From the NCBI GenBank assembly GCA_020845635.1, contig JADLFI010000041.1, positions 1 to 42,912 on the forward strand: DNA of 42,912 nucleotides, read 5' to 3'. Shown one piece after another: positions 1 through 42,912 of the stretch (position 1 is the first letter of the stretch; every line of letters begins with the position of its first letter). A model generated the notes under the pieces. That model saw only the letters and a list, made by a program, of their open reading frames with translations. It did no database searches and was not told the DNA's origin. The DNA comes from Bacteroidia bacterium. Lineage in GTDB: Bacteria > Bacteroidota > Bacteroidia > UBA4408. The position numbers were made by a program, and so were the translations under genes.

Positions 1-28
1 AAAATTATCTTTGTTTTGTAAAAATTTA

Positions 29-36
29 TATATTTG
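29..36 (+). promoter_or_regulatory. Candidate Bacteroidota sigma-A -7 element
   Basis: TATATTTG matches the TAnnTTTG -7 consensus of Bacteroidota. A TTTG lies at 10-13, but the 15-nt spacer is shorter than usual. Transcription would start near 41, leaving an A-rich leader of about 27 nt before the ATG at 68, which is typical of this phylum. Confidence 0.45.
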
Positions 37-67
37 TCACAATTAACACACTAAAAACAAAAAAACA

Positions 68-349
68 ATGAAAAAAATTAAAACAATTTTCGCAGCAGCT
101 TCAATCGCTTTATTAATGGCTTCATGCTCAACAATATCGCCTACTATGTTAACCCAGAATTCTGTAGGTACTAAAGTGGGTAGAGCTTCAGGTACGGTTT
201 ATCTTAGGGTTTTTGCTTTTGGAGCTGATTGGAGTTTACAATCGGCTGCTAAAAATGGTGGTATTAACAAAATTGCAACAGTTGATACTAAAGTAACAAA
301 TATTCTTGGTATTATTTGGACATTTGAAACCATCGTTACCGGAGAATAA
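68..349 (+). CDS. TRL-like family small lipoprotein
   Basis: This 93-residue protein starts with a lipoprotein signal peptide (lipobox LMASC, lipidated Cys20). The mature part is short and Gly-rich, with 'VGTKVGRASGTVYL' followed by a hydrophobic stretch and 'INKIATVDTKVTN', which resembles the TRL-like family (PF13146) of small envelope lipoproteins of unknown role. The start is set by the signal peptide and by a plausible promoter 30 bp upstream. A strong hairpin terminator follows directly, so the gene is probably a single transcription unit. The function is unknown, and the family call is from recollection of the pattern rather than a search. Confidence 0.75.
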   Translation: MKKIKTIFAAASIALLMASCSTISPTMLTQNSVGTKVGRASGTVYLRVFAFGADWSLQSAAKNGGINKIATVDTKVTNILGIIWTFETIVTGE

Positions 350-367
350 TTTTTATGATTTCTTTTT

Positions 368-402
368 AAGAGCATTTGTTGAATAACAAATGCTCTTTTT
401 TT
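368..402 (+). terminator. Rho-independent terminator of the TRL-like gene
   Basis: AAGAGCATTTGTT (368-380) and AACAAATGCTCTT (385-397) form a perfect 13-bp stem with a GAAT loop, followed by a T-rich run. It separates the first lipoprotein from the next two and rules out the in-frame TTG at 376 as a start, because that codon lies inside the stem. Confidence 0.9.
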
Positions 403-417
403 ATTTTTATGATGACT

Positions 418-936
418 ATGAAGCGGATTTATGTAATTGGGTTTGTCTTGTCTTTAGCTTTTTTACAATCGTGTGGGAGTAAGGACAAACATATAAATTT
501 TGGATATTTAGAGTGTTTTAATCCCGGAATTAATGAAAAGCAATTAAGCATTTCTCAACTACACTTAAATTTTTACGAAAAATATTTATTTATTGATAGC
601 TGTGATATAATGCTTAACAGAGTGATACTCAGTGATAGCAATTATTTTTATATTGCCATGAGTACCAATAGCACTATTGAAAAATTTGAAAATAGAATGC
701 TTCGTAATAATGCTTTTAAGGTACTTAACCAAAAACAATTTGAAGACAAAGAAAAAAAATTCAATTCTTTTTTAATAAAGAACAAGGATATGTTTTTTAA
801 TAGAATACTTTATACAGCGCCTAAAACAAAAGAATTTATAGTGTTTGATTATGTGTCAAAAGACTCTTTAACAGCTAATAGCTTTTATGAGAATCAACAA
901 AATTTTACCCAAAAAATTAGTTGCAATGATGAATAA
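418..936 (+). CDS. Hypothetical lipoprotein
   Basis: This is a 172-residue protein counted from the ATG at 418. ATGs at 409 and 412 are also possible. The N-terminus is a clear lipoprotein signal (MKRIYVIGFVLSLAFLQSC, lipidated Cys19). The mature part is rich in Asn, Lys and Phe, and I recognise no domain. It begins only about 16 nt after the preceding terminator, so its promoter must lie within or before that hairpin, or some read-through occurs. Its stop overlaps the start of the next lipoprotein gene (ATGATGAATAA), so the two are probably translationally coupled. I cannot assign a function. Confidence 0.7.
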   Translation: MKRIYVIGFVLSLAFLQSCGSKDKHINFGYLECFNPGINEKQLSISQLHLNFYEKYLFIDSCDIMLNRVILSDSNYFYIAMSTNSTIEKFENRMLRNNAFKVLNQKQFEDKEKKFNSFLIKNKDMFFNRILYTAPKTKEFIVFDYVSKDSLTANSFYENQQNFTQKISCNDE

Positions 937-1468
937 AAATATCTTATTTCTTTTGTTCTTTATTTCCATCACTACATCATGTATAGGCGGTCGTAACAGC
1001 AGTATAAAGGCAAGACATTCATTTAAAAGCGACAGAGAAGTAATTTTTGTTAATGCCGATAGTATGGTTTATTTTATTAAACCAATATTAATGAAGTCGG
1101 AAAAGAAAAATAGTTTGATGATAGATTATACCTATTTGTTTTCCAAGAAAAGCCCCAATAACCCGGTAAAAATTAGCTTTACGATATATTCAAAAACCCG
1201 TTACGATAGCCTTGAAGCCATAAAATTAGTTTACAACAACAACCAAAGTATTGAGATAAAAGAAATTAATATGATGTTTCAAGAAAAGAAAGGGAGTGAT
1301 AAATATTTGATTAGATATAACTTTTGGGTAGATAAAAAACGTATGGAGGAAGTGAGTAAAAGCAGTTCCTTAGAACTTATTTTAAACAATAATGAAGGTT
1401 TTAAAGCTTCAGATAAAAAATGGAAACGCTTGGCAGAAGTGCTTAACCAATCGCTGCAAAACATGTAG
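926..1468 (+). CDS. Hypothetical lipoprotein, coupled to the preceding gene
   Basis: This protein has about 180 residues and begins at one of two adjacent ATGs (926 or 929) that overlap the last codons of the previous gene. That start is preferred over 887 because it gives a compact lipoprotein signal (NKNILFLLFFISITTSC). The mature chain is basic and hydrophilic, with a predicted mixed alpha/beta pattern and no motif I recognise. The short overlap with the upstream lipoprotein suggests a two-gene unit acting together in the envelope. A weak 7-bp hairpin (1486-1492/1503-1509) follows the stop but lacks a good T-run. Confidence 0.65.
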   Translation: MMNKNILFLLFFISITTSCIGGRNSSIKARHSFKSDREVIFVNADSMVYFIKPILMKSEKKNSLMIDYTYLFSKKSPNNPVKISFTIYSKTRYDSLEAIKLVYNNNQSIEIKEINMMFQEKKGSDKYLIRYNFWVDKKRMEEVSKSSSLELILNNNEGFKASDKKWKRLAEVLNQSLQNM

Positions 1469-1948
1469 AAAATTCATGAAAGATAAGAGAAAACAATAAA
1501 TATTTCTCTCTAATTCAATAGCATTGAAACTAATGCTTATTGATGTTATTACAATATGCAGCTGCATTATGCAAATCATACTTATTCAGATTGGAAATAA
1601 TTATTGTGGAATAATATTCTTTTAGAAATAGTTTTTGCGAGCTAGTCTATAAGGAAATTTTTTTAGTTTATTTTTCATTGAAATTTTATTTCTTAATTTG
1701 GCTGTTGTGGTCATGGAATAAAGAAAATGATAAAGATGGTTTAGGCATTAATTCTTCACAAAATTTCCCTTTTATCAATTAATAAAAAAAGCATAATAGA
1801 GATAATTAAGCTATCAATAAGTAGCGCATTAAAATACCAATTATGGGCGAGTTGAGAATTACAACAGAAACATATTTTATATTTCAGTTATTTGGCTTTA
1901 TTTTTGTTGATGAATATTTAAAATATTTACCTTTTTAATTATATTACT
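1469..1948. other. 480-bp AT-rich intergenic region with dyads
   Basis: I find no convincing coding sequence here. The stretch holds an imperfect hairpin (1516-1525/1532-1542, one-base bulge), a perfect 12-bp palindrome ATGCAGCTGCAT (1556-1567), and further on a TAnnTTTG-like element for the rhodanese gene. It is long for a genome packed this tightly. Confidence 0.5.
1899..1906 (+). promoter_or_regulatory. Candidate -7 element for the rhodanese gene
   Basis: TATTTTTG fits TAnnTTTG, but I see no well-spaced -33 TTG. The leader to the ATG at 1949 would be about 37 nt and AT-rich. Confidence 0.35.
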
Positions 1949-2401
1949 ATGAAAAATTTATTTACTCTGTTGGGTCTTGTAGCTTTTGTTTTGGCAGCAT
2001 TTGTTATTCAAAGTTTTTCTGTTCCACAGCAACCCGACCCCTGGAATAGCAAGCAGTTAATGGAGCCGTCAGACTTGGCTAAGATTATTGAAGGCAAAAC
2101 AAATCAAAAAGTTTATGTTTACAGTATTGGGCCGGCAGCTCTAATAAAAAACTCTATTGACATAGGAGAAGGGAGTAATGCCAACAATATAGCCAAGTTG
2201 AAAGAACAAGTAAGTAAGCTCCCTAAAGATGCTCAGATAGTAATTTATTGCGGTTGCTGTCCGTTTAAAAATTGCCCAAACGTAAGACCTGCTTTTAGCT
2301 TGCTCAACGAAATGAAATTTACCAATCATAAGTTGTTAAACCTATCAAATAATTTACGCGAAGACTGGATTGCCAAAGGATATCCAACAGTAAGCCAATA
2401 A
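1949..2401 (+). CDS. Exported rhodanese-like protein with a Cys-rich active-site loop
   Basis: This 150-residue protein has an N-terminal hydrophobic signal/anchor (about residues 4-22) followed by a rhodanese-like fold. The strand 'AQIVIYC' leads into the loop where the catalytic persulfide Cys of rhodaneses sits. Here the loop is CGCCPFKNCP, with Cys101, 103, 104 and 109, followed by 'NVRPAFSLLNEMKF' and a C-terminal 'LREDWIAKGYP'. The DW-xx-GYP ending is typical of rhodanese domains. Four cysteines suggest metal binding, disulfide exchange or persulfide relay in the periplasm rather than simple thiosulfate sulfurtransfer; this is inference. The gene is monocistronic and its stop lies 7 bp from the converging gene. 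Confidence 0.75.
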   Translation: MKNLFTLLGLVAFVLAAFVIQSFSVPQQPDPWNSKQLMEPSDLAKIIEGKTNQKVYVYSIGPAALIKNSIDIGEGSNANNIAKLKEQVSKLPKDAQIVIYCGCCPFKNCPNVRPAFSLLNEMKFTNHKLLNLSNNLREDWIAKGYPTVSQ

Positions 2402-2408
2402 AGCACGA

Positions 2409-3806
2409 TTATTCCATTTGATAAACAATAAACTCAAACTCACGACCCGATATATCTTTTCGGTTAAAAATAGCAATCTTATTTAAACCCTCAATATTGG
2501 CCAAAAAGGTTTTATCAACCCCGCAATCGTAACCAAAATGCGAATCCCAGAATACTATTTCTCCCGGCTTTAAGGCATTTTTAAATTCAGGGTGACTTAA
2601 AACACAATTTTCGTAATATTTGTTGGCATTAAATATATCTATATTTAGAAGCATATTAATATACGAATATCTACCATACACACGACTGTCTAATAAGCCC
2701 GGTTGTGTTTTTATCCAATGAGCCGCTTGTGTTAATACTATACTCTCATTATTGGGTTGCAGCGGTTGGTGATATTGCTTGAAAGGATAAACAATGACAG
2801 CCATTAATATCAAAGCGGGCAGTGCAATATTGATGGGTTTATAATTTCTAACAAAATAAGTAATAAAATTAAAGCCTTTAAGGGCAATAATTCCAAACAT
2901 TGGAGCTACTGCCGCCATAACCCTGTGTAAACCGAGCGAACCAAAAAGTCCTTTCCACCAGAATACCGAATGCATTACAAAATAGAGGGCAAAAGAACCG
3001 AATATCAGGAGAAAGAAAACGGTTTTATGCTTTTCAATTTTATCAAACTTAAAAAAGAAGCTCAAACAAGCCGCTACAAAAAGCACTACCAAAGGGAGTC
3101 CAAAAAGCCTGTCGTTATGAGCCACAAAATAAAACAAAGTACCATGTCCGTATAAATCGTAAGCCCCTTTGTACGGATTTTGATGTATTATCCACAACAA
3201 ATCATTAAACACCAAGCCACCAACCAAAGAGTATAATACTGAGCCGGTAGCCGTGAGCCAAAAGGCTTTTACTTGTTTTATCAATAATAAATAAACAGAA
3301 AACAGCGGAACAATAAAAAAACCTTCGGTACGGGCAAAAGGCAGAAAAGAGATAATAATAGCCGCCAAATAATATTTTTCTTTCAATATCAAATAAACCG
3401 ATATGGTAAGTACCAAGGCGAAAGTTGGCTCAGTAAGAGCGCTAAAGCTTGACATAAAAAACAAAGGAGAAAAGAAAACCAGAATAAAAGCTGCCGCATT
3501 GTTTCTGAAATTAAGCTCGCGGGCAATAAACACAGCAGTATATGCAGTAATGGTATTACAAAGTAAATTATATATATTGCTTCCTAGATAACCGGCCTGT
3601 GCAAAAGGAGCGCTTAATAAAATGTACAATGGTTTACCCCAGTGGTCGAGCAACAAATGAGGGTATTTTATAGTGTAGCGGGCAATTAAATAATGCTGGG
3701 GGCTATCGCCTGTATCAAAAGTGCCTTTGCTGTAAACAATAAACAACAATACCAAGGTAAATGCAGCAAAAGCAATCATATATACCGATTCTTCTTTAAT
3801 CTTCAT
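2409..3806 (-). CDS. Multi-pass membrane protein, putative GT-C-fold glycosyltransferase
   Basis: This 465-residue protein has about ten or more membrane segments. Close to the N-terminus, after the first helix, is 'GTFDTGDSPQHYLIARY'. An acidic motif in the first extracytoplasmic loop is the hallmark of GT-C enzymes (PMT/ArnT/GT83-like) that use polyprenyl-phosphate sugars. The C-terminal 110 residues form a soluble periplasmic domain. I did not recognise a specific family, so the substrate is unknown; an O-antigen or protein glycosylation role is inference. It follows the UMF1 transporter gene with an 18-nt gap on the same strand and is probably co-transcribed with it. Confidence 0.6.
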   Translation of the reverse strand: MKIKEESVYMIAFAAFTLVLLFIVYSKGTFDTGDSPQHYLIARYTIKYPHLLLDHWGKPLYILLSAPFAQAGYLGSNIYNLLCNTITAYTAVFIARELNFRNNAAAFILVFFSPLFFMSSFSALTEPTFALVLTISVYLILKEKYYLAAIIISFLPFARTEGFFIVPLFSVYLLLIKQVKAFWLTATGSVLYSLVGGLVFNDLLWIIHQNPYKGAYDLYGHGTLFYFVAHNDRLFGLPLVVLFVAACLSFFFKFDKIEKHKTVFFLLIFGSFALYFVMHSVFWWKGLFGSLGLHRVMAAVAPMFGIIALKGFNFITYFVRNYKPINIALPALILMAVIVYPFKQYHQPLQPNNESIVLTQAAHWIKTQPGLLDSRVYGRYSYINMLLNIDIFNANKYYENCVLSHPEFKNALKPGEIVFWDSHFGYDCGVDKTFLANIEGLNKIAIFNRKDISGREFEFIVYQME

Positions 3807-3824
3807 CTATTGTCAATATTGGTT

Positions 3825-5153
3825 TCATTCATTGTTTTCCTTCTGAGGAACACGAAATAAAAGTAAAAATCCTACCAAAAAAAACAGCACAAGAATAAGT
3901 ATAGGAGTACGCATAGTTGAGCTATTTTCTGTAATTAGTGCAAAACAAGCCATCCCTAAAACAATACTCATTTTTTCGCACACATCATAAAAGCTAAAAT
4001 ACGAAGTGTGGTCGTAAGTTTCAGGTAACATTTTACTGTAGGTGCTTCGGCTAAGCGATTGAATACCGCCCATAACCAAACCTACACCCATAGCTACTAA
4101 ATAAAAATGCATAGGAGTATAAACCAGTGCATAGGTAAGGGCACAAATTATAGCCCAAAATACGGTAGCTATTTTAAGCGTTAATAAGTTTCCTGCTTTT
4201 CTGGATATATAAGAAAACAGGTGTGCCCCACCCATAGCTACAAACTGAATAATTAAAATTACAGTAATAAGCTTTCCGGAGTCCATCCCGCTGCCGTCAG
4301 TATCTTTAATTTCGGTTGAACCGAACAAGGTGGCCACGAGCATTACCGTTTGAACGCCCATACTGTATATAAAAAAGGCAGCTAAATATCTTTTTAATTG
4401 TTTATTGTGTTTCAATTCGTTCCACACTTTCATAAGCTCATGGTAGCCATTGGCTAGGGTAGTTCTTTTATGGTTGATTTTTTCGCCTTTTGGTAAATAA
4501 TAAAATGGAATTTGTGCAAATCCTGCCCACCAAATACCCACAGTTAAAAAAGAGATACGGGTAGCCTCGGCTGCTGACGATATATGAAACATTTCATAGT
4601 TTTTTATCATCACCAAATTAATAACTAATAATATAGAACTTCCCCAATATCCCATAGAAAAGCCCTTGGCGCTTACCTTATCTTGTTGTTCGGGATAGGC
4701 AATTTCAGGCAGATAAGCATTGTAAAAAACCATGCTTCCGCTATACCCCATACAGGCTACTATAGCCAAGATAATACCTAAGGAAACCGAATCTTTATCA
4801 AAAAAAAACATAAGCAAACAGGCGCCTGCACCCATATAACTAAAAATCTGCATAAATTTCTTTTTACTGCCACCGTAATCGGCAACCCCCGATAGCAGTG
4901 GAGAAAAAAGCACAACTACTAAGTAGGCAAAGGCCAAAGAATATTCGTATAAGGCTGTGTTTTTAAAACTTATTCCTAGAAAATTTACCGTATTGTTAAT
5001 TACTTCACCAGCATCGTTTTTTTCAGTAGTTACGGCATTATAGTATATAGGAAAAATAGTTGCAGTAATAACCAAATTATACACCGAGTTAGCTAAGTCG
5101 TAGGTGGCCCAAGCCCTAATTAATTTCTTATCTCCTTTGAGAAGTAATGGCAT
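3825..5153 (-). CDS. MFS transporter, UMF1 (Atg22-like) family
   Basis: This 442-residue protein has about 12 transmembrane helices. The N-terminal 'RAWATYDLANSVYNLVI' is the signature of the UMF1/Atg22-like branch of the major facilitator superfamily. The loops 'GGSKKKFMQIFS' after helices 2-3 and 'GGIQSLSRSTYSKMLPE' in the second half fit the MFS cytoplasmic-loop pattern. Yeast Atg22 exports amino acids from the vacuole; bacterial members are mostly uncharacterised, so the substrate is not predicted. It is the first gene of a two-gene minus-strand unit and diverges from the MerR gene across a 223-bp region. Confidence 0.85.
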   Translation of the reverse strand: MPLLLKGDKKLIRAWATYDLANSVYNLVITATIFPIYYNAVTTEKNDAGEVINNTVNFLGISFKNTALYEYSLAFAYLVVVLFSPLLSGVADYGGSKKKFMQIFSYMGAGACLLMFFFDKDSVSLGIILAIVACMGYSGSMVFYNAYLPEIAYPEQQDKVSAKGFSMGYWGSSILLVINLVMIKNYEMFHISSAAEATRISFLTVGIWWAGFAQIPFYYLPKGEKINHKRTTLANGYHELMKVWNELKHNKQLKRYLAAFFIYSMGVQTVMLVATLFGSTEIKDTDGSGMDSGKLITVILIIQFVAMGGAHLFSYISRKAGNLLTLKIATVFWAIICALTYALVYTPMHFYLVAMGVGLVMGGIQSLSRSTYSKMLPETYDHTSYFSFYDVCEKMSIVLGMACFALITENSSTMRTPILILVLFFLVGFLLLFRVPQKENNE

Positions 5154-5362
5154 AAAACAATTATTATTTAACCTATCATTTCACGAATGTAGCAAACTTA
5201 TAAAAACAAGAAGAATATTTTTCCAATTTAGAAGTGCAAATTACATTTATCAAAGGTCAGTTTTATGAAACATCATGGTATATCAAAACACAAAGCTTAC
5301 TTGTCCAAAAATAATACTACCGACCCCTCCTTAAAAACAGTCGTTGCTCAAAAAAAAAGTTG

Positions 5363-5370
5363 TATTTTTG
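5363..5370 (+). promoter_or_regulatory. Candidate -7 element directly upstream of the MerR gene
   Basis: TATTTTTG matches TAnnTTTG, with a TTG at 5344-5346 and a 16-nt spacer. Its distance to the ATG at 5377 is only 6 nt, so transcription would begin at or next to the start codon and the mRNA would be essentially leaderless. Confidence 0.5.
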
Positions 5371-5376
5371 AACGCT

Positions 5377-5727
5377 ATGCCATACAAAGAAAAAGATATT
5401 GAAAAACTATACTACACTATTGGTGAGGTATCGGAAATGCTTAATTTAAATGCATCTCAAATACGTTTTTGGCATAAGCATTTTGATATTATTAAGCCAC
5501 ATAAAAACAAACATGGAACACGCTTGTTTACTGCTAAAGATATTGATGCAATTACCAAAGTTAACGAACTTGTAAATGAAAAAGGCTTTACCATTCAAGG
5601 GGCTAAACAGTACTTAGAGCAAAGCCCCGAAATGTTTGACGATAAAAGAGAACAAGCTATTGCATATCTGCGCTTGCTCAAAGAAAAATTATTAATACTT
5701 AAAGATCAAAACAACTCCATGCCTTAA
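5377..5727 (+). CDS. MerR-family transcriptional regulator
   Basis: This 116-residue protein is counted from the ATG at 5377. The N-terminal helix-turn-helix reads 'YYTIGEVSEMLNLNASQIRFWHKHF', followed by the wing 'KNKHGTRLFTAKDIDAI', which is the MerR HTH_1 pattern. A helical segment ('NELVNEKGFTIQGAKQYL') follows. There is no C-terminal effector domain or metal-binding Cys, so it resembles the short MerR-like regulators common in Bacteroidota. An in-frame TTG at 5344 would add 11 residues but overlaps the promoter-like sequence, so I prefer 5377. Its target is unknown; the divergent UMF1 transporter and the downstream psd are neighbours. Confidence 0.85.
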   Translation: MPYKEKDIEKLYYTIGEVSEMLNLNASQIRFWHKHFDIIKPHKNKHGTRLFTAKDIDAITKVNELVNEKGFTIQGAKQYLEQSPEMFDDKREQAIAYLRLLKEKLLILKDQNNSMP

Positions 5728-5807
5728 TTTAATAGGAGAGAAAAGTTGCCAAGTACCGACACAAAACCCAATTCGTAAAACATCAGCAGCACCTATAAAA
5801 ATATTAG

Positions 5808-5815
5808 TAGATTTG
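5808..5815 (+). promoter_or_regulatory. Candidate -7 element for psd
   Basis: TAGATTTG fits TAnnTTTG and lies 32 nt before the psd ATG, giving a leader of about 27 nt. No clear -33 element is visible. Confidence 0.45.
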
Positions 5816-5847
5816 CAGAACATATTTACCTAAAATATTTATACTAT

Positions 5848-6507
5848 ATGAGAATTCATCGCGAAGGAATACCTACAATTTTTATTACCCTTATGTTGTC
5901 ATTATTGATTAATGGTATTTCGGGCTTTTGGTTAGATAAAGTTCCTTTTGCACAACTAATAGTTTTGTCATTAAGCATATTTGCCCTTATTACGGTTTTA
6001 CAGTTTTTCAGAAACCCTAATCGTAAAATAGCCTTTAACGATAACGATATTTTAAGTCCTGCCGATGGAAAAGTGGTAGTTATTGAAGAGGTGGAAGAGA
6101 GTGAATATTTTAAAGATAAGCGCATTCAAATTTCTGTTTTTATGTCGCCTGTTAATGTACATGTTAATCGTGCGCCTATAAAAGGCATTGTAAAATATGT
6201 AAAGTACCATGCCGGACTTTACTTGGTAGCTTGGCACCCCAAATCATCTACCGATAATGAACGAACCACTATAGTGATGGAGCACAGCTCGGGAAAACAA
6301 ATTTTAATGCGTCAGATTGCCGGGGCTTTAGCCCGCAGAATTGTTTACTATTGCAAGCTCGAAGAGGCATTAAATCAGGGCGATGAGTTTGGGTTTATTA
6401 AATTTGGTTCTCGTGTTGATGTTTTTTTGCCTTTGGGCACTAAGGTTAATGTTAAACTTAACGATACTGTAAAAGGCGGAAAAACATCTTTGGCATCATT
6501 TACATGA
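5848..6507 (+). CDS. psd: Phosphatidylserine decarboxylase, short class
   Basis: This is a 219-residue pyruvoyl-dependent decarboxylase that converts phosphatidylserine to phosphatidylethanolamine at the membrane. Two hydrophobic segments at residues 10-55 anchor it. The catalytic domain shows 'LSPADGKVV' (69-77), 'SVFMSPVNVHVNRAP' (96-110), 'YHAGLYLVAWHPKSS' (120-134) and 'KFGSRVDVFLP' (185-195). Self-cleavage would occur between Gly187 and Ser188, with Ser188 becoming the pyruvoyl group. The length and FGS site place it in the short psd class shared by many Bacteroidota and archaea, not the longer E. coli type. No phosphatidylserine synthase gene is adjacent. The start fits the membrane anchor and upstream promoter. 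Confidence 0.95.
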   Translation: MRIHREGIPTIFITLMLSLLINGISGFWLDKVPFAQLIVLSLSIFALITVLQFFRNPNRKIAFNDNDILSPADGKVVVIEEVEESEYFKDKRIQISVFMSPVNVHVNRAPIKGIVKYVKYHAGLYLVAWHPKSSTDNERTTIVMEHSSGKQILMRQIAGALARRIVYYCKLEEALNQGDEFGFIKFGSRVDVFLPLGTKVNVKLNDTVKGGKTSLASFT

Positions 6508-6611
6508 TTAGATTTTACCTAATCAATTTGTTAAATATTTTTGATTTAGGTTTTCGTGGCATAAAAAGTGCTATTAGTCAAAGAGATATAAGAAAATACA
6601 TAAATCTTTAT

Positions 6612-6619
6612 TAATTTTA
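6612..6619 (+). promoter_or_regulatory. Weak candidate -7 element for the TlpA-like gene
   Basis: TAATTTTA matches seven of the eight positions of TAnnTTTG (seven counting the free n positions) and lies 22 nt before the ATG at 6641. It would start the 6.6-10.9 kb envelope gene run. Confidence 0.3.
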
Positions 6620-6640
6620 CACTAAAACAAAATAAAACCA

Positions 6641-7156
6641 ATGAAAAATATTCTGTTATCCTTTATCATCACAACCATAACAACAGGCTTTGTGTTTGCT
6701 CAAAAAAGTGAAAGAGTAATACCTTCGGTAAATATTAAAAAGCTTGACGGCACTCTGTATAATACCGATAATATTAAAAACAACGGAAAGCCAATAATTA
6801 TTGACTTTTGGGCTACTTGGTGCAGTCCGTGCAAAGCTGAGTTGAATGCTATTGCCGAAGAATATGATGATTGGCAAAAAGAAACCGGAGTAGTTCTTTA
6901 TGCCGTATCAATAGACGATGCACGTAATGTTGATAAAATTGCCCCATACGTTAATGGCAAGGGTTGGGAGTATGAAGTTCTCTCAGATGTTAACGGTGAT
7001 TTTAAAAGAGCCATGAATGTAAATAATGTTCCACATGTTTTTGTTCTTAATGGGAATAGAGAAATTGTATATCAGCAAAACTCGGCTGCCCCTGGCGATG
7101 ATAAAAAGCTTTACGAAATAGTGAAAAAGGTTGCAAAAGGCGAGAAAATAGACTAA
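6641..7156 (+). CDS. TlpA-like thioredoxin-fold protein, periplasmic
   Basis: This 171-residue protein has a cleavable signal peptide (about residues 1-20, ending 'FVFAQ') and a thioredoxin fold. The active site is 'DFWATWCSPCKAE' with the redox pair Cys61/Cys64. The conserved cis-proline region follows as 'NNVPHVFVLNG'. Family members (AlkyI hydroperoxide reductase/TlpA/ResA type) reduce disulfides in the periplasm, for example in cytochrome c maturation. It is followed within 26 bp by a DUF6029 barrel and then an Omp28-like CPNC lipoprotein, a context that suggests service to outer-membrane or exported proteins. The specific partner is not known. Confidence 0.9.
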   Translation: MKNILLSFIITTITTGFVFAQKSERVIPSVNIKKLDGTLYNTDNIKNNGKPIIIDFWATWCSPCKAELNAIAEEYDDWQKETGVVLYAVSIDDARNVDKIAPYVNGKGWEYEVLSDVNGDFKRAMNVNNVPHVFVLNGNREIVYQQNSAAPGDDKKLYEIVKKVAKGEKID

Positions 7157-7181
7157 TCCTTACAGATTGCTTTTAATAAAC

Positions 7182-8807
7182 ATGAAAAACAAAATACTGT
7201 CCCTTTTTTTATTCTTCTTTTCTTATGCTTTCTTTCAAGCAGAGTATATATTTGCGCAAGGAGAGATTCATGGAAATTTTCAGGTAGATGCTCAGTACTA
7301 CAATGCCGATAGTGCCATTGGTGCTTTACCTGTTCCTGAAAAAATGCTGATGAACAGTTTTACCAATCTTATTTACACCAACGGCAGTTTTTCTGCCGGA
7401 GTAAGGTTTGAGAGTTACCTAAACTCAATGCAGGGTTTTGACCCCCGATACATTGGCAATGGTATTCCTTTCAGATATGCCAGTTTTAATCGCGATAATT
7501 TTACCATTACCGTGGGTAGCTATTACGAGCAGTTTGGCAGTGGTTTAATTTTTAGAAGTTATGAAGAAAGAGGTTTGGGGTATGATAATGCAATGGATGG
7601 CATTAGCGTTAAATTTACGCCCTATAAAGGGGTTTATTTAAAAGGCTTAGTTGGTAAGCAAAGATACTATTTTACACACGGGCCGGGTATTGTGAGGGGC
7701 TTTGATGGTGAAGTTTCATTAAACGAAATGATTACCTCTATGAACGAAAAGAAAACCAAGATATTTTTGGGCGGTAGTTTTGTAAGCAAGTTTCAATCAG
7801 ACCAAGACCCTGTTTATATTTTACCGCAAAATGTTGGTGCCTGGGCCTATAGGTTGAAGCTAAATCATGGCGGGTGGGCTTTCTTTAGCGAGTATGCCAC
7901 TAAAATAAACGACCCTTCGAGCGTTAATAATTATATTTATAAGAGAGGCGGAGGCTTGTATGTTAATAGCAGTTATTCGCAAAAGGGTTTAGGCGTTAAT
8001 CTTGCCGCCAAGGTTATTGATAATATGAATTTTAGAAGCGATCGTACAGCACAAAATAATGACTTAATGATTAATTATTTACCTTCATTAACCCGACAAC
8101 ATACCTACAACTTAGCTTCAACCATTTACCCCTATGCCACACAGCCCAATGGCGAAATGGCATATCAGGCCGACATTACCTACACCATGAAAAAAAATAC
8201 TTTGTTGGGTGGTAATTACGGAACAACCCTATTAATCAATTATGCCTCGGCCAATGGGCTTGACACGGTACGTGTTCCTAGTGGTTTGGGCTATAAAGCT
8301 AATTATACCAAGTTTGGACAGGTTTACTATAAAGACTTTAATATTGAAATTCAGAAAAAGATTAATAAATCGTTTAAGTTTAATTTATTTTATGCCAACT
8401 TTGCTTATAACAAAGAAGTAGCTTTAGGTAAGGTAGGCGAAGGAATGGTTTATGCCAATATTGAAGTGTTTGATTTTACCTATAAATTTAATGACACACA
8501 TGCGCTAAGAATGGAGTTGCAAGCCTTACAAACCAAACAAGATAAAGGCGATTGGGCAACTGTTTTGGCCGAATATACCATTTCGCCTAAATGGTTTTTT
8601 ACCGCTCTGTGCCAATACAATTATGGCAATAGTATAGTGAGCGACCGTCAATTATACCCCATAGCACAAATTGGATTTATTAAAAACTCCACCCGTGTAA
8701 CCTTAGGCTACGGAAAACAACGTGCCGGAGTATTTTGCATAGGAGGTATTTGCCGTGTGGTACCGGCTTCTAATGGAGCCACAATTTCTATTTCAAGCAG
8801 TTTTTAA
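7182..8807 (+). CDS. DUF6029 family outer-membrane beta-barrel protein
   Basis: This protein has about 541 residues counted from the ATG at 7182; a TTG at 7167 would add five. After a signal peptide (ending 'YIFAQG') comes a long series of alternating beta-strand segments rich in Tyr, Phe and Gly, such as 'ITVGSYYEQFGSGLIFRSYEERGLGYDNAMDG'. This is the recognisable N-terminal part of the DUF6029 proteins found almost only in Bacteroidota. The chain ends 'GATISISSSF', with the terminal Phe typical of outer-membrane barrels. The function is unknown. The gene lies between a TlpA-like thioredoxin and an Omp28-like lipoprotein, with gaps of 25 and 6 bp, so it belongs to that operon. Confidence 0.8.
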   Translation: MKNKILSLFLFFFSYAFFQAEYIFAQGEIHGNFQVDAQYYNADSAIGALPVPEKMLMNSFTNLIYTNGSFSAGVRFESYLNSMQGFDPRYIGNGIPFRYASFNRDNFTITVGSYYEQFGSGLIFRSYEERGLGYDNAMDGISVKFTPYKGVYLKGLVGKQRYYFTHGPGIVRGFDGEVSLNEMITSMNEKKTKIFLGGSFVSKFQSDQDPVYILPQNVGAWAYRLKLNHGGWAFFSEYATKINDPSSVNNYIYKRGGGLYVNSSYSQKGLGVNLAAKVIDNMNFRSDRTAQNNDLMINYLPSLTRQHTYNLASTIYPYATQPNGEMAYQADITYTMKKNTLLGGNYGTTLLINYASANGLDTVRVPSGLGYKANYTKFGQVYYKDFNIEIQKKINKSFKFNLFYANFAYNKEVALGKVGEGMVYANIEVFDFTYKFNDTHALRMELQALQTKQDKGDWATVLAEYTISPKWFFTALCQYNYGNSIVSDRQLYPIAQIGFIKNSTRVTLGYGKQRAGVFCIGGICRVVPASNGATISISSSF

Positions 8808-8813
8808 AGATAA

Positions 8814-9698
8814 ATGAAAATGAAAAAATTAAACCAATCAATCTTTCTGTTACTGAGCATTATTGGATTTTTCTATAGCTGCGATAATGTTGACCGTGAT
8901 GTTATTGCCAACTACGGAAAAGAAAAAAATAACGCTCCAGCCGACACAAGCATTACCGACTCGACCGAAACCAGGGTTAGAAAAGTATTGTTAGAAGACT
9001 TTACCGGGCATACCTGCCCTAATTGCCCTGCCGCTGCTGCCGAGATAAAGAATTTAGAAAACCTTTATGGCGATAAAGTTGTGGCTATGGCCTTACATGT
9101 TTCCTCAACATTTGCCGAGCCAATGCCCCCAACTTTTCCGGCCGATTACCGAACCACTGAAGGAACAGCTATTGACGATTTTTTTAAAATTTCACAGGCG
9201 GGTCTTCCTAAAGGAATGGTTAACCGTAGAGGCTATCAGGGGCAACATATTTTGCCATATCAGCAATGGGGCACCGAAGTAAATAATATTATTAACACTC
9301 CGCTTGATGCCTGGATAAGCATGAAAAACAGTTATGATGACAACACCCGAAAAGTTACCACCAACCTTAAAATAGATTTTGAAAACAATATTGACGATGA
9401 GGTTAAATTATGTGTTTTTCTTATTCAGGACAGTATTGTATCGCCTCAAAAAGATGCAAATACCCCGGGAGGCAAGGATCTTGATTATGTACACAACCAC
9501 ATGTTACGCAAAGGGCTAACTTCGGCATTTGGAGAAACTATCTTTACCAATCCAAAATCTGATACACCTGAAATCGAGAAAAGCTATTCCTTGGTATTGC
9601 TGCCCGAGTGGATTCCCGAGCATTGTAAAATAGTGGCTTATTTATACAAGGCAAGCAACTATGAGGTTATTCAGGCACAAGAGAAAAAAGTAAAATAG
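8814..9698 (+). CDS. Omp28-related outer-membrane lipoprotein with CxxC
   Basis: This 294-residue lipoprotein has a signal peptide ending 'IIGFFYSC' (lipidated Cys23). The core begins with 'VLLEDFTGHTCPNCPAAAAEI', the thioredoxin-like opening of the Omp28 family, with Cys68-Pro-Asn-Cys71. It continues 'VVAMALHVSSTFAEP' and a C-terminal beta-rich region. Omp28 was described as a surface antigen of Porphyromonas gingivalis. The CxxC suggests a redox-active or disulfide-bonded site, but its activity is not established as far as I know. The gene is in tight order with the TlpA-like gene and DUF6029, and only 2 nt separate it from the following barrel gene. Confidence 0.85.
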   Translation: MKMKKLNQSIFLLLSIIGFFYSCDNVDRDVIANYGKEKNNAPADTSITDSTETRVRKVLLEDFTGHTCPNCPAAAAEIKNLENLYGDKVVAMALHVSSTFAEPMPPTFPADYRTTEGTAIDDFFKISQAGLPKGMVNRRGYQGQHILPYQQWGTEVNNIINTPLDAWISMKNSYDDNTRKVTTNLKIDFENNIDDEVKLCVFLIQDSIVSPQKDANTPGGKDLDYVHNHMLRKGLTSAFGETIFTNPKSDTPEIEKSYSLVLLPEWIPEHCKIVAYLYKASNYEVIQAQEKKVK

Positions 9699-9700
9699 CT

Positions 9701-10318
9701 TTGAAACAAAATCTTCTTATCTGTTTTTTCCTTTTGCTGTTGCCGGCTGTTGCCAATGCACAGAACTTTGCCGGGGGCGGGTTGTTAGGGCTTAATGTTT
9801 CGCAAGTATCTGGCGATAATCTTGGGGGCTATAACAAGGCCGGAGTATATGGAGGATTTTTTGTAAGCCGTAAAATCAATGATAAAAGCGAAGTAGAAAT
9901 GCGTATTACCTATTCTTCAAAGGGTAGCAGAGATGTACCTAACTATGATAAAGGAAAATACACAGCCTATTTTTTACATTTAGATTATGTTGAGGTGCCC
10001 ATACTTTATCGCTATAAATATAAGTTTGTTTGGTTAATGGCAGGAATTTCGGGGGGCTATTTGTTTCACTCTTCAATTGCCAACGAGTCGGGGCCTTTTC
10101 CACCATTAAGCATAGAAAATCGTCCTTTTCATAAATACGAAGTGGCCACCCAATTTGGTGTATCAGTTCCATTGATGGAGCATTGGGAGGCCGAATTAAA
10201 AACGGCTGATACTTTTTTTCTGTTACCTGTACGTAAGCATGCCAGTGGAGCCACCTACCGCCTCAACTTTGGACAACTCAACAGTGTATTGAGTTTGTCT
10301 CTTAAATATAAATTCTAA
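9701..10318 (+). CDS. PorT-like outer-membrane beta-barrel protein, TTG start
   Basis: This 205-residue protein has a signal peptide (KQNLLICFFLLLLPAVANAQ) and an eight-strand barrel pattern, including 'LHLDYVEVPILYRYKYK', a motif seen in the outer-membrane beta-barrel family PF13568 (PorT-like). The C-terminus 'LSLSLKYKF' ends in Phe, as expected for BAM substrates. The start codon is TTG: no ATG gives a signal peptide, and the TTG lies 2 nt after the upstream stop, so translation is probably coupled. The specific role is unknown. T9SS PorT itself is one possibility but cannot be distinguished from the many other barrels of this family. Confidence 0.8.
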   Translation: MKQNLLICFFLLLLPAVANAQNFAGGGLLGLNVSQVSGDNLGGYNKAGVYGGFFVSRKINDKSEVEMRITYSSKGSRDVPNYDKGKYTAYFLHLDYVEVPILYRYKYKFVWLMAGISGGYLFHSSIANESGPFPPLSIENRPFHKYEVATQFGVSVPLMEHWEAELKTADTFFLLPVRKHASGATYRLNFGQLNSVLSLSLKYKF

Positions 10319-10333
10319 AACCGAAATATTAGA

Positions 10334-10906
10334 ATGAGTAATAAAAGCAATAAAATAGTGGTGGCTGTAACCGGAGCCAGTGGGGCTATTTATGCTCAAG
10401 TGCTACTCCAAAAATTGGTATTATTACAAGACCAAATACAACATATAGGAGTGGTAATGAGCCATAATGCTAAGGAGGTATGGCAATACGAGCTGGGAAA
10501 TAATGATTTTGAAAAACTCCCTTTTACACTATATCGCAAAGATGACTTCTATGCCCCCTTTGCCAGTGGTTCGGCAGGATATAATATGATGATAGTTTGT
10601 CCATGCTCTATGGGAACATTGGCCCGTATAGCCTCGGGGGTTTCTAACGATTTAACCACCAGAGCAGCCGATGTTATGCTTAAAGAAAGAAAAAAGTTAA
10701 TTTTGGTGGTACGTGATACTCCGTATAGTTTAATTCATATTAACAATATGAAAACTATTACCGAAGCCGGTGGTATAATTTGTCCGGCAAGTCCTTCATT
10801 TTACAGCCGCCCGAAAAGTTTTGAGGAGCTTGCCTCTACGGTTGTTGACCGTGTATTAGAGTTGTCGGGCTTAAATATTTCAACTTATCGCTGGGGCGAA
10901 AAATAA
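10334..10906 (+). CDS. ubiX: Flavin prenyltransferase UbiX
   Basis: This 190-residue flavoprotein makes prenylated FMN, the cofactor of UbiD-type decarboxylases, from FMN and dimethylallyl phosphate. Diagnostic motifs are 'VVAVTGASGAIYAQ' near the N-terminus (flavin-phosphate binding), 'VCPCSMGTLARIASGVSNDLTTRAADV' in the middle and 'LVVRDTPYSLIHINNMKTITEAGGIICPASPSFYSRP' towards the C-terminus, all typical of UbiX. I see no ubiD in the window. The gene follows the barrel gene by 15 bp and precedes a TlpA-like gene that probably has its own promoter. Confidence 0.95.
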   Translation: MSNKSNKIVVAVTGASGAIYAQVLLQKLVLLQDQIQHIGVVMSHNAKEVWQYELGNNDFEKLPFTLYRKDDFYAPFASGSAGYNMMIVCPCSMGTLARIASGVSNDLTTRAADVMLKERKKLILVVRDTPYSLIHINNMKTITEAGGIICPASPSFYSRPKSFEELASTVVDRVLELSGLNISTYRWGEK

Positions 10907-10926
10907 AATTGGTACAAATATTGTAA

Positions 10927-10954
10927 TTTGTTATTTTAATATTTATTAAATTTA
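10927..10954 (+). promoter_or_regulatory. Candidate promoter of the second TlpA-like gene
   Basis: TTTG (10927-10930) and TAAATTTA (10947-10954) are separated by 16 nt and approximate the Bacteroidota -33/-7 pair. Only the last base of the -7 box deviates. The start would be near 10960, 15 nt before the ATG. Confidence 0.4.
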
Positions 10955-10974
10955 CACTTTCAAAAAAGTTCAAA

Positions 10975-11517
10975 ATGAAAAAAATCAATTTACTGATAGC
11001 CATTGTTGCTGTAGCACTAATTACCTTTGGGTTTATAAGTAATCGTAAACAGGGGGTTACCACCGGCATAAATGTTGGACAAAAAGCTCCTGAGTTGAAA
11101 TTTAAAAACCCTGATGGAAAAGAAATAGCTTTAAGTTCAGTAAACAAGGGACGATACGTGCTTATTGATTTTTGGGCAAGTTGGTGCGGGCCGTGCCGTA
11201 TGGAAAACCCTACAGTGGTGAAGGCCTACAACAACTATAAAGATAAAAAGTTTAAAGGAGGAGCCACCGGATTTACCGTTTATGGTGTTTCGCTCGACCG
11301 CTCGGCCGAGGCCTGGAAGCAAGCTATTGCTAAAGATGGGTTAATTTGGGAAAATCATGTATCTGATTTAATGTATTGGAACTCTGAAGCCTGTAAACCA
11401 TATCAAGTTAACTCTATTCCGGCAAATTGGCTAATTGATAACAATGGTGTTATTGTTGCCCGAGGTCTTAGAGGCCCTGCTTTAGAAGCCGAGTTGGCCA
11501 AACATGTTCAGCCATAG
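10975..11517 (+). CDS. TlpA/ResA-like thioredoxin-fold protein
   Basis: This 180-residue protein has an N-terminal membrane anchor or signal (residues 4-20) and a thioredoxin domain opening 'GINVGQKAPELKFKNPDGKEIALSSV', as in TlpA/ResA proteins. The active site is 'DFWASWCGPCRMENP' with Cys71 and Cys74, and the cis-proline segment is 'VNSIPANWLIDNNG'. It is expected to act as a periplasmic thiol reductase. The CGPC site differs from the CSPC of the other TlpA-like protein at 6641, so the two may have different redox potentials or clients. It appears to be the last gene of the block. Confidence 0.9.
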   Translation: MKKINLLIAIVAVALITFGFISNRKQGVTTGINVGQKAPELKFKNPDGKEIALSSVNKGRYVLIDFWASWCGPCRMENPTVVKAYNNYKDKKFKGGATGFTVYGVSLDRSAEAWKQAIAKDGLIWENHVSDLMYWNSEACKPYQVNSIPANWLIDNNGVIVARGLRGPALEAELAKHVQP

Positions 11518-12042
11518 GAAAGAGCTTGTTTCTTTTTATTTACGCTCTATTTACCGATATTCAACTATACCTGTTGAATAAGTGAAGTATAGAATATAGC
11601 TTTTTTTATTGACTTTCTTAATTGAAGTCTTGCTTTATTCTTTAATCATTATAAAGCCTTGCAAAACGGTATTACTTTGTGCCACTGTGTTATGTTTTTA
11701 CATTCCCTTTAATAGCTTTGGCTAAAACTTGTGCATTATTCCTTATTTCACGAGTTTAGTTGTTTTCATATATAGTTTCAGATTTAATTCTCTTCCCTAA
11801 AACTTAGCGGTAATGCCTATTGTTTATCAATGTACCAAGCAGGGATTATACTGTATAAAATGATAGCTACTGCACAAAAATGGGCGTAAAGCCCAATAAA
11901 TACGATTTTTGTGATTGCAATATAACAATTGAACATTATGAACTTTACACAAGCACAAATTACAGAATATTTTTAGGATTCTTAGCTACAAAAAAAGCCC
12001 GAAAGATTTCTCTTCCGGGCTTTCACTATATAAACCAAACTA
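11518..12042. other. 525-bp intergenic region between converging genes
   Basis: I see no gene here. It contains a spaced inverted repeat CTATAC/GTATAG near 11563-11595, a small hairpin TGGGC-GTAAA-GCCCA (11881-11895) that on the minus strand is followed by a T-run, and the main minus-strand terminator at 11989-12023. A 64-codon open frame at 11880-12074 crosses the terminator and is not credible as a gene. Confidence 0.5.
11989..12023 (-). terminator. Terminator of the giant T9SS-type gene
   Basis: AAAGCCCG (11994-12001) and CGGGCTTT (12016-12023) form an 8-bp stem, with an inner AAGA/TCTT pairing. Read on the minus strand it ends in a T-run. It lies 20 bp past the stop of the 2392-residue gene. 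Confidence 0.85.
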
Positions 12043-15000
12043 TTATTGACGACTTAAATATACTTTCTCTGTAAACAATTGTTTGTTGTTGCTTATCTTA
12101 ACCAAGTATTGTCCGGCAGCTATGTTTGTTAGTTCAAACACTTTCTTGCCTTTCATAAGCACCTGACTGTAAGAGGCTACAACCTTACCACTCATATCAA
12201 TTAATTCTATGTTGGCATTTCCATCAAATTTACTGCCAAAATCAATATTTAGCTTGTTGCCTATGCCGCTAATGCTTAAAGCATTATTATTCATAACGGT
12301 TATGCCGGTAGTATTGTTAACTACTACAGTTGTGGCAGCTGTTGAAGTACAAAGCCCGTTTGAAACCTCTACAGTAACCGTATAAGTTCCGGCTTGTGTA
12401 AAGCTGTGCATTACATTGGCAGGGCCGTTGTTAATTATATTTCCATCACCAAAATTCCAGTTATAAGCACTAGCTCCTTGGGCGGTTGCAGTAAACACTA
12501 CATCTGTATTGGCAGCCATGTCAACCGAATTAGTACTTGCAACAATATTGGTTGGTATAGCATTTCCACCTCCAATAGTAAAATAATCTACAGCAGTATA
12601 AGTATTAGGGCTAACACCAAAGGTCATTTCGGCCATATAGTTACCCATGCTTAAATGATCAATAGTAAGTGTACCATTTACATTGTTATGATTGCTGATT
12701 AACACCCCGTTTTGGTCTTTTATGGCAATATTTACGGTATTGCTTGTTGGGTAGTTTATCACTAACTTACCATCATTTCCTTGGCAACTTTCGTTAAAGG
12801 CATTTAACTCCACTGCAGGGTGGAAATGAAGTATAAAACGATTGTTGATGTTTCCACCTGCTAAGGTAGCCGTATAACTTGGATTGCTACGCAAATTAGT
12901 AATTATACCGGCATGTAAATCTTCTAAATATACCATTACCGAAGGTGCTAAATCAGTCATATCGGTAGCCTTAATTGTATAAGTTCCGGCACTTTGTATG
13001 CGAAGACCTAAAGGAACAACTTTATCGCTATTTAAGCTGCCCATTTTGTTAATGCTAAGAGGAGTTTGCTCGATATACGAATAAATATTTGGAACCCCAC
13101 TCAAGCGGGCAGGTAAGAGTTTTGCATCGTCTGTTAAACTATAATTATCCTGACCCAAAGAACTAAAGTAAATGGTAGTGATATCATTATAGCCATTACC
13201 TTCTACTTCAAGGCGAATTAAATCAGGCACGGTATTATAACCGCTAAAGTAGTTGGTACTCAAGTCGGCCGGACTGGTTAAGCGAATACTGTTATTGGCA
13301 TTGATAGTACCTGTAGCTGTGGCAGTAACCATAATTCCTTGCGATGAAGCAATAGAGTTACCCACTATTGGAGGATTACCCACACCACCGCTGTAGGTAC
13401 CATAAGTTCCTACATAGCCTCCCGAAGACATGAATACGCGATATTCATCAATTAATATACTGTTGCCGGGTAAACTTCTAAAGGCGCTCCAACTTATAGG
13501 TGATGCATACGGATTACCAATAGCGTTGATTCCTTCGCCAATTCCGGTACCGGCAGTTTGTGTAATATTGTAACCCCCCGGAATACTTCCGTTGTTAAGC
13601 GGTCCAAACACATCTACCGTAGTATTACCCGGAACAACACAGGCAAAACCTTTTAACGGTGTTATAGGGTCATCAGAGGCGGTAGCCGAAATCCAGCCAT
13701 ATTCAGGAACAGGGTTAACATCAGTTTCATCATATTCCCAAACCGTAGGCAATACCAGATAGTTAGTTCCGGGAATAAATACCATATTATCATAAGCCGC
13801 TAAAATGGTAAAGTCATCGCGCCAGCCCGTAACAGGGTCGTTTACATAGGCTCCGCTTACCGGAGACGATAAATAATGATATCCGGTAGTACTTCCCACT
13901 TTGCGTTCAACAGATACGTTTCCGTTAATATTACCGCTTACAGGCTTAACCAAGGCAGTAGTAGTGGATGTAGAGCGTAAAATTAAATTACCATTACTAT
14001 TTAAGTTACCACCCTGCGCGGTTAAGATACAGCTTACCACAACACTATTGTTTAAGTCAACCCCGGCAACGGTATTGTTTATAATTAAATTTCCGAAAGT
14101 TGCTTTGGCGTTAATAGCTTGTGGTGTGGCTGATGTACCGTTAAACTCAACCTCTCCGTTGCAATCTAACTTAACGGTGGCATTAGCTACAGGACCTGCA
14201 TTCCAATTTTCTTTTACATTTAGCTTAAAGCCATTTAAGTCAAGACCTTGCGAGTTGAAATAAGGAGGCTGAGCCACAAATAAAGCCCCACGAATAGTGG
14301 TATTAGCATATAACTTAGGTTTTGTGCTAACAGTAGTTGGCACGATTACCGAAATGCTTGCATCGGGCTTGGTTAATGCTGTAGCATCGCCACCATGCCA
14401 GTTGGCAGGGTTATTAATGTCATCGTCAGAAGCCGCAGTCCAGATTAAACCACTGGTAACCGCCATTTTTACAAATTGGGCTGCCGGTGGGTTATTGGCT
14501 AGGGTACTTGCTAAACGTATATAGGCGGTAGAGCCCGGGGTAAGGTTATTTACGTGGGTATATGAGAAATCGCCAGCAGCACCATTGCTGTTACAAGCTA
14601 CTGATGATAAACTGGAGCAATTTGGACCGGTAAAAATAGTTACTACGGTACTTTGTACATTCAGGCTGGGAATAGGGTTTGAACCCGAAGTTGTTACCAC
14701 ATGCAATTCTCCATTGGCAGGAACAATAGTACGATACCAAACATCGCGCGAAATTGTGGCACACGATACACCTCCGCTTAAGGTAGCACCGGTTAAGCTG
14801 TAGGGCTTAAATAATGGGGTAGTAGTAACACTTACCGGGGGTTGTAAGTCGGCATCGCAAATATTATTGGTTAGAGCCGGACATACGGTAACACTTACCG
14901 AATTGGCACCTGTTTCGCAATTATCAATAGTATTGGTAGCAGTTACACTGTAAGTAATATTCCCAAAAGGTGCTGTATATACCGTAGTAGCAGGTGTACC

Positions 15001-18000
15001 TAATGTATAAGGTATAGATAATGCGGCATCTAAATATAAATCATTGGCCGGTGACCACTTATAATCGGTACTAGGTTGCGGTGAAACAATATTTATGGCT
15101 GCCGAAGGGGTTAGTGTACATATTGAAACCGAAGCCGGGTTTATGCTTGGTCGTGGTCTAACTTGTATTGTTTGAGTATAGGTAGCATTTGTACAACCGG
15201 GGTTCGATACAGTTAGCAATAAACTTACATTAGTGCCGGCATCGGCTGCTACCGGAGTATAAGTTGGCGAAATTGTTCCGGTATTGGATAATGAGCCGTT
15301 ACCAACCAACAAAGTCCAGTTAATAGTTCCATTAGTAGCAGTTGCCCCGCTAACGGTTAGTGGGCCGTTTTCGCAGGTAGATAATGGACCCGAGCCGGAA
15401 GCTGTTGGCGGGTCATACATGGTTATGGTAGAGATAGACGATACCGCGGTACAGCCTACACTATTGGTAATTACTACGGTATAATCACCACTTGTATTTG
15501 CAACATAAAATGTATTGGTAGCCAAAGGAATATCTACAGTGTTTAATTGCCATTGTCTGGAACTGATTGTTCCGGTGCCTGCCGTAGAACCCGATGAGTT
15601 TAATACAAGACCACCTGCCGTACAACCTATAGGGCCACCTGTTATTGCCGGCACCGGACTATAATATACACGGGCATTGCCTGTCATACCGGTAGATACC
15701 GGTTGTGCATCGGTGCCTACTACGGTATAAAGACCGGGTACGGTTTGCGGACCAAAGCTAATAGGGTTGCCCGTAGAGCCTGACTGTGTTTGCCCCGTAG
15801 GGTTTCCATCTAGATACAACTCGTAAGTTACACCAGTTTCTGAATTGGCTACACCTACGGTAGTGCTATAGCAGTTATTTCCTCCTGTTACAGCGTAGGC
15901 TATTGGGCCACACGAGTTTACAGTTACAGGGGTAGGGTTAGATTGTTTATAGCATGTTCCATTTTTTGTTACTACAGTGTAAGTGCCACTTACAGAGGTA
16001 GTGTAAGTTAGAGAACTTGAACCGGGTCCGGGAATAATACTTCCATTTAAAAACCACTGGTAATATGATGAAAGCGGTGCGGTTAAAGTAACAGTACCGG
16101 CCGGACAGTTTAGCGAGCCTACATTTATTACCGGAGGTGTTAAATCAGCCTGTGTGAAGGTAAGTAAAACATTACCATTAATGTAGTTGGCAGTACCCAT
16201 AGTACAAGAGGCAGTGTTTACTGTTCCGGCATTAAGTGCCCAGTTATTATTGGCATTGCCTGAACGGTTGGTAAAGTCGGTGTTATTAGCCCCCCTCAAT
16301 CCTATTTGTGCTTCTACTCCGGATTGTCCATCCACACAAAAAGGGTTCATATCTTGGTATGCTATGCCTATTTTATTGCTGTTTGCTCCGCCATTTTCAT
16401 TCAAAATTATTTGAAAGTCTAAGCGATTGCCATCAGAGTATCCCGGTCCCAAAATATCTTCATAAAAATCACAGCTTCCGTTAGAACTACTAAGCGAATA
16501 GCCTTTCCATTGAATTTTGAGTACACGGTTAGGCGCTACACCCGATAAAGTATAACCTATACTGCGTCCGGTATGATACCCGGCTGAGGTATATATGTTA
16601 GTTCCCACAGCCGAAATAAGCCCGTCAATAGTTCCCGAACCTCCTAAATTTGCAGAGGGGTTACTAATAACATGAGTGGCTGTAGGCGAAGGAACTCCGC
16701 TGCCAAACCAAATATACCCTTTTACACCTAAGCCAAAGGTGGTATAGGTAACTCCATTATATACAAAATCAAAACCTATAGGAATTCCGGAACCGGGTGT
16801 ATTAATGGCTCCACCCTGATAGTATCCGGTGGTAACACCGGTATTATTTAATACAACAGCCGGAGTAATAGCTGTATATTGCCCTGCTCCTGTTGTTCTT
16901 GACACCGATGCTCCACAGCCCCCACTTGTTGTTCCGTCAAGGGTGGTGCGGGCCAGCGATAGTGGCGTGTTAAACCAATAGCAGTTTGGCGAGGCGTTGT
17001 ATTCATATACATCAACAGTATAGTTGGTAAAGTTTGATAGTCCTGTTATGTTTACGTTGGTACCGGTGCCGTTATATACCACAAAGTTGCCTGTGCCGGT
17101 AGTTTCCAAGCCTGTACCTGTTCCAAAAACGGTATTTGGGGTGTATGTTACATTATAAGTAGGGGCAACCCTTGTGGTGGCAGTTAAACGAGCTACTACC
17201 AATACGTGCGTACCATTGCCTCTTGTCCAGTTGGCTGTCATTGAAACATTAGTAATATCCGTGTAATATAAGCTTGTTGCATTGGCGGTAGGGGCACAGT
17301 CAGCGGTGGTAAAACTGCCTGTATGTGCGGTTAGCTCATAACAAATACCCGTACTGTTATATTCGTAAATAGCGTAATGATAGGTAGTAGAAGGCAGTAA
17401 ATTAGTAATGTTTACACTATTGCCTGTATTGTTATATACTACGTAATTGCTTGTGCCAAGCAGGTCGCCACTACCAAAGGCAGCGTTAGCCGTATAAGTG
17501 TTTCCCGAAAGGGGGCCGGAATTTACCGCAGCACCTTGTCTTAACACTACTATGCGTCCCGCATTGCCATTACCATTTGTCCATTGCAAAGTAGCCGATG
17601 TGGTATTTAGTATTGGTGTAGAAGAAGCTGATGCACTAATGCTAGGCGGTGTACAGCTTGCTATAAGGAGTACATTATAATCTTCAATTTCACCAGCACC
17701 TCCAGTATTTACAGCACCGGTTAAATGGGTACAGGCATCACCCGTGCCTAAAGTATTGTTGCCAAAGCGGTGTCTTACGCGCATACGGGTGGTACCGGGA
17801 AGTGCCGTTGGAGGAACCGTAAAGTTAATAGTTCCCGTTCCGTTTGCAGCCGTTACCTGTATATTGCTTGCACTCAAGGCTTCGCTTGCTTCAAATACTC
17901 CGTTTTGGTTATAATCAATCCAAGCCATAATTCTTTGGTTGCTGGATCCTGTTCCGGTTTGTGAGCCTACGGTTACACCAAGGCTATAAGCGTTTCCTAT

Positions 18001-19221
18001 TGTTAGTCCGGCATTGGCTTGGGGTGGCGCTCCGGTATATAACGCATAGGTGGTAGTTGCACTAGTACCTGTATTACTTATGGCAGGAACTCCATTTAGC
18101 GTAACTCCGGCAATACCTCTGTTTGTTTGTGTTGAAGAAGCATACGTTCCGGTGCAATAGCAGTTCATAAAATTATTTAGCGACACAGTACCCGGTAATG
18201 AGGGTGTCATCATACTGCTGTTATTACACGTAACTTCGCATATATAGTATGTAGGGTTAAAAGGCAGTGTGTTAGGCGTATCGTAAGTAGAGTTGGTGTT
18301 AGTTCCCGAGGCAGGGGTATATGGCCCGCCTATATTGGCAGACTGTTTCCACAAATAGCTGTAATTGGCAGCGGGTGCTAGGCCTGTAAGCCCTATGTTG
18401 GTGCTTACACCAGAGCAAACAACGTCCGAGCCTGCGGTGGAAACATTGGGAGTACCTGAACAAGGGGTGGCTGAGGTAACGCCAAACTTTACATTACAAA
18501 TAGCAGGTATTACTTGATTGTATGAGCTTAGACTACAACCGTTGGTGTTGGCTGCGCCTGCATAAATAATTTGATTATTGGTGGTAGTGGTTCGTCTGCA
18601 TCCTCCGTAGTTGCCAATTAAAGAGACACCTGTAACCGAATAACAAACCTCCACGATTAAATTATTGGTTCCATCCCATTGAAAAGGTGTTGGAAGTGCA
18701 AGCGGAGTGGTAAATCCGGTACCACCTGAATAAGTTGTATTGGCACTGTAAACCGTAGTAAATGAACCCGTGTAAGGGTTAGAAGTGCTTGTAAATGAGG
18801 CTTGTGCAGCGTTTGCCATACTTACTGTGTACGATAGCATATTGGGATTACCCGTACCAACCGCTGTAGAAACATCAAAGGTAAGGTTGTGAATGAAGTA
18901 TGAGCCTGTACTTAAACTAGCAGCAGTAAGTGCAGCATCAATTTGAGTTTTGGTGTAAATTATCTGTAATTTTTTACTCATACTTCCCGAACCTACGTTA
19001 ATACCGTAAGGCGAAGCATTAACTGCTGCCGCAGTGGTTGAACTGCCATTGATATTGGTAGTTCCTGTACCCACATATATGGGAGTTTGTGCTGATAAGT
19101 TAAAGCTTATCATTATGGCCCACAAGCTGAACAGAGCTTGTTGCCAATCCTTTTTTCTTTGCATAAATGCCTGTAAATGAGGGTTTTTGTGCATTTTTGT
19201 TTGTTTTTTTCTCATCATCAT
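12043..19221 (-). CDS. Giant multi-domain surface protein with a T9SS type A-like C-terminal domain
   Basis: This 2392-residue protein has a long signal peptide (about 1-45, cleavage after 'NLSAQ'). A GEVED-type domain lies roughly at 350-570 ('MAWIDYNQNGVFEASE ... GGAGEIEDY'). It is followed by two fibronectin III-like segments with 'VNITNLLPSTTYHYAIYEYN' repeats, then several Ig-like/SprB-like beta modules. A PKD domain lies at about 2225-2302 ('AYNWNFGDG ... TQAGTYTVTVEV'), and residues 2310-2392 form a sorting domain ('IELIDMSGKVV ... ITNIAAGQYLVKIS'-like). It should be secreted and anchored at the cell surface; adhesion or gliding-related roles are inference. The usual YPNP opening of the sorting domain is absent. 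It has its own terminator and promoter-like box. Confidence 0.9.
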   Translation of the reverse strand: MMMRKKQTKMHKNPHLQAFMQRKKDWQQALFSLWAIMISFNLSAQTPIYVGTGTTNINGSSTTAAAVNASPYGINVGSGSMSKKLQIIYTKTQIDAALTAASLSTGSYFIHNLTFDVSTAVGTGNPNMLSYTVSMANAAQASFTSTSNPYTGSFTTVYSANTTYSGGTGFTTPLALPTPFQWDGTNNLIVEVCYSVTGVSLIGNYGGCRRTTTTNNQIIYAGAANTNGCSLSSYNQVIPAICNVKFGVTSATPCSGTPNVSTAGSDVVCSGVSTNIGLTGLAPAANYSYLWKQSANIGGPYTPASGTNTNSTYDTPNTLPFNPTYYICEVTCNNSSMMTPSLPGTVSLNNFMNCYCTGTYASSTQTNRGIAGVTLNGVPAISNTGTSATTTYALYTGAPPQANAGLTIGNAYSLGVTVGSQTGTGSSNQRIMAWIDYNQNGVFEASEALSASNIQVTAANGTGTINFTVPPTALPGTTRMRVRHRFGNNTLGTGDACTHLTGAVNTGGAGEIEDYNVLLIASCTPPSISASASSTPILNTTSATLQWTNGNGNAGRIVVLRQGAAVNSGPLSGNTYTANAAFGSGDLLGTSNYVVYNNTGNSVNITNLLPSTTYHYAIYEYNSTGICYELTAHTGSFTTADCAPTANATSLYYTDITNVSMTANWTRGNGTHVLVVARLTATTRVAPTYNVTYTPNTVFGTGTGLETTGTGNFVVYNGTGTNVNITGLSNFTNYTVDVYEYNASPNCYWFNTPLSLARTTLDGTTSGGCGASVSRTTGAGQYTAITPAVVLNNTGVTTGYYQGGAINTPGSGIPIGFDFVYNGVTYTTFGLGVKGYIWFGSGVPSPTATHVISNPSANLGGSGTIDGLISAVGTNIYTSAGYHTGRSIGYTLSGVAPNRVLKIQWKGYSLSSSNGSCDFYEDILGPGYSDGNRLDFQIILNENGGANSNKIGIAYQDMNPFCVDGQSGVEAQIGLRGANNTDFTNRSGNANNNWALNAGTVNTASCTMGTANYINGNVLLTFTQADLTPPVINVGSLNCPAGTVTLTAPLSSYYQWFLNGSIIPGPGSSSLTYTTSVSGTYTVVTKNGTCYKQSNPTPVTVNSCGPIAYAVTGGNNCYSTTVGVANSETGVTYELYLDGNPTGQTQSGSTGNPISFGPQTVPGLYTVVGTDAQPVSTGMTGNARVYYSPVPAITGGPIGCTAGGLVLNSSGSTAGTGTISSRQWQLNTVDIPLATNTFYVANTSGDYTVVITNSVGCTAVSSISTITMYDPPTASGSGPLSTCENGPLTVSGATATNGTINWTLLVGNGSLSNTGTISPTYTPVAADAGTNVSLLLTVSNPGCTNATYTQTIQVRPRPSINPASVSICTLTPSAAINIVSPQPSTDYKWSPANDLYLDAALSIPYTLGTPATTVYTAPFGNITYSVTATNTIDNCETGANSVSVTVCPALTNNICDADLQPPVSVTTTPLFKPYSLTGATLSGGVSCATISRDVWYRTIVPANGELHVVTTSGSNPIPSLNVQSTVVTIFTGPNCSSLSSVACNSNGAAGDFSYTHVNNLTPGSTAYIRLASTLANNPPAAQFVKMAVTSGLIWTAASDDDINNPANWHGGDATALTKPDASISVIVPTTVSTKPKLYANTTIRGALFVAQPPYFNSQGLDLNGFKLNVKENWNAGPVANATVKLDCNGEVEFNGTSATPQAINAKATFGNLIINNTVAGVDLNNSVVVSCILTAQGGNLNSNGNLILRSTSTTTALVKPVSGNINGNVSVERKVGSTTGYHYLSSPVSGAYVNDPVTGWRDDFTILAAYDNMVFIPGTNYLVLPTVWEYDETDVNPVPEYGWISATASDDPITPLKGFACVVPGNTTVDVFGPLNNGSIPGGYNITQTAGTGIGEGINAIGNPYASPISWSAFRSLPGNSILIDEYRVFMSSGGYVGTYGTYSGGVGNPPIVGNSIASSQGIMVTATATGTINANNSIRLTSPADLSTNYFSGYNTVPDLIRLEVEGNGYNDITTIYFSSLGQDNYSLTDDAKLLPARLSGVPNIYSYIEQTPLSINKMGSLNSDKVVPLGLRIQSAGTYTIKATDMTDLAPSVMVYLEDLHAGIITNLRSNPSYTATLAGGNINNRFILHFHPAVELNAFNESCQGNDGKLVINYPTSNTVNIAIKDQNGVLISNHNNVNGTLTIDHLSMGNYMAEMTFGVSPNTYTAVDYFTIGGGNAIPTNIVASTNSVDMAANTDVVFTATAQGASAYNWNFGDGNIINNGPANVMHSFTQAGTYTVTVEVSNGLCTSTAATTVVVNNTTGITVMNNNALSISGIGNKLNIDFGSKFDGNANIELIDMSGKVVASYSQVLMKGKKVFELTNIAAGQYLVKISNNKQLFTEKVYLSRQ

Positions 19222-19298
19222 TTTGTATTTATATAGTTTGTATAATATTTTTTTGCAATCAAAATACGTTTTTTTGTTTTTTTTTATTCTGTTATACG

Positions 19299-19306
19299 CA
19301 AATTTA
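19299..19306 (-). promoter_or_regulatory. Candidate -7 element for the giant T9SS-type gene
   Basis: Read on the minus strand the sequence is TAAATTTG, an exact TAnnTTTG match. The leader to the ATG at 19221 would be about 70 nt. No clear -33 TTG is visible. Confidence 0.4.
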
Positions 19307-19365
19307 CCATATTAGTTAAATATTTTTAGGGTATGTTCCAATAAATGACTTTTGATTTTGCAAAA

Positions 19366-19495
19366 CAATAGAACATTATTTATTGACACTAAAGCTTTTA
19401 ACAATTATATTTTTATAAATGGCTGAAAATCAATCAAATCAATATCTTGCAAAATTTTTATGTAAAACAAGTTTTTTGCTCAAAATGTTCTATTG
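19366..19495. repeat. Spaced 12-bp inverted repeat
   Basis: CAATAGAACATT at 19366-19377 is the exact reverse complement of AATGTTCTATTG at 19484-19495. A third, imperfect relative (ATGTTCCAATAAA) lies at 19333-19345. These could be paired regulator sites or arms of a large stem. Confidence 0.5.
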
Positions 19496-19717
19496 AATTG
19501 TTGAATTTAAAGAAATCAAGAGAGTTTTTTATAGAAATTTATAAAATTTTGTTTGAAAATTATGCCAAAATTAAATGATTTAACAAAAGAATGAAAGGAG
19601 AATTTCCCATAAAAAAATGAAAAAATAATGTGTTTAGGAAAAAGTAAAGAAGTAAAAGGGAAAAGTATGGGATAAAAAATAATATGAACAAATTGTAAGC
19701 TACTTTATTTCAACGCT

Positions 19718-19742
19718 CACCTTAAAATTATTATTTAAGGTG
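19718..19742. other. Isolated perfect hairpin
   Basis: CACCTTAAA (19718-19726) and TTTAAGGTG (19734-19742) form a 9-bp stem with a 7-nt loop. No gene ends next to it and only a modest T-run follows, so it may be an orphan terminator, a small-RNA 3' end or an operator. Confidence 0.5.
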
Positions 19743-19919
19743 TATTGATTTTTGGTGTTGTTTTATACCCGAGATCCTAACACGCTTATCATAAATCAAC
19801 AATAAAAAAATAATGATGAGAGTTTTTGAGACAAAAGTGAACTATTTTAACATTCCTTATTTTCATAGAATATACAATAAAAGCAATTAATCACGATATT
19901 CGCAAGTTATTTACAAACA

Positions 19920-20795
19920 ATGCAGGAAAAAAGAAAAGAGAAATTTAATCTTTTACGCAAAATCAAAAATAAATACCGGCTGGTTATAATGAATGATGAA
20001 ACTTTTGAAGAAAAAGCATCATTGGTATTGTCGCCCCGCAGAGTATTTGTTTTTTTTGTTATTTCTACCTTGTTACTCATTATAGGAGTTATTTACTTAA
20101 TTGCCTTTACCTCGCTACGCGAGTATATACCCGGTTATGCCGATATAAATATGCGTAGAAACATAGTAAAAATGACTTACCGCACCGATAGCCTGATTAA
20201 CGAGTTGGAAGCCCGCGATATTTATTTACACAACCTAAAAGCCGTATTAGACGGAAACATTAAAGACAGCATTAGTCCTGAGGCTATAAAAAGTACCGAC
20301 AAAAAATTTGAAAGATTAGAGATAAAACCCTCAGAAGAAGATTTAGCCCTTAGAAAACAAATAGAAGAAGAAGAAAAAAACTCTTTAACCTATACAGAAA
20401 AAGGCGTATTAAAAACAGGCATTGCGTCATTTTTCTTTTTTACCCCACTGCAGGGGTTAATATCCGATAAATTTAAGGCAAGCGCCAACCACTATGGTAT
20501 TGATATAGTTGCACCCAAAAACGAAGCCGTAAAAGCAACACTTGACGGCACCGTAACCTTATCTGATTGGAGTCCCGAAACCGGACATATTATACAATTG
20601 CAGCACGATGAAAACATTATAAGTATTTATAAACACAACTCGGTGCTGCTGAAAAAGGCGGGCGATAAGGTAAAAGCCGGGGAACCAATTGCTATTGTTG
20701 GCGATGCAGGCGAGTTGAGTACAGGGCCGCACTTGCATTTTGAAATTTGGTATAAAGGAATGCCTATTGATCCGCAAGAGTATATAAGTTTTTAA
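19920..20795 (+). CDS. Membrane-anchored M23 (LytM-type) metallopeptidase
   Basis: This 291-residue protein has a cytoplasmic N-terminus, one transmembrane helix at about residues 43-64, a charged coiled region, and an M23 peptidase domain at about 180-290. The metal ligands and catalytic residues are present: 'NHYGIDIV' (His191, Asp195) and 'TGPHLHFEIW' (His271, His273), plus His239 in 'YKHNSVL', so it should be an active peptidoglycan endopeptidase in the periplasm. It starts a three-gene unit with dxr (1-nt gap) and rseP. This pairing of M23, dxr and rseP recurs in Bacteroidota as far as I recall. Confidence 0.93.
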   Translation: MQEKRKEKFNLLRKIKNKYRLVIMNDETFEEKASLVLSPRRVFVFFVISTLLLIIGVIYLIAFTSLREYIPGYADINMRRNIVKMTYRTDSLINELEARDIYLHNLKAVLDGNIKDSISPEAIKSTDKKFERLEIKPSEEDLALRKQIEEEEKNSLTYTEKGVLKTGIASFFFFTPLQGLISDKFKASANHYGIDIVAPKNEAVKATLDGTVTLSDWSPETGHIIQLQHDENIISIYKHNSVLLKKAGDKVKAGEPIAIVGDAGELSTGPHLHFEIWYKGMPIDPQEYISF

Positions 20796-20796
20796 G

Positions 20797-21984
20797 ATGA
20801 GTAAAGAAAAAGTGAAAAGAAAAGTAGCTATTTTGGGTTCAACAGGCTCTATTGGCACACAGGCTTTAGAAGTTATAGCTGCCCAAAAAGAATTTTTTGA
20901 GGTAGAGTTGCTTAGTGCCTGCAATAATGCAGCCTTGCTAATACAACAGGCGGTAGCTTTTCAGCCCAATGCAGTAGTTATAACCAACCCGCAAAAATAT
21001 ATTGAAGTAAAAGAAGCTTTACTGCCTTACCATATAAAAGTATTTGCCGGGAACGAAGCTCTGGAGCAAGCCGTAACCATGGAGAGTATTGATATAGTGC
21101 TTACCGCTATGGTAGGCTCGGCCGGATTAAAACCCACATTGGCAGCCATTAAATCAAAAAAGCAAATAGCTTTAGCCAATAAAGAAACCCTTGTTGTTGC
21201 CGGAGAGCTGGTAACCGGCTTAGCCCGCGAAAACGGAGTAAACATTTATCCGGTTGACTCAGAGCACTCTGCCATATTTCAATGCCTTGCCGGAGAGTTT
21301 GACTACACTATAACCCGTAGCGCCATTGAAAAAATAATATTAACCGCTTCGGGCGGACCATTTAGAGGTAAAACAACAGAATTTTTAAAAACAGTACGTA
21401 AAGAACAAGCCTTAAAGCACCCCAATTGGACTATGGGTGCCAAAATAACTATTGACTCTGCAAGCCTAATGAACAAAGGTTTGGAGGTAATAGAGGCCAA
21501 ATGGCTATTTGGTTTAAATCCCGAACAAATAGAGGTTATTATACACCCACAATCTATTATACACAGTATGGTTCAGTTTGTTGATGGCAGTATAAAAGCA
21601 CAAATGGGTTTGCCCGATATGAAACTTCCTATACAGTATGCTTTGGCCTATCCTTACCGCTTGGCAGCTCAGTTTCCGCGTTTTAATTTTAGCGCCTATC
21701 CCGAACTTACCTTTGAAAAGCCCGACACGGAAACTTTCCGAAATTTAGGCTTAGCATACCAAGCCTTGCACCGGGGCGGCAATATGCCATGTATCATTAA
21801 TGCTGCCAACGAAATAGCTGTTGAATATTTTTTAAAAGACCAAATAGGTTTTTTAGAAATAAGCGATATAATTGAGACCTGTATGCACAAAATAAACTTC
21901 ATAAAAAACCCCGATTTAAACAGTTACTTGGAAACCGACCAAGAAACCAGAATATTGGCAAGTAATTTGATAACCAAAAAATAA
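20797..21984 (+). CDS. dxr: 1-deoxy-D-xylulose 5-phosphate reductoisomerase
   Basis: This 395-residue NADPH-dependent enzyme forms 2-C-methyl-D-erythritol 4-phosphate, the first committed step of the MEP isoprenoid pathway in the cytoplasm. Motifs read in order: 'VAILGSTGSIGTQAL' (NADPH binding), 'ALANKETLVVAGELV', 'YPVDSEHSAIFQCL' (metal and substrate binding), 'LTASGGPFR', 'WTMGAKITIDSASLMNKGLEVIEA' and 'IIHPQSIIHSMVQF'. All are diagnostic, and the length is typical. It sits 1 nt after the M23 gene and 27 nt before rseP, so it is co-transcribed. The organism therefore uses the MEP pathway for its isoprenoids. Confidence 0.98.
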   Translation: MSKEKVKRKVAILGSTGSIGTQALEVIAAQKEFFEVELLSACNNAALLIQQAVAFQPNAVVITNPQKYIEVKEALLPYHIKVFAGNEALEQAVTMESIDIVLTAMVGSAGLKPTLAAIKSKKQIALANKETLVVAGELVTGLARENGVNIYPVDSEHSAIFQCLAGEFDYTITRSAIEKIILTASGGPFRGKTTEFLKTVRKEQALKHPNWTMGAKITIDSASLMNKGLEVIEAKWLFGLNPEQIEVIIHPQSIIHSMVQFVDGSIKAQMGLPDMKLPIQYALAYPYRLAAQFPRFNFSAYPELTFEKPDTETFRNLGLAYQALHRGGNMPCIINAANEIAVEYFLKDQIGFLEISDIIETCMHKINFIKNPDLNSYLETDQETRILASNLITKK

Positions 21985-22011
21985 ACCAACAAAACCTATT
22001 AGCACTCAGAA

Positions 22012-23331
22012 ATGGAAATTTTAATTAAAGCATCGCAATTAATACTAAGCTTATCAATACTAATAATACTGCACGAGCTGGGGCACTTTATTCCGGCCAA
22101 ACTTTTTAAAACCAAGGTAGAAAAGTTTTACTTGTTTTTTGATTGGAAATTTTCGCTTTTTAAGCGTAAACATGGCGAAACCGAATATGGTATTGGATGG
22201 ATTCCCTTGGGAGGTTATGTAAAAATAGCCGGTATGATAGATGAAAGTATGGATAAGGAACAAATGAAAAAACCGCCAGAGCCTTGGGAGTTTAGAAGCA
22301 AGCCGGCTTGGCAACGCTTAATAATTATGATTGGCGGGGTTACCGTAAATGTATTGGTAGCTATAGCCATATATATAGGCATATTGTTTTATTATGGCGA
22401 GGAAGTGCTTCCAACTGCCAATTTGACCTATGGGGTAAGTTGCGATAGCTTAGCATTAGAAATGGGTTTGCAGAATGGCGATAAAATAGTTTCGGTAGAT
22501 GGGCAAGAGGTAGATAATTTTAAGAAAGTACCCCTTGAAATTATTATGAATGAAGCGCGAACCGTACAGGTAATGCGTAATGGCGAGTTAGAAAATATTG
22601 TAATTCCGAGTGGTTTTGTAGCTAAACTCATAAAGCAACCTACCGATTTTATAAGCCCACGCTTTCCTTTTGTAATTGAAAGTTTTGGTGAAAACTCAGC
22701 CGCAAAAGCAGCTGGAATAATGCCAGGAGATAAAATAGTAGGCCTGAATGAGGTAAAAACCGAGTATTTTGATGAGTTTAAAACAGAAATTCAGAAACAC
22801 AAAGACCAAATTGTACAGGTAAAACTATGGCGCAATAATCAGGAACTAACCCTGCCCGTAAAAGTAAGCAAAGAGGGGTTTATTGGGGTTATTCCTCAGT
22901 CGCTTGATAAATTTTTGAAGATAGAAGAAAAGAAGTACTCCTTGTGGGAAGCCATTCCGGCCGGAACCGTAAAAGCCTATACTACGGTAAGTGATTACCT
23001 GGCACAGTTTAAACTGATATTTAACTCAGAGGTGCAAGGGTATAAGCAATTAGGCGGATTTATTACCTTTGGTAAAGTGTTTGCCCCCGAGTGGGATTGG
23101 ATGCGTTTTTGGAATCTTACCGCCTTTTTCTCGGTGGCTTTGGCTGTCATGAATTTATTGCCTATTCCGGCATTAGATGGGGGGCATGTTTTATTTTTGT
23201 TGGTTGAAATAATTACCGGGCGTAAGCTTCCGGAGAAGTTTTTGGAATATGCTCAAATGGTGGGTATGTTTTTACTCTTGGGATTATTGATTTTAGCCAA
23301 TGGCAACGATATATTCAAATTGTTTCAGTAA
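22012..23331 (+). CDS. rseP: RIP zinc metalloprotease RseP (site-2 protease)
   Basis: This 439-residue intramembrane protease has the zinc site 'LHELGHFIPAK' (HELGH, residues 21-25) in the first helix and the second conserved site 'NLLPIPALDGGHVLF' near the C-terminus, where the Asp is the third ligand. Two PDZ-like domains lie between, seen in 'SLALEMGLQNGDKIVSVDGQEV' and 'NSAAKAAGIMPGDKIVGLNEV'. Family members cleave anti-sigma factors and remnant signal peptides within the membrane. It is the third gene of the M23-dxr-rseP run. Confidence 0.96.
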   Translation: MEILIKASQLILSLSILIILHELGHFIPAKLFKTKVEKFYLFFDWKFSLFKRKHGETEYGIGWIPLGGYVKIAGMIDESMDKEQMKKPPEPWEFRSKPAWQRLIIMIGGVTVNVLVAIAIYIGILFYYGEEVLPTANLTYGVSCDSLALEMGLQNGDKIVSVDGQEVDNFKKVPLEIIMNEARTVQVMRNGELENIVIPSGFVAKLIKQPTDFISPRFPFVIESFGENSAAKAAGIMPGDKIVGLNEVKTEYFDEFKTEIQKHKDQIVQVKLWRNNQELTLPVKVSKEGFIGVIPQSLDKFLKIEEKKYSLWEAIPAGTVKAYTTVSDYLAQFKLIFNSEVQGYKQLGGFITFGKVFAPEWDWMRFWNLTAFFSVALAVMNLLPIPALDGGHVLFLLVEIITGRKLPEKFLEYAQMVGMFLLLGLLILANGNDIFKLFQ

Positions 23332-23493
23332 ATATTTATTTTACTTGTTGTCAGTTATTTAATTTATTTTAATTAAAGTAATGAGTTAAGTATGTTGGTT
23401 TCTTATCAACAGTTGTTTGCGTTGTAATATTCTGATATTTAAAATACTAAAGCAGCAGGTTTATTTTAGAAAAAATAATTGCTTTGGAGGTGG

Positions 23494-23501
23494 TAAATTT
23501 G
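23494..23501 (+). promoter_or_regulatory. Candidate -7 element for the small hypothetical gene
   Basis: TAAATTTG is an exact TAnnTTTG match. The start of transcription would be near 23507, about 24 nt before the ATG at 23531. A nearby TTG (23479-23481) is too close to serve as the -33 element. Confidence 0.4.
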
Positions 23502-23530
23502 CCTTATTAAATAATCTAACAAAGCAAGCA

Positions 23531-23911
23531 ATGAATATAACTAAAAAGCCATCAGTATCTATTAAAAAGAAGAATATGCAAACCATTCTTGACTATTGTC
23601 TTGATACCAAAAAGGAATTTACGGTATTACCCAAGCAAGGGGTTGATGAATGGACTATTGAAATAAACATTACCGATATTTATGAAGCCATTTCGTTTGG
23701 TATGTTTTTAAGAGAAAACAAGTTAGAGGCTAATGGTGTTAATCCTTATGTTTCGCCAGCCAAAGAGCAGTCGCAATCAAAAAGCAAGGCGGAGAAACAA
23801 GCAGAGAGTAAAATTTTGAAAGACAGCAGCAGTGCTTTAAAGCAAGAAACCGAGAGTTTGTTGAGTTTAGACAGTCCGGCATTTGAGTTTGAAGACAGCA
23901 TAGAGAAATAA
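23531..23911 (+). CDS. Small hypothetical protein with charged C-terminal tail
   Basis: This 126-residue protein is counted from the ATG at 23531; the upstream open frame lacks coding character. The N-terminal 75 residues look folded ('TILDYCLDTKKEFTVLPKQGVDEWTIEINITDIYEAISFGMFLREN'), with an alternating helix/strand pattern. The C-terminal 50 residues are Ser/Lys/Glu-rich and probably disordered, ending in an acidic segment. There is no signal peptide or membrane segment, so it is likely cytoplasmic. I do not recognise the family. It has its own promoter-like box and is closed by a very strong hairpin, so it is probably transcribed alone. Confidence 0.7.
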   Translation: MNITKKPSVSIKKKNMQTILDYCLDTKKEFTVLPKQGVDEWTIEINITDIYEAISFGMFLRENKLEANGVNPYVSPAKEQSQSKSKAEKQAESKILKDSSSALKQETESLLSLDSPAFEFEDSIEK

Positions 23912-23936
23912 TAGTTTTTAGTTAGTTGGTTAATAA

Positions 23937-23981
23937 AAAATAGAGAGAGCCGAAACATCATGTTTCGGCTCTCTCTATTTT
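23937..23981. terminator. Perfect 21-bp bidirectional hairpin terminator
   Basis: The arms 23937-23957 and 23961-23981 are perfectly complementary with a 3-nt TCA loop. An A-run on the left and a T-run on the right pair with each other, so it could stop transcription in both directions. Confidence 0.9.
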
Positions 23982-24143
23982 ACCATTTAGCTTGAACTAT
24001 TCAATTATCAACTTGCCGGCACAAAAATTCCTCAACCGTAAATAGGAAAGGAGCTTTTGTTAAATACAAAATTTTAGCTATCATCGATAAACAAAAACAG
24101 GGTGTAAATATTTTTTGTATGTTTACTTTTTATTTTCAGAAAA

Positions 24144-25739
24144 TTGAAAAAATATTACTTTATTCAACTCTTATTGGGTCTGGTTATATGGGCAGTTTTG
24201 GCATTAAGTGGATGTAAAAAAGGAGAAGGAACCGATTGGGATACCAACCTTGTTGCTCCAATTTTTCGCTCCACCTTAACTATTCAACAGCTATTGCCCG
24301 ACTCGCTCACCCAGATTAATCCCGATAACACAGTTAGCTTAGTTTATGACAAGCATTTTACAAGTGCCGGGTTTACAAACACTAAGCAACTGCCCGATAC
24401 CACTATTGTAAAATACTTTACTATTCCCTTTGGATCTGTAAGCCTTGTGGCAGGCGATAATTTTATGAATACTACCGAAGAAACCAAACTACATTTGAGT
24501 CCACTTGAGCTTAACCGTATTATTGTTAAAACTGGTACTATTGAAGTTCAGGTGTTCAATAAAATAAATCAACCCGTAGATATTACCTATATTTTGCCTA
24601 AAGCCATAAAAAACGGGCAAGTGGCAACATTTAACGCCACCATACCGGCCTATAACAGCAGCAATGGCGGACATTTTACTACCGAGTTTAATCTTGATGA
24701 TTATAACATTGATTTGCGTGGAATAACCGGAAACTATGTAAATCGTTTAGTAACCCATTTAATTGCTAATGTAAGTACTACTGCTACCGGCACTGCCCAA
24801 ATTACCTCCAACGATAGTTTGGTGGTAATGCTTAAACTTAAAAAACTAATACCGTATTATGCTCATGGCTATTTCGGCCAACAGCAAGACACGCTCAATG
24901 CTTCGAGCAATGTTACAGTATTTGACAGAGTAACAGCAGGGGCTTTTTCACTTCACGATGCACGTTTAAACTTAAGTTTGAGGAATGGTATTGGTGCTGA
25001 TATTCGCGCCTCATTATTGAATTTTAAATCAGAAAACAGTAACACACAAAATGTTGTAACGCTGCAACATCATACCGTAGGAGCTATGTTAAATGTACAT
25101 AGAGCTACCGATAATCCTTTTACGCCTAATGTTTATAACTTTGAATATAATGCCGGCAACAGCAACCTTACCGAGCTTCTGGAAAATATGCCCAATCGTT
25201 TTAGCTACAGTTATTTTACAGAGCTAAATCCCTTCGGAAATTTATCGGGCGGAAACGATTTTGTTTACCCCGAATGGGCCATTGATGCACATATTAATAT
25301 TGATATTCCTTTGTATTTTTCGGCTACAGGACTTACTCTGGTTGATACTATTTATCTGAAAGACGATACCTTAAAAGAACATAATAGTATAAAATCAGGA
25401 ACATTAAAACTTATAGCCTCTAACTATTTTCCTTTTGATACCGATGTAGAATTTTACCTGCTGGACGAAAATCTGCAAAAGCAGGAACAATTAATGAACA
25501 AAACCACCATTCAATCAGCCATTCCTGATGCTGACGGAAAAGTAAGAAAGCCTGTGGAAAGTGTATTGCCTGCCCATATTAGCAATGAATTACTGAATAA
25601 GTTGGTGCAAAAACGAAAAGTATTAACTGTGGTTCGCATAAACACTTTGAGTAACCCTTTAAAATATAAAATATACAGCGACTATAAGCTGAACTTAAAA
25701 CTTACGGGGAATATGATGTTTAACATTCAAGTAAAATAA
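24144..25739 (+). CDS. Large hypothetical lipoprotein, TTG start
   Basis: This 531-residue protein begins with a TTG. That is the only codon giving a proper lipoprotein signal (KKYYFIQLLLGLVIWAVLALSGC, lipidated Cys24), and no ATG precedes the lipobox. The mature chain is beta-rich, with many Asn/Thr and strand-like segments ('SVSLVYDKHF', 'IEVQVFNKINQPVDITYILP'), suggesting a stack of beta-sandwich units on the outer membrane. I recognise no catalytic motif. It is the first gene of a six-gene same-strand run and lies 9 nt before the DUF5723 gene. The pairing hints at a membrane complex, which is inference. Confidence 0.8.
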   Translation: MKKYYFIQLLLGLVIWAVLALSGCKKGEGTDWDTNLVAPIFRSTLTIQQLLPDSLTQINPDNTVSLVYDKHFTSAGFTNTKQLPDTTIVKYFTIPFGSVSLVAGDNFMNTTEETKLHLSPLELNRIIVKTGTIEVQVFNKINQPVDITYILPKAIKNGQVATFNATIPAYNSSNGGHFTTEFNLDDYNIDLRGITGNYVNRLVTHLIANVSTTATGTAQITSNDSLVVMLKLKKLIPYYAHGYFGQQQDTLNASSNVTVFDRVTAGAFSLHDARLNLSLRNGIGADIRASLLNFKSENSNTQNVVTLQHHTVGAMLNVHRATDNPFTPNVYNFEYNAGNSNLTELLENMPNRFSYSYFTELNPFGNLSGGNDFVYPEWAIDAHINIDIPLYFSATGLTLVDTIYLKDDTLKEHNSIKSGTLKLIASNYFPFDTDVEFYLLDENLQKQEQLMNKTTIQSAIPDADGKVRKPVESVLPAHISNELLNKLVQKRKVLTVVRINTLSNPLKYKIYSDYKLNLKLTGNMMFNIQVK

Positions 25740-25748
25740 TAAAGCCCA

Positions 25749-27017
25749 ATGAAACCCCTTGCATTGTTAATAAACTTCTTTGTATTTATACTGGTAATTC
25801 CATTATTGGGTTATGGGCAAAATGATTCACTATCGGCACAAAAATATAGCGAAATAGAGTTTGTAGCGGAGTTTACAGCCAAATCGAATGCTTTTCCCAA
25901 TAAGTTTTATACTGATTTTTACAAAGGCGGCTATCTTGATGAGAATCTAAAAATGAACGCTTCAAAGAGATTAAAAACAATTAACCGTTTTGGTGCCGAT
26001 GCTCATTTAGGACTTAGATTTAACCAAAGTATTGATACGCTTTTTGGACAAAGTGGTTGGGGTTACATTATTAAAGCAGCCGAAAAAAGGCACCTTAATT
26101 TAGAAATAACACGCGATTTTTTTATTGTTGGCTTTCATGGAAATGAACAGTATGAGGGAGATACCGCCCGTTTAGCCGAATTTAAACTTAACTTTATTTC
26201 GTGGCAGCAACTGGGTGGAGGACTAGAAAGAAGTTGGAAAGCCAAAAATTTTACTTACCGTGCCGGAATTGTTCTTTCTTTTTTAAACGGTCATAGCGCG
26301 CAATGGGCCAATATTGAAAAAGCCGACCTTTATACAGCTCCCGATGGACGTTATCTCAGCCTTGATTTTAAAGGCACGTATTACAAGTCAGATACGCTAA
26401 AGAAAAGACCATATTTTAAAATACCTTCCAATGGTATGGGTTTTGGACTTGATATGTATTATCAACTCACTACTAAAAACAATCATCATGTTCAAGTGAT
26501 GTTAAACGATTGGGGTTATCTGTATTGGAAGTCAAAACCAAGTGCGCATTACACGTTAGATACTTTGCTTCGCTTTGAGGGCATTAATATTCCCAATTTG
26601 CTAAGTATAAATGATTCGTTACTTAGCCTTTCGGTTGACAGTTTAAAGCAAAACATTATCAGTAAAGGTCACAAATCGTTTAAAACAGCTTTGCCGGGTA
26701 ATATACAAATAAGCTATATACACTCCATTATTCCGAATACTTTAAGTATTAATACCGGAGTAAAAATGAGGGTGTATGATACCTCTTACCGGCCTATGGT
26801 TTATGTTGGCACAAGTTATCGTTACAACAAAAAATTAGGACTAAATTTTAATGCCGGTTTTGGCGGATACGGAATACTTAACTGTAGTTTATTTTTACAT
26901 TATTTAATGACCAACAGGTTTATAATTGGCGTAGGTTCAAACCAAATAGAAGGAGTAGTATCGCCCCAAACAGCCAATGGCGAGAGTATTGTATTATTTA
27001 TAAAAAGTCGTTTTTAA
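25749..27017 (+). CDS. DUF5723-like outer-membrane protein
   Basis: This 422-residue protein has a signal peptide ending 'PLLGYGQ' and a beta-rich chain with the pattern of the DUF5723 family. Examples are 'LNLEITRDFFIVGFHGNEQYEGD' and 'LKLNFISWQQLGGGLERSW'-like segments in which barrel strands alternate with loops. The chain ends 'IVLFIKSRF', with a C-terminal Phe typical of outer-membrane barrels. Its function is unknown. The TAA stop overlaps the kdsA ATG by one base (TAATG), so translation is coupled. The family name is my best recognition and was not checked by search. Confidence 0.7.
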   Translation: MKPLALLINFFVFILVIPLLGYGQNDSLSAQKYSEIEFVAEFTAKSNAFPNKFYTDFYKGGYLDENLKMNASKRLKTINRFGADAHLGLRFNQSIDTLFGQSGWGYIIKAAEKRHLNLEITRDFFIVGFHGNEQYEGDTARLAEFKLNFISWQQLGGGLERSWKAKNFTYRAGIVLSFLNGHSAQWANIEKADLYTAPDGRYLSLDFKGTYYKSDTLKKRPYFKIPSNGMGFGLDMYYQLTTKNNHHVQVMLNDWGYLYWKSKPSAHYTLDTLLRFEGINIPNLLSINDSLLSLSVDSLKQNIISKGHKSFKTALPGNIQISYIHSIIPNTLSINTGVKMRVYDTSYRPMVYVGTSYRYNKKLGLNFNAGFGGYGILNCSLFLHYLMTNRFIIGVGSNQIEGVVSPQTANGESIVLFIKSRF

Positions 27018-27829
27018 TGGAACTGTCAATCAAAAATTTAAAACATCAGCAACAGCCTTGTTTTTTTCTTTTAGCCGGACCGTGTGTGGTGGAGAGCAAA
27101 GAAAATTTATTTGAAATAGCCGAACATTTAAGTATGGTTAGCCAAAAGCTAAAAATTCCATTTATTTTAAAAGCCTCCTATAAAAAGGCCAATCGTTCAA
27201 AGTTAAGCTCGTTTACCGGAATAGGTAACGAAAAAGCGTTGGAGTTACTGGCTATGGCCGGAGAAAAATATCAAATACCAACGGTTACCGATATTCATAC
27301 CGAGCAAGAGGCGGCATTAGCCTCTAAATACGTTGATGTATTGCAAATACCCGCTTTTCTATGCCGTCAAACCGAGTTGTTGGTAGCAGCAGGAAACACA
27401 GGAAAATGGGTAAACATCAAAAAAGGTCAGTTTGCTTCGGCTAACACAATGAAATATGCCGTTGAAAAAGTACAACAAACAGGCAACACCAATATAATGC
27501 TTACCGAAAGAGGAACAACTTTTGGTTATCATGATTTGGTGGTTGACTATCGCAATATTCCCGAAATGCAAAAACACGGAGTTCCGGTAGTGCTTGATGT
27601 TACACACTCATTACAACAACCTAACCAGGAAAGCGGAGTTACCGGAGGCAGACCCGATTTAATTCCGGTAATAGCTGCTGCAGGCATTGCAGCCGGAGCC
27701 AACGGGCTATTTATTGAAACACATCCCGACCCTTCAAAAGCCAAATCGGACGGGGCTAATATGTTAGCCCTGCATTTAATAGAACCTCTGTTGAGTAAAC
27801 TCGTAAAAATTTATCAAGCCACCCAATAA
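27017..27829 (+). CDS. kdsA: 3-deoxy-8-phosphooctulonate synthase (Kdo-8-P synthase)
   Basis: This 270-residue TIM-barrel enzyme condenses arabinose 5-phosphate and phosphoenolpyruvate to Kdo 8-phosphate for the LPS inner core. Motifs include 'LAGPCVVES' (19-27), 'FILKASYKKANRS', 'PTVTDIHTEQEA', 'NIKKGQFASANTM', 'LTERGTTFGYHDLVVD', 'LDVTHSLQQP' and 'GLFIETHPDPSKAKSDGAN'. Cys23 in the first motif stands where metal-independent enzymes such as the E. coli one have Asn, so this is the metal-dependent class, with the His, Glu and Asp ligands also present. It is tightly coupled to the preceding barrel gene and lies 2 nt before the next gene. Confidence 0.97.
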   Translation: MELSIKNLKHQQQPCFFLLAGPCVVESKENLFEIAEHLSMVSQKLKIPFILKASYKKANRSKLSSFTGIGNEKALELLAMAGEKYQIPTVTDIHTEQEAALASKYVDVLQIPAFLCRQTELLVAAGNTGKWVNIKKGQFASANTMKYAVEKVQQTGNTNIMLTERGTTFGYHDLVVDYRNIPEMQKHGVPVVLDVTHSLQQPNQESGVTGGRPDLIPVIAAAGIAAGANGLFIETHPDPSKAKSDGANMLALHLIEPLLSKLVKIYQATQ

Positions 27830-27831
27830 CT

Positions 27832-29343
27832 ATGCGAAGCTTTCTTTCATATCAATACGTTTTAAAACTTCTTGGTTTTTTTATGGTTATTACTCCTTGT
27901 TTAATACAGGCACAAACCCTAAAGTACCAGAAGGTTTATGGCGGCTACTCGTACGATTTTGGGAATGATTTGTTACAAAGCCCCGATACCGGGTATTTAT
28001 TACTTTGTACCTCCTCCAGCTTTTCGCCCAGTGCCGATTTTTATTTGCTAAAAACAGATAAGTACGGCAATTTTCAATGGAACAAAACCTATGGAGGTAA
28101 TGGTATTGAAGGCGCACGAAAACTAAAATACACACAAGATGGAAATATAATAATGGCCGGTTTTTCTGATAGCTTTGAAGGCCGTACTTATGATTTTTAT
28201 TTGGTAAAGGCAACAAGCACAGGCGATACCTTATGGACTAAACACTATGGTACTCCGGAATGGGATTTTGCCTATGGTATGGACACCTGTTCTGATGGGG
28301 GGTTTATTATGGTTGGAAAAACCTATGAAACCAACAATATGTACAGCGACATTTTAATGGTAAAAACCGATGCCGATGGAAATGAGCAATGGCAAAAGAA
28401 AATAGGTGGTTTGCTTGATGATGTTGCTTATGCCGTAATAAGTGTTCCGGGTGGTTATGTAATGTGTGGCACAACCGCTAATGGGATATATGGTGGTACT
28501 GATATTTATGTGGTAAAAACCGATTTGTTGGGAAATGTTTTGTGGCAAACCTACTATGGCGATATTTATGATGATGAAGGCACAGGAGTTTATTTGGCAA
28601 GTGATAATGCACTTGTTATTTCGGGCCATAAAAGAGAACAAGCCAACCCCAATAACTTTAATACCAATATCAGAAAACTAAGCCTTGACGGAACAAACTA
28701 CTGGCCTATGCCATACAGCTCAACAGGGAGCATTGATTTTAGAATAAATAATATTATTGAAGGATATCACAGAAAAATTACCAGTATAGGTTCATTTGAC
28801 GGAAACTCTCCGGGAATTAAAGATATGGTAATGTTTATTTGGGACACCACCGCCCAATACCTAAATGGAGGTACTTTTGGTGGTAGTTTTGATGATTATG
28901 GAAATAACATCATTAAAACATCAGATGGCGGATATGCAATGATAGGCTCCACACAAAGTTATGATTATACGCATTTGTCAAAAATATTTTTTGTAAAGAC
29001 AGATACCATCCTTCCTTCTGATGCTCCCGTTTCGGTTGTAATTGGCATTGAACCCCATCAGCTCTCGGTCAAAAACAATATATATCCTAACCCGGCCCAA
29101 GATGTTTTGTATATTAGGCTTGAACTGCCCGTAGATTTAGTGCTGAATAACCATATTCAACTAAACTTATATAACCAGTTGGGGCAAGCGCTTAATGCCG
29201 ATATTCATTACAGTATAAAAAGCATAAATAATAGTGCTATGTATCAAATACAAAGCAGCAGTTTGCCCAATGGTTTGTATTTTTACGAAATAACAGCTCC
29301 GGGGAAAACAATTGACCACGGAAAATTTATGATTAGTAAATAA
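27832..29343 (+). CDS. Secreted beta-propeller-like protein with T9SS type A sorting domain
   Basis: This 503-residue protein has a signal peptide ending 'CLIQAQ'. The middle contains about six repeats of roughly 55 residues with the pattern 'GG..xD.G....D.GY...G......D.yl.KtD..G...W...yGg', as in 'DKYGNFQWNKTYGGNGIEGARKL'. This is typical of the delta-60/SBBP-like propellers of Bacteroidota. The C-terminus starts with 'NNIYPNPAQDVLYI' and ends 'GLYFYEITAPGKTIDHGKFMISK', a standard T9SS type A domain. It should therefore be exported and attached to or released from the cell surface. Its stop overlaps the SDR start (TAATGG). The binding target is not predicted. Confidence 0.9.
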   Translation: MRSFLSYQYVLKLLGFFMVITPCLIQAQTLKYQKVYGGYSYDFGNDLLQSPDTGYLLLCTSSSFSPSADFYLLKTDKYGNFQWNKTYGGNGIEGARKLKYTQDGNIIMAGFSDSFEGRTYDFYLVKATSTGDTLWTKHYGTPEWDFAYGMDTCSDGGFIMVGKTYETNNMYSDILMVKTDADGNEQWQKKIGGLLDDVAYAVISVPGGYVMCGTTANGIYGGTDIYVVKTDLLGNVLWQTYYGDIYDDEGTGVYLASDNALVISGHKREQANPNNFNTNIRKLSLDGTNYWPMPYSSTGSIDFRINNIIEGYHRKITSIGSFDGNSPGIKDMVMFIWDTTAQYLNGGTFGGSFDDYGNNIIKTSDGGYAMIGSTQSYDYTHLSKIFFVKTDTILPSDAPVSVVIGIEPHQLSVKNNIYPNPAQDVLYIRLELPVDLVLNNHIQLNLYNQLGQALNADIHYSIKSINNSAMYQIQSSSLPNGLYFYEITAPGKTIDHGKFMISK

Positions 29344-30146
29344 TGGAGAATTATTATAATGGCAAAGTTATTTGGATAACCGGAGCCTCTTCGGGGATTG
29401 GTTGTGCCATAGCCGAGAAACTAAGTAGTTGCAACTCTACCATCATTATTTCGGCACGCAGAGAAAATGAGCTGCAAAACTTAAAAAGCCGCTTATCCGG
29501 AAAGCAAGCACAATTTCATGTACTTGCTTTTGATTTGTATGATTTAAACAGCTTTAAATCACTTACCGATAGTATCATACAGCAGTTTGGAAGAATAGAT
29601 ATACTTTTTAATAACGGAGGTATTAGCCAGCGCTCATTAGCCCTTGAAACAGGATTGGAAACCGACCGTAAACTGATGGAAGTAAATTATTTTTCAAACA
29701 TATATTTAAGCAAATGCGTTTTGCCTTATATGCTCAAGCAAAAATTCGGTCATATAGCTGTAACCAGCAGTATTTCGGGGAAATTCGGTTTTTATTATCG
29801 TTCAGGATATGCTGCTTCAAAGCATGCTTTACATGGATTCTATGAATCGCTTTATTTAGAGAACAAAGACCAAGGTTTATATATTACTATGATTTGTCCG
29901 GGGAGTATTAATACCCCAATAGCTCAAAATGCACTTGATAAAGATGGCAACAGTAGCGGTCAGCAAGACGAAAGATTAGAAAAAGGAATGGACTCTCGCT
30001 TATGTGCGGTACAGATTATAAAGGCCGTAGCCGCACAAAAGAAAGAAGTATTAATAGGAAACGAAGAACTTATTCCGGTATATTTAAAAAGATTTTTCCC
30101 CGCATTGTTTTGGAAAATAATAGTAAAGGTAAAACCAAAGAAGTAA
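29343..30146 (+). CDS. Short-chain dehydrogenase/reductase
   Basis: This 267-residue classical SDR has 'TGASSGIG' (13-20) for NAD(P) binding, 'NNGG' (90-93), a catalytic Ser in 'VTSSISGKFG' (142/143), and 'YAASK' (Tyr156, Lys160). The C-terminal 'LKRFFPALFWKIIVKVKPKK' looks like a membrane-associating tail, as in DHRS7-like members. Substrate is not predictable; lipids or sugars are common for this subgroup. The gene overlaps the stop of the propeller gene by one base and precedes an aminotransferase gene by 17 nt. Confidence 0.92.
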   Translation: MENYYNGKVIWITGASSGIGCAIAEKLSSCNSTIIISARRENELQNLKSRLSGKQAQFHVLAFDLYDLNSFKSLTDSIIQQFGRIDILFNNGGISQRSLALETGLETDRKLMEVNYFSNIYLSKCVLPYMLKQKFGHIAVTSSISGKFGFYYRSGYAASKHALHGFYESLYLENKDQGLYITMICPGSINTPIAQNALDKDGNSSGQQDERLEKGMDSRLCAVQIIKAVAAQKKEVLIGNEELIPVYLKRFFPALFWKIIVKVKPKK

Positions 30147-30163
30147 GTTTAAGAAAAAGAATC

Positions 30164-31357
30164 ATGACAAATTACCGCCAGTTATTTTTAGAACATAATG
30201 CCCAAACAACCTTTTTTCCGCTATTGTTAGAAATAGAAAAGGCAAATGGAGTTTATTTGTGGGACACCCAAGGCAAACAATATATTGACTTAATTTCAGG
30301 TATTGCGGTAAGCAATGTAGGGCACGGCAATAAACGAGTTATAGATGCCATAACCCACCAAGTACAACAATATATGCACCTTATGGTTTATGGTGAATTG
30401 GTTCAGAAACCACAGGTGTTATTTGCTCAAAAATTATGTTCCTTGTTGCCCGACAATCTGCAAAGTGTATATTTTGTTAACTCCGGAGCCGAAGCTGTAG
30501 ATGGGGCTTTAAAATTAGCTAAAAGATATACCGGAAGGCATCAAACAATTTCTTTCCGCAATGCTTATCACGGGAGCACACAAGGGGTACTGAGTATTAT
30601 GGGGAACGAAACGTATAAAAATGCTTACCGACCTTTAATTCCGGGAAATACCATTATAGAGTTTGGCAATCATGATGATTTAGACTATATCGACAAAAAT
30701 ACTGCTTGTGTAGTTGTTGAAACCATACAAGGCGAGGCCGGAGTACGCATTGCTGATAAGGCTTATTTTAAGGCTCTGCAAAATAAATGTAAAGCCAATG
30801 GAGTATTGCTTGTTTGTGACGAAATACAGTGCGGCATGGGAAGAACAGGCAAAATGTTTGCCTTTGAGCATTATGATATAATTCCTGACATATTATGTTT
30901 GAGTAAAAGTTTAGGAGGAGGAATGCCTTTAGGAGCTTTTATTTCTTCTAAAGATATTATGAAAACACTGGCTTATCAGCCAATATTAGGACATATTACT
31001 ACTTTTGGCGGTCATCCGGTTTGTTGTGCTGCCGGATTAGAAGCCTTGAATTATACTTTAGATTTAAAGCTTTGTGAAAGTATTGAGGAGAAAGAGAAAA
31101 TATTTAAACAATTATTGCAGCACCCAAAAATACTTGAAGTACGAGGCAAAGGTTTGTTAATGGCCGTACAATTTGAAAGTTTTGAAATAAATAAAAAAAT
31201 TATTGACACTTGCATAGCTAAAGGATTACTCACCGATTGGTTTTTGTTTTGTGATAGCGCTATGCGCATAGCACCACCGCTAACTATTGATACCACTCAG
31301 ATTTACGATGCATGTAAAATTATTATCAAGAGTATTGATGAGGTTTACGCATCATAA
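30164..31357 (+). CDS. Class III aminotransferase (ArgD/ornithine-aminotransferase-like)
   Basis: This 397-residue PLP enzyme starts at the ATG at 30164; an upstream in-frame extension lies within the SDR gene and has no coding character. Motifs include 'VNSGAEAVDGALKLAKRYTGR' (105-125, PLP phosphate), 'AYHGSTQGVLS', 'ETIQGEAGVR', 'LVCDEIQCGMGRTGK' (Asp219, contact with the pyridine N) and 'LCLSKSLGGGMPLGAF', with Lys248 forming the Schiff base. It is closest by pattern to acetylornithine/ornithine aminotransferases. The Arg-pathway role is not proven because no arg genes are nearby; it could act on another omega-amino substrate. Confidence 0.9.
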   Translation: MTNYRQLFLEHNAQTTFFPLLLEIEKANGVYLWDTQGKQYIDLISGIAVSNVGHGNKRVIDAITHQVQQYMHLMVYGELVQKPQVLFAQKLCSLLPDNLQSVYFVNSGAEAVDGALKLAKRYTGRHQTISFRNAYHGSTQGVLSIMGNETYKNAYRPLIPGNTIIEFGNHDDLDYIDKNTACVVVETIQGEAGVRIADKAYFKALQNKCKANGVLLVCDEIQCGMGRTGKMFAFEHYDIIPDILCLSKSLGGGMPLGAFISSKDIMKTLAYQPILGHITTFGGHPVCCAAGLEALNYTLDLKLCESIEEKEKIFKQLLQHPKILEVRGKGLLMAVQFESFEINKKIIDTCIAKGLLTDWFLFCDSAMRIAPPLTIDTTQIYDACKIIIKSIDEVYAS

Positions 31358-31494
31358 AGTAATATTATAACATTTTAATAAAGTCATCATTTCGTTAAAT
31401 TATAGTAGCAAATGTAGAGACGATGCGACAGATGCATATATTTTAACAGCCGCTATAACAAATAATATTTTGTACAAACCCTTCAGGAAATAAT

Positions 31495-32022
31495 ATGCAC
31501 CGGATTAGTGTTGACATAAAACAAGTAAGCATCAAAGAATTGCATCAACTACAAAATATAGGGAAACAAACCTTTTACGAAACCTTTGCGGCAAGCAATA
31601 CTCAGGAAGATATGAAAAAGTATCTTGCCAACAGTTTCTCTGCCAGCCAAATTAGTGCCGAGTTGAACAACCCACATACTTCCTATTATTTTGCATGGAT
31701 TAAGCATACCATATTGGCTTATATGAAGATTAATTTTGGTACAGCTCAAAGTGAACTTCAGCATCTAAATTCAATGGAAATAGAACGATTGTATGTTTTA
31801 AAACAATATCAGGGGAAAAGTGTAGGGCGTCAACTTCTTTATTTTGCAATACAAACAGCCCAAAGTAAACAACTTGATTATGTATGGCTTGGAGTTTGGG
31901 AAAATAATGTAAAAGCATTAAATTTTTATACAAAAAATGGTTTTGAAGAGTTTGATAAACACATTTTTGTTTTAGGAAACGATAAACAAACCGATATCCT
32001 AATGAAGCGAAAAGTAATTTAA
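31495..32022 (+). CDS. GNAT family N-acetyltransferase
   Basis: This 175-residue protein has the GNAT fold. The acetyl-CoA loop is 'LYVLKQYQGKSVGRQLLYFAI' (Gln/Arg-x-x-Gly-x-Gly/Ala pattern). It is followed by 'VWLGVWENNVKALNFYTKNGFEEFDKH', the usual motif B. The N-terminal 'GKQTFYETFAASNTQEDMKKYL' resembles PaiA-type polyamine acetyltransferases, so a small amine substrate is possible. It has its own 137-bp upstream region and is probably monocistronic. Confidence 0.9.
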   Translation: MHRISVDIKQVSIKELHQLQNIGKQTFYETFAASNTQEDMKKYLANSFSASQISAELNNPHTSYYFAWIKHTILAYMKINFGTAQSELQHLNSMEIERLYVLKQYQGKSVGRQLLYFAIQTAQSKQLDYVWLGVWENNVKALNFYTKNGFEEFDKHIFVLGNDKQTDILMKRKVI

Positions 32023-32184
32023 AAATTTCGTCTGTATCAAAGCATTTACAGAGGTTAAACTATTTATACTCTAATCGTAAATCATAGGGAGCCTCTCTAC
32101 TTCAAACCACATCCATACAAGTTATCTACAAAAGCATGGTGGTAAAAACCTACAAAAATTTTAGCATAATGTTTAATATTTAGA

Positions 32185-32192
32185 TAGATTTG
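32185..32192 (+). promoter_or_regulatory. Candidate -7 element for the repeat protein
   Basis: TAGATTTG matches TAnnTTTG exactly. The predicted start near 32198 leaves a leader of about 29 nt to the ATG at 32227. No clear -33 TTG is seen. Confidence 0.45.
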
Positions 32193-32226
32193 CATTAATA
32201 CAATCATTCAACAATAAATTATTTCA

Positions 32227-32703
32227 ATGAACTACATTTATTATACAATTTTATTTCTATTCTCTATCGGTGTTTCCTTTGCAGGAAGTAATAAACAAGC
32301 TAATTTCAAACCACAAATGTTGGAATTGGCATACCAACAACAGGAAAGCTCTTTGTCCGGTTTATTAAGCGAATTAAGTGATGGAATAAAACCAAAAGCG
32401 TATAAGAAAGCATGGAAAAATGAAAGTGCCGCGTGGAAAGATAAAGTAAACAATGCTGCTGATGTTACGGAGTTGAGTAAGGCTATGCTTAGCTTAGCCG
32501 AAAATATTAAAGAAGGTTCATACAAACCTAGCTGGGAAAAGAATTTACCAAAGTGGACTAAGCAGGTAAAAGAGGCCAGAAGCCATTTAGCCCTAGCCGG
32601 ATTACTTAAAACATTGTATAATAATTTAAACCAAGAGGCTTTTAACGACACTTGGAAAGAGAGGAGCGCGCAGTGGGTTGAAACCTTAGGGAAAATAGAG
32701 TAA
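32227..32703 (+). CDS. Secreted protein made of three 40-residue helical repeats
   Basis: This 158-residue protein has a signal peptide (about 1-20, 'IGVSFAGS') followed by three repeats with an exact 40-residue period. Equivalent positions are Leu43/83/123, Leu50/90/130, Tyr59/Tyr99/Phe139, Trp63/103/143, Trp70/110/150 and Val74/Val114/Leu154. Each unit appears to be two amphipathic helices, the second of form 'Y..xW......W...V', and each repeat is Lys-rich. I do not recognise the family. The protein is exported and precedes the subtilisin-like protease by 27 bp on the same strand, so they are probably co-transcribed. A role as inhibitor, chaperone or partner of the protease is only a guess. 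Confidence 0.8.
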   Translation: MNYIYYTILFLFSIGVSFAGSNKQANFKPQMLELAYQQQESSLSGLLSELSDGIKPKAYKKAWKNESAAWKDKVNNAADVTELSKAMLSLAENIKEGSYKPSWEKNLPKWTKQVKEARSHLALAGLLKTLYNNLNQEAFNDTWKERSAQWVETLGKIE

Positions 32704-32730
32704 CTATTGATAAACAAAAAATTTCCTGCC

Positions 32731-35535
32731 ATGATTAATTGTTTTAATAAGTGCTTAATAGCAGCTTTACTAATTGTTATAGGAGGGTTATGTGGTAATA
32801 ATTTGTTAGCTCAAAGTGCAAGAATTAATGATTTTGAGGCTCCTCATCAGCCCGATATTATTATCATCAAGGTTAAGGAATCAATCAGAGAGCAATGTGA
32901 GCAACTCACCATTAATAACAGTAAGCTAACAGCATGTTTTAATGCCATAGGAGTAATACAATTACAAAGAAAATTCCCATTACATCAAAAGCCCGCCCAA
33001 ACCCACGACAGGCTAGGAAGGGCATTGGTTGATATATCATTAATTTACGAGCTGAAACTAAACGGTCAGCCCGATTTAAGAAAGTGTATCAACAGCCTTA
33101 TGCAAAGCGGGTGTCTTGAGTATGCTGAACCTAAGTATGTTCAGGAACTAATGTACACGCCTAATGATCCTTCCGTATCAACACAATATTATCTTAACAA
33201 AATTCAAGCCATACAAGCCTGGGATATTAGTCAGTCTGACACCAATGTAGTGGTAGGAGTTACTGACACGGGAACCGATTTAAACCATGAAGATTTAACA
33301 GCAAGTTTAAAGTACAATTACCAAGACCCTATTGATGGAATAGACAATGATGGTGATGGTTTTATTGATAATTACAGAGGTTGGGATTTAGGTGAAAATG
33401 ATAATACCCCGCAATGTAATGCTAACTTTCATGGCTTACATAGCTCGGGAATATCGAATGCCACGGTTGATAACAACAAAGGAATTGCCGGTGTAGGCTT
33501 TAAGGCCAAGTATTTACCCATAAAAATATCAAACGCTTCGGGAGCCTTAAATACTTCGTACGAAGGAATAGTATATGCCGTAGATCATGGTTGCCAAATT
33601 GTAAACTGCTCATGGGGCGGTATAGGTGCCGGGCAGTATGGGCAGGATATAGTAGATTATGCTACAATAAATAATGATGCACTCGTTATTGCCTCTGCCG
33701 GAAACAATGGCGATAGTGTTTTGTTTTATCCCGCTTCTTATCGTAACGTGTTAAGTGTAGCAGCAACCGACCAAAACGATCATAAAAAAGCAAACTCCAG
33801 CTTTGGCACTATGGTAGATGTATGTGCACCGGGCGAAGATATAGTTTCAACCTGGATAAACAATACCTATGTGGCATCGGGGGGTACCTCAACGGCAGCC
33901 CCGGTAGTTTCGGGAGCAGCAGCAGTATTGAAAAGCTATTTCCCGAATTACAATTCTGTACAAATAGGTGAATTGCTGAAAGCTACAGCCGACCCGGTAG
34001 ATACCATTGCATTTAATCAACCTTGGGCAGGAAAATTAGGAGCAGGCAGAATAAATATATATAGGGCACTTACCGACTCTAATGTTGTTTCCATAGGATT
34101 ACTTAACGGAAACATAAGCGATAACAACGATAATGCTTTTATGGTGGGCGATACTTTACACATTACAGCCGATTTTGTGAACTATCTGAGTGCAGTGTCG
34201 GGGGTTTCTGTGAAGATGAGTACCACAGCATCATCAGTACAAATCATTGATAGTGTTTTTACTGTTGGAAATATGGCAAGCCTCCAAACAATAGCCAATA
34301 ATTCTGATCCTTTTAAGGCTGTTATTCTTAACGATTCTATATCCAATCAGGTGGTAGAGTTTAAGTTTATCATAAGCGATAATGCGGGGCATAGTTCTGT
34401 AGCCTATTTAACGGCAGTTATCAATGTTGATTTTATTAATATTAATGTAAATGATGTAGCTACCACCATTACCAGCAAAGGAAATATAGGCTTTAACAAT
34501 AATACTACACAAGGGTTAGGTTTTATATACAATGGCAGTAATTTGCTTTACGAATCGGGTTTATTAATAGGGGTTAGTCTCAACCGTGTATCTGACCGTA
34601 TAAGAGGAACCTCATCAAACGATGTTGATTTTGTGTCGGCTGTTAATGCCAGTGCTACGGTGCCGGGCGTTGCATCAGATTTTGATGTGCAAGGGAGTTT
34701 TAACGACAATGGAGCACAAACCAATGCTATACCTGTAAAAGTGCTACAAAGCGCCCATGCTTGGTCAAGCACCGGCAACAGCAAGTACGTAATTTTTAAA
34801 TATAAAATTATTAATACAGGTTTAATAGTTGTTGATAATCTATATGCCGGAGTTTTTGCCGACTGGGATATATTAAATAGCAGTTTAAATAAAGCAGAAT
34901 ACGACAGCAACCTTCGCTTAGGTTATTGCTACAGTACTCAAAGTAATAGTTTATATGCAGGTATAAAATTATTAAGCAGCAGTGCTCCTGCTGTTTATTA
35001 TGCTATGGATAATATAGCCGGAGGTGCCGGAGGAATTGACCCGGTAGGAGGTTTGTCGAGTGCCGAAAAATATACGGCCATATCGAGCAGCAGATTAAAT
35101 GCCGGAGGCTCGGGTAACGGAAATGATATAGCTCACTTTTTAAGCAGCGGGCCTTTTACCATGAATCCTAACGATACCATAGAGGTGGCCTTTGCATATA
35201 TGGCCGGTGACAGTTTGATAGATCTTCAAAACACCGCCTTAGCCGCACAAATAAAATATGACAACAATCCGGTAAGCAGTAATATAAGTAGCGATGCAGC
35301 ACAAACAATTCACATTTACCCTAATCCGTCTAATACAAGCTTAACCATAAGTCATAAAAAGCAAGATGATTATGAGTATAGGTTGTTTGATATTAAAGGA
35401 CAATTGTTGTACAGCAATAATAGCAGCTCCTTAGATTTTACCATCAATACAAAACCATTTCCTGACGGAATGTATTATCTACAAGTAAAATCGAGCACCT
35501 ATTTAATCAGCAAGAAGATAGTTGTAATTCATTAA
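32731..35535 (+). CDS. Subtilisin-like S8 serine protease with T9SS type A sorting domain
   Basis: This protein has 934 residues from the ATG at 32731; an in-frame TTG at 32707 is less likely. It has a signal peptide (about 1-28, ending 'NNLLAQ'), a prodomain, and an S8 catalytic domain with Asp179 ('VTDTGTD'), His234 ('FHGLHSSG') and Ser387 ('GTSTAAP'). The oxyanion Asn is in 'ASAGNNGD'. An acidic insertion after the Asp motif ('DGIDNDGDGFIDN') resembles a calcium site. Beta domains follow, then the sorting domain opening 'IYPNPSNTSLTI'. HGLHSSG and GTSTAAP are variants of HGTHVAG and GTSMAAP. It should be secreted by T9SS and active on extracellular protein. Confidence 0.93.
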   Translation: MINCFNKCLIAALLIVIGGLCGNNLLAQSARINDFEAPHQPDIIIIKVKESIREQCEQLTINNSKLTACFNAIGVIQLQRKFPLHQKPAQTHDRLGRALVDISLIYELKLNGQPDLRKCINSLMQSGCLEYAEPKYVQELMYTPNDPSVSTQYYLNKIQAIQAWDISQSDTNVVVGVTDTGTDLNHEDLTASLKYNYQDPIDGIDNDGDGFIDNYRGWDLGENDNTPQCNANFHGLHSSGISNATVDNNKGIAGVGFKAKYLPIKISNASGALNTSYEGIVYAVDHGCQIVNCSWGGIGAGQYGQDIVDYATINNDALVIASAGNNGDSVLFYPASYRNVLSVAATDQNDHKKANSSFGTMVDVCAPGEDIVSTWINNTYVASGGTSTAAPVVSGAAAVLKSYFPNYNSVQIGELLKATADPVDTIAFNQPWAGKLGAGRINIYRALTDSNVVSIGLLNGNISDNNDNAFMVGDTLHITADFVNYLSAVSGVSVKMSTTASSVQIIDSVFTVGNMASLQTIANNSDPFKAVILNDSISNQVVEFKFIISDNAGHSSVAYLTAVINVDFININVNDVATTITSKGNIGFNNNTTQGLGFIYNGSNLLYESGLLIGVSLNRVSDRIRGTSSNDVDFVSAVNASATVPGVASDFDVQGSFNDNGAQTNAIPVKVLQSAHAWSSTGNSKYVIFKYKIINTGLIVVDNLYAGVFADWDILNSSLNKAEYDSNLRLGYCYSTQSNSLYAGIKLLSSSAPAVYYAMDNIAGGAGGIDPVGGLSSAEKYTAISSSRLNAGGSGNGNDIAHFLSSGPFTMNPNDTIEVAFAYMAGDSLIDLQNTALAAQIKYDNNPVSSNISSDAAQTIHIYPNPSNTSLTISHKKQDDYEYRLFDIKGQLLYSNNSSSLDFTINTKPFPDGMYYLQVKSSTYLISKKIVVIH

Positions 35536-35584
35536 ACTTAGCATAAAAATAATCAGATGATTTATCAATTTCATCAATTATTTC

Positions 35585-35700
35585 TGTAGTGTCCACTGTA
35601 ACAAAATAAGGTTAAACCATTACTTCTCGGCTGTTTTTTGCTAGTTTATCTTGAGAAATAATTTCTCTCATCGTAACACCGTTTAGTGCTTTCGCCTATG
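35585..35700 (-). pseudogene. Probable 3' remnant of an integrase-type transposase with IS end
   Basis: On the minus strand a short open stretch ending at 35612 reads 'ALNGVTMREIISQDKLAKNS'. This resembles the C-terminus of integrase-core transposases (the '..RPHKALNGxTPxE' region of IS3/IS481-like families). It is interrupted upstream by a stop at 35696. Just beyond the stop, TGTAGTGTCCACTGTAACA (35585-35603) looks like an IS terminus. The fragment is very short, so the call is tentative. Confidence 0.35.
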
Positions 35701-35787
35701 TAAAGTTCAGGCTTTATGGACAAAAATTTGGTTCAAAATTGCTATAAGTCTTATTGTATAAGCCTTTGAAGTCAATTTAAGGGAATG

Positions 35788-35914
35788 AAAAAAATGTTTT
35801 TAGTTTTAAGAATACATACTTAAAGTTACATGGGGTTTTATTTTAAAAAAATGAGTACGCAACTATTAAAAACGACAAGAGTGAGCAAGTAGCAAGAGAT
35901 AGTCTAAGTCATGT
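35788..35914. repeat. Left 127-bp direct repeat (target duplication of the IS)
   Basis: This is identical to 36718-36844 except at one base (T at 35882, A at 36812). It ends exactly where the left inverted end of the IS begins. Its length far exceeds the 2-14 bp of ordinary target duplications but fits the IS1634 family, which is known for long, variable duplications. Confidence 0.9.
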
Positions 35915-35935
35915 CCTGACTTGTACCTTATCAAA

Positions 35936-36014
35936 TTAGTGCGGTTTTCTGGTGTTGATTTTCAATAAGTTAAATACAAAAAAGGATATTTTTACCGCAC
36001 TAAGGGTTTTTTTT
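35936..36014 (+). promoter_or_regulatory. Stem-loop plus T8 run before the transposase ATG
   Basis: TTAGTGCGGT (35936-35945) and ACCGCACTAA (35994-36003) can pair as a 10-bp stem across a 48-nt loop. GGG and eight T residues (36007-36014) run straight into the ATG at 36015. It looks like an attenuator that stops read-through transcription from outside the element. Confidence 0.5.
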
Positions 36015-36702
36015 ATGAAAATCAGAGTGGTAAAAACAGCATCAAAAGCTATAGCTGTTCAAGTAGTCCAGTACCGTGATAACAAAAGGAGGATTTTGCA
36101 ACACATTGGTTCTGCACATACGGAACAAGAGTTGGAAGAATTAAAAGCTATGGCACAGGAATGGATAAAAGAATTTAGCAAGCAACCTTCATTATTTTCT
36201 GAGGACAAACCCAATCAATTGTTGCATTTAAGCCATTGTCAATTTATTGGAGTTAAATATCGTTTTTATTACGAGTACTTGTTAAAGATATTAGATGTCA
36301 TTGGCTTGGATAAAATCCCTCAAATTCTTAAATATTTGGTTGCAATAAGGATTTTTGAACCTGCATCTAAACTTCGTTCAATGGAGTTGTTAGAGCTATA
36401 TTTTGATGTTGTTCATCTTCGTAAGAATTATTACAAAATAGAGCAAGCATTTAGAATCTCAAAAAGCGATTTACAAACAAGACCCTATAAAGCTTCATAT
36501 ACTAGTCTGTTTCGTAGCCTTAGTTGTATCTATACACATAGAACTCAAGACCAATGCCTTCATTAGAAAATTTATTGATGAATCTAAGAAGGTAACAGAT
36601 GGCATTATTCTAAATCAAATAACACAAAAATCAGTGGTTGTAAAAGCTCGAACTTCAGAGAAAATGAATGAGTTAATTGCTAAAATTTTTTCACCGCACT
36701 AA
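36015..36702 (+). pseudogene. IS1634-family transposase, DDE core deleted and frameshifted
   Basis: The N-terminal part reads 'MKIRVVKTASKAIAVQVVQY..NKRRILQHIGSAH', as in IS1634-type transposases, to about 'VVHLRKNYY' (36437). It then jumps to 'IEQAFRISKSDLQTRP', which in intact members lies close to the C-terminus, so the catalytic DDE region between is missing. A shift near 36485 ends this frame at 36566. In the next frame the expected tail continues as 'KLHILVCFVALVVSIHIELK' through to a stop at 36700-36702. A protein without the DDE residues cannot transpose the element by itself. Confidence 0.85.
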
Positions 36703-36717
36703 AAGGTACAAGTCAGG
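36693..36717. repeat. Right inverted repeat of the IS
   Basis: This 25-bp end is complementary to the left end (35915-35945) apart from 6 extra bases in the left copy. It includes the transposase stop codon. Confidence 0.85.
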
Positions 36718-36844
36718 AAAAAAATGTTTTTAGTTTTAAGAATACATACTTAAAGTTACATGGGGTTTTATTTTAAAAAAATGAGTACGCAACTATTAAA
36801 AACGACAAGAGAGAGCAAGTAGCAAGAGATAGTCTAAGTCATGT
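36718..36844. repeat. Right 127-bp direct repeat (target duplication of the IS)
   Basis: This is the second copy of 35788-35914 (126 of 127 bases identical) and begins directly after the right IS end. Removing the IS and one copy would restore the pre-insertion sequence. Confidence 0.9.
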
Positions 36845-36977
36845 AATCTTCTCAAAAAACAAAATAATTGACCGTGAAAATATTAAAAAAGTAAGCAGTT
36901 GCTTTTATAATAATAACAAAGGCTTTTTTGTAGTTTATGGCTTATACCTAAGTATTAACCAACAGATGCTTCCCTTG
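36845..36977. other. Intergenic sequence with a non-initiated open frame
   Basis: A frame on the plus strand stays open from 36777 to 37007 and reads like protein ('NDKREQVARDSLSHVIFSKN...'), but it has no start codon near its beginning and runs into the end of terC. It may be a decayed gene fragment or chance. No clear terminator for terC is visible. Confidence 0.3.
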
Positions 36978-37919
36978 TTAGGTGGTTGTATCTTTAATGG
37001 TTTTTGATGCAATCATTCCTCCCGATAAGGACAATACAATTACCCCCAGCGATAACCATTCAGGTATTTCTACATGATGCGAGATAATCATTTTTACGCC
37101 AACAAAAGCCAAAATTACCACCAAACTATAGTTAATGTATTTGAACTTGTCTAGCATACCAACAATTAAAAAATACATTGATCTTAAACCCATAATAGCC
37201 AAAATATTTGAACTAAAAACAATAAAAGGATCTGTGGTTATGGCTAAAATAGCCGGAATACTGTCAATGGCAAAGAATATATCTGTAAGTTCTATAATAA
37301 TTAATGTAACAAATAAAGGGGTGGCAAATTTTATTCCCCTTTTCTTGATAAAAAAATTGTCGTTATATATTGTTTTACTTACCGGATATACTTTTTTTAT
37401 CCATTTATACACTCTAAAATCTTTTGCATCTTCTTCCTTATCATGACTTAAAAGCATTTTTAAAGCCGTTAATATGAGAAAAACACCAAATACATAAATC
37501 ATCCAGCTAAACTTGGTAATTAGTGCAACGCCAAACAAAATCATTAAGGCTCTAAAAACTATTGCCCCCAACACACCATAAAACAAAACTTCGTGCTGAT
37601 ACTTTTTTGGAATGGCAAAGGACGAAAAAATAAGAGCAATAATAAATACGTTATCAAAACTTAAAGACAACTCAATTAAATAACCTGTAATGTATTTTAA
37701 TACCGCATTTGTAGGGGTTAAGTTTGTGGAGTTGTTTACCCAATTATTTTCAAAGGCAAGATATATTATTCCTGAAAACAGAACCGCACAGGTTACCCAA
37801 ATACCGGTCCATGTGGCAGCTTCCTTTGTTTTTATTACATGTGGAGTTCGATTAAAAACCCCAAGGTCAAGAGCCAAAGCAAAAATGATGACCAAGATAA
37901 ATACTGCCCAAACAATCAT
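36978..37919 (-). CDS. TerC-family integral membrane protein (Alx-like)
   Basis: This 313-residue protein has about nine membrane helices and the TerC signature 'ELSLSFDNVFIIALIF' with its mirror 'IIIELTDIFFAIDSIPAILAIT', each holding acidic residues within the membrane. Members such as E. coli Alx and Bacillus MeeF/MeeY export manganese or help metalate exported proteins; older literature linked TerC to tellurium resistance. I looked for a yybP-ykoY manganese riboswitch upstream and saw none. It is divergent from a TetR-like regulator 190 bp away, which may control it. Confidence 0.92.
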   Translation of the reverse strand: MIVWAVFILVIIFALALDLGVFNRTPHVIKTKEAATWTGIWVTCAVLFSGIIYLAFENNWVNNSTNLTPTNAVLKYITGYLIELSLSFDNVFIIALIFSSFAIPKKYQHEVLFYGVLGAIVFRALMILFGVALITKFSWMIYVFGVFLILTALKMLLSHDKEEDAKDFRVYKWIKKVYPVSKTIYNDNFFIKKRGIKFATPLFVTLIIIELTDIFFAIDSIPAILAITTDPFIVFSSNILAIMGLRSMYFLIVGMLDKFKYINYSLVVILAFVGVKMIISHHVEIPEWLSLGVIVLSLSGGMIASKTIKDTTT

Positions 37920-38043
37920 AGTTTAAAAATATCTTATTGAAAATACTCGTCTATTTCTCTATAAATGATTAATCTTATTTTATAGTTTTATTAATAGTCC
38001 AAATATTTTATTTAAAAGGCAAAAGTAGTGTAATTATTTTAAA

Positions 38044-38060
38044 TAATAGTAATACTATTA
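38044..38060. promoter_or_regulatory. 17-bp palindrome, candidate TetR operator
   Basis: TAATAGTAATACTATTA is a perfect palindrome with a one-base centre. It lies just upstream of the TACCTTTG box of the TetR-like gene, where a bound repressor would cover the -33 region. The terC gene starts on the other side of the region. Confidence 0.5.
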
Positions 38061-38073
38061 AAATAAAATGTAA

Positions 38074-38081
38074 TACCTTTG
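38074..38081 (+). promoter_or_regulatory. Candidate -7 element of the TetR-like gene
   Basis: TACCTTTG matches TAnnTTTG exactly. Transcription would start near 38087, giving a leader of about 22 nt to the ATG at 38109. Confidence 0.5.
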
Positions 38082-38108
38082 TACTTTAATGTAGAAATAT
38101 ATTGGCTA

Positions 38109-38786
38109 ATGGAGATTCTGTTAGGAATAAAAATTAATGAAAAGTTATATCTTAGAAATCCTGAAGATACCGTATTAGGCAGAAAAATACTAAAACATAG
38201 TGTTGAGCTAATTTATAAATTAGGTTTTGAATCTTTTACTTTTAAGAAGCTTGCCGAGAAAATTGGATCAACTGAGTCAGGAATTTATCGGTATTTTGAG
38301 AATAAACATAGGCTGCTGATTTATATTACATCATGGTATTTTGGTTGGTTAGCTTACAAAATTAGTTTCCAGACCAACAACTTAAAGAACCCTAAAATAA
38401 AACTTCAAAAGATTATTAAATTAATGGCCTTGCCTATTAAAGACGATAAGCAAACAAGCTATATTGATGAAGGGTTGTTACACTCGGTAATTGTTGCAGA
38501 AGGTTCAAAAGCATATTTAACCAAACAAGTTGATAAGGACAATAAATTACAATTTTTTAAACCATATAAAGACCTGTGTAACCTAATAGGTGATATTATT
38601 TTGGAATATAATCCTAAATATAAATATCCTAAATCTTTGGCCTCAACGATTGTTGAAGTGGTTCATTTTCAAAATTTCTTTATGCACAACCTATCATCAC
38701 TAACCGATTATAGCAAAAACAACAACAAGGTAGAAATAGTTGGATTTTTAAATAATTTAGTTTTTTCCAGTTTGGATAAGAAATAA
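38109..38786 (+). CDS. TetR-like transcriptional regulator
   Basis: This protein has 225 residues from the ATG at 38109; the TTG at 38079 overlaps the promoter box. The N-terminal helix-turn-helix reads 'KHSVELIYKLGFESFTFKKLAEKIGSTESGIYRYFENKHRLLIYI', the classic TetR pattern. The remaining helical domain has no ligand motif I recognise ('YIDEGLLHSVIVAEGSKAYLTKQV' is conserved-looking). It likely binds the palindrome 50-65 bp upstream of its own start. The divergent terC gene is a natural candidate target. Confidence 0.85.
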   Translation: MEILLGIKINEKLYLRNPEDTVLGRKILKHSVELIYKLGFESFTFKKLAEKIGSTESGIYRYFENKHRLLIYITSWYFGWLAYKISFQTNNLKNPKIKLQKIIKLMALPIKDDKQTSYIDEGLLHSVIVAEGSKAYLTKQVDKDNKLQFFKPYKDLCNLIGDIILEYNPKYKYPKSLASTIVEVVHFQNFFMHNLSSLTDYSKNNNKVEIVGFLNNLVFSSLDKK

Positions 38787-38821
38787 TTATAAATGACAGG
38801 AGCTATATTAATAAAAAGCAA

Positions 38822-39700
38822 CTAGGCCGATAAGGCTTCGATTTCTTTATTTACCTTTTTAACTAAGCCTTGTAACACTTTGCCCGGTCCTGCTTCCAAG
38901 AATTTTGTAGCGCCATCAGCCAGCATTTGTTGCATGGTTTGAGTCCATTTTACCGGAGCCGTAAGTTGTGCTATTAGATTGGTTTTTATATCCTCGGGGT
39001 TTGTAACTGCGCTTGCTGTATAGTTTTGATACACGGGGCAAACAGGTTGATGAAATTTTGTTTCGCTGATAGCCTTTTCTAATTCGTTTTGAGCGGGCAT
39101 CATTAAAGGCGAATGGAAAGCACCGCCTACTGGTAAAATTAAAGCTCTTTTCGCCCCTTTTGTTTTTAATATTTCGCAAGCTTCGTTAACTCCTGCCAAA
39201 CTGCCTGAAATTACCAATTGTCCGGGACAGTTATAATTTGCTGCTACTACCGTTTCAGCGGTTATTTCAGCACATACCTCTTCTACTATTTTATCGTCTA
39301 AACCTAAAACAGCAGCCATAGTGCCGGGGTTTTTCTCGCATGCTTCTTGCATGGCCGAAGCCCTTCTTGATACTAGTTTTAAAGCATCTTCAAACGTTAA
39401 ACAAGCATTGGCAACCAAGGCCGAAAATTCGCCTAAGGAGTGCCCTGCAACCATATCGGGTTTAAAGCTGTCTTTTAAATTTTTAATAACAGCCACCGAA
39501 TGTAAGAATATGGCAGGTTGTGTTACATTGGTTTGTTTTAATTGCTCTTCAGTACCTTCAAACATAATTTGAGCAATATCAAACCCCAATAATTGATTGG
39601 CTGTTTCAAACAGCTTCTTTACGTCATTATTGCTTTGATATAAATCTTTAGCCATACCCGGAAATTGTGAACCTTGCCCGGGAAAAATATATGCGTTCAT
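38822..39700 (-). CDS. fabD: Malonyl-CoA:ACP transacylase
   Basis: This 292-residue enzyme transfers malonyl from CoA to acyl carrier protein to start fatty-acid elongation. It has 'FPGQGSQFPGM' at the N-terminus, the nucleophile in 'AGHSLGEFSAL' (Ser88), the malonyl-binding Arg in 'SRRASAMQEA' (112/113) and the catalytic His in 'GGAFHSPLM' (His196). The length is typical. It converges with the TetR-like gene (35-bp gap). It lies downstream of the WG-repeat gene on the same strand but is separated from it by a terminator, so a separate promoter is likely. Confidence 0.98.
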   Translation of the reverse strand: MNAYIFPGQGSQFPGMAKDLYQSNNDVKKLFETANQLLGFDIAQIMFEGTEEQLKQTNVTQPAIFLHSVAVIKNLKDSFKPDMVAGHSLGEFSALVANACLTFEDALKLVSRRASAMQEACEKNPGTMAAVLGLDDKIVEEVCAEITAETVVAANYNCPGQLVISGSLAGVNEACEILKTKGAKRALILPVGGAFHSPLMMPAQNELEKAISETKFHQPVCPVYQNYTASAVTNPEDIKTNLIAQLTAPVKWTQTMQQMLADGATKFLEAGPGKVLQGLVKKVNKEIEALSA

Positions 39701-39720
39701 ATTAATATTTTACTTTGGTT

Positions 39721-39749
39721 AAAATAAAAAGGGAGGATTAAGCCTCCCT
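39721..39749 (-). terminator. Terminator of the WG-repeat gene
   Basis: AGGGAGG (39730-39736) and CCTCCCT (39743-39749) form a 7-bp GC-rich stem. On the minus strand it is followed by TTTTATTTT. It lies 28 bp past the WG-repeat stop and just before fabD. Confidence 0.85.
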
Positions 39750-39777
39750 GTGTATAATTTAGTTAGAATAATTTACC

Positions 39778-40818
39778 TTACTTGTTTCCTTGCCAAATAT
39801 AAGTTCCTTTCTTGTCAATATAAGCCGAAACTCCTGATTTCAAGCCTCCGGTTTTTACAAAGGCCATATTGTTTTTGAAATCGGAAGGGAATGAGAAATC
39901 TTTGTCAATTACTACTTTTCCGGTTTTATCAATATATTTCCACGAACCATCTTTACCAAGTCCTACTTTTATGCACGCTAACCCTTCCGAGAAAGGCATT
40001 GCCTGGTCGTATCTTGGGTTAATTACTATTTTTCCGGTTTTATCAATATACCCCCATTTGCCGGTTTTAAAATCGCCTATTCTAAAACTGGCCAGGCCTT
40101 CGCTAAACTGATTGGCTTTGTCAAATTGTGGTTCAATAACCCATTCGCCTTTGGTATTAATAAATCCATATTTACCTCTTGCTTCATTACCCACCCTAAC
40201 ATTTGCCACGCCATCTTTAAATTCAAAAGCATCATCATATTTTGCAGGGATTACTATTTTACCGCTTTTATCAATATATCCCCATTTGCCGGTTTTGTAA
40301 TTATCTGTTTTTACTCGAGCCAAACCTTCACTAAAGTCGTAGGCAGCCTCAAAAGTAGGAGGTAAAATTTCCTTTCCTGTTTTATCAATAAAACCAAATT
40401 TTAAACCCTTTTGATAGCGGGCCGCGCCATCATTGAAATTATAGGTATAGTCAGCATTAGATTCAATTACGACTTTACCGGTATTATCTATATACTTCCA
40501 TTTTCCTTCTAGTTTAACCACCGCTAATCCTTCTTTAAATTTATAGGCTTCATCATACTGTGCAGGAATAACCAACTTACCACTCTTGTTAATATAACCT
40601 TTCTTCCCTTTTTCCTTAACAACTGCTAATCCTTCATAAAAATGATCGGCAAAGGAATACTGTTCAGGAATAATTACTTTTCCGCTTTGGTTTATATAAC
40701 CGTACTTTCCTTTGTTCTCAAACGGAAATAAGACATCTTGTGCTTTACTAACAGAAGCAGTAACTGAAAGGGCTAAAGTAATTATCAGAAATTGTCTTTT
40801 TAATACTCTCTTTATCAT
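39778..40818 (-). CDS. WG-repeat protein, exported
   Basis: This 346-residue protein has a signal peptide (about 1-26, 'SVTASVSKAQ') followed by eight or nine WG repeats of 38-45 residues with the core 'G.(W/Y/F)GYI(D/N)..GK.VI...Y..A..F.EGLA.V', as in 'GKWGYIDKTGKIVINPRYDQAMPFSEGLACIKVG'. The family (PF14903) is common in Bacteroidota, and its function is mostly unknown. It is probably a periplasmic or surface beta-rich binding protein. It is divergent from the phosphopantetheinyl transferase gene and ends at a strong terminator. Confidence 0.93.
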   Translation of the reverse strand: MIKRVLKRQFLIITLALSVTASVSKAQDVLFPFENKGKYGYINQSGKVIIPEQYSFADHFYEGLAVVKEKGKKGYINKSGKLVIPAQYDEAYKFKEGLAVVKLEGKWKYIDNTGKVVIESNADYTYNFNDGAARYQKGLKFGFIDKTGKEILPPTFEAAYDFSEGLARVKTDNYKTGKWGYIDKSGKIVIPAKYDDAFEFKDGVANVRVGNEARGKYGFINTKGEWVIEPQFDKANQFSEGLASFRIGDFKTGKWGYIDKTGKIVINPRYDQAMPFSEGLACIKVGLGKDGSWKYIDKTGKVVIDKDFSFPSDFKNNMAFVKTGGLKSGVSAYIDKKGTYIWQGNK

Positions 40819-40985
40819 GGTATAAAACGTTTTTCAAATCATAATATTAATAATGAAACTATCAAATAGTTTGCCTTTGAACTACAAATATGAATAATAT
40901 TTTTTAAAATTTTGTTATTCTTGTAAATATTCTTTACAAAATCTCTGCCTTTTTATTATTTTTCCTCCACAAAAAATGTTTACCC

Positions 40986-41636
40986 ATGCCCCTATACAAA
41001 GTAGAAAAAACAAGTAATAATCTTATTATAGGTTTTTGGCATATTATAGAATCGGTAAACGATATGCTTCCCCAATGCAAATTAACACCTGTTGAAAGAA
41101 AAATTTTTGAAGGCATAAATCATGAAAAAATAAAAAAGCAATGGTTGGCAGTAAGGCTTTTAACTGCCCAAATATGTGGCGAGGACAAGAATTTATATTA
41201 TGATGAATATGGGAAACCTCATTGTTTGGGTGTTGAGGGGGTTTCCGTATCGCACTCAGGTGAGTATGCTGTTTTGGCGATACACCCCGAAGAGCAAATT
41301 GGAATTGATTTTGAACTCGTTTCGGACAATATTTTGAAAATAAAAAGTAAATTTATTGGCCAAGAGGAGGAAAAACAACTTGAAGCAGCACGATTAACAT
41401 TGGGAGATGCACTTTTTTATCATTTAATATGGAGCTTTAAAGAAGCAGTTTACAAACTGTACGGAAAAAAAAACATTATTTTTAAAGAAAATATACGTAT
41501 TCATTCCATTACCGAGAGCAACCCAATAAATATACAAGGCTTGTTAATTACTCCTCAAGGCGAAAATTTGATTGAAGGCAACCTTTCAATGGAAAATGGG
41601 TATGTTTTGTGCTATTGTTGGTATCGTAAAATATGA
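40986..41636 (+). CDS. 4'-Phosphopantetheinyl transferase superfamily protein
   Basis: This 216-residue enzyme is of the Sfp/AcpT-like class. It shows the conserved Mg-binding motif 'IGIDFEL' (Asp108, Glu110) and 'WSFKEAVYKLYGKK' (Trp149, Lys152, Glu153, Lys157). 'YGKPHCLGVEGVSVSHS' precedes them as usual. The enzyme transfers phosphopantetheine from CoA to carrier proteins. It is followed 52 bp later by the GGGP synthase gene, as often in Bacteroidota by my recollection. With fabD nearby, fatty-acid ACP is a plausible target, though it may serve another carrier protein. Confidence 0.9.
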   Translation: MPLYKVEKTSNNLIIGFWHIIESVNDMLPQCKLTPVERKIFEGINHEKIKKQWLAVRLLTAQICGEDKNLYYDEYGKPHCLGVEGVSVSHSGEYAVLAIHPEEQIGIDFELVSDNILKIKSKFIGQEEEKQLEAARLTLGDALFYHLIWSFKEAVYKLYGKKNIIFKENIRIHSITESNPINIQGLLITPQGENLIEGNLSMENGYVLCYCWYRKI

Positions 41637-41675
41637 GCTATGTATGATATATTTTTTCAATCGGTATTAATTAAT

Positions 41676-41683
41676 TATTTTTG
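41676..41683 (+). promoter_or_regulatory. Candidate -7 element directly upstream of GGGP synthase
   Basis: TATTTTTG fits TAnnTTTG and ends 5 nt before the ATG at 41689, so the transcript would be leaderless or nearly so. No clear -33 element is visible. Confidence 0.4.
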
Positions 41684-41688
41684 CCATA

Positions 41689-42423
41689 ATGAAACAAACT
41701 ATTTACTCAAAGATTACCGGAGCAGGCAAAAAGCTTTTTTGTGTGTTAATTGACCCTGACAAACATCAGTCGGATAGTATTAGGCAATTAACACAGCAAT
41801 TAAAACATACCAGTTTGGTTGATTTTATTTTGGTAGGTGGTAGTTTGTTACGAAAAAATAATTTTGAAAATATTATTACGCTTTTAAAAGCCGAAACAGA
41901 TATCCCGGTGGTTATTTTTCCGGGAAATACTATGCAAATTAGCAGTAAAGCTGATGCTATTTTGTTTCTATCCTTAATTTCAGGGCGTAATGCCGATATG
42001 CTTATTGGCAATCATGTCATTGCAGCACCAATAATAAAAGAGGCAGCCTTAGAAACGATTTCAACAGGTTACATGCTTATTGATGGAGGCCGTAGCACTA
42101 CCGTTCAATACATGAGCAATACAATACCTATACCTTCTAATAAGCCCGATATTGCAGCAGCTACAGCCCTGGCCGGGCAAATGTTAGGAATGCAAATGAT
42201 ATATATGGATGCAGGAAGTGGAGCAATTCAACCTATATCGTCAGGAATAATTGGAGCCGTAAAGCAGGAAATTAATATTCCGCTAATTGTAGGCGGTGGT
42301 ATAAAAGATGCCAAAAGTGTATCGCTGGCCTGCAAAGCCGGAGCCGATATTGTGGTTGTGGGGAATCTTTTTGAGGAAAAGCCCGAAATGGTAAGAGTAA
42401 TGGCCGATGCTATGCTGTATTAA
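41689..42423 (+). CDS. Geranylgeranylglyceryl/heptaprenylglyceryl phosphate synthase family
   Basis: This 244-residue TIM-barrel prenyltransferase joins a polyprenyl diphosphate to sn-glycerol 1-phosphate, the first step of archaeal ether-lipid synthesis. It has 'FCVLIDPDKHQ' (Asp22, Asp24; Mg binding), 'FILVGGS', 'PVVIFPGN', 'YMLIDGGRSTTVQYM', 'YMDAGSGA' and 'IPLIVGGGIKDAKS', the phosphate-binding end. Bacteroidota are among the few bacteria that carry this group II GGGPS. What product they make in vivo is not settled as far as I know. Together with dxr it draws on the isoprenoid pool. Confidence 0.93.
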   Translation: MKQTIYSKITGAGKKLFCVLIDPDKHQSDSIRQLTQQLKHTSLVDFILVGGSLLRKNNFENIITLLKAETDIPVVIFPGNTMQISSKADAILFLSLISGRNADMLIGNHVIAAPIIKEAALETISTGYMLIDGGRSTTVQYMSNTIPIPSNKPDIAAATALAGQMLGMQMIYMDAGSGAIQPISSGIIGAVKQEINIPLIVGGGIKDAKSVSLACKAGADIVVVGNLFEEKPEMVRVMADAMLY

Positions 42424-42456
42424 CAGTTACTATACTCCGTGTTTATTAATTTAATA

Positions 42457-42801
42457 TTACTTGTTAAGCAACAAATAAAGTAAAAAAACTGTTGGGATAA
42501 GATATACTACTATTGTTTGTGCTCCTGGATAATCTTTTGCCAATCTTTGTCCGAAAAATAAAAATATAAAAGTAAGAGCCGACAAAATAGCGCTAAACAA
42601 GGCTATGGTAATATCATGACTAAAAAACAATAATACCGAGCCTATTAAGGCACTTCCACCCGAAATAATTTCCATTACAGTAATAATTCCTAACATTATA
42701 GAAACCTGCCCTTTGAGGGGTGATTGGGCAAAATGACCATTTAACCAATTAAGATTTGATTTCCAATCGGTTATTTTATCAATTCCTCCTGACTTGTCCA
42801 C
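42457..42801 (-). CDS. Small DoxX-like membrane protein
   Basis: This 114-residue protein has about four membrane helices, with the pattern 'WLNGHFAQSPLKGQVSIMLGIITVMEIISG' and 'FFGQRLAKDYPGAQTIVVYLIPTVFLLYLL'. It resembles DoxX-family proteins of Bacteroidota ('FFGQRIAKDYxGA' is typical). The role is unknown; other DoxX proteins associate with redox enzymes or thiol stress. It converges with the GGGP synthase gene (33-bp gap) and is divergent from a probable gene at the right edge. Confidence 0.7.
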   Translation of the reverse strand: MDKSGGIDKITDWKSNLNWLNGHFAQSPLKGQVSIMLGIITVMEIISGGSALIGSVLLFFSHDITIALFSAILSALTFIFLFFGQRLAKDYPGAQTIVVYLIPTVFLLYLLLNK

Positions 42802-42852
42802 CTTATTTTTTTAAATTTTACAAATCATTACAATACAGTATATTATGATTTT

Positions 42853-42878
42853 CTTAGTGCTACATTTGTTGCACTAAG
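42853..42878. promoter_or_regulatory. Inverted repeat enclosing a -7 element
   Basis: CTTAGTGC (42853-42860) and GCACTAAG (42871-42878) flank TACATTTG (42861-42868), an exact TAnnTTTG match. This places a likely operator around the promoter core of the gene starting at 42888. Confidence 0.45.
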
Positions 42879-42887
42879 GTGTTCAAA

Positions 42888-42912
42888 ATGCTAAAATTTA
42901 GAGAAGTCAAAA
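42888..42912 (+). CDS. Start of a gene cut by the window edge (tentative)
   Basis: An ATG at 42888 opens a frame reading 'MLKFREVK' to the window end, and the promoter-like TACATTTG lies 20 nt upstream. Too little is visible to name it. Confidence 0.35.

Follow-up and report, generated by a model that had tools for sequence, protein, structure and literature searches.

A locus in the genome of a Bacteroidia bacterium raises the question of how an insertion sequence (IS) comes to be bounded by direct repeats of 127 bp. The locus lies on contig JADLFI010000041.1, of which positions 1 to 42,912 (42,912 nucleotides) were analyzed as a whole and are referred to here as the window; its features are listed in Table 1. 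The IS, whose ends read CCTGAC and GTCAGG, is inserted in an intergenic site, and its two flanking repeats are identical at 126 of 127 positions, with a T/A difference (GAGtGAG/GAGaGAG) as the sole mismatch. A chance origin of this match is excluded, and a search of the contigs of this genome has revealed no further copy of the 127-bp sequence. The repeats abut the IS exactly, as the first-pass annotation of this DNA had reported, and adjoin a perfect 16-bp inverted repeat (35914-35929 and 36703-36718). The outermost T/A pair of this inverted repeat was assigned to the target because in related elements bases other than T also occur on the outer side of CCTG (12 of 56 ends), which gives an IS of 803 bp and a duplication of 127 bp, the latter becoming 125 bp if the T/A pair were counted as IS. 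Elsewhere in the window, positions 32707-35535 encode a secreted protein of the subtilisin type, in which a C-terminal domain looks by eye like a type IX secretion sorting domain, as would fit a Bacteroidota host.

Table 1. Features of the IS locus (positions in the window) and the evidence for each.
Feature	Position	Strand	Evidence
Left target-site duplication copy	35788..35914		126/127 identical to 36718-36844
Right target-site duplication copy	36718..36844		126/127 identical to 35788-35914
Non-autonomous IS1634-family element of 803 bp with an internal deletion	35915..36717	+	Ends; 87% DNA identity to the copy on contig C47
Left terminal inverted repeat, CCTGACTTGTACCTT	35915..35929	+	100% complementary to 36703-36717
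Right terminal inverted repeat	36703..36717	-	Complementarity and pattern search
Truncated transposase ORF	36015..36566	+	92% identity to the L046 transposase over residues 1-142; NF033559 match
Transposase C-terminus remnant, out of frame with the ORF, reaching the right end	36567..36702	+	DNA similarity to L046 positions 1500-1642, by eye

The assignment to the IS1634 family, proposed in the first-pass annotation, was borne out by the NCBIfam IS1634 model NF033559, which is matched by the N-terminal fragment encoded in the window (E 2.3e-9) with 36.8 bits, below the cut-off of 100 because the protein is truncated. The transposase of an intact relative (L046), found in a Bacteroidia metagenome-assembled genome (contig JACFNJ010000050.1) and 76% identical to the window element, reaches 309.9 bits against the same cut-off. 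In an alignment of 19 members the residues D175, D254 and E401 of the DDE triad are invariant, with spacers of 79 and 147 residues, so that the relatives have the long second spacer of the family. The predicted structure of a group transposase (AlphaFold, pLDDT 82) gave the Tn5 transposase as the top Foldseek match (E 5e-7), and the two proteins would share a fold with a DDE RNase H core. Unlike Tn5/IS50, the group lacks the full YREK signature, and both individual sequences and their consensus carry an incomplete form, Y-x-x-L-W-x-V-E-Q-A-F-R-x-S-K; the Arg of this motif is mostly missing in the IS1634 family. The family has been defined by a size of 1500-2000 bp, ends of the form C-----YT and target duplications of 5-6 bp (Table 1 of PMC2266710). 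The intact relative agrees with the first two of these features (1601 bp, ends CCTGGCTT/CCTGACTT), and the window copy, a deletion derivative, has the ends CCTGACTT. The third is contradicted by the 127 bp found in the window and by the 32-680 bp found at 31 insertions, which is no bar to membership because the type element, IS1634, departs from it as well. Variable repeats of up to hundreds of bp, as in the long-duplication elements IS1634 and IS1549, are present in the group.

Comparison with the intact relative has revealed that the first ~142 codons of the window ORF are followed by a deletion and then by a frameshifted tail, an internal loss that the first-pass annotation had left unmentioned. 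About 760 bp (positions 584-1345 of the relative) are missing between two copies of the short repeat TACAA(A/G)ATAG, a junction that was read by eye, and both catalytic Asp codons were removed with them. To judge from its sequence, the window copy cannot give rise to a working transposase; it may have moved in its deleted form, with transposase supplied in trans, or have decayed after insertion. The near-identity of the two repeat copies, from which the first-pass annotation had deduced a recent event, was confirmed, but it argues only weakly for recency, as the copies do differ and the transposase is dead.

In order to establish whether such repeats are target-site duplications, queries that joined the left flank, one repeat copy and the right flank were compared with 65 genomes of the genus f84, which belongs to the phylum of the window according to a kinship comparison and whose genomes we take to resemble Chlorobiaceae. 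The 127-bp site of genome G449 is uninterrupted in many of these genomes (in G560, for example, the match spans 367 of 367 bases, 317 of them identical), and G705 and G518 show the same continuity at the 93-bp site of G402 and the 34-bp site of G505, respectively. Each of these three empty sites holds a single repeat copy; an additional short match in the search corresponds to a hairpin inside the repeat that pairs with itself on the other strand. Tandem repeat copies devoid of the IS, which the first-pass annotation had named as evidence against a target duplication, were found at none of them. The comparison with related genomes that it had proposed was fruitful for these three sites of related copies; for the intergenic site of the window, no empty counterpart was found in seven relatives or in the genome of the intact relative. 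By analogy, a target duplication is probable at the window locus too.

A second line of evidence comes from the single-contig chromosome of G314, where two IS copies carry their own repeats (131/131 and 325/325 identical bases). The other two copies have no repeat of their own, and their flanks match crosswise (156/156 and 281/281), the pairing that an inversion between two long-duplication copies must produce. This exchange of flanks, in which the two IS copies lie near 2.013 and 2.056 Mb in opposite orientation (G314:C1, L049-L052), corresponds to an inversion, and long repeats that tag single insertion events can in this way reveal later rearrangements of that type.

The repeats of the group are therefore true target-site duplications. 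If the window locus is considered alone, for which no empty site is known, the IS might have landed in a pre-existing 127-bp tandem repeat, or the repeat might have been made later by a local duplication, but such an origin is extremely improbable in view of the exact abutment at 31 sites that differ in sequence and length and of the crosswise pairing after inversion, and it is contradicted by the single copies at the three empty sites. Even less credit can be given to an artefact of the assembler; the assembly containing the window is a 60-contig draft, but the two 127-bp copies differ by one base and the same pattern occurs in complete plasmids and in a one-contig chromosome.

Long duplications were then sought throughout the relatives with scripts that anchor the IS ends and look for flanking repeats. 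A total of 31 long duplications of 32-680 bp (median 127 bp), two of them from the window genome, has been obtained, with lengths of 32, 33, 34, 45, 52, 56, 75, 75, 85, 86, 88, 90, 93, 108 and 125 bp in the shorter half and 127, 127, 131, 147, 150, 152, 155, 156, 171, 281, 325, 406, 407, 608, 629 and 680 bp in the longer half. The 629-bp repeat extends to the edge of its contig, and the left copy of the 155-bp repeat of the intact relative L046 meets a contig edge after 55/55 matching bases. These duplications are found in at least three bacterial phyla, the named hosts including Bacteroidota (Persicobacter), Actinomycetota (Rhodococcus, Actinomyces oris, Mycobacterium riyadhense) and Campylobacterota (Aliarcobacter), and four are located in complete plasmids (406/406, 33/33, 607/608 and 679/680 identical bases). 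Three further copies that initially seemed free of repeats (L047, L067, L081) proved to carry long repeats with some disruption (116 bp at 100%, 55 bp at 100%, and 131 bp at 88% plus 21 bp, respectively). A first scan of viral contigs yielded no elements, and three alignment scans yielded a few, two of them with repeats.

Short duplications (4-20 bp), which the first-pass annotation had regarded as a refutation if other copies showed nothing else, were looked for and found at no copy of this subgroup examined. Eight copies have no recognizable repeat, namely two of the Bacteroidota group with intact ends (L074 and L174), five actinobacterial ones (L179, L180, L183, L184 and L198) and one from a viral contig (L200); some of these may have been rearranged, and others might mark deletions of the target. 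No such deletion was observed at any insertion. In the actinobacterial group, which is a small sample, repeat-free copies outnumber the repeat-bearing ones. Long target duplication is a real behavior of these elements, as the first-pass annotation had supposed: the subgroup is broad, has ends CCTGA(C/G)TT or similar, and long duplications of variable length (32-680 bp) are the normal outcome of its insertion.

Other members of the IS1634 family produce short duplications, of 6 bp in Geobacillus, 5 bp in Alicyclobacillus, 5 bp in Mesorhizobium (two copies), 5 bp in Acidiphilium, 6 bp in Dietzia kunjamensis and 13 bp in Ligilactobacillus; for Mesorhizobium, Acidiphilium and Ligilactobacillus the length was taken from the flanks by eye, and a match of 5-6 bp may by itself be due to chance. 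When mapped onto a tree of 66 transposases, the long and short labels require one change, as against a mean of 6.4 for shuffled labels, and none of 500 shufflings was as low. The branch that separates the long class from the short one (5-13 bp) has a support of 75/34, with long branches converging on the short side, and a single split between the two classes is likely. The Geobacillus element, which is plasmid-borne (L191, 1.93 kb, 6-bp duplication), falls on the short side. The Ligilactobacillus element (L187, 1970-4050), with its 13-bp repeat ATTATAGCACAAG, is intermediate between the two classes and adjoins an erm(C) gene.

The sites of insertion obey one target rule, (Y)T^CCTG, common to both ends. 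A T lies immediately outside the CCTG end at 44 of 56 ends from 28 insertions (background 0.284, p 1e-14), on the left side in 23/28 and on the right in 21/28, and pyrimidines occupy the preceding position at 49 of 56 ends. A preference for stem-loops or terminators as targets was also considered and discarded, stems of at least 7 being present in 3 of 27 repeats when 1.7 were expected. Helical phasing of the duplication lengths is no more than suggested: among repeats of up to 180 bp a 10.5-bp periodicity is seen with R 0.395 and p 0.024, but p is 0.066 against jittered lengths and 0.145 for all 31.

Tn5 generates a fixed 9-bp target duplication, and DDE transposases in general are noted for a fixed stagger between their two strand transfers. 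What has been observed in the group is duplications with empty sites, an end rule and a variable length, and the strand chemistry and gap repair behind them can be inferred as follows. A Tn5-like DDE transposase would attach each IS end to a different target strand. Both joining sites would follow one local rule (pyrimidine-rich, with T directly 5' of CCTG), and the transpososome would set no fixed distance between them. The polarity in most copies would leave 5' overhangs, and filling of the gaps by host synthesis would duplicate the interval. A fixed polarity is claimed because only L074 and L174 of the Bacteroidota group are free of repeats, and for the actinobacterial elements it is less well founded. 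We consider it very probable that the window holds a dead, deleted IS1634-family element that duplicated 127 bp, that long duplications are normal in its subgroup and that this two-site joining is their most likely mechanism.

Two other routes to the same duplications have been weighed. One end might join first and the second only later, the exposed target 3'-OH priming displacement synthesis in the meantime, so that the repeat length would equal the synthesis tract. This route, a rival to the mechanism and not to the duplication itself, is a possibility of some weight, since it accounts for the variable length and for a polarity that gives duplications only, and two separate joining events fit the T rule common to both ends, but the weak 10.5-bp periodicity would favor two sites on one duplex. 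Independent joining of the ends at neighboring positions on two sister chromosomes, or in two steps, with either a duplication or a deletion of the interval as the result, is rather unlikely. It would explain the variable length and the independent choice of sites, and the eight repeat-free copies could be its deletion products; however, it predicts about as many deletions as duplications, and nearly all testable copies of the Bacteroidota group have repeats, these being disrupted in three (L047, L067, L081) and lacking only in L074 and L174. Two-site joining by a Tn5-like transposase remains the preferred reading. More tentatively, and with nearly as much to be said for as against it, long duplication may be how a deep subgroup of IS1634 elements (Bacteroidota, Actinomycetota, Campylobacterota) generally inserts, with two strand transfers that are free in their spacing but constrained in polarity, directed by (Y)T and perhaps placed on the same face of the helix.

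Long repeats have precedents in this family. According to a 2008 genomic study, IS1549 and IS1634 are family exceptions with repeats of 8-514 bp that are called atypical, and no mechanistic model had been proposed for long-repeat elements at that time (PMC2266710). As cited there, IS1634 from Mycoplasma mycoides subsp. mycoides SC (Vilei 1999) belongs to the same family and has long variable repeats like the window group, but it comes from a different phylum and the likeness is one of description, the window copy being an 803-bp deletion derivative. The long variable repeats of IS1549 from Mycobacterium smegmatis (Plikaytis 1998, cited in the same source) resemble those of the window group in the same descriptive sense, with a different host phylum, and the repeat measured here in a mycobacterial relative, that of M. 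riyadhense (L182, 607/608), is comparable with them. In contrast, ISGka5 from Geobacillus shares the family with the window element and was seen experimentally to produce a 6-bp duplication, unlike the 127 bp of the window (PMC8024623). The open-access literature that was searched, an incomplete set covered mostly by titles and terms, contained no report of long repeats in IS1634 elements of Bacteroidota. With respect to what these sources describe of IS1634 and IS1549, whose long repeats were already known, the window element is a defective addition; within the literature searched, the novelty is that long duplication is clade-wide, against the 5-6 bp stated for the family. The first-pass annotation had presented such duplications as rare among ISs and as IS1634 behavior appearing in a Bacteroidota genome; the occurrence in Bacteroidota holds, but it is the rule within a subgroup and not an isolated case. 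Long repeats prevail on one side of the tree, and the intact 1.6-kb elements, the empty sites, the target rule and the lengths make the question testable at the bench.

The window genome contains a second unit with long repeats, of 2634 bp, on contig C47 (G000:C47:12604-15237; L006 1605-4238). It begins with the left 470 bp of the IS of the window (87% DNA identity), terminates in a miniature element of 104 bp whose ends are those of the IS, and is bounded exactly by an 85-bp repeat (83/85 identical) that includes the end of a uvrA-like gene, named by eye. In two relatives of the same genus (G002 and G003), DNA similar to the end of the uvrA-like gene extends into the repeat. The miniature element taken alone has no flanking repeat, and therefore the outer ends of the unit seem to have moved together. 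Its interior contains an epimerase-like gene fragment and a secreted-protein-like gene, both named by eye. More divergent IS1634 ends, CCTGACTTGTCCAC, are located at contig edges in the same genome (G000:C34:1-270, L010, and G000:C19:1-126, L007); their assignment to one IS copy was rejected, as the flanks differ, and they may represent two copies.
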